Part shown: positions 1-64,000 of the stretch, piece by piece
Numbering within the stretch: position 1 is the first letter of the stretch
Layout: every line of letters begins with the position of its first letter
DNA from: Candidatus Peribacteraceae bacterium
Lineage (GTDB): Bacteria; Patescibacteriota; Gracilibacteria; Peribacterales; Peribacteraceae
Assembly: GCA_028703445.1 (NCBI GenBank)
Contig: JAQVMW010000004.1
Location: 52,127-116,126 of the forward strand
Direction: 5' to 3'
Length of the DNA: 64,000 nt
The notes under the pieces: model-generated
Database searches by the model: none
Told to the model about the DNA's origin: nothing
The model's input: only the letters and a program-made list of their open reading frames with translations
Program-made: the position numbers and the translations under genes

Positions 1-305
1 AGCACATCTTCATCGAGATGCTTGCGCGCACAATAGAGGGAATAGGCATTGTTCGTCGTCTGGAACTTCTCGTTCTTCTCAAAAGAGAATGCTACGTCGG
101 GGTACCGCCTCGTGCAGTATTCAACAATGCACTCGCTTCTGTACCCTGTGCACAAGACGATAGACGTTACATGGTGCTGGAGAAGCGCGTCGATCTGCCA
201 TCCAAGAATGGGTTTTCCATGCACCTCAACGAGCGCCTTCGGGATGTCGTCAGTCAACGGACGTAAGCGGGTCCCCTGGCCGGCTGCGAGAATGATCGCT
301 TTCAT
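1..305 (-). CDS. Sugar-phosphate nucleotidyltransferase, N-terminal part (truncated by window start)
   Basis: Reverse-strand reading MKAIILAAGQGTRLRPLTDDIPKALVEVHGKPILGWQIDALLQHHVTSIVLCTGY has the NTP-transferase GxGTRLxPLT signature. Open to the window edge; not in the ORF track because it lacks a stop. Confidence 0.85.
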   Translation of the reverse strand, partial: MKAIILAAGQGTRLRPLTDDIPKALVEVHGKPILGWQIDALLQHHVTSIVLCTGYRSECIVEYCTRRYPDVAFSFEKNEKFQTTNNAYSLYCARKHLDEDV

Positions 306-372
306 AGGTCACATCCGTTCCGGTAAACAACAAGGCAAGAGAAATTACCCGACGAAGAAAGGGAGGGAGGCA

Positions 373-1005
373 TCACAGTCCCAACTGCTTGCGGATCTCC
401 GCCGCCTGGTCCTGTTCCTGACCGCGTGCGGCCTGCTGCACCGAGATCGCCTGCAGATCGCGCCAGTCCTCGGCATGCTTCTGCTCCAGCTTCTGGAGCT
501 GCAGAAGATGTTTGGGCGAAAGCTCCGAGAACTTATGCTTCTCCTCCTCCAGAATCTTCTGGAGCTCATCGATCTGGAACTGCGAGAGCTTGGGAATCGC
601 CATGATGATGCGCCACTTCTCGTCGCGCGTGAGCGAGATCGATCCGCGCAGGAATGTCAGAAACTTCTGGTCGTCGAACTTGGTCTCGGGATGCGCGGGG
701 ACGGGAATCTTGTCGTTCGTGAGAGCCGACGTGATGCTGCCGAACCGGTAGTTGCCCACCTCTGCGAGAATCTTGAGATCCTCGTCATCGAATCCCATCT
801 CCTTCGTCGCTTTGGTGCCCGGAGGCGGAGGCGGCGGACCCTGGTCCGCCTGAGGCGCTGCGCCGTCCTGCGCACCACCGGCCTGCTGCCCCTGCTGAGG
901 AGGCGGGGGCGGGGGCGAACCGAACACCTGCGTGGGATCAAGTCCGCCGGCGGGAACCGGATCGCCCGGTCGGGGGGGCTGTGGAGGAATGGGGGTTTGA
1001 GCCAT
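373..1005 (-). CDS. Proline-rich N-terminus protein with a C-terminal helical domain shared with 42945..43259
   Basis: 210-aa ORF; Pro/Gln/Gly-rich N-terminus; C-terminal EKWRIIMAIPKLSQFQIDELQKILEEEKHKFSEL. Confidence 0.7.
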   Translation of the reverse strand: MAQTPIPPQPPRPGDPVPAGGLDPTQVFGSPPPPPPQQGQQAGGAQDGAAPQADQGPPPPPPGTKATKEMGFDDEDLKILAEVGNYRFGSITSALTNDKIPVPAHPETKFDDQKFLTFLRGSISLTRDEKWRIIMAIPKLSQFQIDELQKILEEEKHKFSELSPKHLLQLQKLEQKHAEDWRDLQAISVQQAARGQEQDQAAEIRKQLGL

Positions 1006-1028
1006 AGAAACAAGAGAAAGAGACTGTT

Positions 1029-3158
1029 CTAGAGTCTAGCAGCCAATCCGCTCCCGGCAAATGGCTTTTCGCCCAAAGTGCGCTCCGCCGCCCGCCTCGC
1101 CCGCACGATGAATTCCGGCTGCACGAACTCCTGGAAGGCGCCGAAGGAAAACCCACTCTGGCGCGTGCCAAACAGCTCTCCGAAGCCACGGAGCTTCAGG
1201 TCGATCTCGGCAAGGATGAACCCGCTGTCGTGCTCCTCCATGGCCTTGAGACGGGGTGAGCGTGCCTGTTCGACCGTGGTGGTGGCGAGAAAACAATTGC
1301 TCTGATGTTCCCCGCGTCCCACACGCCCGCGAAACTGATGCAGCTGCGCGAGTCCGAATCGCTCCGCCCCTTCGATGAGCATGATCGAGGCATTCGGCAC
1401 GTCGATGCCCACTTCGATGACCGCCGTCGAAACGAGCAGGTCTACCTGCCGCTCCTTGAACAATCGCATAATCCGCTGCTTCTCCCTGGGCTGCATCCGG
1501 CCGTGCAGAACCGCAATGCGTCGTCGCGGAAAGCTTTCTTTAAGCCTTCGTTCCTCGTTCTCCACACTCTTTACCTCGGCCATTTCCTCATGATCTGAAG
1601 CAGTGATCAGCGGACAGATCACAAATACCTGCCTTCCCTCTCCAATCTGCTGGTCGATGAACCGTTCCACGGTGACGCGGTCGCGGGGCGAGACCACCTT
1701 CGTGTGGATTTTCTTGCGGTTGCCGGGCTTCTCGAGCAGAACCGAGAGATCATGGTGCCCGTACGCGGTGAGCGCGAGCGTGCGGGGAATCGGCGTTGCC
1801 GTCATCGTGAGCACATGCGGACTCCCCTTCTCCTGCAAACGGACGCGCTGATCCACGCCGAAGCGGTGCTGCTCATCGACGATGACAAACTTGAGATCGG
1901 CGAATGTCACCGCCTCCTGAATGAGCGCATGCGTCCCGATGACGATATCCGTCTTGCCCTCTGCCACGGACCGGCGCATTGCTGCGGCATCCGCCGCGCG
2001 GAGCGATCCGACGAGCAGTGACACTGTCGGCATGCGGAACACAGGCACCCGCTCCCCTTTCGCGCGTCGCGCCGCCAGATCGTTGTGAAGCGCAACGAGC
2101 ATGCGCGCGATCGTTTCGGCATGCTGACGCGCGAGCACCTCCGTGGGCACCATGAGGGCACACTGGCCTCCGTGCGCGAGCACGTTTGCCATCACGGCCG
2201 CGGCCACCAGCGTCTTGCCCGAACCCACATCCCCTTCGAGCAGCCGCGACATGGCCGTGTCTTTCTCCATGTCCCGCAGGATCTCGTAGATCGCGATCTT
2301 CTGACTCTTCGTCGGCGTGAACTTGAGCGTCTGGAAGAACGCCTTGATGATTTCCGGATCCATGGGGATCTTCAGCCGCTCCTGCCGGAACCGCTGCCAT
2401 TCCTGCCGCTGTGTCAGCGCCTCAAGCTGGATGCGATACATCTCTTCAAACGCCAGCCGTTCGCGGGCGCGGGCAACGTCCTCCGGCTTCCCGGGGAAGT
2501 GGAGCGCCTCGATGGCCATCGCACGGGAGAGCAGATGCTCCTCCTCCAGAACTTCTTTCGGAAGCGTTTCAGGGAGATTCCGCATGACGCTCCGAAGGAA
2601 GACCATCTTCTCCCGTAGCCATTTCGTTGAAATGATGTCGTGCTGCGGATAGATCGGCACCAGGCGTCCGGCATGCACGAGCGGACGCGTTCCGGCACGC
2701 TCGAACTGCGGACTCATCATCTTGAGCTTGTATCCTTCCTCCTCAATCTTTCCGGTCAAAACGACCTCGTCGCCATCGGTCAGCATGCGCTTGACGTGCG
2801 GCTGGTTGAACCAAACCACCTCCGCACTGTCACCGTTCAGATCCATGAAGAGCGCCTTCACGAGCATTTTCCGTTTGCGCGTGCGCACAAGTTCGATGCG
2901 GCTCACCGTCCCGCGCACCGTCACCTTCTCGCCCAGGGGCGCATCGCCGATCGTCTGGATCTGGCTCAGGTCTTCGTGCGCCCGGGGCAAGTACCCCGCA
3001 AGTTGTTCCACGGTCTCGATGCTCATGGCCTTCAGCGCATCGATGAACGCCGGCGTGGTCCGGAGGAGTGCCACGGTGAGGGAATCGCTGAGTTTCACGG
3101 AGAAATCATACGCGAGAAGCGGCCAGCGAACAGCTGTCAGTATTCGGCATGTTCGCAC
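1029..3158 (-). CDS. recG: ATP-dependent DNA helicase RecG (start may be the GTG near 3098)
   Basis: Walker A LLEGDVGSGKTLVA, DEQHRFG box, TATPIPRTLALT, FRGRVGRG motifs; OB-fold wedge domain at N-terminus. Confidence 0.95.
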   Translation of the reverse strand: MRTCRILTAVRWPLLAYDFSVKLSDSLTVALLRTTPAFIDALKAMSIETVEQLAGYLPRAHEDLSQIQTIGDAPLGEKVTVRGTVSRIELVRTRKRKMLVKALFMDLNGDSAEVVWFNQPHVKRMLTDGDEVVLTGKIEEEGYKLKMMSPQFERAGTRPLVHAGRLVPIYPQHDIISTKWLREKMVFLRSVMRNLPETLPKEVLEEEHLLSRAMAIEALHFPGKPEDVARARERLAFEEMYRIQLEALTQRQEWQRFRQERLKIPMDPEIIKAFFQTLKFTPTKSQKIAIYEILRDMEKDTAMSRLLEGDVGSGKTLVAAAVMANVLAHGGQCALMVPTEVLARQHAETIARMLVALHNDLAARRAKGERVPVFRMPTVSLLVGSLRAADAAAMRRSVAEGKTDIVIGTHALIQEAVTFADLKFVIVDEQHRFGVDQRVRLQEKGSPHVLTMTATPIPRTLALTAYGHHDLSVLLEKPGNRKKIHTKVVSPRDRVTVERFIDQQIGEGRQVFVICPLITASDHEEMAEVKSVENEERRLKESFPRRRIAVLHGRMQPREKQRIMRLFKERQVDLLVSTAVIEVGIDVPNASIMLIEGAERFGLAQLHQFRGRVGRGEHQSNCFLATTTVEQARSPRLKAMEEHDSGFILAEIDLKLRGFGELFGTRQSGFSFGAFQEFVQPEFIVRARRAAERTLGEKPFAGSGLAARL

Positions 3159-3186
3159 GCCGATCGCCGATCACTGCACGCTCAAA

Positions 3187-3214
3187 AAGGCCTTCCACGC
3201 GCGTGGAAGGCCTT
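3187..3214 (-). terminator. Intrinsic terminator downstream of the 3240..3521 gene
   Basis: Perfect 14-bp-arm palindrome AAGGCCTTCCACGC/GCGTGGAAGGCCTT followed on the minus strand by a T run. Confidence 0.75.
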
Positions 3215-3239
3215 CGTTCACTCTCTCTTCGAGGACCGT

Positions 3240-3521
3240 TTACCCTTCGAGAACTTTTCGGACATCGACCAGCTCGCCTGTGCTCCTGGGAACCTTCCTC
3301 CTCCTACTCCTCCTACTCCTCCTCCAACTGAGAAAGCATTCCACCAGGCAACCGAGCCCCACGAGCGTGAAAACAAGCGGCCATGCGACCATTGTCAATC
3401 CCATGAAAAAGAGTTCCTCCGGGGCGCGGTAATACCACCCATCGTCCTGGAGCCATACGAGCCCTATCCCTACTGCGAGGTACACGCACAAACCACCTAT
3501 CATCAACACGATTATTCCCAC
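3240..3521 (-). CDS. Small membrane protein, two predicted TM helices
   Basis: 93-aa ORF with hydrophobic segments (IIVLMIGGLCVYLAVGIGLVWL, GLTMVAWPLVFTLVGLGCLV) and a basic cytoplasmic tail; terminator downstream. Confidence 0.55.
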   Translation of the reverse strand: MGIIVLMIGGLCVYLAVGIGLVWLQDDGWYYRAPEELFFMGLTMVAWPLVFTLVGLGCLVECFLSWRRSRRSRRRKVPRSTGELVDVRKVLEG

Positions 3522-3617
3522 GGAACATCTCCATTTCTCCTCGATGTTGTGAGAGAGCGAACATATGGCACAGTATCACTTTTGGTCGGTGCAACAACGC
3601 GGTATCCTTCCTTTCAT

Positions 3618-4082
3618 ATGAAATACCTCGCCGCCCTCGGCCTCTCTCTCCTTCAGCTCACATTCCCTTTCGGCACCCTCGCTACGAACATAGAGGAGGA
3701 GCTCACATCCGAGCAGGTGCAGGAACAGCAGTGGGATACCGAGTGTCGTGCCACCCTCCCGTACGGCCAGGGCGATTTGGAAGCCGCGCTGCTCTTCAGG
3801 CTTCGCCAGTGCGTCAACCGCAAGCAGAATGCGTGGACGATCGAGCAGAAGCTCGCGCAGGAACGTGAGCGTTTGAGCCAGCGCTCTGAGCGCGAAAGGG
3901 CGCGCCGCGAAAACGTGCTCTCCCGCCTGCGCTCCGGCGTGCAGCAGCGCATCGAAAATGCCCTTCCGCGTCGTGCCGAGCAGGGCACGCTCCTCCTGCG
4001 CTATCGCACCCGCCGTCGGTATCAGGAGGTGCACCAGAATATCCGGCAACCGGGGAGCACGAATGCCACGACGGAGGATTAG
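3618..4082 (+). CDS. Secreted coiled-coil protein of unknown function
   Basis: Internal ATG of ORF 2640..4082; signal peptide MKYLAALGLSLLQLTFPFGTLA followed by a charged Arg/Glu-rich helical region. Confidence 0.6.
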   Translation: MKYLAALGLSLLQLTFPFGTLATNIEEELTSEQVQEQQWDTECRATLPYGQGDLEAALLFRLRQCVNRKQNAWTIEQKLAQERERLSQRSERERARRENVLSRLRSGVQQRIENALPRRAEQGTLLLRYRTRRRYQEVHQNIRQPGSTNATTED

Positions 4083-4090
4083 GGAGTACA

Positions 4091-4241
4091 AACCTCCATC
4101 CCCCCGCCCGTACCGATCCTCGGTACGGATCGGGCGGGCCAACCCCTTCCTCCACAAAAGGAAGGGGAGCACATCAAACGGTGAAACAACTACAAACACA
4201 AACATTCCCCCTCTTTGTGGAGAGGGGGCGAGGGGGAGAGG
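4091..4241. repeat. Dispersed intergenic repeat, copy 1 (inverted relative to 23117..23216), with a nested GC-rich hairpin
   Basis: Reverse complement cctctccccctcgccccctctccacaaagagggggaatgtttgtgtttgtagttgtt...gggggatggaggtt matches 23117..23216. Confidence 0.8.
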
Positions 4242-4245
4242 AAAA

Positions 4246-5190
4246 TTACGGCTGCAATATCTCTGCATCAGACATTCCTTCCACTGCGATCGTCACTTCC
4301 TTCACGAACGGGAACTGCCTGAGCGTGCGCTCGATCTGAGAGCGGATGGCCGCAACACGGCAGGATCCGGCAACCCCTTCCACAAGTGCTTTGTTGAACG
4401 TTACGGTCACGTTCCCGTCGTCATCCTTCAGCGAGCGAACGATGAGTCCATCAGGGAGAACCGAGAAAAATCCTTGCCGCTGTTCCAAAATGCCGGGACC
4501 GCTGATGAGCTCCCGAAGAGATGCGGCAAGCAAATCCTCGGAGACCGAAACGCGGCGGGCAACGGGGTAGGAAACGTCGCAGTACATCGTTTTGGGATCG
4601 CGCTCAGTGTTCCCGAAAAAGGCTTTGATTTCCACGGAGGCAATGGGAGGGAACCGAACGGGAATGACTACTGCCTGCTCCAGGAGCTTCCCCTTCTGCG
4701 TAAAGAGCGAAACCGTCAGCGTCCCTCCGGTGCCGAGCGGTCGCGGAAAAGAAACCGACGCGCTGAAAGGGACGATCTGGCCGGAAAGTGCTTTGGGCAA
4801 GGGAATGCGATCCTCCGCCAGTGCAAACTCATCTCTATCCGTAAGGAGCAGACGCGCAGTCGTTCCACTCCCAATGCGCACATCACCCTCTACGACCAAA
4901 GGCAATGCAATAGCCTGATCCGAACGGGGTTCCACGATACGCAGTCTGCTGTCAGCGGACGCATAGTAGATTGCGTTGCCGGCGATGCAGCGCGGCGGAG
5001 AGGTCTGTTCCACCGGGAACTTCAGTTGCTGGCAGGAGGCGAAGTCCACGGCAGCCGCTCTCTTCGAGGGCGCGACATCCGGGCACCATGCGGCGGAACA
5101 GAAGAAGAATAACCCGGCACCCGCAGCAAGCAGGAGGAGAAGGAGTGAAGCCAGCAAAATGCCGATGATCGTGCGATGGAAGGCGGTCAC
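4246..5190 (-). CDS. Membrane-anchored protein with Gmad2-like and GerMN-like domains
   Basis: N-terminal TM; RIVEPRSDQAIALPLVVEGDVRIG (Gmad2-like); FFGNTERDPKTMYCDVSYPVARRV...LRELISGP...GSCRVAAIRSQIERTLRQFPFVKEVTIAVEG (GerMN-like). Confidence 0.7.
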   Translation of the reverse strand: MTAFHRTIIGILLASLLLLLLAAGAGLFFFCSAAWCPDVAPSKRAAAVDFASCQQLKFPVEQTSPPRCIAGNAIYYASADSRLRIVEPRSDQAIALPLVVEGDVRIGSGTTARLLLTDRDEFALAEDRIPLPKALSGQIVPFSASVSFPRPLGTGGTLTVSLFTQKGKLLEQAVVIPVRFPPIASVEIKAFFGNTERDPKTMYCDVSYPVARRVSVSEDLLAASLRELISGPGILEQRQGFFSVLPDGLIVRSLKDDDGNVTVTFNKALVEGVAGSCRVAAIRSQIERTLRQFPFVKEVTIAVEGMSDAEILQP

Positions 5191-5297
5191 GAGCAGCTAT
5201 CCTACCAGAAAGTTCCTTACGATCCTGTCTTTCAGGAAGAGGAACAAATCCCCTGTCCCACCTGCGTCCCTCTGCTAGGATGACACGCATCGTGGTG

Positions 5298-5332
5298 CCC
5301 GCCCGTACCGAACGTCGGTACGTTCGGGCGGG
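5298..5332. repeat. CCCGCCCG...CGGGCGGG palindromic hairpin element
   Basis: cccgcccgtaccgaacgtcggtacgttcgggcggg; same arm design at 4103..4138, 37033..37063 and 60353..60383. Confidence 0.75.
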
Positions 5333-5340
5333 TAGATCAT

Positions 5341-5539
5341 TTGCCCAGTCCAGTGCTTGCGGGATGTCATGAAAGAACGCACGCTCTCCCCCACGACATG
5401 ATCTATTATTCCACCAGTATCAATCGGGGTGTAGCTCAGTTGCCCAGCACCGCTCTGCGGTGCGTCATAAATAAGACGCGCTCTACCCCGACATGATCTA
5501 TCATTCCATCAGTATCAATTCGGGGTGTAGCTCAGTTGG
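5341..5539 (+). repeat. Tandem ~97-bp duplication including the 5' end of tRNA-Pro; first copy is a degenerate tRNA-like fragment
   Basis: ttgcccag...gacatgatctatTattccaCcagtatcaat-cggggtgtagctcag repeated twice with divergence (5341.. and 5440..). Confidence 0.7.
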
Positions 5540-5596
5540 TAGAGCGCACGGTTCGGGACCGTGAGGTCGAAGGTTCGAGTCCTTTCACCCCGACCA
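5521..5596 (+). tRNA. tRNA-Pro (anticodon CGG), CCA encoded
   Basis: Acceptor CGGGGTG/CACCCCG, anticodon arm CACGG-TTCGGGA-CCGTG, T-loop GTTCGAGTC, ACCA end. Confidence 0.95.
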
Positions 5597-5727
5597 AATA
5601 ATCCTCGCAAATAGTTGACGAGAACTTAAATCGGTTTATTTTGACCTAAGCTCTTTCGGACATCGGTTTCTGTGTGCGCACACAGGATTGTCTCTAGAGC
5701 CACGACACTCATTTCGAGGAGATAGCC

Positions 5728-6306
5728 ATGAAGGTCTTCACAACCGGTCGGGTTGCACAACTGTGCAAGGTCACCGCCCGTACGGTGGCAAAGGCGTGGT
5801 TCGACACCGGCAAGCTCAAGGGATACCGGATCCCCGGCTCTCAGGACCGACGGATCCCGCGCGAGTATCTGCTTAGGTTTCTCAGGGATGGCGAGGGTCG
5901 GATCAAGCCCGCTGTTCGCAAGAATGCTATTGCCACCCTTGAGGACATGGCGCTCGCAAAGGTCCTCGTCTTCACCGACGACCAGGCATTGCGTGACATC
6001 GTCCGCAACGCGCTTCCGACGGATCAGGGTTTCAAGGTTGAGTTCTGTGGGAATTGTGCAATCGACTGCATCGGCGCGATTGCATTTGGTCCCGATGTCA
6101 TTCTCTTCGACTCTATCTTCAATGGAGGATACATCGAGGAAATCGCACGCGAGGTCAACCTTGACCCGCAACCGACGTTTGCAGCCATCGTCAGTGCCGG
6201 CTGCCATGTCGGCGAGACTTTCCGCGAGCAATTCGAAATGCCGATCAATGCGGATGTGCTTGCCCGACGGCTACGCGAGTTGGTCCGCTTCCACAAGGAC
6301 ATCTGA
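5728..6306 (+). CDS. MerR/excisionase-type HTH protein fused to a receiver-like domain
   Basis: KVFTTGRVAQLCKVTARTVAKAWFDTGKLKGYRIPGSQDRRIPREYLLRFL (HTH) then KVLVFTDDQALRDIVRNAL...PDVILFDS (receiver-like). Good SD (gaggag) upstream. Confidence 0.75.
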   Translation: MKVFTTGRVAQLCKVTARTVAKAWFDTGKLKGYRIPGSQDRRIPREYLLRFLRDGEGRIKPAVRKNAIATLEDMALAKVLVFTDDQALRDIVRNALPTDQGFKVEFCGNCAIDCIGAIAFGPDVILFDSIFNGGYIEEIAREVNLDPQPTFAAIVSAGCHVGETFREQFEMPINADVLARRLRELVRFHKDI

Positions 6307-6344
6307 AACCGAAAGAGCTGTGGGAATCCTGCATTCCCGACATG

Positions 6345-6375
6345 ATATGCCCCGTCGCTACGCGACGGGGCATAT
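6345..6375 (+). terminator. Strong hairpin terminator after the HTH-receiver gene
   Basis: ATATGCCCCGTCGC-TAC-GCGACGGGGCATAT, 14-bp perfect stem. Confidence 0.7.
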
Positions 6376-6378
6376 GGT

Positions 6379-6406
6379 TTGACATCGGAATCAAAACTCC
6401 TAGAAT
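6379..6406 (+). promoter_or_regulatory. Near-consensus sigma70-type promoter for the ilvA operon
   Basis: TTGACA - 16 bp - TAGAAT (6379-6384, 6401-6406). Confidence 0.75.
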
Positions 6407-6414
6407 CCCGTCAC

Positions 6415-6471
6415 ATGGCACTCCGCGCCATTATCAGCAGCATGATTATTACCCCCGCCACCCAGGCGTGA
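6415..6471 (+). CDS. Leader peptide MALRAIISSMIITPATQA (putative ilv attenuator peptide)
   Basis: 18-codon ORF with 4 Ile and 2 Thr codons, 8 nt after the -10 box, followed by an intrinsic terminator (6504-6524) and then an operon containing ilvA. Confidence 0.75.
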   Translation: MALRAIISSMIITPATQA

Positions 6472-6503
6472 GGAAGTAGCTGCTGACTTGTATTCCCCTA
6501 CTC

Positions 6504-6524
6504 CCCGCGCCCAGCGGGTTTTTT
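6504..6524 (+). terminator. Attenuator-type intrinsic terminator
   Basis: CCCGC-GCCCA-GCGGG-TTTTTT immediately upstream of ATG 6527. Confidence 0.8.
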
Positions 6525-6526
6525 GT

Positions 6527-6850
6527 ATGTCCACAATTGATGCACAATCATCGGCTCTGGAATCCCTCGTCCTGCTCGTCTATCCACCCATTGGAGCAGA
6601 TGGAACACACATGCCTGACACGCTGCATATGGAGCTGACACATGCCAAGCGCTTCTGCCGGGCGCGACTGGCCCATGCGCTTGCCGATCTCCCCCCTGAT
6701 CATTGCATACAACTATTGACTGAGCGGCGCACTGCGCTCGAAGCATTCGTTCAGGAATGTGCGGAAAACGAATCGGCCGGTTTGCCTCCGACTATCGAAC
6801 ATATCGCTTTGCGCCTGCGTCGTCTCGTTCTTTCCCCTTCCGTCGCATGA
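6527..6850 (+). CDS. Conserved-unknown 107-aa protein, first gene of the ilvA operon
   Basis: Internal ATG of ORF 6488..6850 just after the attenuator (the 6488 start lies within the terminator region); overlaps ilvA by ATGA. Confidence 0.6.
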   Translation: MSTIDAQSSALESLVLLVYPPIGADGTHMPDTLHMELTHAKRFCRARLAHALADLPPDHCIQLLTERRTALEAFVQECAENESAGLPPTIEHIALRLRRLVLSPSVA

Positions 6851-8163
6851 ACACCCTCCCATCCCTGCCTGCCGGCATGCAGGCCCCCACCCCCGAAGAG
6901 ATACGCTCGACGCGCAGAGAGCTTCCCCCCGAGCTCATCAGCGAAACCCCCCTGGTGCTCTCTGCCCGTCTTTCCGGCTCTGCAGGCAGCCCCGTCTACA
7001 TCAAAGATGAAGGTCAGCAAAAGGTGCGTTCCTACAAAGGACGCGGCAGTGCGGCCAAAATGCTCGCACTCTCCCAGGAGGAACGTGCGCGCGGAGTCGT
7101 CTGTGCCAGCGCGGGAAATCATGCGCAAGGCGTGGCCTCCGCATGCAATTACTTTCACGCCCGTGGCACGATCTTCATGCCCACCATCACACCGCCGCAG
7201 AAAATCGATGCCACGCAGCGCCACGGCAACGGTTTCGTCGATATCGTGCTCCATGGCGACAAGTATGATGAGGCCGCACAGCAGGCACACACATTCGCCG
7301 AGGAAAGAGATGCAGCCTTTCTCCACCCCTTTGACGACTGGGATGTCATCCGGGGACAGGGAACCGTGGGTGCGGAGATCGCCGAGCAGGTGAACGCTCT
7401 TCGCGAGGACTTGAGGGCGGTACTCGTCCCCGTCGGAGGCGGGGGTTTGATGGCCGGAACGATCCTCGCACTGGAACACTCCCACCCGAGGACACAGGTC
7501 ATCGGCGTCGAACCGGCCGGAGCTGCCTGCATGACAGAATCACTGAAGGCCGGTCATCCCATCACTCTCGGAAATGTCGATACCTTCGTCGATGGAGCGG
7601 CCGTTGCCCGCCCCGGAGAAAAGCCCTTCTCTGTCGTTTCCCGGGCTGTGAGAGACGGACGGGCTCGTCTCATGACCGTTTCGAACGGCCTTTTGGCCGT
7701 AACCATGGTTGATCTCTACCAAATTGATGGAAAAATCACAGAGCCGGCTGGCGCCCTATCCATCGCCGCCCTCGAACAAGTGAAAGGGGAAATCGAAGGA
7801 ACAAAGGTTTGCATCCTCTCGGGCACGAACTTTGACATGAATAGAAACCAGAGCGTCCTTGAACATGCGAAGCTGCACCGCAGGACCAAGGCCTACCTGG
7901 GAATCCATCTGCCAAACCGGCCACAGGCGCTCAGGCAAATGCTCAATGATCTGGGAGGGGTGCTGGAGGCGGTCAATATCACCTACACGCACTTCGATGC
8001 CGCACAATCCAACGGGGATCCCTCCCTCATTCTCGGCCTGGAATCGAAGAAGGGAAACTCCAAGGATATCGATATTTTGCTTCAAACGCTCACTTCGCTG
8101 TGTCATGAGGGTCAGAATCCGCGCTATTCGTTCCACGTCCTTTCAGGCAAGCCGGACCTGTGA
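6847..8163 (+). CDS. ilvA: Threonine ammonia-lyase (threonine deaminase)
   Basis: PLP motif KVRSYKGRGS, SAGNHAQGVA, PVGGGGLMAG, C-terminal ACT-like domain. Confidence 0.9.
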   Translation: MNTLPSLPAGMQAPTPEEIRSTRRELPPELISETPLVLSARLSGSAGSPVYIKDEGQQKVRSYKGRGSAAKMLALSQEERARGVVCASAGNHAQGVASACNYFHARGTIFMPTITPPQKIDATQRHGNGFVDIVLHGDKYDEAAQQAHTFAEERDAAFLHPFDDWDVIRGQGTVGAEIAEQVNALREDLRAVLVPVGGGGLMAGTILALEHSHPRTQVIGVEPAGAACMTESLKAGHPITLGNVDTFVDGAAVARPGEKPFSVVSRAVRDGRARLMTVSNGLLAVTMVDLYQIDGKITEPAGALSIAALEQVKGEIEGTKVCILSGTNFDMNRNQSVLEHAKLHRRTKAYLGIHLPNRPQALRQMLNDLGGVLEAVNITYTHFDAAQSNGDPSLILGLESKKGNSKDIDILLQTLTSLCHEGQNPRYSFHVLSGKPDL

Positions 8164-8439
8164 ATCTGAAGCCAATTTCATGCGAATTAAGCACTCAATG
8201 TTTATGTGATATTGATTTATCGTCAAATATGTTCTTTGAATATGAAGAAATTCGACCCTGTATGAACACAAAATTTGTACAAACTCCGATCCCCCATCCT
8301 CCCCCTCAAAATTAGTGGGTTCAGCCTTTCATGAAGCCAAGAAATGCCGATTTTTTGACAAGTACCAGAATACTGAGCACAAATATGCGTCAAAGGTATC
8401 TAGACAACAAGTCAGCGTTGAGTACACTGCCGCGCCTTT

Positions 8440-8571
8440 ATGGCAACCACTACGATTAAACCCGTGAAGCAACATCTTCACTGTGCTTCCGCCCCGCTCG
8501 TGCTCATGCACGCGCTGCTCATCACCTTCCTGTCCCTCGCAATGGTGATGAGTCTCCCGGTCCTCGGCTAA
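8440..8571 (+). CDS. 43-aa single-TM small protein
   Basis: ATG..TAA MATTTIKPVKQHLHCASAPLVLMHALLITFLSLAMVMSLPVLG with downstream hairpin + T-rich terminator-like sequence (8651-8693). Confidence 0.4.
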   Translation: MATTTIKPVKQHLHCASAPLVLMHALLITFLSLAMVMSLPVLG

Positions 8572-8716
8572 CGGCCACACCGGGAACGGACGGAACTTCG
8601 CAACCCTGCAGGCATAAACATTCAATAATTGCTCTGCAGTTCCCAACCACCGCCTCCCCGCGCTTCAAGCGCTAGGTCGGGCGGGTTCTTTAACCCTCAA
8701 TCAGGCCAATCCTTCC

Positions 8717-9223
8717 TCAGTCACGCTTCAATTCCTTGAGCATACCGGTCGCCACCTCCTTTCCGGGGGCAGGGTTGCCATCATCTTTTTCCAGTGTGAT
8801 GATCATATTGGTAAACCCACTCAGATCCCGGTCCGCCTGATAGTCCAGGTTATGCCGGACATCGCCAAACAGACTCTTTAAGTGGCCTGTAGACAGGCGC
8901 TCGTTCGTTTTGGGATTCACCAGCCAGCCCTCGTAGAAGGTGTCGTCCTTGGGAAGAGCAATATTCACCTGCAGGGTATGGAGCGACGCTCCTTTCTCAA
9001 AAACATGCACTTTGCCGAGGCCGTTGGCCGGCGTTTCGGTATTTCCTGCAATCGGCCCGTAGGCAAAGAATACTTCTTTGCCGAAACGTAAATCCTGCAC
9101 GCCTCCCGAAGGGATGTTGTAACGGAAGCTTTCAGAACCGAGCGGTTCCGTGACATCGACGGACGATCCACATCCTGCGAGAAGCAGGGGCAAAACACCA
9201 AGGAGGAGGAATGATTGCTTCAT
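8717..9223 (-). CDS. Secreted lipoprotein of unknown function
   Basis: Signal peptide with lipobox LLLAGC (MKQSFLLLGVLPLLLAGCGSS). Confidence 0.7.
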   Translation of the reverse strand: MKQSFLLLGVLPLLLAGCGSSVDVTEPLGSESFRYNIPSGGVQDLRFGKEVFFAYGPIAGNTETPANGLGKVHVFEKGASLHTLQVNIALPKDDTFYEGWLVNPKTNERLSTGHLKSLFGDVRHNLDYQADRDLSGFTNMIITLEKDDGNPAPGKEVATGMLKELKRD

Positions 9224-9276
9224 AGAGAGAAATGGGAAAGCATTCTAGCAGGCTGACGCAGTACTCACCAGAGCAC

Positions 9277-11286
9277 TTATTGTAGAAGTTGAGCGTGTCT
9301 TAATCTCTCTGTCTTCGCCTGACGATCCACACTGGCAGCCATGACTTGATAGCGCGGTGCTTCGAGTGGATAGATGGTAGCCATAATCTCGGCAACGGAC
9401 ATGAATTCCTCCACATTGGCCGTGATTGCAACGTAGTGGCTGTTTCGCAGAATCGCGTTGTAAAAGTGCTGCATGACCTCCGTGAACTCCCCCTTCCGAT
9501 CTTCAAGCACCGTCGTGCTCTCAAGGGACAGGAGCGGTAAAAGCCCGTGGAGGATGCGAAGGTCTGTGTAGCGACCCAGTGCATACGCCTGCTCGTAGGA
9601 ACGTTTGGCCAGTGCGGTATCTTTCAGTGTCCCGGCGATCTCCGCTTGCAGTATCCATCCGCGCGCATCAATTGGATTGATTCCTTCCGTATATCGGCGA
9701 ATGGTATCCAAAGCGACTTCCGGCGACCCGGAACGCAGTTGAAGACGTGTAAGATTGAGAGGTAAATCACGGCTGTACCACTCCCCTTCTGACCACTGGT
9801 ACCAGGTGAGAGCCCGTGCAACCTTGCCCTGTGCGTCCACACGCCGGGCCAGCGTCGAGGTCACGGCAAATGCCCCTTCATGCAGAACTGCGGCAAGCAG
9901 GATGATCGCGAAGACAAACTCTGAAGTATGAACAAATTTTTTGTTCTCTTTTCCGGACCTCGCATCCATGAGCATCCCTGCGATCAACACCGTGGGCAGG
10001 CTGACGGCGATGAAATGCAGATTGAAATCCACCAGATTATGCACCAATACCCCAAGCAGAGATGTAAGCAGCAGAAACTGTCCGGTGGTGAGCTCACGTC
10101 GGGGAATATGTGAGAAGACGCACCGGAGCGGGCAGCCTTTGAGCGGGCAACGGCAAGCAGGAAGAAGCCCCTTCAGGAACGGGAGGAGCACGGCGAAAGT
10201 CAGGGAAAGCAGAAGGAGAGCCGCCGGCCACCCGCGCTCCGCCGCCGCTTTCAGATACACGTTGTGCGGATGATCGGAAGTCGCAAAAACATCATCCATG
10301 AGGGACGTCTGCGCGAAGCGGAAGCTCCCGGGTCCCCAACCGAAGAAGGGTCGCTCGAGCGAAAGGATCACAGCCTGTTTCCAGAACGCGCGACGCTCGG
10401 TGATGGAATCAACACCTTCGGGAGTGAGGAAGAGCGTGCGCTCCGAGAGCGACTGCACCGCATGCGTACGGGAACGCAGGTGATTGCTGAGCCCGAAGAT
10501 CATGAGCCCGATGATGAGCGTGCCCACGGCAACCGCCAGAGCGCGCTTCCACGACACATGCCGCTTCGCTGCCCAGAGAATGAGGATGAGCCCCTGTCCG
10601 AGGAACACGAGAAATGCCGCACGCGAGAAAGTCAGGAGTAGGCACCCCACCATCACGCCCGCAGGAGTGGTGCGTTTGAGAATCTTCCAGAACGTTTCGA
10701 GCGCCCTCCCCCCCTGCTCATGCTCCGGACGGGAAAGCAACAGCGCTACAGGCCACGCAAGCAGCAGGAGTTCTGCCCACGCATTGGGCCACGCGTTCTT
10801 CCACGGCGCACGCATATCGAGGAACGTCCCGACAAAACGATTGAGCGGCCCGGACGCATAGATGAGTACGCCGATGAGGCACGCCAGGAGCACCGTGACC
10901 ACGAGCACCCGCAGGATAGACATGCGCACCTTCGCATTCTGCGGACGACGGATCATCCAGAAAAAGAGGAGTGCCAAGGAGACCGTCTGCGCCACCTCGT
11001 CAAACCCGTAGTTCATCGTGCTCGTGAGCACGTAGCTCACGGCCGTCCACAAAACGAACACCATCGTCAGCCACCAGACCACCGGAGCAATCGGACGATC
11101 CGCATCACCGCTGCGCCGTCCACGAAACAGTACGACCGCACAGGCGACAAGACCGAGAAGCAGTGTCGTCTCGAGTGTCCGCCCGCCCCGCCAGAGGATG
11201 ACGAACGCGAGCAGCATGAGGAGCGAAACCTGGCTGCATCGCTCCCACGGGACGCGCCTGAGGCGCGCAAAGGTTTGCGAAAACAT
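9277..11286 (-). CDS. O-antigen ligase/polymerase-like polytopic membrane protein with C-terminal TPR-like region
   Basis: Multiple TM helices; ERPFFGWGPGSFRFAQTS...SDHPHNVYLKAAAERGWPAALLLL (Wzy_C/WaaL motif). Confidence 0.8.
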   Translation of the reverse strand: MFSQTFARLRRVPWERCSQVSLLMLLAFVILWRGGRTLETTLLLGLVACAVVLFRGRRSGDADRPIAPVVWWLTMVFVLWTAVSYVLTSTMNYGFDEVAQTVSLALLFFWMIRRPQNAKVRMSILRVLVVTVLLACLIGVLIYASGPLNRFVGTFLDMRAPWKNAWPNAWAELLLLAWPVALLLSRPEHEQGGRALETFWKILKRTTPAGVMVGCLLLTFSRAAFLVFLGQGLILILWAAKRHVSWKRALAVAVGTLIIGLMIFGLSNHLRSRTHAVQSLSERTLFLTPEGVDSITERRAFWKQAVILSLERPFFGWGPGSFRFAQTSLMDDVFATSDHPHNVYLKAAAERGWPAALLLLSLTFAVLLPFLKGLLPACRCPLKGCPLRCVFSHIPRRELTTGQFLLLTSLLGVLVHNLVDFNLHFIAVSLPTVLIAGMLMDARSGKENKKFVHTSEFVFAIILLAAVLHEGAFAVTSTLARRVDAQGKVARALTWYQWSEGEWYSRDLPLNLTRLQLRSGSPEVALDTIRRYTEGINPIDARGWILQAEIAGTLKDTALAKRSYEQAYALGRYTDLRILHGLLPLLSLESTTVLEDRKGEFTEVMQHFYNAILRNSHYVAITANVEEFMSVAEIMATIYPLEAPRYQVMAASVDRQAKTERLRHAQLLQ

Positions 11287-11356
11287 CCGGACCAGTATGC
11301 CGAAAAATCACCTTGGGCGGAAGGGTGGAAAGCACGGAAACAGCAGCACATCACAA

Positions 11357-11443
11357 TGGTGCCGACGGGGAGAATCGAACTCCCATGACCTTGCGATCAC
11401 ACGCTCCTGAAGCGTGCGCGTCTACCAATTCCGCCACGTCGGC
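11357..11443 (-). tRNA. tRNA-Leu (anticodon CAG), CCA encoded
   Basis: Reverse strand GCCGACGTGGCGGAATTGGTAGACGCGCACGCTTCAGGAGCGTG...GGTTCGATTC-type T-arm...CGTCGGCACCA with class II variable arm. Confidence 0.95.
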
Positions 11444-11565
11444 ACAGGGCTGCGAGAGTGTACCACACCCCCTGCGTCGCAAATATTCTTCCCGAGGAGA
11501 AAACGGGAGAGGAATCGAAAAAGGGCGGCCCGAAGGCCGCCCCTGTCTTTCTGAACAAAAGGTCA

Positions 11566-13047
11566 TTAGTCGTAGATGTACACCGGAACGGAGCTGGGAC
11601 TTTCGAGCGTGGAACCCAGAGTGGGGCTCGAGAGTATGACCGTGAAGTACTCGTTACTGTCATTGACCGTGTCACTGACCACCGGAACCGTGAACGTCTT
11701 GCTCTGCTCGCCCGGCTCGAACGTGAGCGTGCCCGTCGTATGGGTGTAATCCAGACCCGGCGATGCGCTGCCGTTGGAGGTCGTATACGTCACACTCACC
11801 GTGTGCTGCGTCCCGCCGATGCGATTCACCGTGAGCACGGCAAGGCCGTCATCCTCCACGACGGAGAAGCTCGATTTGGAGAACATGAAAGACCCGCTCC
11901 CGTACGTACCGATTTCATCATCGGCAATGCCGACAAGCACCGTAGGGGTGCCCAACACCGCCCCGCCCGTCGGAGCACTGAGCGTCAGAGAAAGGGTTTT
12001 CTTTCCGTCTACGGCAGTATCATCGATGAGAGGAACCGAGAACGTCTTGCTGGTCTCGCCGCTCGCGAAGGTCAGCGTTCCGTTCGTCGTGGTGTACTCG
12101 CTGCCCGCCCGCGCCGTCTTATCACTCGTGGCATACGTCACGCCCACCTGCCCGGTCGATCCGCCCGTACGCGACACCGTGATGGTTATTGCCGCGGAAT
12201 TTTCACGCGCTTCGTACCCCGCTGCGCTGAACCCAAGCGTGCCGGCACCCGACGACTGCGATGATGTGGAAGAAGCGGTGGAAGAACTCGACGAGGAAGT
12301 GCTGTTGGAAGCTTCGTTATCGAGAATCGTGAGCGTCGATTTCACCGGAGAACCGAGCTGGGCGCCCCCTGTGGGCTCGAAAAGCTCTAAGAGAATTGTT
12401 TCCGCCCCCTCTGCGAGAGCATCGTCCTTGAGAGAAACCGTAATCGTCTTGCTGTCGACTCCATCGGCAAAAGAGAGCGTGGATGACGCCACCTCGACGA
12501 AATCACTGGTTGCGGTAGCCGTGCCCGCCTTGATGGAATACTTCACCGTTGCAGTCCCGTCTGTTCCATCCGCGCGATCCACCAAGATCGACATGGACGC
12601 AATCGTCTCTGGAATGCTGAATGTCGTACTGGTGAATTGGAATGTGCCGAAGCCATTGTACGTGTGGCTATAACTGGAGCTGGAGCTCGAACTGGAGCTG
12701 GAAGTACTGCTCGAGCTGGAAGTACTGCTCGAGGAAGAGCTCGAAGAGTGCGTGGAGCTCGACTGTGCCCCGCCCGATTCCAAAATGTCATCGCGCAGCC
12801 GCTGCATCATCACGGCGACCTGGCCGCGGGTGACGAAATCATTCGGACCGAACAGCCCGTTTGAGTACCCTTTGATGATACCAACGGAATACATCTCGCC
12901 CACCGCCTCGTCGAAGAAGGCTCCTTCGGGAACATCGCGGAACACGGCCGAACCGCGGATGGTGGTCGCAAAACCCATGCCGACTCCGCCAAGCACGAGA
13001 CCGGCGCAGAACAGGGAGAGCAGAGAAAACAAACGTGGCATGCGCAT
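11566..13047 (-). CDS. Secreted SLH-type protein with poly-Ser linker and Calx-beta repeats
   Basis: Signal peptide at MRMPRLFSLLSLFCAGLVLGGVG; FRDVPEGAFFDEAVGEMYSVGIIKGYSNGLFGPNDFVTRGQVAVMM (SLH); about 30-residue Ser tract; three Calx-beta-like repeats (VSRTGGSTGQVGVTYATSDKTARAGSEYTTTNGTLTFASGETSKTFSVPLIDD). Confidence 0.85.
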   Translation of the reverse strand: MRMPRLFSLLSLFCAGLVLGGVGMGFATTIRGSAVFRDVPEGAFFDEAVGEMYSVGIIKGYSNGLFGPNDFVTRGQVAVMMQRLRDDILESGGAQSSSTHSSSSSSSSTSSSSSTSSSSSSSSSSYSHTYNGFGTFQFTSTTFSIPETIASMSILVDRADGTDGTATVKYSIKAGTATATSDFVEVASSTLSFADGVDSKTITVSLKDDALAEGAETILLELFEPTGGAQLGSPVKSTLTILDNEASNSTSSSSSSTASSTSSQSSGAGTLGFSAAGYEARENSAAITITVSRTGGSTGQVGVTYATSDKTARAGSEYTTTNGTLTFASGETSKTFSVPLIDDTAVDGKKTLSLTLSAPTGGAVLGTPTVLVGIADDEIGTYGSGSFMFSKSSFSVVEDDGLAVLTVNRIGGTQHTVSVTYTTSNGSASPGLDYTHTTGTLTFEPGEQSKTFTVPVVSDTVNDSNEYFTVILSSPTLGSTLESPSSVPVYIYD

Positions 13048-13144
13048 AAGAGAAGATGGGAAGGAATTCGATGAATTATGCAAAAGATCCGCCCATGAAA
13101 ACAATAGACAGCGACGGCGATTGTGTATTTTAGGATTCCCGTGC

Positions 13145-13657
13145 TCAGTGCGGCCGCTTCTCCTTACGCCCTTGATCCCTCTCCAAACACTCCTGTATCT
13201 GCTCCAGTTCATCGTGACTGATGCCCTGCACGACACTCACTGTATCTTCTTGAGGTTGAAGTTTTGCTGTCGGAAGCCCAAGGGTCACGCTTCGATCCCT
13301 CGGCACGGTGAACCGGCAGCAGGAAGCGGTTCCCTGCCACTCACCCCTCACTTCACTGCTGCCGGCATCCCGCAGCGCAAGAGGCACGGTCGAAACGCAA
13401 GCCGTATACAACGAGACCCCGTGGATGAAGACAGCCACCCGGGAGGTATGTCCATTGGGAATCGTATGCACACTCACGCGTCCCATCCTGTTTCCGTACG
13501 GATCGTGCAGATCCACCCACCGGCATTGTTCCCTCCACGGCTCGATCCGCCCGATGGCAGCACCCAGCTGCCCAACCACCCGTTCCGCTATGTGTGCAAG
13601 AACGCCTCGGGTACGCTCAGGGGCCGGGCCGGTAGTGAACATTTCTCGAGTTTCCAC
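13145..13657 (-). CDS. Hypothetical protein
   Basis: 170-aa ORF in an otherwise unexplained interval; no recognised domain. Confidence 0.5.
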   Translation of the reverse strand: METREMFTTGPAPERTRGVLAHIAERVVGQLGAAIGRIEPWREQCRWVDLHDPYGNRMGRVSVHTIPNGHTSRVAVFIHGVSLYTACVSTVPLALRDAGSSEVRGEWQGTASCCRFTVPRDRSVTLGLPTAKLQPQEDTVSVVQGISHDELEQIQECLERDQGRKEKRPH

Positions 13658-13735
13658 TGATAAATTTGCGGCGGAACTCTAGGGATACACCTGCACCACT
13701 TCAAAAAATTCTTCTCCTCATTTTGTGAGCGCCCC

Positions 13736-13763
13736 TTGACTGATCCGATTAGCACTCTAAAAT
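13736..13763 (+). promoter_or_regulatory. groES promoter
   Basis: TTGACT - 16 bp - TAAAAT; the -10 hexamer lies in the CIRCE spacer. Confidence 0.75.
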
Positions 13764-13775
13764 GCCGACTGCTAA
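13749..13775 (+). promoter_or_regulatory. CIRCE operator (HrcA binding site)
   Basis: TTAGCACTC-N9-GACTGCTAA, one mismatch from consensus TTAGCACTC-N9-GAGTGCTAA. Confidence 0.9.
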
Positions 13776-13839
13776 CGGCGTCACTGCGTCGACGCCACAT
13801 TCTTCTTCACGCTCCCCTTCCCCTTCCTCTTCCTCTTCT

Positions 13840-14178
13840 ATGGCAACCATCCCGCAACTGAAAGTAAATATCGAACCCCTCGGTGACCGTGTGGTCGTGC
13901 ATCCTCTTGCCGCCGAACAGGTCACGGCCTCCGGCATCGTGATTCCCGATACGGCCTCCGGCGAAAAGCCGCAGGAAGGCGTGGTGATTGCGCTCGGCAA
14001 AGGCGGCATCATGAACGAGGGCAAGCCCGTCGCGAATCCCGCGGAATTTCTCAAAGTGGGCGACCGCGTGCTCTTCGGCAAGTACGCCGGCGATGACGTG
14101 AAGCTCAAGGATACGGCCGGCAAAGACGTCGAAGTGAAAGTGCTCCACCTCGATGCCATCCTCGGCAAAGTGAAATAG
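13840..14178 (+). CDS. groES: Co-chaperonin GroES
   Basis: IEPLGDRVVVHPLAAEQVTASGIVIPDTASGEKPQEGVV...VLFGKYAGDDVKL; internal ATG of the listed ORF. Confidence 0.97.
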   Translation: MATIPQLKVNIEPLGDRVVVHPLAAEQVTASGIVIPDTASGEKPQEGVVIALGKGGIMNEGKPVANPAEFLKVGDRVLFGKYAGDDVKLKDTAGKDVEVKVLHLDAILGKVK

Positions 14179-14241
14179 TCTTCGACTACGCTCAGCCTGA
14201 CACTTCCCTAATCCTAACCCTATCCCTCCCCCCTAAACATC

Positions 14242-15876
14242 ATGGCTCAAGCGAAACAACTCCTGTTCGGCAATGAAGCGCGCAAGAAGATCTTCAAGGG
14301 CGTCGAAAAGCTCACCATGGCCGTTCGCGCCACCATGGGCCCCAAGGGCCGCAACGCCGTGATCGAGAAGAAGTACGGCGGACCGACCGTCACCAAGGAC
14401 GGCGTTTCGGTGGCCAAGGAAATCGACCTCGAAGATCCGTTCGAGAATCTGGGCGCGCAGCTGGTGCGCGAGGCCGCGACCAAGACCAATGACGCCGCCG
14501 GAGACGGCACCACCACCGCGACCGTGCTCGCCTTCGCCATGATGGAGGAAGGCCTCAAGCACTTAAACGCAGGCTCAAATCCCATTGCGATCAAGAAAGG
14601 CATCGAGAAGGGAGTGGCAGCCGTCAATACCGAGCTCGAGGCGATGAAGAAAGTCGTCTCGAAGAAAGAGGAGTACGCGGCCGTCGCCAACATCTCGGCA
14701 CAAGACAGCGAGATCGGTGACGTGATCGCCGAAATCATCGACGAAGTCGGCAAAGACGGCGTCGTAACCGTGGAGGCCGGGCAGACGCTCGGCATCGAGA
14801 AGGAGCTGGTCGAAGGCATGCAGTTCGAGAACGGGTACATCTCGCCGTACTTCATCACGGATCCCGCCCGCATGGAGGCCGCGTACGAGAACCCGTACAT
14901 CCTCATCACGGACAAGAAAATCGGTTCGATCCAGGAGATCCTGCCGCTCCTCGAGGCATTGGCCCAGCGCGGCAAGAAGGAGCTCGTCATCATCGCCGAG
15001 ACCGTGGAAGGCGAGGCGCTCGCCACGCTCGTGGTGAATAAACTCCGCGGCACTTTCTCGGCCCTCGCCGTCAAGGCGCCCGCCTTCGGTGACCGCCGCA
15101 AAGAGATTCTGAAAGATATCGCCGCCCTGACGGGAGGCCGCGTCATCAGCGAGGAAGTGGGTCTGAAACTGGAGAATGCAACGATCGAGGATCTGGGCCG
15201 CGCGCGCCGTGTGGTCGCCGACAAGGATAAGACCCTCGTCATCGACGGACACGGCAAGAAGGGTGACATCGAGCAGCGCATGAAAGAGATCAAGATCTCG
15301 CTCGAGAAGACCACGTCCGACTTTGACAAAGAGAAGTTGCAGGAGCGCCTCGCCAAGCTCTCGGGCGGAGTCGCCGTCATCAAGGTGGGAGCAGCGACGG
15401 AAGTCGAACAGAAGGAGAAGCAGCACCGCGTCGAAGACGCCCTCTCGGCCACACGCGCCGCCGCGGAGGAAGGCATCGTCCCGGGCGGAGGCACGGCGTA
15501 CATCCGCGCCATCCCAGCACTCTCGAAGCTTAAATCTGAAAACGAAGACGAACAGATAGGGATCGACATCGTGCGTGACGCGCTCTCGGCCCCCTGCCGC
15601 CAGATCGCCGATAACGCCGGCATCACGGGCGAAGTCGTCTTCGAGAAGGTGAAGGGCCTCAAAGGAGCAGACGGCTACAACGTGCTCACGGGCAAGTATG
15701 AGGACCTGGTGAAGGCCCGCGTCATCGACCCGAAGAAGGTCACGCGCTCGGCGCTCGAGAACGCCGCCTCGGTTGCTTCGATGTTCCTCACGCTCGAGGT
15801 CGCCGTGACGGAGATTCCCAAGAAGGAGGAGCCGATGCCGCAGATGCCGGGGGGCGGTGGAGGAATGGATTTTTGA
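14242..15876 (+). CDS. groEL: Chaperonin GroEL
   Basis: [39 protein letters not shown]-type C-terminus. Confidence 0.99.
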
Positions 15877-15883
15877 TCAAAAC

Positions 15884-15908
15884 GGGGGACCTTCGGGGTC
15901 CCTTTTTT
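15884..15908 (+). terminator. Intrinsic terminator after groEL
   Basis: GGGACC-TTCG-GGGTCCC followed by TTTTTT. Confidence 0.85.
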
Positions 15909-15978
15909 GAGTTCAATTTTCACACTGGCTACGTGGAACAAATTATTGTAATGTAATAAACCAATTTCACAGCGCTCC

Positions 15979-17478
15979 ATGAAGGTCGCACTCGCTTTTC
16001 CGGCCCCCACCCCGCCCTTCCGGAATCTGGAAGGAGGCTACGGCGACTCGGAGAAGACCCTCCTGCCGCCGCCGACGGGACTCTCCGTGATCGCCTGCGC
16101 GCTGCAAGAAACCAGAGACGACATCGAGACGACCGTCATCCCTCCCCAGATCATTGAACCGTCGGGAGCGGTGCGGTATCGGAAGATCGAGGAGGTGACG
16201 CAGGACTGCAAGGACGCCGATTGCGTGGGCATCTCGTGCCGGTGGGACAATCAGGAGGCGGCCCTCCTGCTGGCCGACGCCGTGCGGCAGACCAACGAAA
16301 AATCCCGCATCGTCTTCGGCGGGCCCAACATGTGGAGCAGCACTATGGCAGAAATGGTGCTCCGAAATGTTCCATCCGTCGACATCGTCGTGCGTCAGGC
16401 AGGAGAGAGGGCACTGGGCGAATACCTCGAAGGAACTTCCTTATTCGCTATCCCCAACCTGACGTACCGACAGCAAGGAATCCCGCACAGCAATTATGCT
16501 GGTGCTCCCGACATGAACAAGCTGCCGCTGTGGGATTTTCGACACGTGCGAGATCCACGACACCTCGCCCCCTTCGATGCGCGCAATCCCGCGTTCCATG
16601 CGCCCCGCGATCTCGACCTCACGCCCAGTGTGGAATCGAATCGCGGATGCATCAAGGCCAGTCACGAAGGCGCCTGTCCATACTGCAGCTCGGGCAGGGA
16701 TTCGTTCAAAACACTCGACGCTCCGCGCTTCTTCGAAGAACTTGCGCATCTGTACGCGCAGCATGGCATGAAAGACTTCTTCGTCGCGGACAATATCTTC
16801 TCGGTATCTCCTCGACGGGTGGAGGAACTGAGAAAGATGAGAGTGGAACGCAGGAGGGATCTTCCCGAGGACCTCAGGATGCGCGCGTACGCCTACCCGA
16901 CGGACTTCCGCGGCGAGAACGGGTGGCGCACGGCGGAGCACCTCCAAGTAATGGGAGTGCGGGAACTCTTCATCGGGCAAGAGACATTCGACGCGGAAAT
17001 CGCACGGAGTTTGAAGAAGGAAATCCCGAAGGTTGAGGAGATGGTTCAGACACTGGTCATGCTCAAGCGTTTTGGATTCGCCGTGAAGATCGCGCTCCTT
17101 CTGGGACTCCCCGGAGAGACGAAAGAGAGTCTGCAGAAAAACGTCGACGGCCTCCAAAGACTCCTCGATGCCTGCAGCACTCCGGATCCCGCGGAAGGAG
17201 GACTGAAGAGCGTTGATATCTCGCGCGTCATGCCGCTCGTCGGAACGGAACTCTATGACTTGCTCCTCAAAAATCCACAGGCGTGCAAAACATACCTCGA
17301 CATCGTGCTGAAGCCGCTCCATGAAGACGTCTGTCCGAGATATCCCCTCCTCTTCCGGCTCCTCCTGGAGCATCACACATCCGTGACAGTCGACGACGTG
17401 ACAGCTGCAGAAAAGAAGATGATCAGTGCGGCGCGCAAGGCATTGGATCCGACAAAGGTTGGAGGATTCGGGGTATGA
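15979..17478 (+). CDS. B12-binding-type radical SAM protein with non-canonical Cys motif
   Basis: N-terminal cobalamin-binding-like domain (CVGISCRWDNQEAALLLADAVR, IVFGGPNMWSS); SVESNRGCIKASHEGACPYCSSG; LLGLPGETKESLQKNV. Confidence 0.8.
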   Translation: MKVALAFPAPTPPFRNLEGGYGDSEKTLLPPPTGLSVIACALQETRDDIETTVIPPQIIEPSGAVRYRKIEEVTQDCKDADCVGISCRWDNQEAALLLADAVRQTNEKSRIVFGGPNMWSSTMAEMVLRNVPSVDIVVRQAGERALGEYLEGTSLFAIPNLTYRQQGIPHSNYAGAPDMNKLPLWDFRHVRDPRHLAPFDARNPAFHAPRDLDLTPSVESNRGCIKASHEGACPYCSSGRDSFKTLDAPRFFEELAHLYAQHGMKDFFVADNIFSVSPRRVEELRKMRVERRRDLPEDLRMRAYAYPTDFRGENGWRTAEHLQVMGVRELFIGQETFDAEIARSLKKEIPKVEEMVQTLVMLKRFGFAVKIALLLGLPGETKESLQKNVDGLQRLLDACSTPDPAEGGLKSVDISRVMPLVGTELYDLLLKNPQACKTYLDIVLKPLHEDVCPRYPLLFRLLLEHHTSVTVDDVTAAEKKMISAARKALDPTKVGGFGV

Positions 17479-17506
17479 AGGAGGGATAATACGAATGACA
17501 TTATCG

Positions 17507-17547
17507 CCACCCGCCTTCGCTAAAGCTTCGGCGGGCAGGCAGGGTGA
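17507..17547. repeat. Imperfect palindromic dispersed element
   Basis: cacccgccttcgctaaagcttcggcgggcaggcagggtg; translates as PPAFAKASAGRQG. Confidence 0.55.
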
Positions 17548-17556
17548 CACTTCAAG

Positions 17557-17979
17557 TCACTCAACTGGCGGCAGGGACTTGAGCCATTCAAGCATGCCCC
17601 TAAGGTGCCCCTTCGAGAGATACTTGGACGGAAACTCGAGTTGATCTTCCGCGAAGCGCGCCCGCACTTCTTCCTCACCCAAGCTCGTCCTTAGCGCCAC
17701 GCGCGTGCGGGCGAACTCGGGCGCGAGCGCAAGCATCTGGCGGAAGAGCGGCTTGGACGTCAGTCTCTCCAACTGATAGTCAAGAATGGCTGCATGCAAT
17801 CCCGTGCCGCCTTCGGCACCTGCATCGATCCCCATCAACTGACGAAAGCGGATAATTGCCATGCCCACCTCTGCTTCGGTCACCACCTCCACATCCGGAA
17901 GAAAATCCGCAAGGCTCCGCGAGACGTCTTCACGCTCACGGGTGCTGTCATCGACCAGGAACACACGACGATTCGGCAT
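17557..17979 (-). CDS. Response regulator receiver domain protein
   Basis: RRVFLVDDSTREREDV...HAAILDYQL...VALRTSLGEEEVRARF; single receiver-like domain. Confidence 0.7.
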   Translation of the reverse strand: MPNRRVFLVDDSTREREDVSRSLADFLPDVEVVTEAEVGMAIIRFRQLMGIDAGAEGGTGLHAAILDYQLERLTSKPLFRQMLALAPEFARTRVALRTSLGEEEVRARFAEDQLEFPSKYLSKGHLRGMLEWLKSLPPVE

Positions 17980-18063
17980 AGAAGAAATGGGAAGAGCGAA
18001 TCATTCTAGCGCCGGGAGGCGAAAAGAAAAGACAACAAAGCCAAAATCCTATATACTGTTCTG

Positions 18064-18297
18064 ATGGTTTCCCCTGCCTCCCCCACCCCCGAAAACATCC
18101 CCGAGCTCCACCCCGACGACGTGGCGACGTACCTGCACGTGATGGAGTCGAAAACAGCTGCCTCGGAAAAGGAGTTGGCCACGGCAAAGCGCGTGGATGA
18201 TGCGCTGAAGATCCCCGAAGTGCGCGCGCAGTGGGCCGCCGTTCTGCAGCTGGAAGACCCCGTGCTGCACCCGGAGAAGTATCCGAGCGCGAACTAA
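18064..18297 (+). CDS. Hypothetical 77-aa protein
   Basis: TATACT box 6 nt upstream of the ATG; plausible acidic helical protein. Confidence 0.55.
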   Translation: MVSPASPTPENIPELHPDDVATYLHVMESKTAASEKELATAKRVDDALKIPEVRAQWAAVLQLEDPVLHPEKYPSAN

Positions 18298-18459
18298 AGT
18301 GCAGTAAACCAGACATCCCCTCCCCCTGTCGCAGGGCTTGCTTGACTCCGGAATATGACCACGGGACACTTCGCATGCCACAGCCGTTCGTTTGTGAGAG
18401 AGATCTGCCATACCATGGGCAACCTGTCCTCGGTTTCCTTTCTTCCCCTCCCTCATCCC

Positions 18460-19530
18460 ATGGCCACACTCTCACACGCAAAAACCCTCGAACGCCTCGG
18501 GCAAGACAAAGACCTCATCGCCATGGACCAGAGTAAGGGCACGCACGTCAAACACATGCAGGATCAGTTCGGCATCAATGTGGATCCTGCGGCGTTCGAC
18601 TCCGTCGCAAGCCGCGTCCGCCAAATGATCCGCACCACACCGAACCACGGACACTCCTTCGCCGGACGCATCGAGTACATTGACGAAATCATGACGCCGG
18701 ACCGCAGACCCATCGAATCCGGACTGGACAACAGCGAGAGCGTCGTCATCTGCAAGTTACTCGGACTCGACAAGGAAACGGGGCTCATCCCCCAGAAGGA
18801 CATGGACGCATTCCCCGATCAGATTCGTGCCCTTTCGAACATTGGAGTGCATGTGGTGAAGCTACGCAGCACCTTCTACCCCGGCATGCCGCAGGCGGAC
18901 ATCGCACGGGGCATCGAGCAGTTCGTGGAATTGCAGAAGGCACTGACGAAGCAGGGGGATGTCTCGGCCGTGCACGAGCCGGAGTTCCTGCACACGGCCA
19001 AGGGAAACACCCACTCATTGGAAACGAACCGCACCCTGATGACGATGGTGCTCGGCGTCATCGCACTCCGCTTCCGTCAGCAAGACATCTCTCACCATCC
19101 CTGGCTGCTCAAGACGAGCGTGGCTGCTCCCGGCAAGGCTTCCGGACAACCGATTGATCCGGAGGCATGCGGCTACGCGACCATGCGCGCATTCGATGAA
19201 GCCGGCCTTCCGGACGACCTCAACATCTACCTCCTCTCGGGCGGACACGAAGACTCCAGCATCCGCCGCATCTTTCAGGTCATCCGCGGACAGCGCTCGG
19301 ACGTGAAAACCTCCTTCTCGCGCACACTCTTGAAGCAGGTCTACCAGGAGGCACTGAATCCGAACGGCACGGGAAGAGAGGTCGTCACCGTCGATTCGCC
19401 GGTGCACGTGGGCCGCGGCCAGACAGAGCTCCATCGACAGGGCAAGCTCAACCGCCTCGCCCGGGCAGGCAAGTACGAACCGAAGTATGAGGACAGACAG
19501 AGGTACCCGTCGTCAGATCTGCCCCAATGA
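18460..19530 (+). CDS. Class I fructose-bisphosphate aldolase
   Basis: DLIAMDQSKGT, VHEPEFL, HPWLLKTSVAAPG (Schiff-base Lys region), LLSGGHEDSS; internal ATG of the listed ORF. Confidence 0.85.
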   Translation: MATLSHAKTLERLGQDKDLIAMDQSKGTHVKHMQDQFGINVDPAAFDSVASRVRQMIRTTPNHGHSFAGRIEYIDEIMTPDRRPIESGLDNSESVVICKLLGLDKETGLIPQKDMDAFPDQIRALSNIGVHVVKLRSTFYPGMPQADIARGIEQFVELQKALTKQGDVSAVHEPEFLHTAKGNTHSLETNRTLMTMVLGVIALRFRQQDISHHPWLLKTSVAAPGKASGQPIDPEACGYATMRAFDEAGLPDDLNIYLLSGGHEDSSIRRIFQVIRGQRSDVKTSFSRTLLKQVYQEALNPNGTGREVVTVDSPVHVGRGQTELHRQGKLNRLARAGKYEPKYEDRQRYPSSDLPQ

Positions 19531-19535
19531 TCACC

Positions 19536-21965
19536 TCAGGCGGATGGCGCCTGTCCTTTTCCAAGTCCGATCACGATTGTCTCGCCTCTCTTGATGTCTT
19601 GCTTCAGAAGCTGATCGGCAATGCGGTCTTCCACTTCCTGCGTGATCACGCGTCGCATGGCCCGTGCGCCGAATTCCGCGCTGTAGCCGCGCTGGACGAT
19701 CTCGCGGATGAGCGGCTCCTCGACCTTCACGATGATGCCGCGCTTCTGCTGGATGTCGGCGATAATCTCCCGGATTTGCAGCAGCGCCACTTTCTCGGCA
19801 TCGGCAAGCGAGAGCGGCTGGAACAGCACCACTTCATCGAAGCGATTGATGAACTCTGGCGAGAAGATCTTCTGAGCAAGGACAGTATCGGTCACCGCCT
19901 TCTTGAAGGTCTCGGGGTCCACCGCGGGATTCTTTGATACATAATCTCGGATGAAGAGCGCTCCGGCGTTACTGGTCGCGATGATGATCGTATTGCGGAA
20001 GTCCGTCTTCACTCCGTGGTGGTCGATGAGCACGCCTTCATCCAACACCTGCAGGAACAGGTTCACGATGGAGGGATGCGCCTTCTCGATCTCATCCAAC
20101 AGCACAAGCGAGAACGGCTGATCCTGAATGCGCTTCGTGAGAAAACCTTCGGCGTGGTCCCGGCCGGCCTGCGGCGAACCGAGGATGCCTTCGATGCTCG
20201 CTTCAGTCGAATATTCGTTCATGTCGAGCCGGATCATCCGGTCCGCAGCGCCGAAATATACCTGTGCGAGCGTCTTGGCCGTCTGCGTCTTGCCGACACC
20301 CGTAGGACCCAAAAAGAGGAATGTGCCCAGCGGCCGCTTGCCGGCACCCACGTCCAGGCGTGCGCGCTTGAGGGCACTGGCCACCGCGTGCACCGCAGCC
20401 TCCTGTCCGATCACCGTAGCGCGCATCGTCTCTTCGAGCTTCATGAGCCGGTCACGTTCGCCTTCCTTGACGCCCGTCACGTCGACGTGCGACGTCCGCG
20501 AGACAATCTCGCGGATGTGCGGCTCGATGACGGCGCTTACCCGCGCCTTGCGCGCGGCCGCCATGGCATCCGTCATGACAGAAACGGCCTTGCCGGGAAA
20601 GGCGCCCTTGCCGAGATAGCGGCGCGTGAGTGTGAGGATGGCCTGCAACGCCTTGTAGGTGACCGTGACGTGGAGGTGATGTTCCAGACGGAAGTGCTGC
20701 TCCATCAGGACCGCCAGAATTTCCTCGTCCTTCGGCTCCTCCAATGGCAGCACCGAGAACAGGCTCTCGACCGCCGCCGATCGTTTGATCACGTCATGGT
20801 AATCCTCCGTGCGCGCCGTTCCGATCACGGAGATGTTTTTGGTCTCGAGCAGTTTCTGCAGCACCGTCAGCACTTTTGAATCGGCGGATGCGAGGAGCAG
20901 CGCGATATTCTCGATGACCAGGACGTAGTGTCCCGTCTTCTCCGCCTGCTTGAGCGCCTGCAGAAGGAATGTGTCAGAAGGCGCGCCGCCCGACAGCAAC
21001 TCTGCGGTTCTGAGCGTGAGGATTCTGGTTGTGGATTTTGATTCTTTCACCTCGCTGCGACGAAGTTGATACAAGGCATGTTCCACAAATGTCGTCTTGC
21101 CCACGCCCTGCGGTCCGACCACAAGAATGTTGTGGTTGGCCTGCCGCGCGAGGATGCGGTGCGCCTCTTCGATCAGCGACGTGTGCAGAACCACCGCACG
21201 GTTATCCTTCCACAGAATCGAGTTCGTAATTTCATTGGCAAGCCGATCCAGCGCACTCGTGTAGCCCAGCATCCAGGATTTCTCGAGCCCGCCGAACGTT
21301 CGGATGAGCACATGCGGACTGAAGAACGAATGCCTGACGGGGAGGAGCGTGTGGAACTTCTCCCACCGGAGCATCGTCTTGAGGTCATCGAGCGAGAGAT
21401 CAAGCCCATTGAGAAGCTCCGCTGACTGCGGGCTCTTCTCGAAGAGCAGGTACAGGATGTACGGCGCAGAAATCATTTTTTTGTTGAATTCCGGCAGACG
21501 CCGCATTGCCTCGTCGAGGAATGCGGATGCTGCCAGACTTGCAGCGGTCTCGCGCAGACACTCCCATACCACCTCGGACCGCGCAGCCATCTGCGCCAGC
21601 AGGAATCTGCCGCGAGAGGATGCGAGCGAAGCCTGCAGAAGTTCAGCGGTGGATACCGACGTGAAATCGTGCAGGTGCAGGACAACGTCGAGCGGCAGAC
21701 GATCAGCCGCCGTCTTCGCCGTCGCGTCTAAGTGCGCATCGGCCCCCAATCGGTCCGCGATGAATCGGCGGATGATGAAGAGCGCGGCAAGAACCAGCGC
21801 AGCCAGCAATCCCGCCACCGTCCACTGACTGCTCTCTTCCGCGAACAGGAAGATGGCGCCGAACAGCACTGCGGTGCTGATCCACGTTGCCAGGCTGAAA
21901 AAGAGTCCGGTCAGGATGGCTGCGAGGCAGGTGCGTGTGCCGGTGATATCGATCGTAGAGGCCAT
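19536..21965 (-). CDS. Membrane-anchored ClpA/ClpC-like double AAA+ ATPase
   Basis: Two N-terminal TM segments, VVGPQGVGKTTF and FLGPTGVGKTQTAK Walker A motifs, C-terminal Clp D2 domain. Confidence 0.85.
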   Translation of the reverse strand: MASTIDITGTRTCLAAILTGLFFSLATWISTAVLFGAIFLFAEESSQWTVAGLLAALVLAALFIIRRFIADRLGADAHLDATAKTAADRLPLDVVLHLHDFTSVSTAELLQASLASSRGRFLLAQMAARSEVVWECLRETAASLAASAFLDEAMRRLPEFNKKMISAPYILYLLFEKSPQSAELLNGLDLSLDDLKTMLRWEKFHTLLPVRHSFFSPHVLIRTFGGLEKSWMLGYTSALDRLANEITNSILWKDNRAVVLHTSLIEEAHRILARQANHNILVVGPQGVGKTTFVEHALYQLRRSEVKESKSTTRILTLRTAELLSGGAPSDTFLLQALKQAEKTGHYVLVIENIALLLASADSKVLTVLQKLLETKNISVIGTARTEDYHDVIKRSAAVESLFSVLPLEEPKDEEILAVLMEQHFRLEHHLHVTVTYKALQAILTLTRRYLGKGAFPGKAVSVMTDAMAAARKARVSAVIEPHIREIVSRTSHVDVTGVKEGERDRLMKLEETMRATVIGQEAAVHAVASALKRARLDVGAGKRPLGTFLFLGPTGVGKTQTAKTLAQVYFGAADRMIRLDMNEYSTEASIEGILGSPQAGRDHAEGFLTKRIQDQPFSLVLLDEIEKAHPSIVNLFLQVLDEGVLIDHHGVKTDFRNTIIIATSNAGALFIRDYVSKNPAVDPETFKKAVTDTVLAQKIFSPEFINRFDEVVLFQPLSLADAEKVALLQIREIIADIQQKRGIIVKVEEPLIREIVQRGYSAEFGARAMRRVITQEVEDRIADQLLKQDIKRGETIVIGLGKGQAPSA

Positions 21966-21966
21966 A

Positions 21967-22404
21967 TCAGACAATGATGAACACAACGGCGAGAATACCG
22001 ATCGCGACAAGCGGGAAGACGAACCACCCCACGAAGAGCACAATGAAGAGTGCGAACAGCAGGATTTGCAGAGCAATGGAGAGGATGATCGCAAGCAACC
22101 GGATCACCATGCCGATCATGCGCGTCACCAGATTCACGAAGAACGCCTGCAGGAACTGGTCCCACCGCACGATGCTCGGCATTTTTTCGGCAATCCCCTT
22201 CCAGGGACTCAAGAGTGTCTTCAGCAGGAATGGCACGGACAGAATTTCCGAGAACGCTCTGGCGTAAGCGAAGTACCCGCGCAGGATATTTCGCGGCTCC
22301 TCCCAGAGGACCCACGGGATGAAATCCGTTGCGATAATCTGCGCCAGAAATTGAGGTCGCTTGAGGAGCCTTGGCAGGCCGGCAATCGCACGGAGGAAGT
22401 TCAT
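21967..22404 (-). CDS. Membrane protein co-transcribed with the Clp ATPase
   Basis: 145 aa; hydrophobic C-terminal half (MIGMVIRLLAIILSIALQILLFALFIVLFVGWFVFPLVAIGILAVVFIIV); 1-nt spacing to the Clp gene. Confidence 0.7.
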   Translation of the reverse strand: MNFLRAIAGLPRLLKRPQFLAQIIATDFIPWVLWEEPRNILRGYFAYARAFSEILSVPFLLKTLLSPWKGIAEKMPSIVRWDQFLQAFFVNLVTRMIGMVIRLLAIILSIALQILLFALFIVLFVGWFVFPLVAIGILAVVFIIV

Positions 22405-22476
22405 GTGTCTTTCGTATAATTATACAACATTTTTAGATTTTATTCAACATACAGAATCGGCGTATACTGACGCCCA

Positions 22477-23064
22477 ATGCGCGGAATTTTCATTGTCCTT
22501 GAAGGCCCCGATGGAGCGGGAACGACCAAGCATTGTACGCTGTTGAGTGACCGCCTGGCCCACGAGAAACATCCCGTCCTCTGCACGTTCGAGCCAACCG
22601 ACGGACCCATCGGATCGGCGATCCGCAGCGATCTGCATGCGGGAAAATCCTTCTCTCCCCTGGATCTGCAGCAGCGCTTTTGCGCTGATCGCGCATGGCA
22701 CCTTGAGCAGGTGATCGAACCCGCACTCACCCGGGGAACGATGGTGATCTCGGACCGCTACTTTCACTCGACGATCGCCTACGGCCTTGCCCTCGGAGTT
22801 CAGCGCGCGCAACTGGATGAGATGAACAAAAAATTTATTCGACCTGACTACACACTTTTCCTTCTCCCACCCTTCGAAGTCCTGCAGGAGCGCATGAGCC
22901 GCCGCGATCAGACGGACGCACTGGAACGCGCGGAGCTCCAGCGAAAAGTATCTGACACCTACCGCCTTCTGGCGGAGGAAGATCCCTCGATCCGCGTCAT
23001 CGATACATCCGGATCGCTGGAGGACGTGGCAGAGAAGATTTTCCATGCCGTACAAGATACGTAG
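22477..23064 (+). CDS. tmk: Thymidylate kinase
   Basis: FIVLEGPDGAGTTKHCTLL P-loop, DRYFHSTIAYGLALG. Confidence 0.9.
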   Translation: MRGIFIVLEGPDGAGTTKHCTLLSDRLAHEKHPVLCTFEPTDGPIGSAIRSDLHAGKSFSPLDLQQRFCADRAWHLEQVIEPALTRGTMVISDRYFHSTIAYGLALGVQRAQLDEMNKKFIRPDYTLFLLPPFEVLQERMSRRDQTDALERAELQRKVSDTYRLLAEEDPSIRVIDTSGSLEDVAEKIFHAVQDT

Positions 23065-23116
23065 TATCTGACCTAACTTCTCCCGCTCCCACCCCCTCTC
23101 CTTTTCGTGCACTTCA

Positions 23117-23216
23117 CCTCTCCCCCTGACCCCCTCTCCATAGAGAGGGGGAATGTTTATGTTTGTAGTTGTTCTCCCCTTCCTTCTCGGGAGGAAGTGG
23201 CCGGGGGATGGAGGTT
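23117..23216. repeat. Dispersed intergenic repeat, copy 2 (without nested hairpin)
   Basis: cctctccccctgaccccctctccatagagagggggaatgtttatgtttgtagttgtt...gggggatggaggtt. Confidence 0.8.
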
Positions 23217-23270
23217 AAAATCAAAAAGGGATCGGGAAATGGAGGTTTGTTTTCAAAATAAATTTCGTTC

Positions 23271-24383
23271 CTAAATCACGTGCGGCTGCTCGGCGGTCGC
23301 CAATTGTCCGCACGCCGCCGCAATATCGTCCCCCATGGTCCGGCGCTGTGACACGTCGATGCCATGTTGCAGAATCACCTGCTTGAACCGCTCGACTCGT
23401 TTCTGTTCACTCGCGGTGAAGGCCTTGCCTGCAACGGGATTCAGCGGAATCACATTCAGCTTGGGTGATCCGCAGCGCTCAATGAACCGTGCCAAAACTT
23501 CCGCCTGATCTGCACTGTCATTCACTCCGCTGATCAGCGCGTATTCAAAGGTGAGATGGTGGCGGCGGTTGCCGAGGATCTGGCGGTAGCGGCGGCACCA
23601 GTCCGCAAGTTTGTCCAAAAAGTGCGGCACGGTGCTCGGTACGATCTTTTCGCGCTCAGCTTGAACGGCACTGTGAAGCGAAATCGCAATCCGCACCGAT
23701 GGCCAGTCTTTGTCCTCCAGCAACTGATCCATCGAAGGCAAAACCCCGACGGTGGAAACCGTGATACGCGTCGGACCGATGTCGGTCTGATCCACCCACG
23801 TGCGGATGGCCTGTTTCACACTGTCCACATTCGTAAGCGGCTCACCCATGCCCATGAAGACGATATTACTTATGCGCGAAGCGCCACCGTTACTTCTCTC
23901 CCCTCTGAGGAGAGACCGACTTGTTCCGAGCGAAGCCGAGGGAGTGAGGGGGCCACGAAGAAAGGATTGCCAGAATCGGAGTTGATCCGTGATCTCGTCC
24001 GCCGTAAGACTGCGTTTCAGTCCCATCGCGCCCGTGGCGCAGAACGCGCACCGCATGGCGCATCCAATTTGAGATGACACGCACACCGTCCACTGCTCGC
24101 GTGCATTGCCCATCAGCACGGTCTCGAAGAGTAGATCGTCTTCAGTAGAGAGCACCGCCTTGAACGTCTCCTTGTCCCTGCTCTCGAACATGCGGTGGAG
24201 CGTGACGGACATCCACGGAATCTTCGCTTCCACCGCCTCGCGCATCGCCTTCGGAAAGACCGAGACACTCCCCCACCCCGTCGCGCCCGGCTGAAAGAGT
24301 GCCGCCTCCGCCTGCCGCCAGCGGAACGCAGGCGCCGACGGGAAGAGCTCCTGAAACCGTTGCTGACGCGTCTCTCGTGCCAT
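23271..24383 (-). CDS. rlmN: 23S rRNA (adenine2503-C2)-methyltransferase RlmN
   Basis: SSQIGCAMRCAFCATG, ISNIVFMGMGEPL, RRTMGDDIAAACGQL; internal ATG of ORF 23271..24758. Confidence 0.93.
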   Translation of the reverse strand: MARETRQQRFQELFPSAPAFRWRQAEAALFQPGATGWGSVSVFPKAMREAVEAKIPWMSVTLHRMFESRDKETFKAVLSTEDDLLFETVLMGNAREQWTVCVSSQIGCAMRCAFCATGAMGLKRSLTADEITDQLRFWQSFLRGPLTPSASLGTSRSLLRGERSNGGASRISNIVFMGMGEPLTNVDSVKQAIRTWVDQTDIGPTRITVSTVGVLPSMDQLLEDKDWPSVRIAISLHSAVQAEREKIVPSTVPHFLDKLADWCRRYRQILGNRRHHLTFEYALISGVNDSADQAEVLARFIERCGSPKLNVIPLNPVAGKAFTASEQKRVERFKQVILQHGIDVSQRRTMGDDIAAACGQLATAEQPHVI

Positions 24384-24458
24384 CGCGGACAGCGTAGCAG
24401 ACAAAAAGCGGAAATGACCGTTCACAGCAGCATTTCCTCCCTCTATCATGGCAATGCA

Positions 24459-25313
24459 ATGCCAGCACAAATCCTCTCCGGACGGGAAGCAGCGGATGCG
24501 CTCCTCGCGACCCTCAAGCCCAAGGTGAAGAAGCTCGATCCCAAGCTGGTCGTCGTGCAGGTGGGCAATGATCCTGCCAGCGCCAGCTACATCAAGCAGA
24601 AATTCAAGAGTTGCGAGGCTGTGAGCATGCGAAGCTCTCACATCCATCTGCCCGAGGAGACGAAGCTGGAAACACTGATGGACATCGTGATGAAACTCAA
24701 CGGCGATCCCGACGTGACGGGCTTCATCGTGCAGGTTCCCCTGCCGCCCTCTCTGCAATCACATATTCCCGAGATCGTCCGTGCGATTGATCCGAAGAAA
24801 GACATCGACGGCTTCGGTGCGTACAACCTGGGCAAGATGTTCCTCTCGGTGGAATTTGAACACCTGCCGCCCGCGACCCCCGGCGGCATCGTCGTCCTCC
24901 TCGAGCACTACAAAATTCCCGTGAAGGGCAGGCACGTCGTGGTCGTGGGACGCAGCAACACCGTTGGCAAGCCCATTGCCGTGATGCTCCTCAACCGTGA
25001 TGCCACCGTGACGGTCTGCCACCATCACACGAAGAATCTTGCCGCACTGACCCGGCAAGCCGACATCCTCATTGTCGCCGTGGGCAAGGCGGGGCTCATC
25101 ACCGGCGACATGGTCAAAGAGGGCGTCGTCGTCATCGACGTCGGCATGAACAAGACGGAGAAAGGACTCGTGGGAGACTGCGACTTCGATTCGGTTGCGG
25201 CAAAAGCATCGGCCATTACGCCTGTTCCGGGCGGAGTCGGCCCGATGACCGTTGCCTCCTTGATTCGAAACTGCGTTCGAGCGAAAGAGCGACAAATTGC
25301 AGGAGGAAAATAA
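24459..25313 (+). CDS. folD: Methylene-THF dehydrogenase/methenyl-THF cyclohydrolase
   Basis: VQVPLPPSL, DIDGFGAYNLG, VVVVGRSNTVGKPIAVMLL, TPVPGGVGPMTVASLI. Confidence 0.95.
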   Translation: MPAQILSGREAADALLATLKPKVKKLDPKLVVVQVGNDPASASYIKQKFKSCEAVSMRSSHIHLPEETKLETLMDIVMKLNGDPDVTGFIVQVPLPPSLQSHIPEIVRAIDPKKDIDGFGAYNLGKMFLSVEFEHLPPATPGGIVVLLEHYKIPVKGRHVVVVGRSNTVGKPIAVMLLNRDATVTVCHHHTKNLAALTRQADILIVAVGKAGLITGDMVKEGVVVIDVGMNKTEKGLVGDCDFDSVAAKASAITPVPGGVGPMTVASLIRNCVRAKERQIAGGK

Positions 25314-25346
25314 TGACATCCCTGGATGAGCTGATAGTATGTGGCT

Positions 25347-25799
25347 ATGGAGAGCGATGATCCCGCTTGCGCACTCACGATCGAAACGGTTGATGGTTAC
25401 AATGTTTTCACGGAATACCATCGGCTCGTGTGCGAACAGCTCCTTGTGGCACGGCAGCTCACTCAACATTTCAAAGAGATACATACGCAGATCGGACAAT
25501 CCGAACCTCACGTGGAGGAACGCCACATCGATGCAATCGCTCGGGCACTGCCGGTAGAACGCATCAACCCTCATGCGGTTCATCCACTTATCGCTTTGTC
25601 GCTTACGCAGCACGACACCATCTCCGCCTTCCATGCAATCGCAAGTATATGCGAGCGCGATAATAAACTGCTCACGAAGCAAGGACAGCCACAAGATCCA
25701 ATCTTCACACGGCTCACAACACTCTATTATCGCATTTGCCAGATCCCCATTCCATCAACATCACCCGAGAGGCCAATTGACCTGCTCAATCATGAGTGA
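25347..25799 (+). CDS. Hypothetical protein
   Basis: About 150-aa ORF, no recognised domain. Confidence 0.5.
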   Translation: MESDDPACALTIETVDGYNVFTEYHRLVCEQLLVARQLTQHFKEIHTQIGQSEPHVEERHIDAIARALPVERINPHAVHPLIALSLTQHDTISAFHAIASICERDNKLLTKQGQPQDPIFTRLTTLYYRICQIPIPSTSPERPIDLLNHE

Positions 25800-25830
25800 T
25801 ACACTAGTGGCACACTTCCTCTTCTGCATT

Positions 25831-26061
25831 ATGCCCACCAAGAAGCGCCGCCTCAACGTCACACTCAAGAAAGATGTGGCCCTATACCTCAAGAAGCTCG
25901 CTCTTCGCGATGACATGCCTGAGGCAACCAAGGCAGCACAGATGATCGAAACCGCCATGGAAATTGAAGAGGATCTCTACTTGAGCCGCATTGCCGATGA
26001 TCGGTTCGCGCGGACAAAGAAGTGGATCTCTCATGAGGAATTCTGGTCGAAGCTCTTATGA
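25831..26061 (+). CDS. RHH-type antitoxin
   Basis: KKRRLNVTLKKDVALYLKKLALRDDMPEATKAAQMIETAMEIEED...SHEEFWSKLL; overlaps the toxin gene by ATGA. Confidence 0.8.
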   Translation: MPTKKRRLNVTLKKDVALYLKKLALRDDMPEATKAAQMIETAMEIEEDLYLSRIADDRFARTKKWISHEEFWSKLL

Positions 26062-26324
26062 AATATAAGATCTCGTACAGTGCACTCCACGATCCGAAAA
26101 GTCTCAAGAAGATTGATAGATCGGATTTATCTGCAATCAAGCAAGCGATCGAGGAAAAACTGACGATTGCACCTGAGGCATTCGGAAAACCTCTGAAATT
26201 CTCGCTGAAAGGTCTGCGTAGCCTTCGTGTCGGGGACTTCAGGGTTCTCTACTGTATAGATGGACTCATTGTCCGCATCACTCATGTCGCCCACCGCTCG
26301 ACGATCTACCGCGACGCAAAATAG
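26058..26324 (+). CDS. RelE/ParE-family toxin
   Basis: MKYKISYSALHDPKSLKKIDRSDLSAIKQAIEEKL...LRVGDFRVLYCIDGLIVRITHVAHRSTIYR. Confidence 0.85.
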   Translation: MKYKISYSALHDPKSLKKIDRSDLSAIKQAIEEKLTIAPEAFGKPLKFSLKGLRSLRVGDFRVLYCIDGLIVRITHVAHRSTIYRDAK

Positions 26325-26495
26325 TCGCCGCGGATCTTGCGGTTCACCGGATTCCGAGTAAACTATCTCCGTGGAAACACCGTTTCCCTGCTTTTCGGCC
26401 TTCCGGACTTCCGTCCGCAAGGTCTGCTTGAGCGTGTCCCCCGTTTTACTCCCCTGCCCTGAGCCTCGTCGAAGGGCTACCCCCTAATCCTTCTC

Positions 26496-28001
26496 GTGTG
26501 CGGAATAATCGCAGTCGCCGGCTTCAGAGATGTGATTCAGGATCTCTATGACGGCCTCATCCTCCTCCAGCATCGCGGTCAGGACGCAGCAGGCATCATC
26601 ACCTATAACAGCCAATTCCATCTGAAGAAAGCAAACGGTCTCGTACAGGACGTCTTTCATGATAAATCCCTCCTGCGTCTGCGCGGCACCATGGGCGTGG
26701 GACATGTGCGGTACCCCACGGCCGGTTGCTCGAGTGAATTCGAGGCGCAGCCCTTCTTCGTGTCGACACCGTTCGGCATCGCCTTGGCGCACAACGGCAA
26801 CCTCACGAATGCCGCGGAACTGCGCAAGTTCCTGCTCGAGAAGGAGTACCGCCACCTCAACACGAATTCCGACTCCGAAGTGCTGCTCAATGTCCTCTCC
26901 GTCGCGATCCGCAATCAGCGGCCGAAGGGGCGCCTCACGCCTGACCAAGTCTTCAGCGCCATGAAGAGCGTCTACAAGCGGTGTAAGGGCGCCTATTCTG
27001 CCGTGGCGCTGATCGGCGGCCAGGGGATCCTCGGCTTCCGCGATCCACACGGCATTCGCCCGCTCCAGATCGGCAAGCGCAAGTTTGGCATGAAGGAGGA
27101 ATACATCCTCGCCTCCGAAAACTCCGCCTTTCCCGCACTCGAATTCGAATTCGTGCGGGACGTGCGTCCCGGCGAAGCGGTTTTCATCGACCACAAGAAC
27201 CGCCTGCACTCCCGGCAGGTCCGGCACGGCGAACTCAATCCCTGCATCTTCGAATGGGTGTACCTCGCGGCACCCGACTCTACCCTCGACGGCGTGAACG
27301 TGTACAAGGCCCGCGTTCGCATGGGCGAAGCACTCGCGCGCCAAATCAAGAAGGCCGGCATTCATATTGATTCCGTGGTCCCCGTACCCGATACGGGCCG
27401 GCCCGTTGCGGCCGGGCTCGCAAGCAAGCTCAACGTGCGCTACCGCGAGGGACTCATCAAAAACCGCTATATCCACCGCACATTCATCATGCCGGGCCAG
27501 TCCATGCGTAAGCGCAGTCTGCACTTCAAGCTCCATCCAATCGAGCTCGAGTTCAAAGGCAAGTCCGTGCTGCTCGTGGATGACTCCATCGTACGCGGAA
27601 ACACCAGTAAGAAAATTGTGGAGCTTGTGCGCGAGGCAGGGGCCAAAAAAGTCTATTTCGCTTCGGCCGCTCCCCCCATCATCAGCCCGGATCCCTACGG
27701 CATTGACCTGCCCACCACCGAGGAGCTCATCGGCGCCAACATGTCGGTGGAAGAGATCCGCAAGTACATCAAGGCCGACGGTCTCTTCTACGGCTCGATC
27801 GATGACCTGCACAAATCCATTCAGTACGGTAACCCCCGCATCAAGTGCTTCAGCGAAGGTTGCTTCACCAAGAAGTACCCCACCCCCGAAGTGACTCCAA
27901 AATTGCTCAAGGAACTCGGCAGCTGCCGCAACCAAACGCGCGAGTCCTTTCAGCAAGACGAAGAGGAAGGTGATAGTCAGAAAATGCTCGCACTGGTGTA
28001 A
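26496..28001 (+). CDS. purF: Amidophosphoribosyltransferase (GTG start)
   Basis: MCGIIAVAG catalytic Cys, LLQHRGQDAAGI, GHVRYPTAG, VLLVDDSIVRGNTS PRPP motif. Confidence 0.97.
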   Translation: MCGIIAVAGFRDVIQDLYDGLILLQHRGQDAAGIITYNSQFHLKKANGLVQDVFHDKSLLRLRGTMGVGHVRYPTAGCSSEFEAQPFFVSTPFGIALAHNGNLTNAAELRKFLLEKEYRHLNTNSDSEVLLNVLSVAIRNQRPKGRLTPDQVFSAMKSVYKRCKGAYSAVALIGGQGILGFRDPHGIRPLQIGKRKFGMKEEYILASENSAFPALEFEFVRDVRPGEAVFIDHKNRLHSRQVRHGELNPCIFEWVYLAAPDSTLDGVNVYKARVRMGEALARQIKKAGIHIDSVVPVPDTGRPVAAGLASKLNVRYREGLIKNRYIHRTFIMPGQSMRKRSLHFKLHPIELEFKGKSVLLVDDSIVRGNTSKKIVELVREAGAKKVYFASAAPPIISPDPYGIDLPTTEELIGANMSVEEIRKYIKADGLFYGSIDDLHKSIQYGNPRIKCFSEGCFTKKYPTPEVTPKLLKELGSCRNQTRESFQQDEEEGDSQKMLALV

Positions 28002-28056
28002 TGTGGATAGGCTTTGTGAAATCTGTTACATGAAAGAGACATATCAAACCATGTCC

Positions 28057-28086
28057 CGTAGCGGAAGATCGCGATCTTCCGCTACG
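28057..28086. repeat. 30-bp perfect palindrome, copy A, ending 2 nt before the start codon of the zinc-ribbon gene
   Basis: CGTAGCGGAAGATCG|CGATCTTCCGCTACG; identical to 56349..56378. Confidence 0.97.
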
Positions 28087-28088
28087 AT

Positions 28089-29756
28089 ATGCCGGTGCAG
28101 CAGACCTGCCGCCACTGCCAATCGCTCTTCGAGGTCACGAATGACGATCTCGTGTTTTACGACCGCGTTTCACCGGTGTTTGCCGGGAAGAAAGAGCTGA
28201 TCCCGCCGCCGACCCTCTGCCCGGATTGCCGTCAGCAGCGCAGACTGACTTACCGCAATGAACTTCGCTTGTACCGTCGCAAATGTAGTAAGTGCAATGA
28301 GGAGATCGTGGCGATGTTTTCCGATACTGCGCCATACAAAGTGTATTGCCATCATTGCTGGTGGGATACATCGTTCGATGCGCGGAATTTCGGGAAGGAG
28401 TGGGATAAAAAGCGCAGCTTTTCCGAACAGTTTGCTGCGCTCATTAAACACACACCTCTCCCGCACCTGGTGATTGGTGATGCAGAGAACAGCGACTTCA
28501 CAAACTATTCATGGCAGAACAGGAACTGTTACATCCTCTCGAGTTCTGACTATAACGAGGACTGTTATTATTCCACGTACCTCTTCCGTTCACGTAGTTG
28601 TGTTGATTGCACATTCGTTGATGACTCAGAATTGCTCTATCAATGCGTTGATTCAAAAAAGTGCTATGATTCTCAGTTTCTGCAGCAGTGCCAGAACTGT
28701 TCGGATTGCATGTATTGCTATGACTGTCACTCCTGTCAAAATTGTTCCGGGTGTGTCGGGCAGCGGAATAAGAAGTATTGCCTTTTCAATGAACAACTCA
28801 CAGAAGAAGAATATGAAGAAAGAAAAAATGCACTCTCTCCTGCCATACTCGAAAGAAACTTTGAGAAGTTGAAACTCCAATTTCCCCATCGTTTTGCGGA
28901 ACTTGAACAGTGTGAACACTCGACAGGCAATCATCTGCAATCATGCAAAAATGCAGAACGTTGTTTCGATCTCGTGGAGGCCATAGATTGTCGATATTGT
29001 GCCCTCGGATTCAAGCTGAAGGATTGCATGGACTGCACAGGCACCACTGGGTGTGAATTGCTTTACCAGTCCGTTGCCAGTCCCGAGAATTACTCCATGC
29101 AATTCTCCTCGGTCATTTGGCCGAAATCCTCTTTTTTACAGTACTGCCTCTTCTCCCGCGCCTCACAACGTTGCTTTGGTTGTGTTTCACTCCACAAAAA
29201 CGAGTACTGCATTCTCAACAAGCAGTACACCAAAGAAGAATATGAGAAGCTTGTTCCCGAGATTATCGCCAAGATGCGTGCAGAAGGGGAGTGGGGCGAG
29301 TTCTTCCCCGTCTCCATGAGTCCCTTTGTCTACAACGAAACCGTGGCACAGGAGTACTTCCCGATGACAAAAGAGGAAGTTCTCAGGCGAGGATGGCAGT
29401 GGCGCGATCAGAAAGACGAAATGCCAAAGGTTTCGAAGATAATCGCGGCAGAGAAACTTCCGGACGATATCGCAAATGTTCCGGATAACATTTTGATCTG
29501 GGCGATTGAGTGCGAAGCGACGAAGCGACCCTTCAAGATCGTCAAACAGGAATTGGACTTCTACCGGAAAATGAAGCTCCCGATCCCCCACTTCCACCCC
29601 GATGAGCGGCACAAAAGGAGGATGATGCTTAGAAATCCGCGCAAGCTCTGGAGCCGCAATTGTGCCAAGTGCCAAAAGCCGATAGCCACAAGCTACCCGC
29701 CCGAACGACCAGAAATCGTCTTTTGCGAAGCTTGCTACCTCGCCACAGTCTATTGA
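28089..29756 (+). CDS. Large Cys-rich multi-zinc-ribbon protein, paralog A
   Basis: Dozens of CxxC-type motifs; collinear with 56390..58069 (CRHCQSLFEVTNDDLVFYDRVSPVFAGKKELIPPPTLCPDCRQQRR; ATKRPFKIVKQELDFYRKMKLPIPHFHPDERH). Confidence 0.9.
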   Translation: MPVQQTCRHCQSLFEVTNDDLVFYDRVSPVFAGKKELIPPPTLCPDCRQQRRLTYRNELRLYRRKCSKCNEEIVAMFSDTAPYKVYCHHCWWDTSFDARNFGKEWDKKRSFSEQFAALIKHTPLPHLVIGDAENSDFTNYSWQNRNCYILSSSDYNEDCYYSTYLFRSRSCVDCTFVDDSELLYQCVDSKKCYDSQFLQQCQNCSDCMYCYDCHSCQNCSGCVGQRNKKYCLFNEQLTEEEYEERKNALSPAILERNFEKLKLQFPHRFAELEQCEHSTGNHLQSCKNAERCFDLVEAIDCRYCALGFKLKDCMDCTGTTGCELLYQSVASPENYSMQFSSVIWPKSSFLQYCLFSRASQRCFGCVSLHKNEYCILNKQYTKEEYEKLVPEIIAKMRAEGEWGEFFPVSMSPFVYNETVAQEYFPMTKEEVLRRGWQWRDQKDEMPKVSKIIAAEKLPDDIANVPDNILIWAIECEATKRPFKIVKQELDFYRKMKLPIPHFHPDERHKRRMMLRNPRKLWSRNCAKCQKPIATSYPPERPEIVFCEACYLATVY

Positions 29757-29810
29757 TCTTGCATGCCGGTGTACTCAAGGTCGTTCTGGTCGGGCGGGTG
29801 CGCCCAAGCG

Positions 29811-29859
29811 GCCGGAGATCGTGTACGGTGAAAATTGCTATCTTAAAGAAGTGTACTGA
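29811..29859 (+). pseudogene. Decayed 3'-end fragment of a zinc-ribbon paralog
   Basis: RPEIVYGENCYLKEVY* aligns with the gene A terminus PEIVFCEACYLATVY*. Confidence 0.75.
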
Positions 29860-29927
29860 GCAATTTTCACCCTGCCTGCCCGTCCGTAGCCCGAAGGGCG
29901 AAGGCGGGAGCGAGCAGAGCGAGTCGA

Positions 29928-29963
29928 ATGGGCGAGGAATGTTATCTGCAAGAGGTGTATTAG
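29928..29963 (+). pseudogene. Second decayed 3'-end fragment of a zinc-ribbon paralog
   Basis: MGEECYLQEVY* directly before a GC-rich palindromic element remnant. Confidence 0.65.
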
Positions 29964-30053
29964 CACTGTCATCCTGAGCTCTGTCGAAGGATGACGCCGC
30001 ATTGCCATGGTTTGACAGGGCTCACCATGACAATGCTTTGCTATACTGCTGAT

Positions 30054-31382
30054 ATGAAGATCCTCCTCGTCGCCTCCGGCGCCCGCGAACACGCCATCGC
30101 CGATGCGCTCTCAAGGAGTCCGCAGAAACCCGAGATCATTTCGATCTGCACCACTCGAAATCCCGGACTGAAGAATCTTTCCCGTGAACTCCATGTGGGC
30201 AACATCCTCGATTTTCCGTGGGTGATGGAAATCGCGAAGCAGACCAAGCCCGATCTCGCCATCGTCGGCCCGGATGACCCCATCGGAGGAGGGCTCGCCG
30301 ATCTGCTGGAAGCCGCAGGCATTCCGACCGTCGCACCGAAGAAGTCACTCGCGCGCATCGAGTCGAGCAAAAGTTTCGCCCGCGACCTGCTCCAGAAAGC
30401 CATTCCTGATTCCGTGCCGAAATATCGTGTTTTCACCTCGTACGAGCCAAAAGAACTGAATAAATTTATTGCGCAAGATTTGAAGGGCGACTACGTGGTG
30501 AAGTACGACGCCCTCAAGGGCGGCAAGGGGGTGAAAGTGAGCGGCGAACATCTGGCCACCATCGAGGAGGGCATGCAGTACGCCAAAGAGTGTATCGAAG
30601 AAGGAGGGCGCGTGGTCATTGAAGAGAAACTCGTCGGGGTGGAGTTCAGTCTGCTCTCGTTCGTCTCCGGCACGCAGGTCATCGACATGCCGGCAATCCA
30701 GGATCACAAGCGCGCGTACGCAGGGGACACCGGCCCGAACACGGGCGGCATGGGAACCTACACGGACAGCGATCACTCACTGCCTTTCCTCGAAGAAAGA
30801 GACCTTCAGCGCGCGAGTGAGATCAATCGGCTCACCGCTCAAGCACTGCTTCGAGAATGTAGAGAACCATTCCGTGGCATCCTGTACGGAGGCTTCATCG
30901 CCGTCAAAGACGGTATCCGCGTGATCGAATTTAACGCACGCTTCGGCGATCCCGAGGCGCTCAACGTGCTCCCACTCCTCTCTTCTGATTTCGCTGAGAT
31001 CTGTCGAGCCATCACGCAGGGAACGCTCACAGAGGACTTGGTCCGCTTCGATCACAAAGCCACTGTCTGCAAGTACCTCGCGCCCGAGAGCTACCCCGTG
31101 AGTAAAGACCAGAAAGGCACCGTGGTCACCTTCCCGCCGGTACCCAAGAATGCACGCCTCTTCTTCGGAGACATCGCGGAGGATGAACAAGGTCTCCTGC
31201 ATGTGGGAGGATCGCGCACGGCAGGAATCGTCGGCATCGGAAATAGTATCGCGGAGGCAGAACAGGTCGCCGAAGAATTTTGCAGAAAGGTGCAGGGGCA
31301 GGTGCGTCATCGTGAGGACATCGGCACGGCTGCGCTCATTGGGCAGAGAATGAAAACGATGCGCTCTCTGCGTGTTCGGTAG
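30054..31382 (+). CDS. purD: Phosphoribosylamine-glycine ligase
   Basis: VKYDALKGGKGV, GDTGPNTGGMGTYT, VIEFNARFGDPEALNVLPLL. Confidence 0.95.
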   Translation: MKILLVASGAREHAIADALSRSPQKPEIISICTTRNPGLKNLSRELHVGNILDFPWVMEIAKQTKPDLAIVGPDDPIGGGLADLLEAAGIPTVAPKKSLARIESSKSFARDLLQKAIPDSVPKYRVFTSYEPKELNKFIAQDLKGDYVVKYDALKGGKGVKVSGEHLATIEEGMQYAKECIEEGGRVVIEEKLVGVEFSLLSFVSGTQVIDMPAIQDHKRAYAGDTGPNTGGMGTYTDSDHSLPFLEERDLQRASEINRLTAQALLRECREPFRGILYGGFIAVKDGIRVIEFNARFGDPEALNVLPLLSSDFAEICRAITQGTLTEDLVRFDHKATVCKYLAPESYPVSKDQKGTVVTFPPVPKNARLFFGDIAEDEQGLLHVGGSRTAGIVGIGNSIAEAEQVAEEFCRKVQGQVRHREDIGTAALIGQRMKTMRSLRVR

Positions 31383-31432
31383 ATCTCATCGCAGTCACTC
31401 TCCTTGCATTTGAAACATTGCTCCCCTCTGCG

Positions 31433-32491
31433 TCAGGAGACACCCAGGCGTAACATCTGCTGCTCCACATGCCACGTCTTGAGCGCATCGAGAATGTCGC
31501 CGATCTGTCCTTCCATGATGGAGGGAAGATTACTGAAGTTGCGATTCACGCGGTGATCCGTCACACGGTCCTGAGGGAAATTGTAGGTCCGGATCTTCTC
31601 GCTCCGATCCCCCGAGCCGATCTGCCCCGCACGCATCTCCCCGCGCTCTTTCGCCCTCTTCTCCCGCTGTGCTTCGTAAATGCGGCTGCGAAGAAGACTC
31701 ATCGCAATCTCGCGGTTGCGCTGTTGGCTTCGCTCGGTCTGGCACGCCACCACTGTGTTCGTAGGAATGTGCGTGATGCGAATAGCGCTCTCCACTTTGT
31801 TCACGTTCTGCCCGCCGGCACCACCGCTCCTGAATGTATCGATCTTTAGATCCTGCGGACGAATTTCAATATCCACCTCCTGCGCCTCGGGCAGCACTGC
31901 GACAGTCGCCGCGGAGGTATGTACGCGACCCTTCTTCTCCGTCTCGGGAATCCGCTGCACGCGATGCACGCCGGACTCGAACTTGAAATCCCCGAAGGCC
32001 GGGCCATCAATACGGACGACGGCCTCTTTGATCCCACCCCCTTCCGCATCCGTTTTGCTCACGAGTTCCGTCTTCCATTTTTTCTGCTCGGCATAACGCA
32101 GATACATCCGCAGGAGCTCCGCGGCAAAAAGCGCCGCCTCCTCCCCTCCTGTTCCCGCACGGACTTCCAGAATCACATTGCGCTCATCCTGGGGGTCTTT
32201 CGGCACGAGGAACGCTCTCATCTCACCGAGAAGCTCCTCTCTGCGCGTCACTGCCTGAGCCGCTTCCTCGTTCGCCAATTGCTTGAGATCCGCCTCCGTT
32301 ACCTCCGCAGCGAAGGCAATAGCCGCCTCGCAGCGGTCATACTCCCTGAGAAACAAAACAAGCTTCTCAAGCTCCTTGTATCGTTTCGCGAGTTGAGACA
32401 TGCGCTTGGAATCTGTGAGGACATCCGGATCCTGCATCTCACGCCCTATGCGCGCATACTCACCTGCCAGAGCACGAAGTTTCTCAATCAC
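31433..32491 (-). CDS. prfA: Peptide chain release factor 1
   Basis: FRSGGAGGQNVNKVESAIRITHIPTNTVVACQTERSQ (GGQ); IGSGDRSEKIRTYNFPQDRVTDHR. Confidence 0.95.
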   Translation of the reverse strand: MIEKLRALAGEYARIGREMQDPDVLTDSKRMSQLAKRYKELEKLVLFLREYDRCEAAIAFAAEVTEADLKQLANEEAAQAVTRREELLGEMRAFLVPKDPQDERNVILEVRAGTGGEEAALFAAELLRMYLRYAEQKKWKTELVSKTDAEGGGIKEAVVRIDGPAFGDFKFESGVHRVQRIPETEKKGRVHTSAATVAVLPEAQEVDIEIRPQDLKIDTFRSGGAGGQNVNKVESAIRITHIPTNTVVACQTERSQQRNREIAMSLLRSRIYEAQREKRAKERGEMRAGQIGSGDRSEKIRTYNFPQDRVTDHRVNRNFSNLPSIMEGQIGDILDALKTWHVEQQMLRLGVS

Positions 32492-32555
32492 CCCGTCAGT
32501 ATGGCAAACTCTGACGAATTATTGAAGCGAAGAACGATCAATGTAGGATGAGTCC

Positions 32556-33677
32556 GTGCGCATCCTTGTCGCCATGTCGGGTGGAGTGGATTCCAGTGTC
32601 GTCGCCTGTCTGTTGAAAGAGCAGGGACACGACGTCGTGGGCGTCCGTTTTCAGCTGTGGCAGGATCCTCTCGCCCCGGCAATCGCAAAAGTTCTGCCCA
32701 CCAAATGTTGTGACGCTCAAACGCTCGCTCGAGCACGCAACGTCTGCAAACTGCTCTCTATTCCCCTCCACACACTCGATCTGCAGAATGAATTCAAGTG
32801 CGCCGTGGTCGATCCCTTCATTGCAGCCTGCCGCAGCGGATGCACCCCGAACCCCTGCGTACTCTGCAATCGATCGTTCAAATTCGCACACCTCCTCACC
32901 CTTGCAAAAAAACTTAAGTGCGACAGGATGGCAACGGGCCACTACGCCCGGATCGTCAGAAGAAAAAACGGCTTTGCACTTCTGGAGGCAACGGACAGAG
33001 CGAAAGACCAGAGCTACTTCCTCTCCCGATTAACACAGAAGGAACTTTCGCGAACAGTGTTGCCGCTTGGCACAAAGACAAAGAAGGAAACCTATAGGCT
33101 TGCACAGAGGTTTCGAATTCCCATTGATCCCTTCAGCTACAGAGAAAGTCAGGATCTCTGTTTCATTCAGGAGCAATCGCCGGCGGCCTTCCTCCGTCGG
33201 TACATTACGGATGTCAAACATGGGCCCATCAAGACACTCGACGGCACAACAGTCGGAACACATGAGGGTTTTCCTTTCTACACAATCGGACAGCGCAGAG
33301 GGCTACACGTCGGTGGTCAGAAAGAGCCTGTTCATGTCATCTCTATTGATCAAAAAAGTAATACAATTTTCGTGGCTCCATATAGGGCTCTACTCAATAA
33401 AGATATCCGAGTATGTTCACTTTCATTCACCCGAGAACCACTTAAAAAGAACATGGCGTACTCTCTCTCGGCCCGCATCCGAGCTCAGGCGAAAAAAGAA
33501 CGCGGAACATTCACTTTTCGTCGATCTACAGGGCTCTTCACGTTTAATCACCCAGTGCGTGCAGCTACTCCGGGACAGGCTCTCGTGCTCTACCGCGGGC
33601 AGGAAATTATTGGATGCGGCCTTATTGCCACAGAAGTGCATCGCAAACATGGAGCTTGCAGTGACGAAACCTGCTAG
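32556..33677 (+). CDS. mnmA: tRNA-specific 2-thiouridylase MnmA (GTG start)
   Basis: VAMSGGVDSSVVA, TPNPCVLCNRSFKF, ATGHYARI, KDQSYFLSRL. Confidence 0.95.
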   Translation: MRILVAMSGGVDSSVVACLLKEQGHDVVGVRFQLWQDPLAPAIAKVLPTKCCDAQTLARARNVCKLLSIPLHTLDLQNEFKCAVVDPFIAACRSGCTPNPCVLCNRSFKFAHLLTLAKKLKCDRMATGHYARIVRRKNGFALLEATDRAKDQSYFLSRLTQKELSRTVLPLGTKTKKETYRLAQRFRIPIDPFSYRESQDLCFIQEQSPAAFLRRYITDVKHGPIKTLDGTTVGTHEGFPFYTIGQRRGLHVGGQKEPVHVISIDQKSNTIFVAPYRALLNKDIRVCSLSFTREPLKKNMAYSLSARIRAQAKKERGTFTFRRSTGLFTFNHPVRAATPGQALVLYRGQEIIGCGLIATEVHRKHGACSDETC

Positions 33678-33728
33678 GATTACTCACCGCTCGCTGTAGC
33701 GCAAAACACCATTTTCAGGTATACTGTC

Positions 33729-34949
33729 ATGATTCCTCTCGATCGACGCCAACCTCGGCCCCACGCCGCATGCTATGACACAGAAGGGAACATCATCCTC
33801 CCGCTGGAGGCATCGGTTCCTCCCGTGCAGGAAGCTTCTGCGCATGCCATGGAAAATCCAGTGGAACAAAAAATCGAAAGAGCCCTTCCCAAAAAGAAGA
33901 AGCTGTTCCCATCCTGGATCCTGTGGCTTCGATCCACATTTGTTTCGCTGCCGTCACACGCCTCGACAAATGCAAACGCACTGCTTAAAGAAAGTGCGGA
34001 ACAGTACCGTCAGAGCGCAGAAGGATGTAAAACGCTGTCCCAGCGAATGACGCATGGGCTGCAAGGAGCCGCCGGGCATTTCTGGACTTTTCTCGCACAA
34101 CCGGTGTGGGTGGTGAGACCGAAGCGTGAGCCCAAGCGCTATAGCAGAATCACACTCTTCCTGATCGATACCGTTCGCTTCGGCGGTACGTTCGCCGCCC
34201 TCTTCGTGGCACTCTTCGTCTCGCTCAATTACCAGAGCTTCTGGCAGATTATCCAGACCCGCTTAGATCCCCTGCAGGAAATCCGCACGGAAACAAACTT
34301 GGGCGCAGGGACGGCGGCGGAACTCCGTGAGAAGCTGCTCAAATCCCCCATGCTTACGACAGCGGGCAGTCAGGATGAGGGAAGCCTCTTGAGTTTCCTC
34401 CCCCCCGTCGGTCCGCCGGAGAACCGGCTCATCATTCCAAAATTGAACCTGAATGTTCCAATTGTCATCCCGCCCTACGAGGCATTGCTCCGCGAAGATT
34501 GGACACAGGTGGAATCCGACATTCAGCAGGCACTCGAGAAAGGGATCGTACACTATCCGGGGACGGCAAAACCCGGTCAGGCGGGAAACTTCTTTATGAC
34601 CGGACACAGCTCCTACTACCCATGGGCACCGGGGAACTACAAGACGGTCTTCGCACGGCTGCACATGCTCTCGGAAGGAGATGACTACTGGGTGTACTAC
34701 GGTGGCGACAAACACCGCTACGTCGTTCGCTCGGTCGTCGAAGTGAAACCTTCCAACGTGGACGTGCTCGACCAACCCGCCGACCGCCGCCTCTCAACCC
34801 TCATGACCTGCACTCCCGTGGGAACGACCTTACGACGCCTGATCGTCTCGGCCGAGGAAGTGGATCCCGAAACCGCAGAGCCGCTCGCCGTCGGGGAGCA
34901 GCCCGTACGTGAACAGCCGAAGTACAAGATGGAGATGCTGCCCATCTGA
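33729..34949 (+). CDS. Sortase with long cytoplasmic N-terminus
   Basis: RLIIPKLNLNVPIVIP, IVHYPGTAKPGQAGNFFMTGHSSYYPW, LSTLMTCTPVGTTLRRLIV (TLxTC catalytic motif). Confidence 0.9.
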   Translation: MIPLDRRQPRPHAACYDTEGNIILPLEASVPPVQEASAHAMENPVEQKIERALPKKKKLFPSWILWLRSTFVSLPSHASTNANALLKESAEQYRQSAEGCKTLSQRMTHGLQGAAGHFWTFLAQPVWVVRPKREPKRYSRITLFLIDTVRFGGTFAALFVALFVSLNYQSFWQIIQTRLDPLQEIRTETNLGAGTAAELREKLLKSPMLTTAGSQDEGSLLSFLPPVGPPENRLIIPKLNLNVPIVIPPYEALLREDWTQVESDIQQALEKGIVHYPGTAKPGQAGNFFMTGHSSYYPWAPGNYKTVFARLHMLSEGDDYWVYYGGDKHRYVVRSVVEVKPSNVDVLDQPADRRLSTLMTCTPVGTTLRRLIVSAEEVDPETAEPLAVGEQPVREQPKYKMEMLPI

Positions 34950-35103
34950 GCATGAGAGACAAACCTGCGGTTTTTTCTCTCATGAACTCTCTTTTCCCTT
35001 AAGAGGTGCCGCTTCAGCGCTGGGTCTAAGACGAAGCCACCCACCGCTTCGCGACAGATTATTCGATTACAGATATACTGCTGTTCGAGACGTTCCTTTT
35101 TAT

Positions 35104-35191
35104 GCCGCTGTGGTGAAATGGTAGACACGGGGGACTTAAAATCCCCTGCCCCTTACCGGGCATGCTGGTTCGATTCCAGCCGGCGGCACCA
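35104..35191 (+). tRNA. tRNA-Leu (anticodon TAA), CCA encoded
   Basis: GCCGCTGTGGTGAAATGGTAGACACGGGGGACTTAAAATCCCC...GGTTCGATTCCAGCCGGCGGCACCA. Confidence 0.95.
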
Positions 35192-35439
35192 TTCGACTCG
35201 TGTCTTCGGCGCTCGCTTATGGTCTGCGCACCTTCGGTGCTCCGACCACTCTTTCAGCACTCAGGCAGAGTGTCCCGAACGAGCGAGCCGAGGGGCATCC
35301 GGCTTCGTTCTGTGGGTTACGCCGTGATGACCGAAGAAAATGTTCCATCCGAAGATGCACGGCAAAGTCTTGGCGTAATACAGTGGAGACTGGTCACGGT
35401 CACTTGACAGAAGATAGATAGTAATTAGAATCATGCGCT

Positions 35440-35844
35440 ATGCCACATGTTCTTACTCTGGGTGATCCAGACCATCCAGAACATCACCGAATATGTGGGA
35501 TGTGCTCTTCGCTCTCACCGGAGACTGAAATAAGCATTGTCCCTCTCTCACGCGGCGAATCTTGTTTGCGCGATAACCACTTGAGTCGTGATTCTCGACC
35601 TCCTCACATACTTGAAAGGTGTCCGTCAGTCGAAACGATCCGCGAAAGGATCGACAGCGTTCTCGGGGAACTCTTCCAGCTGGATGCAACGGTGAAGTCT
35701 CCTCTTGCAGATGGTTGGGAATGGAAGGTAGGTGAAAAGCTCGGTCTCCCCGCCCTCCGTTTGACTGTGAGTAGAGTGAAGGAGCCGATCATTCGTTTCC
35801 AGATTGAGAAAATTCTTCAGAGAATGAATTTGCGTAATTTCTAA
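35440..35844 (+). CDS. Hypothetical protein with promoter TTGACA-N16-TAGAAT
   Basis: 134-aa ORF; consensus promoter 35404-35431 with the -10 box 8 nt from the ATG. Confidence 0.6.
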   Translation: MPHVLTLGDPDHPEHHRICGMCSSLSPETEISIVPLSRGESCLRDNHLSRDSRPPHILERCPSVETIRERIDSVLGELFQLDATVKSPLADGWEWKVGEKLGLPALRLTVSRVKEPIIRFQIEKILQRMNLRNF

Positions 35845-36026
35845 TGTGTCGGAACTGGAAATGGGACTGACCATAGTTGGGACGGATGCAATACTTCTCC
35901 ATGCCAAAATCATTGGCCAAAATGAAGAATCCAGTAACGCTGGGACCACCATAAAGGTTCGCCGCTACCACTCTTCTTCCGTGATGTGGCGTGTTTATTA
36001 GATATGTTGTATAATACTAGTTACAC

Positions 36027-37019
36027 ATGCAAACCCTCACCGGAGTCCTTCGGCAGCCCGCCCTCCATGTTCGCAGACACCTCTGCTCTTCCACGATCGG
36101 CTGGATCGCGCTCACCGTGATGATCCTTTCGGGATCCACGACAGCCGCATTCGGAAAGAAACTCACGGAGTTCTTCTCTCCACTCTCGATGCTCTTCTTG
36201 AGCGAGATCATGCTGCTCCTCTTCGCGATCCTGACCTTTGGATTTTTTCCGATCGTCAAGAAAATTCGCCACGTTCATCCATCTTTCATTCTTCCGCTCC
36301 TCACCGCCGGCGTGCTCAACGGAGTCGTGGCACCCATCTTCTGGTTCACGGGTCTCGAACGGACGTTCGCCGTCAATTCCCAGCTCTTCGGTAACTCCGA
36401 AACGCTCTTCCTCATTCTCTTCGGCATCCTGCTAATACACGCTTATCCCAGACGTACACAGTGGATAGGCGGCACTATCATTCTGACGGGGCTGCTCACG
36501 GTTGCCCTCAAAGGATTCACTACGGGAATCAGTATCGCGAGCGGCGATGCACTCATCATCCTTGCCGGCGGTATCTACGGCCTCGGAGGAGCGCTCATCA
36601 GCAAGTACCTGCGCCATGTGGAACCGCAGATCATCATCGTCGCGCGGTCCTGCTGCGCCATTGCTTTCTTCTTTCTGCTCTCTCCGTTCATCACGCACCC
36701 GTTCGCATCTGAGCTCAAAACGTTTCCCTTGGAATTTCTGGGCGTCCTGGTCGGTTACGGACTCATTTCACGTTTCCTGCTTCTCTTCAGTTACTACGAA
36801 TCCATCGAACGCCTGCCGCTTGCCACCGTCTCTTTGCTCGGAACGCTCGCTGTGGGAACGGGACTTCTCTTCTCGCACTGGTACCTCGACGAAAGCATTT
36901 TCTGGTACCACGGAGTCGGAGCGGCTCTCATCATCCTGGGCGCAGTGGTCGTGCAGTGGGGAAGCCTGAAGAAACTGGAAAAATACGTGGTACACGCTCT
37001 GAAGGCACACCACCATTAG
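36027..37019 (+). CDS. EamA/DMT-superfamily transporter
   Basis: About ten TM helices, two EamA-like halves (FGNSETLFLILFGILLIHAYPRRTQWIGGTIILTG; LLGTLAVGTGLLFSHWYLDESIFWYHGVGAALIILGAVVVQWG). Confidence 0.85.
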   Translation: MQTLTGVLRQPALHVRRHLCSSTIGWIALTVMILSGSTTAAFGKKLTEFFSPLSMLFLSEIMLLLFAILTFGFFPIVKKIRHVHPSFILPLLTAGVLNGVVAPIFWFTGLERTFAVNSQLFGNSETLFLILFGILLIHAYPRRTQWIGGTIILTGLLTVALKGFTTGISIASGDALIILAGGIYGLGGALISKYLRHVEPQIIIVARSCCAIAFFFLLSPFITHPFASELKTFPLEFLGVLVGYGLISRFLLLFSYYESIERLPLATVSLLGTLAVGTGLLFSHWYLDESIFWYHGVGAALIILGAVVVQWGSLKKLEKYVVHALKAHHH

Positions 37020-37140
37020 GGATTGGGGATTGCCCGCCCGGATGACCATCCGGTCGGACGGGGAATATTGGGGGTGAGGGTTCAAGGAATAATCCATTCA
37101 AGGCTCCCTAATACACTAATCCCTAATCCCCAATCCCTAT
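37017..37140. repeat. MITE-like element: 15-bp terminal inverted repeats and GC-rich hairpin
   Basis: TAGGGATTGGGGATT...AATCCCCAATCCCTA ends; the first ~55 bp also occurs inverted inside pbpC (60337..60399). Confidence 0.75.
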
Positions 37141-37979
37141 TCTCCGTACACCTGAAGCGCCATCGTGATGATTTTCGCAACTTCCGCACGGTTCACAGGA
37201 TCTAAGGGACGGAAGGTGCCCGTGGCATTCCCCTGAGCATCACTGTCACCCGCAACCACTCCCGCTTTCGCGGCCATCTCGATGGCGGCTGCGAACTCCA
37301 CCGAACCATCTATGTCCGTGAAGATTCCGCCCGTTCTCGGCTCGATTTTCACCCCGAGCGCCTGCAGGAGCGTTGCCACCACTTCCGAACGGCGAGCCAG
37401 CCTGCGAACATCCACCGATCCGTCCGCAAAGACCGCCCACCCCCGCTGCTCAGCACAACGAACGAAACTTTCGGACCAAGTTCCTTTCGCCATCGCATTC
37501 TTGAGGGTTGATCCACATGCCAAAAGATCCACCTGCGAAACGTGTACGGCAATCTTGGCCAGTTGCTCAATGGTGAGTGAATCGGCAGGACCGAAGAGCC
37601 CTTTCAGCGTTCCATCCGCTTCTCGATACCCCGAGACAATCCCCTGCTCCGTCACCTCACGCACGTACGGAGCGAACCACTCCACTTTCGGCACATCACG
37701 GAACACTACCGGCACGCCGTCCACGCGCGCGGTGAGATACGTTGGATCCTCCTCGCTCTCGGATTGACGACTGGTGGAACTCCCCTGACCGGTTGATGGA
37801 AAGACTTCGGATCCCGATTCGCGCACGGCATCACTCGACTGCCCGTACTGTTCATCCTGCATTTGCTTCACTACCCCATCGAACAACGCGGCGTCATTCA
37901 CGACATCATCCAAGGAGCTCGCAAGGACGAGCGACGGCAGAAGCACGCAGAGAAAGATCGGAACTGTTGAAGAACGCAT
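37137..37979 (-). CDS. Secreted protein with SLH-type repeats
   Basis: Signal peptide; VFRDVPKVEWFAPYVREVTEQGIVSGYREADGTLKGLFGPADSLTIEQLAKI and FTDIDGSVEFAAAIEMAAKAGVVAGDSDAQGNATGTFRPLDPVNRAEVAKII. Confidence 0.85.
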   Translation of the reverse strand: MRSSTVPIFLCVLLPSLVLASSLDDVVNDAALFDGVVKQMQDEQYGQSSDAVRESGSEVFPSTGQGSSTSRQSESEEDPTYLTARVDGVPVVFRDVPKVEWFAPYVREVTEQGIVSGYREADGTLKGLFGPADSLTIEQLAKIAVHVSQVDLLACGSTLKNAMAKGTWSESFVRCAEQRGWAVFADGSVDVRRLARRSEVVATLLQALGVKIEPRTGGIFTDIDGSVEFAAAIEMAAKAGVVAGDSDAQGNATGTFRPLDPVNRAEVAKIITMALQVYGE

Positions 37980-38199
37980 ACAGTCGTCCAGTGAACCGTT
38001 TTGCAGACCATCTGACAATTGACAGCAAGCGGGAGCGATGCACTGCGCACGGAGAACGGTGAAGCTTTACAAAACTCGTGACTGGGATATTTCCTTCAGA
38101 TATGTCTGCGAAGATTCCTTGCGGAACCCCGCACCGAAGGCTCCATAGTACACACTCATCCCGACTTCTCATCCACAAGTTCGCGTCCATGTCCTTCTG

Positions 38200-41100
38200 G
38201 TGCGGGACAAAAATACTTGCCACGGCTTGATGCAGACGGTAGGCTCCCGCGCGATCATGACCGGACATGCAGCAGCCGGCCCCCGTGGCCCAGAGAAGGG
38301 CAGGGGGACGCCGTTTCCCGATACGCCGACATCGGATACGCAGCACCTGAAGGGAAAAACAATCCTCCTGCTCGGTTCCGGCGCGCTCAAGATCGGCGAG
38401 GCGGGGGAATTCGACTACTCCGGCAGCCAAGCTATTAAGGCCTTTAAGGAAGAGGGCGCACGCATCGTCCTCGTGAATCCGAACATCGCCACGAACCAGA
38501 CGAGCTGGAATCTCGCCGACCGCGTGTATTTCGTTCCGGTCACGCTCCCGTTCGTGGAACGCATCATCGCACAGGAGCGTCCACAGGCAATCGCCCTCGG
38601 CTTCGGCGGACAGACAGCACTCAATTGCGGACTGGCGCTCTCGGATACAGGCGTATTGAAGAAGTACGACGTGGAAGTGCTGGGGACATCGGTCGAGAGT
38701 ATCCGCAAGACTGAAGATCGCGCGCTCTTCAACGCCGAACTCAAATCCATCGCCGTGGACGTTCCCAGGTCTCATGCCTGCGAATCACTCGATACAGCAC
38801 TGAGCGCAGCGAAGGAGATCGGATTTCCCGTAATCATCCGAGGTGCCTTCGCTCTCGGGGGCAAAGGGAGCGGCAGAGCCATGAATGAGAAGGAGCTCAC
38901 GGAAATCTGCAAGGTTGCGTTCGTGGAATCGCCACAGATCCTGGTGGAAGAGGATCTCACCGGCTGGAAGGAAATCGAGTACGAAGTGGTGCGCGACGCC
39001 GCCGACAACTGCATCACGGTCTGCAATATGGAAAACGTGGATCCCCTCGGCATCCACACGGGCGAATCCATCGTCATCGCCCCGAGTCAGACCCTCGACA
39101 ACGAGGATTACCAGATGCTGCGGTCGAGCGCGCTCAAAGTCATTCGGCACTTAAAAATCGTCGGCGAGTGCAACATCCAGTACGCACTGGATCCGCGGTC
39201 CCGCCGGTACCGCGTGATCGAGGTGAACGCGCGCTTGAGCCGCAGCTCCGCGCTCGCCTCGAAGGCGACAGGGTACCCATTGGCTTTCATCGCCGCCAAG
39301 CTCGCCCTCGGTGCTCTGCTACCTGATCTCAAGAACGCCATCACGCAGGTGACCTGCGCGGATTTCGAGCCGTCTTTGGACTACGTGGCTGTGAAGATGC
39401 CACGATGGGATCTGCAGAAGTTCCGCCACGTGAGCGATGCCGTCACGAGCGAAATGAAATCCGTGGGCGAAGTGATGGCACTGGGCAGGACATTCGAGGA
39501 GGCGCTCCAGAAGGCAATCCGCATGCTGAACATCGGCGAGGAAGGACTCGCGCCCTGCACGATGAAATTCACGGAGATCGGCAAAGAGCTCAAGCGCCCC
39601 ACTCCGCGACGCCCGTTCGCCATCGCCGCGGCACTCGCTGGTGAGTGGTCCGTGGATGAAATCTCCATTGCCACCGGGATCGACCGCTGGTTCCTGGAGC
39701 GCATCCGCACATGCATCACGCTTGCCGCCACCCTACAACAGACCCGGGCAAAGACCCCCCTCACCCCGGAGCTTCTGAAGACAGCCAAACGCGCCGGCTT
39801 CTCCGACAAAGCCATCGGGCTCCTGACAGATCGCACGACGCAGGACATCCGCGCTTTACGTATCGAGCAGGGCATCACCCCCGTCATCAAACAGATCGAT
39901 ACGCTCGCCGGCGAATTCCCCGCACAGACCAATTACCTCTACCTCACCTACCACGGGAGCGAACACGACATGACCTTCTCGGATCAGAAGCCTCGGGTCA
40001 TCGTGCTGGGAAGCGGTCCGTACTCCATCGGCTCCTCCGTGGAATTCGACTGGTGCTGCGTGCAGGCCGCCCACGAACTCCAACGCCAGAACTTCGAGGT
40101 GCTGATGATCAACTCGAACCCCGAAACGGTGAGCACCGATTTTGACGAGTGCGACGCGCTCTTCTTCGACGAACTCACCGAGGAACGCGTGCGCGACATC
40201 GCCGATCTCACGCAGCCGACGGGTATCGTCGTCTCGATGGGCGGGCAGATCCCGAACTCCCTCTCCCCCAAGCTCGCAACCGCGGGATTGCCCATCCTCG
40301 GCACGTCTCCCAAAGACATCGACCGAGCCGAGGACCGGCACAAGTTCAGTCTGCTCCTGGATGAACTCAAGATTGATCAACCGGAGTGGAAGGAATTCTC
40401 GGAAGTCTCGGGTGCGTCATCGTTCGCCGACAGCGTGGGCTACCCCGTGATCGTCCGCCCGAGCTACGTGCTCTCGGGCGCCTCCATGGCCGTGGTGCAC
40501 TCCCGAGACGACCTCACGGACTACGTGCAACGCTCCGCCTTCGTGAACAAAGAGGCCCCCATCGTCATCTCCAAATTCGAAGTGGGCGCCAAAGAAATCG
40601 ATTTCGACGGCGTGGCGCAGGACGGCCACCTGCTCCTCTACGCGATCTCGGAGCACGTGGAGAATGCCGGCGTGCACTCGGGCGATGCCACCTTGGTCCT
40701 CCCGCCGCAGCGCGTGAATCTGGAGACACTGCGCAGGGTGAAGCAGATCGCCAAGGGCATCGCACGGGGTCTGCACATCTCCGGCCCCTTCAACCTGCAA
40801 CTCCTCGCCAAGGAGAATCGGCTCAAGGTGATCGAGTGCAACCTGCGCGCCAGCCGGAGTTTCCCCTTCGCGAGCAAAGTCACTGGGGTGAATTTCATCA
40901 CCATCGCCACCCAGGCCCTGCTCAAGAAAGCTCCCCCGGACGTGCGCTACCAGACGATTGACCTGGATCACGTCGGCGTCAAAGCCGCGCAGTTCAGCTT
41001 CGCGCGCCTGCACGGCGCGGACCCGCGGCTGGGGGTGGAGATGGCCAGCACCGGCGAGGTGGCCTGTTTCGGGGACAATGCCGAGCAGGCGCTCCTGCTC

Positions 41101-41550
41101 GCGCTCATGGCCGTCGGCTTCAAACTCCCGAAGAAAAACATCCTCCTCACCATCGGACACATCGAGGACAAGTTAGACCTGTTCCCCTCCATCAAGCGTC
41201 TCGCGGAACGGGGCTTCGCCTTCTTCGCCACACAGCGAACGCACGAGTTCCTGGAATCTCGCTCTATCCCTTCTGCCCTTCTGCACAAGATCTCGGAACC
41301 GCGCAGCCCCAACATCCGCGAGTACCTGGAACAGAAGCGGGTGGACCTGGTCATCAACGTCCCGACGCACAGTAGCTCCATCGAGCAGACTGACGGCTAC
41401 TTCATCCGGCGGCTCTCTACCGATCACGGCATCCCGCTCATCACGAACGTGCAACTGGCCAAACGCATCGAAGAGGCTCTTCTGCGCGAATCTCCCGAAA
41501 AACTTCCGCTTCTTTCCTGGCCGGAACTGCTGAAGGATGACCGTGGATGA
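38200..41550 (+). CDS. carB: Carbamoyl-phosphate synthase large subunit (eukaryote CPS1-like; start uncertain)
   Basis: LLLGSGALKIGEAGEFDYSGSQAIKAFKEEG, NMENVDPLGIHTGESIVIAPSQTL, NARLSRSSALASKATGYPLAFIAAKLALG, SSVEFDWC, NPETVSTDFDECD. Confidence 0.95.
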   Translation: MRDKNTCHGLMQTVGSRAIMTGHAAAGPRGPEKGRGTPFPDTPTSDTQHLKGKTILLLGSGALKIGEAGEFDYSGSQAIKAFKEEGARIVLVNPNIATNQTSWNLADRVYFVPVTLPFVERIIAQERPQAIALGFGGQTALNCGLALSDTGVLKKYDVEVLGTSVESIRKTEDRALFNAELKSIAVDVPRSHACESLDTALSAAKEIGFPVIIRGAFALGGKGSGRAMNEKELTEICKVAFVESPQILVEEDLTGWKEIEYEVVRDAADNCITVCNMENVDPLGIHTGESIVIAPSQTLDNEDYQMLRSSALKVIRHLKIVGECNIQYALDPRSRRYRVIEVNARLSRSSALASKATGYPLAFIAAKLALGALLPDLKNAITQVTCADFEPSLDYVAVKMPRWDLQKFRHVSDAVTSEMKSVGEVMALGRTFEEALQKAIRMLNIGEEGLAPCTMKFTEIGKELKRPTPRRPFAIAAALAGEWSVDEISIATGIDRWFLERIRTCITLAATLQQTRAKTPLTPELLKTAKRAGFSDKAIGLLTDRTTQDIRALRIEQGITPVIKQIDTLAGEFPAQTNYLYLTYHGSEHDMTFSDQKPRVIVLGSGPYSIGSSVEFDWCCVQAAHELQRQNFEVLMINSNPETVSTDFDECDALFFDELTEERVRDIADLTQPTGIVVSMGGQIPNSLSPKLATAGLPILGTSPKDIDRAEDRHKFSLLLDELKIDQPEWKEFSEVSGASSFADSVGYPVIVRPSYVLSGASMAVVHSRDDLTDYVQRSAFVNKEAPIVISKFEVGAKEIDFDGVAQDGHLLLYAISEHVENAGVHSGDATLVLPPQRVNLETLRRVKQIAKGIARGLHISGPFNLQLLAKENRLKVIECNLRASRSFPFASKVTGVNFITIATQALLKKAPPDVRYQTIDLDHVGVKAAQFSFARLHGADPRLGVEMASTGEVACFGDNAEQALLLALMAVGFKLPKKNILLTIGHIEDKLDLFPSIKRLAERGFAFFATQRTHEFLESRSIPSALLHKISEPRSPNIREYLEQKRVDLVINVPTHSSSIEQTDGYFIRRLSTDHGIPLITNVQLAKRIEEALLRESPEKLPLLSWPELLKDDRG

Positions 41551-41620
41551 AATCCGGGAATTCCTTGCAAGGAAAGAACGCAGCGCCTAGCATTGGCTTC
41601 ACTTCCTCCCCTGCTTTGCT

Positions 41621-42166
41621 ATGCCAGATATGGATGATTTCACCCTTCCGGAAGATTCGCTCCCCTCAGGGGGTACCGGTGCAACACCCATCGGTGATGA
41701 CGAGCAGACGCTCGTCACCCGTGAAGGACTCAAGAAGCTGCAGGATGAACTGGATTACCTCAAGAAAACACGGCGCCAAGAAGTCGCACAGCGTCTGAAG
41801 GAAGCCATTTCCTACGGTGATCTCTCCGAGAATTCCGAGTACGAGGAGGCCAAGAACGAGCAGGCCTTCGTGGAGGGCAGGATTCTGGAACTGGAACGCA
41901 AGATCAAGAACGCCAAGATCATCTCTGAAAAGACGGCTCACAAGGCAGTCGAGATCGGTTCCACCGTGACCGTGCGCAACAAGACGAGCCGCGACGAGCC
42001 TGAGAGTTACACCATCGTCGGTGCCACCGAAGCCGACCCCATCGAGAACAAAATTTCAAACGAGTCCCCTCTCGGTAAGGCCTTCCTCTCCCGAAAGACC
42101 GGCGACAGCGTGGAGGTTGTCGCACCCGGAGGGACGTTCAAGTACGAAATTCTGAAGGTAGCGTAG
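41621..42166 (+). CDS. greA: Transcription elongation factor GreA with N-terminal extension
   Basis: LVTREGLKKLQDELDYLKKTRRQEVAQRLKEAISYGDLSENSEYEEAKNEQAFVEGRI. Confidence 0.93.
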   Translation: MPDMDDFTLPEDSLPSGGTGATPIGDDEQTLVTREGLKKLQDELDYLKKTRRQEVAQRLKEAISYGDLSENSEYEEAKNEQAFVEGRILELERKIKNAKIISEKTAHKAVEIGSTVTVRNKTSRDEPESYTIVGATEADPIENKISNESPLGKAFLSRKTGDSVEVVAPGGTFKYEILKVA

Positions 42167-42254
42167 GACGGATTGTCGATGTGTGCGGAAGATTCAATTT
42201 TCCATTGACCGCATGTTCTGTTCCTCAGAATCATGATTTGCTAAACTCAACGCG

Positions 42255-42806
42255 ATGGTACAGAACACATTCATCATCGGTATCCTGGGATCGCTTCTCC
42301 TCGTCATTGGAGCGGCATGGCCGGACAAGCCCGTGCCCCATCCGGCGCGCTCGACGAAGAACTGGCTCTTCGCCATCGGCGGGCTCGGCATGTTTTTCTA
42401 TGCGTTTTTGGGCTATCTGTCCGGCGGTTCCATCTTCTACGTTTTCCTGCAGGTATTCGTGATGATCGCGAGCCTGTTCATGATGCTCAATGTGCCGGAT
42501 GCGATTGATACGCCATTGATCGCCATTGCCGGCATCGGCTTCGTGATCTGGTCACTGATGCTCTTTGAGGGTTTCGGCACGATTTTCTTCATTCTCGGAC
42601 TCTGCGGCATCGGCATCGGATACGCGCTTGATACCGGAACGCTCAAGCGGGAGGCGTGCCTGACCGCGGGGAGCATCCTCATCGCGCTCTTCAGTTACCT
42701 GGAAGGCAATTGGATCTTCTTCTGGCTCAATCTCTTCTTTGCGCTGTTCTCGGGATGGTACGTGTGGAAATTCCTGCAGAGGAGCCCTCAGAGCAAACCA
42801 CTCTGA
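42255..42806 (+). CDS. Polytopic membrane protein of unknown function
   Basis: 183 aa with about six hydrophobic helices; TAAACT 7 nt upstream of the ATG. Confidence 0.7.
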   Translation: MVQNTFIIGILGSLLLVIGAAWPDKPVPHPARSTKNWLFAIGGLGMFFYAFLGYLSGGSIFYVFLQVFVMIASLFMMLNVPDAIDTPLIAIAGIGFVIWSLMLFEGFGTIFFILGLCGIGIGYALDTGTLKREACLTAGSILIALFSYLEGNWIFFWLNLFFALFSGWYVWKFLQRSPQSKPL

Positions 42807-42944
42807 ACACGTGGGGTTCCGACGAGTCGGGGCAAGACACACCTTGAGCAACGGGCACCCTCCGCGTACGCTTCTTCCATAACCGATGCGTCACCCCCCT
42901 CCGGCGTTCAGATCTCCGAAGACCTGAAGAAGAAGTTCCCCGAG

Positions 42945-43259
42945 TTGATCGAGCTGATTCTTGCGTCCGAGAGCATGAACGACGAGGAGCGTCAGTACTG
43001 GGTGAACATCCTGCCGGTCATGACACCCGAACAAATCCAAAACCTCAAGGACATCCTCTTAAACGAGAAGCAGCAGCTCGCCGCCATCGACCGCAAGTAT
43101 GCCAAGGAAATCGAGCGCATCGGGGAATCACAGCTCCTGCAGAAAGTGGATGAGGAACGGCGCACCCGCCGCGAGCAGCGATCGAAGACCGAACAGAGCG
43201 CACGTGCGGAAGAAGATGCTCACACCGCAGAAATCCTCGGCAAGATACAACGGGAGTGA
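42945..43259 (+). CDS. Helical protein sharing a domain with 373..1005 (start uncertain; frame is open further upstream)
   Basis: DEERQYWVNILPVMTPEQIQNLKDILLNEKQQLAAIDRKYAKEIERI; listed start is a TTG. Confidence 0.6.
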   Translation: MIELILASESMNDEERQYWVNILPVMTPEQIQNLKDILLNEKQQLAAIDRKYAKEIERIGESQLLQKVDEERRTRREQRSKTEQSARAEEDAHTAEILGKIQRE

Positions 43260-43273
43260 AGCGGACAGAATCC

Positions 43274-44314
43274 TCAGGAACGCTTCGTGCCGGAGAAACT
43301 GAGCAGACACCGGTCGAGGAGCGCAAAGAGCTCTTCTTCGGAGTCGGCTCCCGCCTTCCAGGCACCGGTTTTCAAACTGATGTCCGCGTCCGTCACGCGC
43401 AGGAGCAGTTCCCTCAGCTGTTCCTTCCGGCAGGAACGTGCCAAAGGGAGAAGGGCGCGAGCAGCGCCGAACTTCACACCCGTCGCCTGCATGATGCCCT
43501 GAATGCTGGTTGTCCCTTCACTCACCGCAGACGCGACGGATACAAGACTTGTCACGATCCAGAGGAAGATCGTCCAGATGCCCTGAGCACTCTCCCCTGC
43601 CTTCAGGAGCCGGTGACAATACAGGACCGCCTCTTCAGCGCGGCCGTCCCCGAGCAGATCCAGAAGATTCCACACCGTCTGCTCCGCGGAAGGGAACACG
43701 AGTGCGTCGATATCGCTGCCCGTGATCGGGCGGCCTGTAGCAAACAGTGAGAGCTTTTTTATTTCCTGTGAGAGTTTGCGCTGATCCTCCCCCACCTGTT
43801 CGATGAGCAGAGCAGGGACTGCGGATTCCGTCTGGGCACCCGCGGCGCGGAAAGCCTCCTGAATCCAGCGAAGCAGCGCCTCGCCGCTCAAGGGCGGGAA
43901 TGTCTTTACGGTCGCGAGCTCCAAAAGTTCCTTGGTGGACGACAATCTGCGATCCGGCTTGGGGGCGACGAAGAGGACGACGACCTGCGGATGAACATGC
44001 GAAAGTACCGCACACATACCCGGAACGCCCTTGGATGCCTTGTGCCTGCTCGGAGACCCCGAGCCCTGTCGAGGGGCAGCAGGAGATTCCTCGGTAGAGA
44101 ACGAAGGAATGTCGTCGACAACGACCAGACGACGCTCGGCAATGAACGGAGCTGAGGCGACCTCATTCAGAAACGCCGAAGGAGTCAATGCGGCTCCCGA
44201 GAGACGCGTGAGGTTTTCTTCACCGTGCCGCTCCTTAAATTCATGCATCCAGCGCGAAAGCTCCTCAAGGAGTGTGAAGTTATTTTCGCCCGTAAAGAGA
44301 ACGATATTTTCCAT
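43274..44314 (-). CDS. holA: DNA polymerase III delta subunit
   Basis: MENIVLFTGENNFTLLEELSRWMHEF...VVVDDIP...ILQEAF-type helical core and C-terminal collar domain. Confidence 0.8.
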   Translation of the reverse strand: MENIVLFTGENNFTLLEELSRWMHEFKERHGEENLTRLSGAALTPSAFLNEVASAPFIAERRLVVVDDIPSFSTEESPAAPRQGSGSPSRHKASKGVPGMCAVLSHVHPQVVVLFVAPKPDRRLSSTKELLELATVKTFPPLSGEALLRWIQEAFRAAGAQTESAVPALLIEQVGEDQRKLSQEIKKLSLFATGRPITGSDIDALVFPSAEQTVWNLLDLLGDGRAEEAVLYCHRLLKAGESAQGIWTIFLWIVTSLVSVASAVSEGTTSIQGIMQATGVKFGAARALLPLARSCRKEQLRELLLRVTDADISLKTGAWKAGADSEEELFALLDRCLLSFSGTKRS

Positions 44315-44481
44315 GAATAGGAGCTTTGAGTGTACGCACGAAGCCGATATTCTGATACTTTACAAAGTTTGAACCGATAGTGTAACAGCAATGAACGCTC
44401 AGTTGAAATATACTGATCATGATATCAAGTCAACTTCCCCTCACTGGAGGGAAAACCCGAAATGTCCTATACTAGTACGAA

Positions 44482-44796
44482 ATGCACATTACATACCATT
44501 CACGGCAGTTCCTGCGGGTTCTCCTCTTCAGTGGGATCTGCGTTGCGGCCTCCTTCCTCATCGGCATTCAGAGCGCCGGGGAAGTGCAGCCCATCGCGCT
44601 CATCGAAGCGGGATCCGTAAGCCAAAGTGGCGACCTGACCGGAGACGGCAGCGTTGATGTGCAGGACGTCATTGCCATCCTCGAGGTGGTGCAGGGGTAC
44701 GTGCAAGCGACCCCCGATCAACTGCGTGCCGACCCCAATGGGGATGGTTCGCTCACCGTCGACGACGCCCTGCGGATCCTGCGCGCCCTGCCGTAA
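44482..44796 (+). CDS. Small secreted dockerin type I protein
   Basis: Signal/TM segment then GDLTGDGSVDVQDVIAILEVVQGY...RADPNGDGSLTVDDALRILRALP (two EF-hand-like dockerin repeats). Confidence 0.85.
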   Translation: MHITYHSRQFLRVLLFSGICVAASFLIGIQSAGEVQPIALIEAGSVSQSGDLTGDGSVDVQDVIAILEVVQGYVQATPDQLRADPNGDGSLTVDDALRILRALP

Positions 44797-44817
44797 CTTC
44801 GTTGGCTCTCCCACTGT

Positions 44818-46500
44818 ATGACTCTCTCCACCACTCTCCGTCGGCTGGCCCTCAGCAAAATCCTCCTGCTCCCCATGCTGGCATTGGTTATCCTGATTCC
44901 TGCAAACTTTATGGCAGAGGAAACGGCTGAGCCGACACTCTTCTTGCGTCCTCATTGCGCGGAAGGAACGGCCACATGCCCGACATACACCGTGAAAGAT
45001 CCTGAAACCCTCCAGACATCTCCACAGAAGAAAGGCGATGAACTCCACATGGACCTGGTCCTCACCAATCCCGGAAAAAGGAAAATCTCCCGCGTGCGCG
45101 CATGGCTCCAGTACAATTCCGCCGTTTTAGAAGGAAAGGGAATCACGGCCGGAACAGCGCTGCCAACCCCAACTCCGGGAGAGATGATATTCTCCGCAAC
45201 AGACGGACTCATTAAGATCGATCTCTCGGCAACAGCGAATGCGGAACCCACCACCGAGGAGATCCTCATAGCCCGCCTCCTCCTGCAGGTGAAATCGGTG
45301 CCTCAAACCAAAACGGATGTGATGAGCTTCTACGACGTGCAACCGACGGGACATACCCGCGTCGTCGCGGTGAAAACGGCAGGAGGCACCGAGGATATCC
45401 TCACCCAGAATCCCGGTTCACTGCTCGTCGCCTTCGAGGCTGCGCCAGCCTCTTCCGCCTCCTCTGTGGCAAGCTCCACCGCTTCCACTGGATCCGGAGC
45501 AAGTTCCGCATCCAAAAAATCCGGCAGCGGCACGTCGTTCGCGAGCGACAGTGGCAGCGGCTCCAGCTTAAGCAGTGTCGCCGGCCATGCCGCCGGGAGC
45601 GGCAGCTCCGCTGTCTCTTCTGTTCAGAGCAGTGCCTCCTCCGCTGCGGCCCCGATTTGCGGCAACGGCATCGTGGAAGCCGGCGAACAGTGTGACGACG
45701 GCAACTTTCTCGCAGGTGACGGATGTTCCATCGTCTGCACGACCGAAGCGCAGTCAAGTTCCAGTACCATGATCGGCTCCGGCGCTTCATCTGCCAGTTC
45801 CGTTGCATCCCGAATCCTCCTTCCGGACGGCATGACCTGCAGTGAGCATGGCGACTGCAAGGGCGGACTCTGCAGCGGAGGTATCTGCCGCGGCGATATC
45901 CTGAAGGTGGAAGATGGCGGTGCGTGTACCGCTCCCGGTCACTGTATGAGCGGGATTTGTGAGAGCAATCGCTGCGCGAAGGTGACATCTTCTTCCTCTG
46001 CTTCTGTCACCCCACCCGTGAGCGGGACGGCCTTCGCCCTGCTACAGGTACGCAATGTGCGGATCACGACGGAAGGAACCAGCCTCTATGTCGCCTGGGA
46101 TCCGCTCGCCTCGTCTCAATTGAAGGCCTACAACCTCTACTACGGAACCACCACGGGACGTTACATCCAAAGAAAGACGATCTCGGAGGACTCGACGAGC
46201 ATGGCCATTCGGGGACTCCCCGAGAAGACCACGTACTTCGTCGCCATCCGCGCTCTCAGCACACAAGATGAGGAGTCGGCCTTCAGCCAGGAGGTCGCCG
46301 TCGAAGTGGGAAATGCCAAGACATCGACCGCTCCCCTCACGGGAGACCTGCTGTCCACAAGAAAACCAGTCACGGTTCCAGGAGAGACAGGCATGTCGTC
46401 GGTGATCACCCTCATCCTCACCATCTCCGCCATTACCGGAACCGCCCTCGCCTCCCGCAGGCAAATCGTGGCACTGACTACTACGCCCCGCGCACGATGA
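44818..46500 (+). CDS. Surface protein: cohesin-like domain, Ser-rich linkers, Cys-rich DUF4215-like repeat, FN3-like domain, sortase-like C-terminus
   Basis: DELHMDLVLTNPGKRKISRVRAWLQYNSAVLEGKGI...; CGNGIVEAGEQCDDGNFLAGDGCSIVC; VTVPGETGMSSVITLILTISAITGTALASRRQ tail. Confidence 0.75.
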   Translation: MTLSTTLRRLALSKILLLPMLALVILIPANFMAEETAEPTLFLRPHCAEGTATCPTYTVKDPETLQTSPQKKGDELHMDLVLTNPGKRKISRVRAWLQYNSAVLEGKGITAGTALPTPTPGEMIFSATDGLIKIDLSATANAEPTTEEILIARLLLQVKSVPQTKTDVMSFYDVQPTGHTRVVAVKTAGGTEDILTQNPGSLLVAFEAAPASSASSVASSTASTGSGASSASKKSGSGTSFASDSGSGSSLSSVAGHAAGSGSSAVSSVQSSASSAAAPICGNGIVEAGEQCDDGNFLAGDGCSIVCTTEAQSSSSTMIGSGASSASSVASRILLPDGMTCSEHGDCKGGLCSGGICRGDILKVEDGGACTAPGHCMSGICESNRCAKVTSSSSASVTPPVSGTAFALLQVRNVRITTEGTSLYVAWDPLASSQLKAYNLYYGTTTGRYIQRKTISEDSTSMAIRGLPEKTTYFVAIRALSTQDEESAFSQEVAVEVGNAKTSTAPLTGDLLSTRKPVTVPGETGMSSVITLILTISAITGTALASRRQIVALTTTPRAR

Positions 46501-47555
46501 CCGATCTGCATCCCAACTGGCAGGCCACCGATGCCTCCACGGAGGAACAATCCCTCCCCGTGCGCGTTGTGGAAAAGCCGAAGCAGAATCAGGAGACTCC
46601 TCCACGGCAAACACACCCACCGCGCATGCGCCGCCTTTCGCGGCAGCCGGCTGCCATTGCAGGAATGCTCCTTGCCATCTCGATCGGCCTCTCGCTCTTC
46701 TTCGGATTTGACGGTGGAACAGAGGTTACCGTCCGGATCACCGAGCAAGGCTTCTCCCCCAAAGCCATCACCGTCACCACCGGCAGAGACATCCGCTGGA
46801 TCAATGAAACCGATCGTCCGCATGTATTGCAATCCGACGCACTCTGCACACGCAATCAGGAATGCTTCTCCACACGTTCCATCGCCCCAAAGGAGAGCGC
46901 GATACTGACGATCACTCCTGAGTTCGATTCCGGCACGTATTCCTACTACAGCATCAACGCGCAGGGTATGGAGGCCAGCATCACGATTCTGGCGGATACC
47001 GCAGGAACGAAGACTGCTGCCACCAAGACGGAAACGCAACAGAATCTCGCGCAGACCGTTCCCTTCGGAGGCGCGTCACAAAGCTCCACTCCCTCCTCCG
47101 GAATGGGGTCATCTTCATCTGCATCGTCCCGGACAGGCGCCATGGTATTCGCCCTCTCTCCTGCCAACGAAGACGGATTCGTGGATATCACTTCCGTGCT
47201 CACGGGAAACGCAGTCTCTCCCACAGATGATCTGGATCCGAATTCCCAAACACAGAGTTCCCTGTCCTCCGACGCCCCCTCCTTCGACAGTCGTTATGAG
47301 TCGGGCAACCGCATCACGCAGCTCCCCATCAATCCCTATACCGTCAACAGCACGAGCACGCATCCCTTCGATGCACAGGGCAAACCCATCACTGCTGGAG
47401 GCAGCTCTTCCACGGCAAAGGGCACACTGCACGGCGGAGCCCAACGGCCCATCTCGCAACCCGAAACGGGACCCGCACTCTGGATCACAATCCTAGGCTC
47501 CCTCGCGCTCCTCTTCTTCGTGACACGCAACCTGCTGAAAAAAGTGAATGTTTGA
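46497..47555 (+). CDS. Cupredoxin-like surface protein with QPETG sorting signal
   Basis: TVRITEQGFSPKAITVTTGRDIRWINETDRPHVLQSD (cupredoxin); C-terminal QPETGPALWITILGSLALLFFVTRNLLKKVNV; ATGA overlap with the previous gene. Confidence 0.8.
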   Translation: MTDLHPNWQATDASTEEQSLPVRVVEKPKQNQETPPRQTHPPRMRRLSRQPAAIAGMLLAISIGLSLFFGFDGGTEVTVRITEQGFSPKAITVTTGRDIRWINETDRPHVLQSDALCTRNQECFSTRSIAPKESAILTITPEFDSGTYSYYSINAQGMEASITILADTAGTKTAATKTETQQNLAQTVPFGGASQSSTPSSGMGSSSSASSRTGAMVFALSPANEDGFVDITSVLTGNAVSPTDDLDPNSQTQSSLSSDAPSFDSRYESGNRITQLPINPYTVNSTSTHPFDAQGKPITAGGSSSTAKGTLHGGAQRPISQPETGPALWITILGSLALLFFVTRNLLKKVNV

Positions 47556-47620
47556 ATAAATTATTTATTCAGTTTTCCCTGTGCCTATCATCCTGTGCAC
47601 GAGAGTTTTAGAGTGGAAGG

Positions 47621-49537
47621 GTGACCGTCGCCCCGCATCCGTCCACTCCCCTGCCCTCCCGCTCCACCCGCTGGTGGATCATCGGCGCTTTTTTCTTCCT
47701 CACGTTCCTCGTCTACGGCAGTTCGCTGACCAATGCCTTCGTGCGGTGGGATGACGGCCTGCTCATCTACGAAAATCCCGCCATCCGTTCCATCACCCCG
47801 CAGAGCCTCAAAACGATCTTCACGACGTACGATCCCGAACTCTACATTCCGCTCACTTTCTTGAGCTACCAGTTGGATTACCTGGTGGGAGAAAGCAACG
47901 CTACGATCTACCACATCCAGAACCTCCTCTGGCATACCCTGAATGCCCTGCTCGTCGCCTGGCTCCTCCAGAAGCTCACAAAACGGGGATGGCTCGCCCT
48001 CTTCGGCGGGCTTCTCTTCGCTCTGCACCCGCTCCACACCGAAGCCGTCGCATGGGCCAGCGCACGCAAGGATGTGCTCTCGACGTTCTTCTTTCTCGGA
48101 AGTCTCATCACCTACCTCTCGTACCGCCGCGATCAGAAACACTCGGCCTACGTTCTCAGTCTTGCCGCATTCCTCTTCGGGCTCCTGGCCAAAGTCACGG
48201 TGATCACCTTGCCGGTCATCCTGCTCCTCTTTGATGTACGTGAGCGACGAACATGGGATCGCAAAATGCTCTTCGAGAAGCTCCCGTACTTCGCATTGTC
48301 CGTGCTCTTCGGCGTCATTGCTTTCTTCGGCAAGACCGGTGTGCTTGCTTCGTCCAGTTTGAGCGAAAAAATCCTGATGGCTCCCAAGAGCGCCATTTTC
48401 TACCTCGAGAAACTCTTTATTCCGATCCATCTTTCGGTGCTCTACCCGTTCGTCGACGAAGTCACGCTCGCTCACCCCGGAATCCTCGTCCCGTTCCTGC
48501 TCTTTTTCGCTCTCATCCTGATCGCCCTGATTTCACTCAAATGGACCAGAGATGTTTTCTTTGGCATCGCATTCTTCCTGATCACGGTTTCTCCCACTCT
48601 GCTCAATTTCGCCAAGGGTGACTTCTTCTACTTCGCTTCCGATCGCTACGCCTACGTGCCGAGCATTGGCATCTTCTTCCTTGTGATCCTGGCTCTCGGA
48701 CGTTTCTGTCACGAGCGGCTGAAGCCCATCTGCATCGTTGTCGCATGCGTTCTCCTTGCTGCCCTTGGCGTGCTCGCTACATTCCAATCGCACACATGGA
48801 AAAACAGCGAAGCCCTCTTCACACAGGCGCTTGCGATTTCGCCGGATGCTTACGTGGCCCGCGTGAACTTGGGAAACGTACAGCGCTATCGCGGAGACGA
48901 GGAACAGGCCATCGCTTCGTACCGCACTGCCCTTATCGTCATTCGCGAGAAGGGACGCACCGGACCGGGACTGAACCGCGCAGAATCGAAGACCCTGAGT
49001 AACCTCGCCTCCGCACAGAGGGAACAGGGCAACTTCGCAGAGGCCAGGTCATCCTATGAAGAAGCCCTGCGCCTGAATCCCCAAAATGTTTACGCGCTCC
49101 TGGGGCTGGGCGTGGTCGCCGGCCAGCAGGGGAACACTGTTCTGTCCGAACAGTACTACCGGCAGGCGATTCTGGCCGCTCCGGACTTCGCCCCCGCGCA
49201 GCTGAACCTGGGAGCGCTGCTGGTCGGACTCAACCGACTGGAGGAAGGAGTGGCCGCGTACCGCACTGCCCTCAATCTGAATCCCTTCTTCCCGCAGGCA
49301 CACTACAACCTGGGCGTCGCGCTCACGAAACTTGATCGCGTCGATGAAGCGGAGCCAGTCTATCGCGAAGCGATCCGCCTGCAGCCGAAATACACCGCAG
49401 CGCGCATCAACCTCGGAATCCTGCTCTACAACAGCCATGCAATCGACGATGCGACCGCGCAGTTCGAGGCGATTCTTGCCTACGATCCGGGCAATGCGCA
49501 GGCACGCTCGGCACTGCAGCAAATTCGCGGGCAATAG
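47621..49537 (+). CDS. TMTC-like polytopic membrane protein with C-terminal TPR repeats
   Basis: NAFVRWDDGLLIYENPAIRSITPQSLKTIFTTYDPELYIPLTFLSYQLDYLVG; HPLHTEAVAWASARKDVLSTFFFLGSLITYL; TPRs GNFAEARSSYEEALRLNPQNVYALLGLG. Confidence 0.85.
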   Translation: MTVAPHPSTPLPSRSTRWWIIGAFFFLTFLVYGSSLTNAFVRWDDGLLIYENPAIRSITPQSLKTIFTTYDPELYIPLTFLSYQLDYLVGESNATIYHIQNLLWHTLNALLVAWLLQKLTKRGWLALFGGLLFALHPLHTEAVAWASARKDVLSTFFFLGSLITYLSYRRDQKHSAYVLSLAAFLFGLLAKVTVITLPVILLLFDVRERRTWDRKMLFEKLPYFALSVLFGVIAFFGKTGVLASSSLSEKILMAPKSAIFYLEKLFIPIHLSVLYPFVDEVTLAHPGILVPFLLFFALILIALISLKWTRDVFFGIAFFLITVSPTLLNFAKGDFFYFASDRYAYVPSIGIFFLVILALGRFCHERLKPICIVVACVLLAALGVLATFQSHTWKNSEALFTQALAISPDAYVARVNLGNVQRYRGDEEQAIASYRTALIVIREKGRTGPGLNRAESKTLSNLASAQREQGNFAEARSSYEEALRLNPQNVYALLGLGVVAGQQGNTVLSEQYYRQAILAAPDFAPAQLNLGALLVGLNRLEEGVAAYRTALNLNPFFPQAHYNLGVALTKLDRVDEAEPVYREAIRLQPKYTAARINLGILLYNSHAIDDATAQFEAILAYDPGNAQARSALQQIRGQ

Positions 49538-49594
49538 AAAGAGTCCCGAGCCGCCGCACAATACGACGACCCGGGACAAAAATTGATCGGCAGG

Positions 49595-50068
49595 CTACCG
49601 GCCACGGATCAGGATGATTGACGTGCAGACCGATCCCTGCTCGCCCTGTGGATGACATTCATGCCAGAGAAGACAGGGAGGTTCGACGATGAGAACATTC
49701 CCTGGCTGCTTCTCGATCTCGGCCTGTTCCGGGACGACGACGAAGCGGTCGTGCGTCACGAGGGGGATGGCTACCCCTCCGTACGCATGTGCACGCGTGT
49801 CCCATTTTGAATCCATCCATTCCTCGATCCGCTCGGCCACCTGTTCATGGGTTGGAAAATCCCGAACCAGGTGAACGGCGTACAACATCTCCTTGCCCGC
49901 AGCATCCCATACCCGGACGACCGGCGAACGAAGGCCAGGGAAATGGAAAACCGACCAGTCTCGAAGATTCGCAATTTTGATGAATTGTTCGGAAACAATT
50001 CCCAAGACATGGAAGTCCACACGGGAAGGCATTCCCTTCCCCAGATGCACGTTCGTACGCTTCTTCAT
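49595..50068 (-). CDS. Hypothetical protein
   Basis: 157-aa ORF between two convincingly coding plus-strand genes; no recognised domain. Confidence 0.5.
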   Translation of the reverse strand: MKKRTNVHLGKGMPSRVDFHVLGIVSEQFIKIANLRDWSVFHFPGLRSPVVRVWDAAGKEMLYAVHLVRDFPTHEQVAERIEEWMDSKWDTRAHAYGGVAIPLVTHDRFVVVPEQAEIEKQPGNVLIVEPPCLLWHECHPQGEQGSVCTSIILIRGR

Positions 50069-50352
50069 TCGAATATTCTCCTGCGACTATGCTTCGTCCA
50101 CCGACCACAATCGTGATCCTTCCTTTGAACGAGAGCAGCTCCCAATCCCCAAAAGACACTGAGAGCCGCTCTCCGATTCAAAAAGTATCCGTGCCTGCCA
50201 AAGATCACTACCCAGAAGACAAAGCCCTCTAAGCCAGTAGATTGTACAGAAATTGATCAAATAGTCAATTAGTCAACGCCAGACTTGCACCGGAAATTGA
50301 GGACGGAGCACACACACCGCTAGCATGAACTTTCACCTCTCCCTCATCTCTT

Positions 50353-53300
50353 ATGTCTCTCTCCGACTCCCCTTCGCGCTCCGCACTTCGCGGGGCAGGT
50401 CGATTCTCCTCCGTGACCCAAACCATCGGCCGGCGCCCGCTGGCCCTGGCGACCGTACTGGTCGTCTTCATCACGCTCATCGCGCTCTTCGCCACGGGAA
50501 CCGTGCGATTTCCAAGCCGCCAGACCACGATGGATTTCTCGCTGCGCCAGAAGATTTCGGCCGCTTCGACCCTGCAGTTCAGCTTTCCCGCACTCATGGA
50601 CCACAAGAGCGTAGAAGAGAGTATGACGCTTCCGGAGAGCATTACGGGAACGTTTGGCTGGACGGATGAGACGCTCACATTCAGTCCGGCTTCTCCCCTG
50701 CCCGCAGGAAAGACTCTCGTTTTTCACCTGAGCCGCGACGCCAAGAAATCCGACGGAGTGAGTCTCAATCAGGATCTCGTCTTCACCTTCATCGTCGCCG
50801 GTCCGCCTCTGATCGCAGGCCGCATTCCCGAGGTGGGCGCGCAGCATGTCGCAGAAACCTCCAAGATCACCATCATCTTCGACCGCCCCATGATCCCCCT
50901 CACGCAGGTGCAGGGCGATGCGGCACAGGCGCGACTGGCAAACTGGCCCGTGACGATCTCGCCCGACACGGCGGGACGCTGGCGGTGGCTCTCGACGGTG
51001 GCCGTGGAATACATACCGGAAAAGGGGCTGCTCCCAAGCACGCGCTACACCGTTTCGATCCCCAAAGGGATCAAGACCATTTCGGGTGACAAAACGGAGG
51101 AGGATTTTTCGTGGACATTCGAAACCGCACGCCCGCAGGTGGTGGCCACAAATCCTGAGAAATTCTTCATGCTCGCCGGACCCACGACCGTGCTCACGCT
51201 TACCTTTAATCAGGAAATGAAGATAGACAGCGCCAAGGAACTCATCTCTCTTTCACGAATGGAAGTAATCGGTGCAAAAAAGGAAGAAATTGCCATCCGC
51301 TCTGTATCCTTTGGAACGGTCGAAGTGGATAAGCGCGACGTCACGGACCGGAAAACTCTCATCATCACCCCTGCGAAACCTCTTGCGTTCTCCTCGCTAT
51401 ACACACTCACCGTCGCACCGGGACTGACGGGGGCAAAAGGCACACTCGGAAGCGGCACAGGATTTAGCTTGCCCTTCGCGACCGTGGGGACGCTGAAGGT
51501 TGAGCAATCCAACTTCGAGTACGGCCGTGTCTTCTTCAAATTCTCTAATCCTCTCTCAGAAGATTCCCTGAAGAATCAGATCATGATCGCGCCTGCCATC
51601 GAGAAATGGGAGGAAACGGAATGGCAGCTCTCATCGTGGGTGGACAATCGCGAACTCGCGGCTTATCCGCCCCTTGCTCCCTCCACGCAGTACACCATCA
51701 CGCTGGGCACCGGGCTCAAAGACACCTTCGGGCAGTCACTCAAAGAACCTGCCACGTTCTCGTTCAAGACGCCGCCGTTAGACCCACAGCTCCAACTCGA
51801 ATCCAAAGGTGAATTCGGCATCTTCGAACGGGAGAAGCCCCCCGTGTACCGACTGAAATCCGTGAATATCACAAAGGTGGAAGCCGAGCTCTCTTCGGTG
51901 AGCATCTTGGACTTCCTTACGTTCCGCGACACGCATGAGACATGGAACGCACTGCCGACGAATCTCACCCCCCTGCAGACATGGACCTACGTTCCGGAAG
52001 TGAAAAGGGATACGTGGGATATCCATGCGTTCGATTTGATTGAGGAAGCGAAACAGTCCCTCCCATCCGGCCTGTACGCGCTGCGGGTTCGCGCTCCCAA
52101 CGAAAAAGGCTATGACGGCAAAGAATTGCAGTACACCCAAATTTTCGCCCTCACTTCAACCACCCTCACGCTCAAATACTCGGGGAACCGCGCGCTCGTG
52201 TGGGCAACGGATCTGAAGACGGGAGAGTCTGTCGCCGGTGCCAACGTTGCATTCCACTCACTCGATGGGGAAATAGTCGTGACAGGCAAGACGGATAAGC
52301 AGGGCTTCTTCGAAACACCAATCGACATGAAGCGTTTCGCCACGGCCATGAACGAATGGGAGCCGGAATTCTGGGTGACTGCGGAAAAAGGAGGCGATCT
52401 CTCCTTCGTTTCCAGCAAATGGAATGATGGCATCCGGCCGGACATGTTCGGTCTCTACACCGACTTCTGGAATCCCTCGGACCGCGCCGAGCGCATTCAC
52501 TCGACCCTCTACACGGATCGTCCGCTCTACCGCGCGGGGGATACCGTGCACTTCAAAGGAATCCTGCGAACGCGCAACGTTGACGGCGTGCTCGCGATCC
52601 CCGAGAAGAGCCGCGCCGTGTCCGTCACGGTCAGAGACAGCAATGGGAACGAAATCTTCAGCAAGTCACTGACGCTCTCTTCCTACGGCAGTTTCGCCGG
52701 CGATCTCCCCATTGACGCCGAAGCTCCCCTCGGCACCTATCAGATCACCGCAGGATTCCAGGAGGGTACCTACGGAGGCGATGCGTACGGTTCCTTCGAA
52801 GTCCTCGCCTATCGCAAACCGGAGTACCGCGTGGACCTGACCACGGAACGGGAAGACTATTTCCAGGATGACACGGTGCAGGCGACCATCGCCGGTGCCT
52901 ACTACTTCGGCGCACCCATGGGCGGGGCATCTGTCGCGTGGAGAGCCCAAACCACGGATTACTTCTTCAACAAGGTGCAGGATGACTGGTACTCCTTCGG
53001 TCTCGAAGACGCGTTTTGCTGGCAAAACTGCGAACGCGAAACAAAGCTTCTCGCGGAGGGCGAGGGAACGCTGGATGCCTCCGGCAGACTGGCCATCTCC
53101 GTTCCCGCAACAATCGCGGACAAGCCCGTGAGCCAGATCCTCACCGTCGAGGCCGACGTGACGGATCCAAACAATCAGGTCGTCAGTAACCGCGTTTCCG
53201 TTCCCGTGCACAAGGCCGATGCCTACGTGGGAGTCAAGACGGAGGACTATGTTGTGACGCCCGGAACCGATGCCGCGATCGGCGTGATCACGGTCAAACC

Positions 53301-56300
53301 GGATGGCTCCGCGTTGCCGAACACGAACGTTACCGTGAACCTCTATAGCCGCAAGTGGAACACCATCAAGAAGAAGGGTGTCGATGGCCAGTACTACTAC
53401 GACAACACGCCGGAGGATACCTTCGTGCGCGCCACGAAAGTCACCACCGACGAAAAAGGGAAGGCGCGCACAACGGTGCGTCCCGATCAGGGCGGCGAAT
53501 TCCGCGTGGTTGCCGTGGTCGAGGACGAGCAGGGACGGCAGGCGAAGGCCGCCACCAGCCTCTACGCGTGGTCCAGTACCTACGTGAACTGGCCGCACGA
53601 GAATAATAACCGCATCGATGTGGTACCCGACAAAGCGGAATACCGCATCGGCGACACGGCGACGCTGCTCATCAAATCCCCCTTCCAAGGCGCGAACGTG
53701 AAGGCTCTCGTCACCGTGGAACGCGAGCAGGTGATCCACCGGGAAGTCATCACGATCGAATCTACAGCACAGAAGATCTCCGTTCCCATCACCGAGGACC
53801 TGCTGCCCACCGCCTATGTCTCCGTGATCGTGCTCAAACCCCGCATCGGCGAGACCTTCAACGAAAACGGCCTCGACACGGGTGCTCCCGCGTTCCGCAT
53901 CGGCTACGCCAAGCTCCCCATCGAGACGAGTTCCAAGCGCCTCACGGTGAACGTCATGCCGGACAAGGAGAAGTATCTCCCCGGCGAAAAGGTCACGGTG
54001 AAGCTCAAGGCATCCGATTGGCAGGGCAAGCCCGTGCGTGCCGAACTCTCGCTCGGGGTCGTTGATATGAGCGTTCTCGCACTGACCGGCTTCGAGCTGC
54101 CCGACCTCGTGCAGCGCTTCTACGGCGAACGGCCCGTGGGCGTATTGACCGCAGAGATGCTCACCTTCCTCATCGACCGCTACAAGCCCGGATCCAAGGG
54201 CGGAGGCGGAGCGGATCTGGAAGCGAAGAAACGCGGCAACTTCAAAGACACGGCCTACTGGAACCCCACCATCCTCACGAATGAGAAGGGTGAAGCGGAA
54301 GCAGAATTCACGCTGCCGGATAACCTCACAACCTGGCACCTGCTCGCGGTCGGGCAGACGATCGCTTCCACTTTCGGCGCAGCGGAGGATACCGTGATCG
54401 AGACGAAGCACGTGATCGTGCGTCCCGTGCGGCCGCGCTTTGCGGTGGTCGGAGACCGCGTGACGCTGGGCGCGATCGTCCATAACTTCCTCGACAGCTC
54501 CGCCACGTTTGATGTTTCACTCACCGGAAGCGGCTTCACTCTAAGCGGGCAACGAAGTAAACAGGTGACGATCGGTGCCGGTGAACAGACGAAGGTGGAA
54601 TTCCCCGTGACGATTGCCCGGACAGATAAGGCAACCTTCACGTTCCTCGCGAGGAATGAATCAGCACGCGACGAAGTGGAGGAATCGATTCCCATCCTGA
54701 CCTATGGGACGCCGCAGAGCGCGGCGACCACAGGCATTACGGAAGATGTAATCACGGAGAAGGTGCTTGTGCCCTCCGAGAAGGATGCGCGCGACGGATC
54801 GCTGTCGGTGACCGTCTCTCCGACCCTCGCCACCTACCTGCCCGGCGGACTCCAGTACCTCGCGAGTTACCCCTACGGCTGCGCGGAGCAGACCCTCTCG
54901 AGCGTTCTCCCGAATGTCGTCCTCCTGCGCCTGCAGGGCTTCGATGCCTTTCACATCGTCGACAAAAAGAAGCTCGATGACATGGTCACGAAAGGCCTCA
55001 CCCGCCTCTACACCTTCCAGCGCGGCGACGGAGGATTCGGCTACTGGCAGGAGAGTAATCGCAGTTACCCCGCCCTGAGCGCCTATGCCCTCCAGGCACT
55101 CTCGCTCATCCGCGACAGCGGATTCGCCGTGGATGACGGCGTCCTCGCCCGTACGCGCCAGTACCTCGATGCCGCTCTGCGCAGATCGGATCCGAATGCC
55201 GAGCTGGATGTCGCCACCCGCGCGCAGATCCTGTTTATCCTCGCGGAAACGGGAGACGTGGACGTAAGCCTTCTCAACAACCTCGATGAGCAGCGCGCCA
55301 AGCTTCCGCTCTTCGCCAAAGCACAATTGGCCATGGCCTTCGATCACACCAAGTCCAAAGGCAAAGCGCGCGACATCGTGACGGAAATCCTTCGGTCCGC
55401 GAAAGTGGACGGCCGCGGCACGCACTTCGAAGAAGAGGACATCGGCACGTTCGGCTCCCTCATGCACACCAACGACCGCACGTCCGCGCTCGTACTGCAG
55501 GCTTTGCTTCGCATCGATCCCAAGAATCCCCTGATCCCCAATGCCGTGCGCTACCTGCTGACCATCCGCAAGGACGGCCACTGGGATACGACGCAGTCCA
55601 CCGTCTCGGTGCTCCTCACCTTCATTGAGTATCTAGAACAGACAAAAGAGCTCGATGCCGCCTTTACGGCGGGCGTGGATGTGAACGGGACGCAGATCCT
55701 CGACTGGAAGGTCACGAAGGCAAACGTGCTCTCGCGCAAGGAGGTGAAGCTGGCATTGGACGAACTCGTCAGAGGCGAAACGACAACGCTCAAGATCGGT
55801 AAGGAAGGGACGGGCCGTCTGTACTACGACGCCGTGCTCTCGTACTTCTACACCGCAGATACCCTGCCGCCCGCCGAAGAGGGCATCAGTGTGCTCCGGT
55901 CGACCGAGCCGCTCCCCGATCAGAAAAAAACGCTGACCGTCGGCAATACCTACCGCGTGACCCTCACGATCACCGTACCCGAGGACCGTCACTTCGTGGC
56001 CGTCGAGAGCCCCTTCCCCGCGGGTTTCGAACCGATCGACGTCAACCTGCAAACCGCGCAGAAGACGCTGCTGTCGGACGACACGACGCGCCTGTGGGAT
56101 GAGAACTACTGGCAGAGCGGACTGTGGCGGTTCAATCACCGCGAACTCCGCGATGACATGTTCTTCGCCTTCGCCGATGAGCTGCCGGCCGGCGTCTACC
56201 AGTTGACCTATCTCGTCCGCGCGACGACCCCGGGTACCTTCCACGAACGCCCGGCCCATGTGTTCGAAATGTACTTCCCCGAGGTGTTCGGCCAGACGAT

Positions 56301-56328
56301 GGGTAAGGTGGTGACGATTCAGGAATAG
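50353..56328 (+). CDS. Bacterial alpha-2-macroglobulin with intact thioester motif
   Basis: 1991 aa; N-terminal TM, Ig-like domains, YTDRPLYRAGDTVHFKGI (MG domain), YPYGCAEQTLSSVLP thioester, terpenoid-cyclase-like region FQRGDGGFGYWQESN. Confidence 0.95.
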   Translation: MSLSDSPSRSALRGAGRFSSVTQTIGRRPLALATVLVVFITLIALFATGTVRFPSRQTTMDFSLRQKISAASTLQFSFPALMDHKSVEESMTLPESITGTFGWTDETLTFSPASPLPAGKTLVFHLSRDAKKSDGVSLNQDLVFTFIVAGPPLIAGRIPEVGAQHVAETSKITIIFDRPMIPLTQVQGDAAQARLANWPVTISPDTAGRWRWLSTVAVEYIPEKGLLPSTRYTVSIPKGIKTISGDKTEEDFSWTFETARPQVVATNPEKFFMLAGPTTVLTLTFNQEMKIDSAKELISLSRMEVIGAKKEEIAIRSVSFGTVEVDKRDVTDRKTLIITPAKPLAFSSLYTLTVAPGLTGAKGTLGSGTGFSLPFATVGTLKVEQSNFEYGRVFFKFSNPLSEDSLKNQIMIAPAIEKWEETEWQLSSWVDNRELAAYPPLAPSTQYTITLGTGLKDTFGQSLKEPATFSFKTPPLDPQLQLESKGEFGIFEREKPPVYRLKSVNITKVEAELSSVSILDFLTFRDTHETWNALPTNLTPLQTWTYVPEVKRDTWDIHAFDLIEEAKQSLPSGLYALRVRAPNEKGYDGKELQYTQIFALTSTTLTLKYSGNRALVWATDLKTGESVAGANVAFHSLDGEIVVTGKTDKQGFFETPIDMKRFATAMNEWEPEFWVTAEKGGDLSFVSSKWNDGIRPDMFGLYTDFWNPSDRAERIHSTLYTDRPLYRAGDTVHFKGILRTRNVDGVLAIPEKSRAVSVTVRDSNGNEIFSKSLTLSSYGSFAGDLPIDAEAPLGTYQITAGFQEGTYGGDAYGSFEVLAYRKPEYRVDLTTEREDYFQDDTVQATIAGAYYFGAPMGGASVAWRAQTTDYFFNKVQDDWYSFGLEDAFCWQNCERETKLLAEGEGTLDASGRLAISVPATIADKPVSQILTVEADVTDPNNQVVSNRVSVPVHKADAYVGVKTEDYVVTPGTDAAIGVITVKPDGSALPNTNVTVNLYSRKWNTIKKKGVDGQYYYDNTPEDTFVRATKVTTDEKGKARTTVRPDQGGEFRVVAVVEDEQGRQAKAATSLYAWSSTYVNWPHENNNRIDVVPDKAEYRIGDTATLLIKSPFQGANVKALVTVEREQVIHREVITIESTAQKISVPITEDLLPTAYVSVIVLKPRIGETFNENGLDTGAPAFRIGYAKLPIETSSKRLTVNVMPDKEKYLPGEKVTVKLKASDWQGKPVRAELSLGVVDMSVLALTGFELPDLVQRFYGERPVGVLTAEMLTFLIDRYKPGSKGGGGADLEAKKRGNFKDTAYWNPTILTNEKGEAEAEFTLPDNLTTWHLLAVGQTIASTFGAAEDTVIETKHVIVRPVRPRFAVVGDRVTLGAIVHNFLDSSATFDVSLTGSGFTLSGQRSKQVTIGAGEQTKVEFPVTIARTDKATFTFLARNESARDEVEESIPILTYGTPQSAATTGITEDVITEKVLVPSEKDARDGSLSVTVSPTLATYLPGGLQYLASYPYGCAEQTLSSVLPNVVLLRLQGFDAFHIVDKKKLDDMVTKGLTRLYTFQRGDGGFGYWQESNRSYPALSAYALQALSLIRDSGFAVDDGVLARTRQYLDAALRRSDPNAELDVATRAQILFILAETGDVDVSLLNNLDEQRAKLPLFAKAQLAMAFDHTKSKGKARDIVTEILRSAKVDGRGTHFEEEDIGTFGSLMHTNDRTSALVLQALLRIDPKNPLIPNAVRYLLTIRKDGHWDTTQSTVSVLLTFIEYLEQTKELDAAFTAGVDVNGTQILDWKVTKANVLSRKEVKLALDELVRGETTTLKIGKEGTGRLYYDAVLSYFYTADTLPPAEEGISVLRSTEPLPDQKKTLTVGNTYRVTLTITVPEDRHFVAVESPFPAGFEPIDVNLQTAQKTLLSDDTTRLWDENYWQSGLWRFNHRELRDDMFFAFADELPAGVYQLTYLVRATTPGTFHERPAHVFEMYFPEVFGQTMGKVVTIQE

Positions 56329-56348
56329 CGGAAAATGAGAGCAACATC

Positions 56349-56378
56349 CGTAGCGGAAGATCGCGATCTTCCGCTACG
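56349..56378. repeat. 30-bp perfect palindrome, copy B, upstream of zinc-ribbon paralog B
   Basis: Identical to 28057..28086; outer CAGGAATA (56320-56327) / TATTCCTG (56380-56387) extends the inverted repeat. Confidence 0.97.
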
Positions 56379-56389
56379 GTATTCCTGTG

Positions 56390-58069
56390 ATGCACACCTG
56401 CCGCAACCTGTGGTGCAAGCAACCCTTCGAGATCACCGACGATGACCTTTCCTTCTACGAAAAAATCTCACCGGTTTTCAATGGCAAGAGAGAATTGATC
56501 CCGCCGCCTCTGCTCTGCCCGGAGTGCCGGTTGCAGCGGAGACAGGCGTTCCGTAATGAGCATTGTCTCTCCAAGCGCACCTGCGACCTCTGCGGGAAAC
56601 TGACCATTTCCTCTTTTGCCTCCGAGAGTCCTTTCCCGGTGTACTGCAGTGATTGCTGGTGGTCGGACCGCTGGGATCCCGCGGATTACGGAAGGGAGTT
56701 CGACTTCACCCGTCCTTTCTTTCCCCAATTCGAAGAGCTCCAGCACAGTGTGCCACAGGCCGCCGCTCTCCAACTCAACAACGAGAACTGTGAATTTAAT
56801 CACCTCCTCGCTTTCAGCAAGAACGCCTACCTGTGCCCGGGGAGCTACTGCGTCGAAGATTGCTACTACCTGCGCAAGAGCCAGTACTGCCGTAACTGCG
56901 CGAACGGAAACATTCTCAATCGATGCGAGCTGGTCGCAGAGAGCCAAAATTGCGACGGCTGCGTCTCTTCGCACCACCTCATCAATTGCCGTAACTGCTC
57001 TTTCAGTAGTTACCTAAATGACTCTTCTGGCCTCAGGGATTGCTTCATGTGCAGCGGGCTCATGAACAAACAGTACTGCTTCAAGAATGAGAAGTTCACG
57101 CGCGCCAAGTACGAGGAGACACTCCGGCAGTACGCCGGAAAATCCCCGGAAACACTGTTCTCGGAATTTCAGGAATTCAATCGCACTACACCTAAGCGAG
57201 CCCAAATTCAGCTCCACTGCGAGAATTCCACGGGCGACTACCTCACGAATTGCCACGCCGCCCGTCACTGCTCCGACTGCATCAACATCGAGGATTCCTC
57301 GTACATTGTCGAGTGCGAAGGAGTCAGGGATTCCATGGATTTGACCTCGCACGACAAGGATATCGAGCTCTGCTACGAGATGTCCTCCGGCGGCGAGAAG
57401 AGCTATCTGACGCGTTTCTGTTACTGCACCATCGCCTCCCCCCGCTCCGCGTACATGAGTTCGTGTTTCTACCAATCCGACAGCTTCGGGTGCGACGGAC
57501 TGCACACACGGGGTCAGTACTGCATCCTCAACAAGCAATACTCCAAAGAAGCATACGAAAAACTCGTACCCAAGATCATCGCACACATGAGAGGGACGAA
57601 AGAATGGGGTGAATTCTTCCCGATTGAGAGAAGCCCTTACGCCTACAATGAATCCGTCGCCCAAGACTACTTCCCGCTCACGAAAGAGGGGACGGGGAAA
57701 CGGGAATGGCAATGGAAAGATCGAACGGACGAGATGCCGAAACTCTCGAAAGTGATTTCCGCTGTGAATCTGCCAGATTCGATTGAGGAGGTTCCCGACG
57801 ATATTGTGAACTGGGCAATTGAGTGCGAAGCGACCAAGAGACCCTTCAAAATCATCAAACAGGAACTGGATTTCTACCGGAAGATGAAGTTACCGATCCC
57901 GCACTTTCACCCCGATGAGCGGCACAGGAGGAGGATGGCGCTCCGGAATCCCCGTAAACTCTGGAAGAGGCCGTGCATGAAATGCAGTAAAGAAATGCAA
58001 ACAACGTACTCTCCCGATAGACCAGAGGTTGTGTATTGCGAATCTTGTTATTTGGCTTCAGTATATTGA
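56390..58069 (+). CDS. Large Cys-rich multi-zinc-ribbon protein, paralog B (alternative GTG at 56387)
   Basis: CRNLWCKQPFEITDDDLSFYEKISPVFNGKRELIPPPLLCPECRLQRRQAFRNEHCL; near-identical C-terminal third with paralog A. Confidence 0.9.
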   Translation: MHTCRNLWCKQPFEITDDDLSFYEKISPVFNGKRELIPPPLLCPECRLQRRQAFRNEHCLSKRTCDLCGKLTISSFASESPFPVYCSDCWWSDRWDPADYGREFDFTRPFFPQFEELQHSVPQAAALQLNNENCEFNHLLAFSKNAYLCPGSYCVEDCYYLRKSQYCRNCANGNILNRCELVAESQNCDGCVSSHHLINCRNCSFSSYLNDSSGLRDCFMCSGLMNKQYCFKNEKFTRAKYEETLRQYAGKSPETLFSEFQEFNRTTPKRAQIQLHCENSTGDYLTNCHAARHCSDCINIEDSSYIVECEGVRDSMDLTSHDKDIELCYEMSSGGEKSYLTRFCYCTIASPRSAYMSSCFYQSDSFGCDGLHTRGQYCILNKQYSKEAYEKLVPKIIAHMRGTKEWGEFFPIERSPYAYNESVAQDYFPLTKEGTGKREWQWKDRTDEMPKLSKVISAVNLPDSIEEVPDDIVNWAIECEATKRPFKIIKQELDFYRKMKLPIPHFHPDERHRRRMALRNPRKLWKRPCMKCSKEMQTTYSPDRPEVVYCESCYLASVY

Positions 58070-58128
58070 GATGCAAAATCCCTTCTTCTGGTGCAACAAG
58101 ATTCGCCCTGAGCGGAGCGAAGCGGAGA

Positions 58129-58164
58129 ATGGGTGAGGAGTGTTATTTGAAGGGGGTGTATTAA
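58129..58164 (+). pseudogene. Decayed 3'-end fragment of a zinc-ribbon paralog
   Basis: MGEECYLKGVY* following RPERSEAENG-encoding repeat sequence. Confidence 0.65.
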
Positions 58165-58249
58165 GCCAGCTGCTGCCCTTCGCGGCTGCGGCTGGCGATG
58201 TCATACTAAGTCGCACCCGCGAAGGGGTGCTGCTTTCACCGCCTTACAC

Positions 58250-60667
58250 ATGATCCGTCCCCGTTCCCTCTTCTGGCTCCTCCCGCTGCTCGTGCTCGCA
58301 GTGGCAATCCTCCTGCCCCTTCCGCAACGTTTCCTCGACCGGCAACAATCCTCCATCCGCATTCTGGATCGCAACGGCGAAGAGTTGTACGAGCTCAATC
58401 GGGTCACGCGCGGCTCGCAGCAGTGGGTTCCCCTCCGTGAAATTCCGCAATCCTGCACTGCTGCGCTACTCGCCATCGAGGATCGAAGTTTCTATGCACA
58501 TCCGGGAGTGAGTCTGAAAGGAACAATCCGTGCCCTCTGGCAGAACCTTTCGACCGGACGCGTCGTGTCGGGAGGCTCCACCATCACCCAGCAGCTCGCC
58601 CGGCTTACGCTGGGCACTCAGGAACGCACCATCGTCTCGAAAGTGCTCGAAGCTCTATTGGCACTCAAGCTGGAACAATCGCTCAGCAAAGATGAGATTC
58701 TGGAGCGCTACCTCAATGCCGCCTACTTCGGGCACCGGTCCTACGGGCTTTCGGCAGCGGCCAGGACGTACTTCGGCACCTCGGTGAGCGAGCTCTCCAC
58801 CGCGCAGTGCGCCCTGCTCGCGGGCCTGCCGCAATCCCCTTCCGCGCTCGATCCATTCGTGAACAGGGATGCGGCGAAAGCGAGACAGGAACGCGTTCTC
58901 GGTGCCATGCGCGAAACCGACACCCTCTCCGATGCCGAGCTGAAACAGGCAGAACAGGAACCCCTGACGCTCACGGAAGACAGAACGTCAATTCGTGCCC
59001 CGCACTTCGTTCTGTGGCTCCTTACAGAACGGCCGGATGATTTCAGCGCTCCGACTGTCCGCACAACACTGGACCTGAATCTACAGATGGAAGTGGAGCG
59101 CATCGTTGAACGCAAACTGAAAGAGCTGGCAGACAAGAACGTCACGTCCGCCGCCGTGGTCGTGCTCGATGCTCATACCGGTGATGTACTGAGCATGGTC
59201 GGTTCGGCGGATTACTTCGACGAGGAGCACGATGGCGCGGTCAACGTCGCTTTCGCATCGAGACAGCCGGGATCAGCCCTCAAGCCCTTCACCTACGCAC
59301 TGGCACTCGCGAAGGGTGATACCGCTGCGACGACCGTGGCCGATACTTCCGTTCAATTCCTGACGCAGGAAGGCACGCCGTACGTCCCGCGCAACTACGA
59401 CTACCTCGAGCACGGCCTCGTGCGGTACCGCGAGGCACTGGCTAACTCCTACAACATCGCTGCCGTGCGCGTGTCAGAACGCGTGGGTATTCCGACGCTT
59501 CTCTCGTTCCTCCGCTCCGCGGGACTCTCGACGCTGACAAAGACCCCCGAACACTACGGCCTCGCCCTGACCCTCGGCGATGCGGAAGTGAAGTTGCTTG
59601 AGCTTTCTCAGGCCTACGGCATCTTCCCGCGCGGCGGTGAAACACTCCACGTGCGCACCATCCTTTCAGACCCGACTCAAAATGGAACGGGCATCCTCGA
59701 TCCGCGCGTCGCGTGGCTCATCACCGATATGCTCAGCGATCCGACGGCGCGGCTGGCGGAATTCGGAGAGAGCGGTCCCTTAAATTTCGGTTTCCCCGTG
59801 GCGGCCAAAACGGGCACGACGCGTAACTCCCGCGACAACTGGACTGTCGGCTTCACCCCTGACCGCATCGTGGGAGTCTGGGTGGGCAACGCCGATAACT
59901 CACCCATGAAGGATACTTCCGGAGTAACGGGGGCAGGGCCGATCTTTCATGATGTCATGTTGGCAGCGGTCAGGAATCTGCCACCCGGCGATTTCGTGCA
60001 GCCGCAGGGACTCACGAAAATAACGGTCTGCCGACTATCGGGCAAACTTCCGACGGATCTGTGTCCGCATACGATTGACGAGTGGTTCATCGCAGGAACA
60101 GAACCGACAGAACCCGACGACATCTATCAGCCTTTTCTGATTGATACTCGAAACGGCCTCTTAGCTGGAAGCGGCTGCCTGCCCCTCCGAAGCTCCGAAG
60201 GAGCGAAGGAGAGTGATCAGAAATTTGTTGAACGGAAAGGGCTCGCCGTGTTTCCAAAAGAAGTGGAACAGTGGGCGCGCGAGCAGGGGTGGCCGGTTCC
60301 TCCCTCCCAAATCTCCCCTCTCTGCAAAAAAATATCTCCAATCCCTAATATTCCCCGCCCGACCGTCCGGCCGTACGGGCGGGCAATCCCCAATCCCTCG
60401 TCATGGATAGAGATCACCCAGCCACAACCGAGCGAGAGCTACCTCTTAGATCCCCTCGTCCCGGATACACAGGAGCTCATCATCTTTACCGCCCACGCCT
60501 CAGCCGACATCCAAACTGTGGACTGGTACGTAGATGATAAGAAAGTCGGGACAGCGAAGGCGCCGGATTTCCGGTTCAAATGGCAGCCTCAATCCGGAAC
60601 ACATGTCCTGAGCGCACGCACCGACGGGAAGGAGACTCATTCTTCATTCGAAGTACTGGAACGATGA
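58250..60667 (+). CDS. pbpC: Penicillin-binding protein 1C (with in-frame palindromic repeat near the C-terminus)
   Basis: EDRSFYAHPGVSLKGTIRALWQNLSTGRVVSGGSTITQQLARL, GSALKPFTYALAL, KTGTTRNSRDNWTVGFTP, BiPBP_C-like tail. Confidence 0.95.
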   Translation: MIRPRSLFWLLPLLVLAVAILLPLPQRFLDRQQSSIRILDRNGEELYELNRVTRGSQQWVPLREIPQSCTAALLAIEDRSFYAHPGVSLKGTIRALWQNLSTGRVVSGGSTITQQLARLTLGTQERTIVSKVLEALLALKLEQSLSKDEILERYLNAAYFGHRSYGLSAAARTYFGTSVSELSTAQCALLAGLPQSPSALDPFVNRDAAKARQERVLGAMRETDTLSDAELKQAEQEPLTLTEDRTSIRAPHFVLWLLTERPDDFSAPTVRTTLDLNLQMEVERIVERKLKELADKNVTSAAVVVLDAHTGDVLSMVGSADYFDEEHDGAVNVAFASRQPGSALKPFTYALALAKGDTAATTVADTSVQFLTQEGTPYVPRNYDYLEHGLVRYREALANSYNIAAVRVSERVGIPTLLSFLRSAGLSTLTKTPEHYGLALTLGDAEVKLLELSQAYGIFPRGGETLHVRTILSDPTQNGTGILDPRVAWLITDMLSDPTARLAEFGESGPLNFGFPVAAKTGTTRNSRDNWTVGFTPDRIVGVWVGNADNSPMKDTSGVTGAGPIFHDVMLAAVRNLPPGDFVQPQGLTKITVCRLSGKLPTDLCPHTIDEWFIAGTEPTEPDDIYQPFLIDTRNGLLAGSGCLPLRSSEGAKESDQKFVERKGLAVFPKEVEQWAREQGWPVPPSQISPLCKKISPIPNIPRPTVRPYGRAIPNPSSWIEITQPQPSESYLLDPLVPDTQELIIFTAHASADIQTVDWYVDDKKVGTAKAPDFRFKWQPQSGTHVLSARTDGKETHSSFEVLER
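60337..60399. repeat. Palindromic element inside the pbpC reading frame
   Basis: Reverse complement agggattggggattgcccgcccg...cggggaatatt matches 37018..37068. Confidence 0.85.
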
Positions 60668-60710
60668 TGAGCTCCATCCGCTCTTGCCAATGAAGCGGAA
60701 GAGGCATTAG

Positions 60711-61748
60711 ATGATCCCCATGTCACAGATCATCGGTCTCACCGGCTACATGGGCAGCGGCAAGGGCGAACTCGTAAAACTCCTGCTCAAGCGCGGCTAC
60801 GCGTATACCTCCCTCTCGGATGCCGTGCGTGCGGAGGCGACCAAACGAGGACTTGAGCACACGCGAGAGCACCTGCAGCAAGTCGGAAACCAGCTTCGCG
60901 AGGAGCATGGCGCGGGCATCCTCGGGAAAAAAATCCGCGAGACCGTGGAGCGCGAACTTGAGCGCCGATGGATCATTGACGGCATCCGCAATCCCGGCGA
61001 ATGGGAGGAGCTGAAGCACCTCCCGGATTTTCAGATGGTCGGGGTCACTGCATCGCCCGAGACGATCGTGGATCGGATAGTGAAGCGCAATCGCGAGGGC
61101 ACTCCCCTCTCCCGCGAGGAAATACTGGAGAAGCTCAATCGGGAGCGCGGCATCGGCGAACCGTCCGAAGGCCAGCAGGTGCAGCGCTGCCTGGACCACG
61201 CCGACTTCCTCATCGTGAACGAAGGGACGCTTCAGGATCTCAACGTAAAACTCACGCACTTCGAGCGGCTCGAGAGCGGTGAGGACCGCCCCACGTTCCA
61301 CGAGGTCTTCATGGAGATCGCCTACACGTGGGCCAAGCGTGCCACGTGCCTGCGCCGCAGAGTGGGCGCCGTGATCGCCAAAGACAAGCAACAGCTGACG
61401 GCGGGGTACAACGGCGCCCCACGAGGCGTTCCCCACTGCGCCGAAATGGGCGGGTGCCTGCGGGCAAAACTCAAGATTCCTTCAGGCCAGCGCGCCGAGA
61501 TCTGTCGCGGCACGCACGCCGAGCAGAACGCCATCACGCAGGCCGCCAAGTTCGGCATCTCGATTGAAGGCTCCACGCTCTACTGCAACACCTTCCCCTG
61601 CGTCATCTGCGCCAAGATGATCCTGAATGCCGGCATCGAGACGGTGGTCTACGACAGCGACTATGACGATCCCTTGAGCAAAGAAATCCTCGGTCAGCAG
61701 AGTCTTCTTAATCTGATTCGCTACGAGGGAAGGAAGTTTCGAGCATAA
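60711..61748 (+). CDS. P-loop kinase domain fused to deoxycytidylate deaminase (AvcD-like architecture)
   Basis: GLTGYMGSGKGELVKLL Walker A; RRRVGAVIAKDKQQLTAGYNGAPRG, GTHAEQNAI, FPCVICAKMIL zinc-deaminase motifs. Confidence 0.85.
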   Translation: MIPMSQIIGLTGYMGSGKGELVKLLLKRGYAYTSLSDAVRAEATKRGLEHTREHLQQVGNQLREEHGAGILGKKIRETVERELERRWIIDGIRNPGEWEELKHLPDFQMVGVTASPETIVDRIVKRNREGTPLSREEILEKLNRERGIGEPSEGQQVQRCLDHADFLIVNEGTLQDLNVKLTHFERLESGEDRPTFHEVFMEIAYTWAKRATCLRRRVGAVIAKDKQQLTAGYNGAPRGVPHCAEMGGCLRAKLKIPSGQRAEICRGTHAEQNAITQAAKFGISIEGSTLYCNTFPCVICAKMILNAGIETVVYDSDYDDPLSKEILGQQSLLNLIRYEGRKFRA

Positions 61749-61760
61749 AGGTGGACCACT

Positions 61761-62486
61761 GTGCAGCCAGATCCGTGTCGAAAGCTGGAGGTGTATGAGT
61801 CGGAATATAAGTTTTTCTCAAGCAGACAGGTAGAGACAGCGCAAGTGTTCAGGATAATTGCTAATTTAGAGAATCAATGTACATTAAGTAATAGATATTT
61901 TTCCCTGTTTCCATCTTTACCCATGTTCATGCTCGACGATCTTCCTACCTATGAAGTACTTGTGGAATCCATTGACCTGAAAGAAAAACTGAGAACTGCC
62001 GACAATCCTCAGACAGTCATCGATGCAATCTCTGCAGCCTTCGAGCGTATTCAAATGTGTTGCCTTGTAAGAAGAGAAGAGACTCCGCTCAATTCCATTC
62101 GTCTCCATGACCGCCTTCAGGAGATTCAAGTAAAAGTAGCTGATTGCTATCAGCGCATTGTCCTTCCTGACAATTACCGAAAGTTTTGGACGGCCGCACA
62201 AGAGGAGCTGGATGGAGAAATGCAGAGTCTGATCACGACTCTAGACCATCTGCGTTCGCAATCAGGTGCAACGAAAGCAGCACGTGCAAACGCTTGGTTT
62301 GAACAATACCAAGTCACGGCGTCGGAAATGAAGTCTGAGGACATAGTCACAGACATCAATGCTTTCTTGGCGTGGAGGAAAAAGGAGGAATCAAAATTGG
62401 AAGAGCAAATCAGAACACTGCAAGAAATCAAGCAGAAGTTGATCGAGAATGCACCGCCATCCGACACGGATCGTTGTTCGCCCTGA
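61761..62486 (+). CDS. AT-richer orphan ORF, helical protein of unknown function
   Basis: 241-aa ORF, visibly lower GC than its neighbours, flanked by short direct repeats. Confidence 0.6.
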   Translation: MQPDPCRKLEVYESEYKFFSSRQVETAQVFRIIANLENQCTLSNRYFSLFPSLPMFMLDDLPTYEVLVESIDLKEKLRTADNPQTVIDAISAAFERIQMCCLVRREETPLNSIRLHDRLQEIQVKVADCYQRIVLPDNYRKFWTAAQEELDGEMQSLITTLDHLRSQSGATKAARANAWFEQYQVTASEMKSEDIVTDINAFLAWRKKEESKLEEQIRTLQEIKQKLIENAPPSDTDRCSP

Positions 62487-62664
62487 AGGGAGGAAGTTTC
62501 GGGCGGAGAAGAGGGATCGGCCACAATGTACAGAAAATGAACGTGCGGAGCGGCACGGCTTTGCTACACTGGGATCAGTGGGTCGGCCCGGCTTCGTCTG
62601 CGGACTACGCCGAGGCGAGTCACTCTGCTGCATTACTGCTCTTTGGATCTCTGTCGCTATTCGT

Positions 62665-62750
62665 GGGTCGGTACCGAAGTGGTCAAACGGGCCAGACTGT
62701 AAATCTGGTGCCTCATGGCTTCGGGGGTTCGAATCCCTCCCGGCCCACCA
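62665..62750 (+). tRNA. tRNA-Tyr (anticodon GTA), CCA encoded
   Basis: GGGTCGGTACCGAAGTGGTCAAACGGGCCAGACTGTAAATCTGG...GGTTCGAATCCCTCCCGGCCCACCA. Confidence 0.95.
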
Positions 62751-62777
62751 TCCTCCGCGCAAGAGCACCTTGCGCTC

Positions 62778-64000
62778 CTACGCGCATTTCTTGAGCAACT
62801 CCTCGATCTGCGCGTTCTTTTCGTTACAGAGCACCTGCAAGGCATCCAAATCACGTTCCGCCTGCTGCCGCCTGGTCTTTTCCTGCGATAACTGCGCCTG
62901 CATATCACGCAGACGCAAATCCAGCTCCCGGCCTTCCATGGTCCGCATGATGAACCGGCCGAATTCCGGATCGGAGAACTGCAAACCTTTCTTCACACGG
63001 TCTTTGTCATCGGCCTCCCTGGCATCTGCCAGTTCCTTCATGTGACGGATAATCGTAAACCGTGCAGAGTCAAACGTTTCCTTGCCGGGCCTGAGGGAGA
63101 GGGACCCACGCGCAACGGCACGCTGCAATCCTTCGTACAACGTCGCGACGCCGAATCCGCAGGTCGCGTAATATTTGCCGGGTAATCGGACACCGCTCAA
63201 GTACGTATCCTTTTCGGCGTTCGTCATCTTGTGAAATGCCATACGCTGCTCCTCCGTCGGCAGACTGTATTCAAACCGCACGTCTCTGCTCTGAAAATCG
63301 AGAAAATCCGAGAGGTGCTGACTGTTCGCCATCTCCTGCTGATAGCGAAGCCCGATCTCTTCCATCAGCGCCGGTGATAGGGGGCCTTCGGCATCGAGCA
63401 CCAGGGCAAATTCATCGCCACCTGCGGCAAGAGGTGTCACCTTGATCTTCTGCTCCCCTTCCAGCCAGCGGCACGTCTCGCCGTTGCGATCGAGAAGGAA
63501 CTGAGACATGGCTTGCAGGTAATGGGTCACGTTCTCGTACGTGGTGCAATCCACCATTCCCTTCACACCGTTCATATCGACGGATGCAAGAGCGTAGGTT
63601 TTGAGAACATCCGGCGACACGTGGTCGATCGCCGCGGTGGCGAGGTGGCGGGTCAGCAGGGAAATGCCATACGCCTTGGAATGGATGGGAAATTCCGGCG
63701 TGGAGAGAATGGAATCGTAGAGGTTTTCGGCATGGACATCGCGCGTCGTCTTGCTGCGAATCGCCTTGTACATGCGTTGCGCTTTATCTCCGAACTGATC
63801 TTCGGAATATCTCTTTCTGAGCCTGCGATCCGTCACGCGCAGATGCATATCGAGCAGACGACGCATCTTGTCAGGAAGCTGAGCACGCAACCGCTCAATC
63901 ATCCGTTCCTGATACGACGCATCCGCCGTCAGACGGGCATTCTTCTCCAGATCATGTAGAAGATGCATCACCTGTACGGCGATTTCTGCTTCGTGTCGTT
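62778..64000 (-). CDS. Divergent GGDEF-domain protein with C-terminal coiled coil (open at window end)
   Basis: YALASVDMNGVKGMVDCTTYENVTHYLQAM...AAGGDEFALVLDAEGPL; frame continues upstream past 63971 to the window edge. Confidence 0.65.
   Translation of the reverse strand, partial: RHEAEIAVQVMHLLHDLEKNARLTADASYQERMIERLRAQLPDKMRRLLDMHLRVTDRRLRKRYSEDQFGDKAQRMYKAIRSKTTRDVHAENLYDSILSTPEFPIHSKAYGISLLTRHLATAAIDHVSPDVLKTYALASVDMNGVKGMVDCTTYENVTHYLQAMSQFLLDRNGETCRWLEGEQKIKVTPLAAGGDEFALVLDAEGPLSPALMEEIGLRYQQEMANSQHLSDFLDFQSRDVRFEYSLPTEEQRMAFHKMTNAEKDTYLSGVRLPGKYYATCGFGVATLYEGLQRAVARGSLSLRPGKETFDSARFTIIRHMKELADAREADDKDRVKKGLQFSDPEFGRFIMRTMEGRELDLRLRDMQAQLSQEKTRRQQAERDLDALQVLCNEKNAQIEELLKKCA

Follow-up and report, generated by a model that had tools for sequence, protein, structure and literature searches.

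Relocation and recurrent site occupation by genes for predicted zinc proteins in a Peribacteraceae bacterium

Genes of one family encoding Cys-rich, predicted zinc proteins in Peribacteria move between a tandem array and a few fixed spots on the chromosome, such that related species differ in the gene that is found at the same address. The stretch of DNA analysed here (the window) comprises 64,000 nucleotides of contig JAQVMW010000004.1 from a Candidatus Peribacteraceae bacterium and carries two members of this family, gene A between purF and purD, and gene B between the genes for alpha-2-macroglobulin and pbpC (Table 1). An earlier note on the same stretch had described a perfect 30-bp palindrome ending just before the start codon of a Cys-rich gene of ~555 aa, a lower GC content of this gene than of its neighbours, and a paralog with the same palindrome and a tail relic. 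All these features are present: the ORF is real, its GC content is 49.0% vs 58.6% for purF and 57.8% for purD, and the paralog is gene B.

Table 1. Features of the purF-purD interval and of the gene B locus (positions in the window)
Feature	Position	Strand	Description
purF, left flank	26496..28001	+	ORF; orthologs 89-96% in the genus and nearest genera, with purD directly after in G002, G004 and G020
Degraded 3' tail of upstream array gene and spacer (..TGTTACATGAAAGAGACATATCAAACCATGTCC)	28012..28056	+	Aligns to tail and spacer before palindromes C16:47929 and C16:55839
30-bp perfect palindrome, GTAG-containing, REP-like	28057..28086	.	2 nt 5' of gene A ATG (28089)
Gene A	28089..29756	+	555-aa Cys-rich ORF; predicted N- and C-terminal zinc fingers and central Cys-rich beta-helix
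Tail relic 1	29800..29859	+	In frame to stop (GAPKRPEIVYGENCYLKEVY-stop; ..APKRPEIVYGENCYLKEVY-stop); same layout after G001:C8:16782
Covarying hairpin	29827..29871	+	X GGTGAAAATTGC (29827-29838) and X' GCAATTTTCACC (29860-29871) form a pair, with the stop codon in between
REP-like GC-rich module spacer	29872..29927	+	CTGCCTGCCCGTCC..GAGTCGA
Tail relic 2	29928..29963	+	MGEECYLQEVY-stop
Array-type intergenic spacer	29964..30053	+	Two REP hairpins and TATACT; now immediately 5' of purD
purD, right flank	30054..31382	+	ORF
Identical palindrome 5' of gene B	56349..56378	.	Sequence identity
Gene B, relocated family gene	56387..58069	+	Orthologs in G004 and G001 arrays; site empty in four sisters
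Gene B module hairpin arms	58038..58106	+	GCGAATCTTGTT (58038-58049) / AACAAGATTCGC (58095-58106)
Gene B tail relic	58129..58164	+	MGEECYLKGVY-stop

The source genome (G000; 1.37 Mb in 23 contigs, Candidatus Peribacteria) encodes 15 full-length divergent paralogs including gene A, ten of them in one tandem array (C16:46-67 kb), and the others besides A at C16:27 kb, on C17 (two) and on C7 (gene B). Gene A is 32-50% identical to the 14 other full-length paralogs, and at ~1.7 kb each the 15 genes take up ~25 kb of the genome. The family is present in 23 of 39 relatives, for the most part draft assemblies, with 1-42 matches each and frequently as arrays. Both the content and the gene order of the arrays vary: the 46220 gene is at the array end in G000 and in the congener G004, and its ortholog in the congener G001 sits between the orthologs of the 50997 gene and of gene B. 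Genes for TrmB-like regulators, so labelled by sequence recognition rather than by profile, occupy conserved positions between the family genes in the arrays of several congeners (L029:230-991, L029:3290-4087, L148:9405-10166, L148:13799-14599) and might possibly regulate the arrays. In G000 and G003 the array is bordered by a small ORF (L029:16764-17153, L143:3825-4214) that resembles the four-helix-bundle, 23S rRNA intervening-sequence protein family. A phage or plasmid origin of the family was rejected, as there were no matches among phages, plasmids and viral contigs, the latter being scanned with short peptide patterns, which detect close relatives only. In the literature, covered mostly through openly accessible papers, we found no description of mobility for this family.

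The Cys pairs at both ends of the protein are conserved in an alignment of 54 members, 46 of which match the Pfam treble-clef profile PF23477 (best 2.1e-7) and 27 the NCBIfam profile TIGR04272 (best 7.8e-7). Gene A itself has no match to curated zinc-finger profiles, and it is the profile matches of other members that place the family among the zinc fingers (treble clef / CxxC-x17-CxxC). In the AlphaFold2 model (pLDDT 86, pTM 0.86) small zinc-finger-like ends flank a central region of short strands, which we read as a probable Cys-rich beta-helix; Foldseek returned for this region weak matches to left-handed beta-helix proteins and nothing else, and a structure search with the confident model gave no PDB or BFVD match at E < 0.001. 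The family members may be intracellular zinc proteins. Since dN/dS ratios of orthologous pairs are 0.05-0.13, the genes are under purifying selection. Within the C-terminal finger it is the tail CEECYLKEVY that supplies the second pair of Cys residues, and this presumably explains the conservation of the amino acids of the tail.

The interval between purF and purD is variably occupied. The two genes are adjacent, with no family gene, in other genera of the Peribacteraceae wherever the site was seen (G006-G012, G015, G016, G020 and G021), and likewise in the congeners G002, where the gap is a few nt, and G004, where it is ~80-110 bp. A family gene is found there in three of the five congeners, G000, G001 and G003; G001 has one full gene, and G003 a toxin-antitoxin-like pair together with an internally deleted family gene of 203 aa that has retained its tail. 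Gene A and the occupant in G001 are 47% identical, whereas the purF proteins are 93% identical; a tree constrained to group the two occupants is worse by 71 log units (p-AU 0.00037), so that orthology is rejected, and in the tree the G001 gene is the sister of the G000 array gene C16:54136 (support 100/100). The site has been occupied recurrently by non-orthologous members of the family. On both sides of gene A there is sequence that the earlier note had passed over and that also resembles array sequence, namely a third tail relic upstream and the spacer before purD. Upstream, the relic alignments score 15 and 13 against a shuffle maximum of 11, a modest significance. On the purD side, tail relic 2 and the spacer align over ~118 nt to the spacer before the array gene G004:726212, with a score of 67 against a shuffle maximum of 16, and by this alignment the sequence between tail relic 2 and the start codon of purD is an array spacer. 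A toxin-antitoxin-like ORF pair lies at 25900-26324, immediately 5' of purF, and such pairs tend to occur at the sites that family genes occupy, as in G003, where one lies between purF and the family gene, and another beside HMGS.

At the second locus in the window the genes for alpha-2-macroglobulin and pbpC are directly adjacent in all four congeners G001-G004. The orthologs of gene B are the array genes G004:726212 and G001:18696 (75% identity, support 99), and from the corresponding slot in the G000 array, between the C16:50997 gene and a TrmB-like regulator, the gene is absent. Gene B has demonstrably moved to an address unlike that of its array orthologs. A tail is left in the G000 slot, 1 base off the tail of the G004 ortholog over the last 27 nt; because other tails are nearly as close, an excision of gene B by tail-tail exchange is at most suggested. 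Similarly, the HMGR-HMGS site is empty in G002 and G004 and holds a family gene in G000 and G001, the common descent of the two occupants being not rejected (p-AU 0.14). In G000 the order at this site is palindrome-RAYT-palindrome-family gene-palindrome, and the G003 gene beside HMGS is 98% identical to the G000 occupant. At the secD region each of the five congeners carries a family gene, or two of them, and these genes are orthologous in part only. Taken together, the empty purF-purD site in sister species, the non-orthologous occupants in G000 and G001 and the relocation of gene B support the proposal of the earlier note that genes were repeatedly inserted or replaced at a fixed site, and the comparison of purF-purD spacing that it recommended turned up empty sites in congeners as well as in other genera. 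It had also named what would speak against the proposal, namely a palindrome confined to this locus and vertical descent of the gene; in fact the palindrome recurs and the occupants are non-orthologous. This distribution, with empty sites in close relatives at purF-purD, alpha2M-pbpC and HMGR-HMGS and with non-orthologous occupants, is that of a mobile gene family.

As to the mechanism, we infer, with moderate confidence, that the family genes move as cassettes through recombination at shared ends, and that REP/RAYT activity possibly starts some of the events. Cassettes would be exchanged between the array on the one hand and purF-purD, HMGR-HMGS, alpha2M-pbpC and the secD region on the other by a recombination, probably RecA-dependent, between ends common to all units, that is, the 3' zinc-knuckle tail (..CEECYLKEVY-stop) and the REP-bearing spacers with their promoter. 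Such exchange would leave orphan tails at the junctions, and nicking by RAYT may initiate some of the events. Apparently no dedicated integrase is involved. Tail-tail homology alone, however, would not account for entry into purF-purD, a site devoid of a tail.

One question then is what the palindrome contributes. Its occurrence is not a matter of chance, with none in dinucleotide shuffles and an expectation of ~0.0003 perfect palindromes of at least 28 bp per 64 kb. A search allowing up to 2 mismatches found ten copies in G000, dispersed and mainly intergenic (one with 2 mismatches, within the 18-bp core; reversed control 0). G002, G004 and G010 each have one copy or variant, the other relatives searched none. 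Five copies stand directly 5' of family genes and the other five away from them; copies are found 5' of HMGR and of a dtd-like gene, and a variant 3' of the tuf stop codon. The slot upstream of HMGR is taken in G002 by a different palindrome. The GTAG motif (CGTAGCGGAAG..CTTCCGCTACG) lies inside the symmetric palindrome. Five Y1_Tnp matches were found in G000, four of them above the cut-off. One of the RAYT-like ORFs, of 169 aa on C2 (L032:3430-3939, G000:C2:137.4-137.9 kb), contains the palindrome in frame within its coding sequence, in the manner of intragenic REPs or the Rickettsia palindromic elements; the RAYT on C16 is flanked by a pair of a different palindrome, and the three remaining ones have no palindrome of at least 18 bp within ~1.5 kb. 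The window also contains other dispersed repeats as inverted pairs, 4143-4241/23117-23200 (57 nt, 91%) and 37018-37073/60343-60398 (56 nt, 86%). The palindrome had been regarded as a signal of the cassette, a view that the copies away from the family, the one within a RAYT gene and the lack of a palindrome at comparably placed family genes, the G001 purF-purD gene among them, contradict; as a general cassette boundary it was rejected, being absent from relatives with genes at the same sites and having half of its copies elsewhere.

The copies 5' of gene A, C16:47929 and C16:55839 have in common a GTC.TGTCC-type spacer and the tail that precedes it, and the genes behind that spacer are only 42-49% identical to A; conversely, the 46220 ortholog has the palindrome spacer in G000 only, its sister orthologs carrying different ones. 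Because similar spacers precede divergent genes and the sister spacers of 46220 differ, spacers are exchanged independently of the gene bodies. We regard the palindrome, as part of the recombination model and with the same moderate confidence, as a REP-like repeat of RAYT type, which probably multiplied in the G000 lineage and is carried along as a hitchhiker within the spacers. An alternative that we deem unlikely is that of composite RAYT/REP units, in which the tyrosine transposase would excise and insert REP-bounded segments with family genes as cargo. It would accommodate the number of Y1_Tnp matches, the arrangement at HMGR-HMGS, the palindrome directly 5' of 5 of the 15 family genes and the REPs, of another type, in most tail modules; yet the palindrome is present on one side only of A and of B and is wanting at the G001 purF-purD gene, and REPs are not known to mobilise a cargo of 1.7 kb.

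The two tail-like stretches downstream of gene A exist as the earlier note had it, but not as decayed copies of the end of A itself, which reads CEACYLATVY; they resemble the CEN/CEECYLKEVY of other members. Nor do serial tails simply count insertions, since both relics belong to one tail-hairpin-REP-tail module, which is preceded by the tail of A and is of a kind that recurs at 3' ends in several genera. The tail pattern with 0 mismatches is confined to family-bearing genomes (reversed control 0 in 7/7 genomes searched). Among the fetched loci 27 distinct double tails were counted, from the genus, other genera and one other family of the class. In 20 of these the last eleven codons open with a sequence (GCGAATCCTG or GYGAAAATTGC type) that has a perfect complement of 8-12 nt, mostly immediately before a CCTGAG..GTCGAA REP; with swapped spacers complementarity was found in 15%, a background raised by the classes that modules have in common. 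In 19 modules the seven core columns pair in 19/19, columns 9, 10 and 11 show two or three types of Watson-Crick pair, and the folding energy of the whole module is only moderately better than that of shuffles (z +0.2 to -3.2). Most modules share the codon at which the hairpin arms begin, and second tails start repeatedly at the same position. The hairpin is confined to genes with an orphan tail and REP behind them, and most array genes, including all of those in G004, do without it; the first-tail residues ES or EN accompany the module. That the second tail can carry the gene-specific residues of the first (ASVY/ASVY in G001) points to local duplication. We rejected the reading of tail relic 2 as a small gene of its own, because a copy in G001 has ACG for ATG. 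Also rejected was the idea that inserted REPs generally cause the duplication of 3' ends, since REPs outside family genes rarely have flanking duplications. One double tail (L147:7042-7200, G002:C28) is split by another hairpin repeat (GGGATAAGTATGAAGGGG..), and since this separator is not a CCTGAG REP, tails are duplicated also with unrelated palindromic inserts.

The covariation of the arms may result from selection on RNA, from processing of single-stranded DNA or from templated repair. It is a rather doubtful possibility that cassettes recombine at this module in a system that needs no integrase, with folded single strands of the 3' coding end being cut by a RAYT-type HUH transposase or an Xer recombinase. 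Doubtful, too, is an integron-like site-specific system with the tail hairpin as a folded, attC-like site for a putative recombinase. The arrays do consist of same-orientation cassettes in a gene-plus-3'-site layout, the arms start from the same codon and pair throughout with compensatory changes, and second tails have a recurrent start. Against this, tyrosine recombinases of Xer-like size number two in G000 (the only Phage_integrase matches, in open frames of 316 aa and 331 aa on contigs C8 and C19), both away from the arrays, and one in G001; the hairpin is limited to genes followed by orphan tail and REP; and there is no IntI-type integrase by the arrays on C16 and C17. Integron cassette arrays likewise combine same-orientation genes with structured 3' elements and are reshuffled in content between relatives, but here a single homologous family is involved, the genes have their own spacers and promoter-like motifs, and a hairpin is found in a subset only.

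Ordinary birth-and-death without mobility, in which every site had its copy from ancient times and the copies were then differentially lost, diverged fast and underwent gene conversion, is disfavoured and very improbable. Occupation of the secD site in all five congeners fits it, as does gene conversion of spacers, likely because the 46220 ortholog has the palindrome spacer in G000 only; it is opposed by the emptiness of purF-purD in sisters and outgroups, the rejected orthology of its occupants, and the vacant gene B site in four sisters with B orthologs in arrays. We give hardly any credence to the palindrome being not a repeat but a transcription-factor operator of the family (e.g. for the TrmB-like regulators), for although it precedes -10-like motifs in 5 family genes as well as HMGR and the dtd-like gene, it is missing from orthologous promoters of sister species, replaced by a different palindrome 5' of HMGR in G002, and found within a coding region and, as a variant, after the tuf stop codon.

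The repeat resembles the REP/RAYT systems, REPtrons and TIRtrons (PMC2817692, PMC3733652) in being a short, perfect GTAG palindrome, dispersed, mostly intergenic and of lineage-specific copy number; as in REP/RAYT, it is found beside and inside Y1_Tnp genes, and palindromes in the same slot differ between species and stay self-complementary. It is unlike them in having only 10 copies, full symmetry with the GTAG head included in the palindrome, a location 5' of members of a single gene family for half of the copies, and a patescibacterial host, a group absent from the GTAG-REP host list of PMC3733652. With tandem multigene families that have dispersed loci the genes share a central array and single loci, high paralog divergence and conserved recombinable ends; unlike variable gene families, they encode predicted zinc proteins and their orthologs are under purifying selection. 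A Cys-rich gene cluster was noted as a genome feature of Candidatus Peribacter riflensis (PMC4736985), which is of the same lineage (congener G004). The proteins in question are large, averaging 1,655 aa, and for most of them a signal peptide is predicted, unlike the family described here, and the parts of that account available to us describe neither mobility nor tail modules.

Systems that shuffle genes are rarely attributed to the Patescibacteria, whose genomes are reduced. In the present case, one family under purifying selection changes position at defined sites between congeneric species, and it offers testable insertion sites with a clear comparison of before and after. The covarying 3' module could be an RNA element or a recombination site, and if the latter were true, each exchange would swap the gene body while a functional zinc-knuckle end is preserved.
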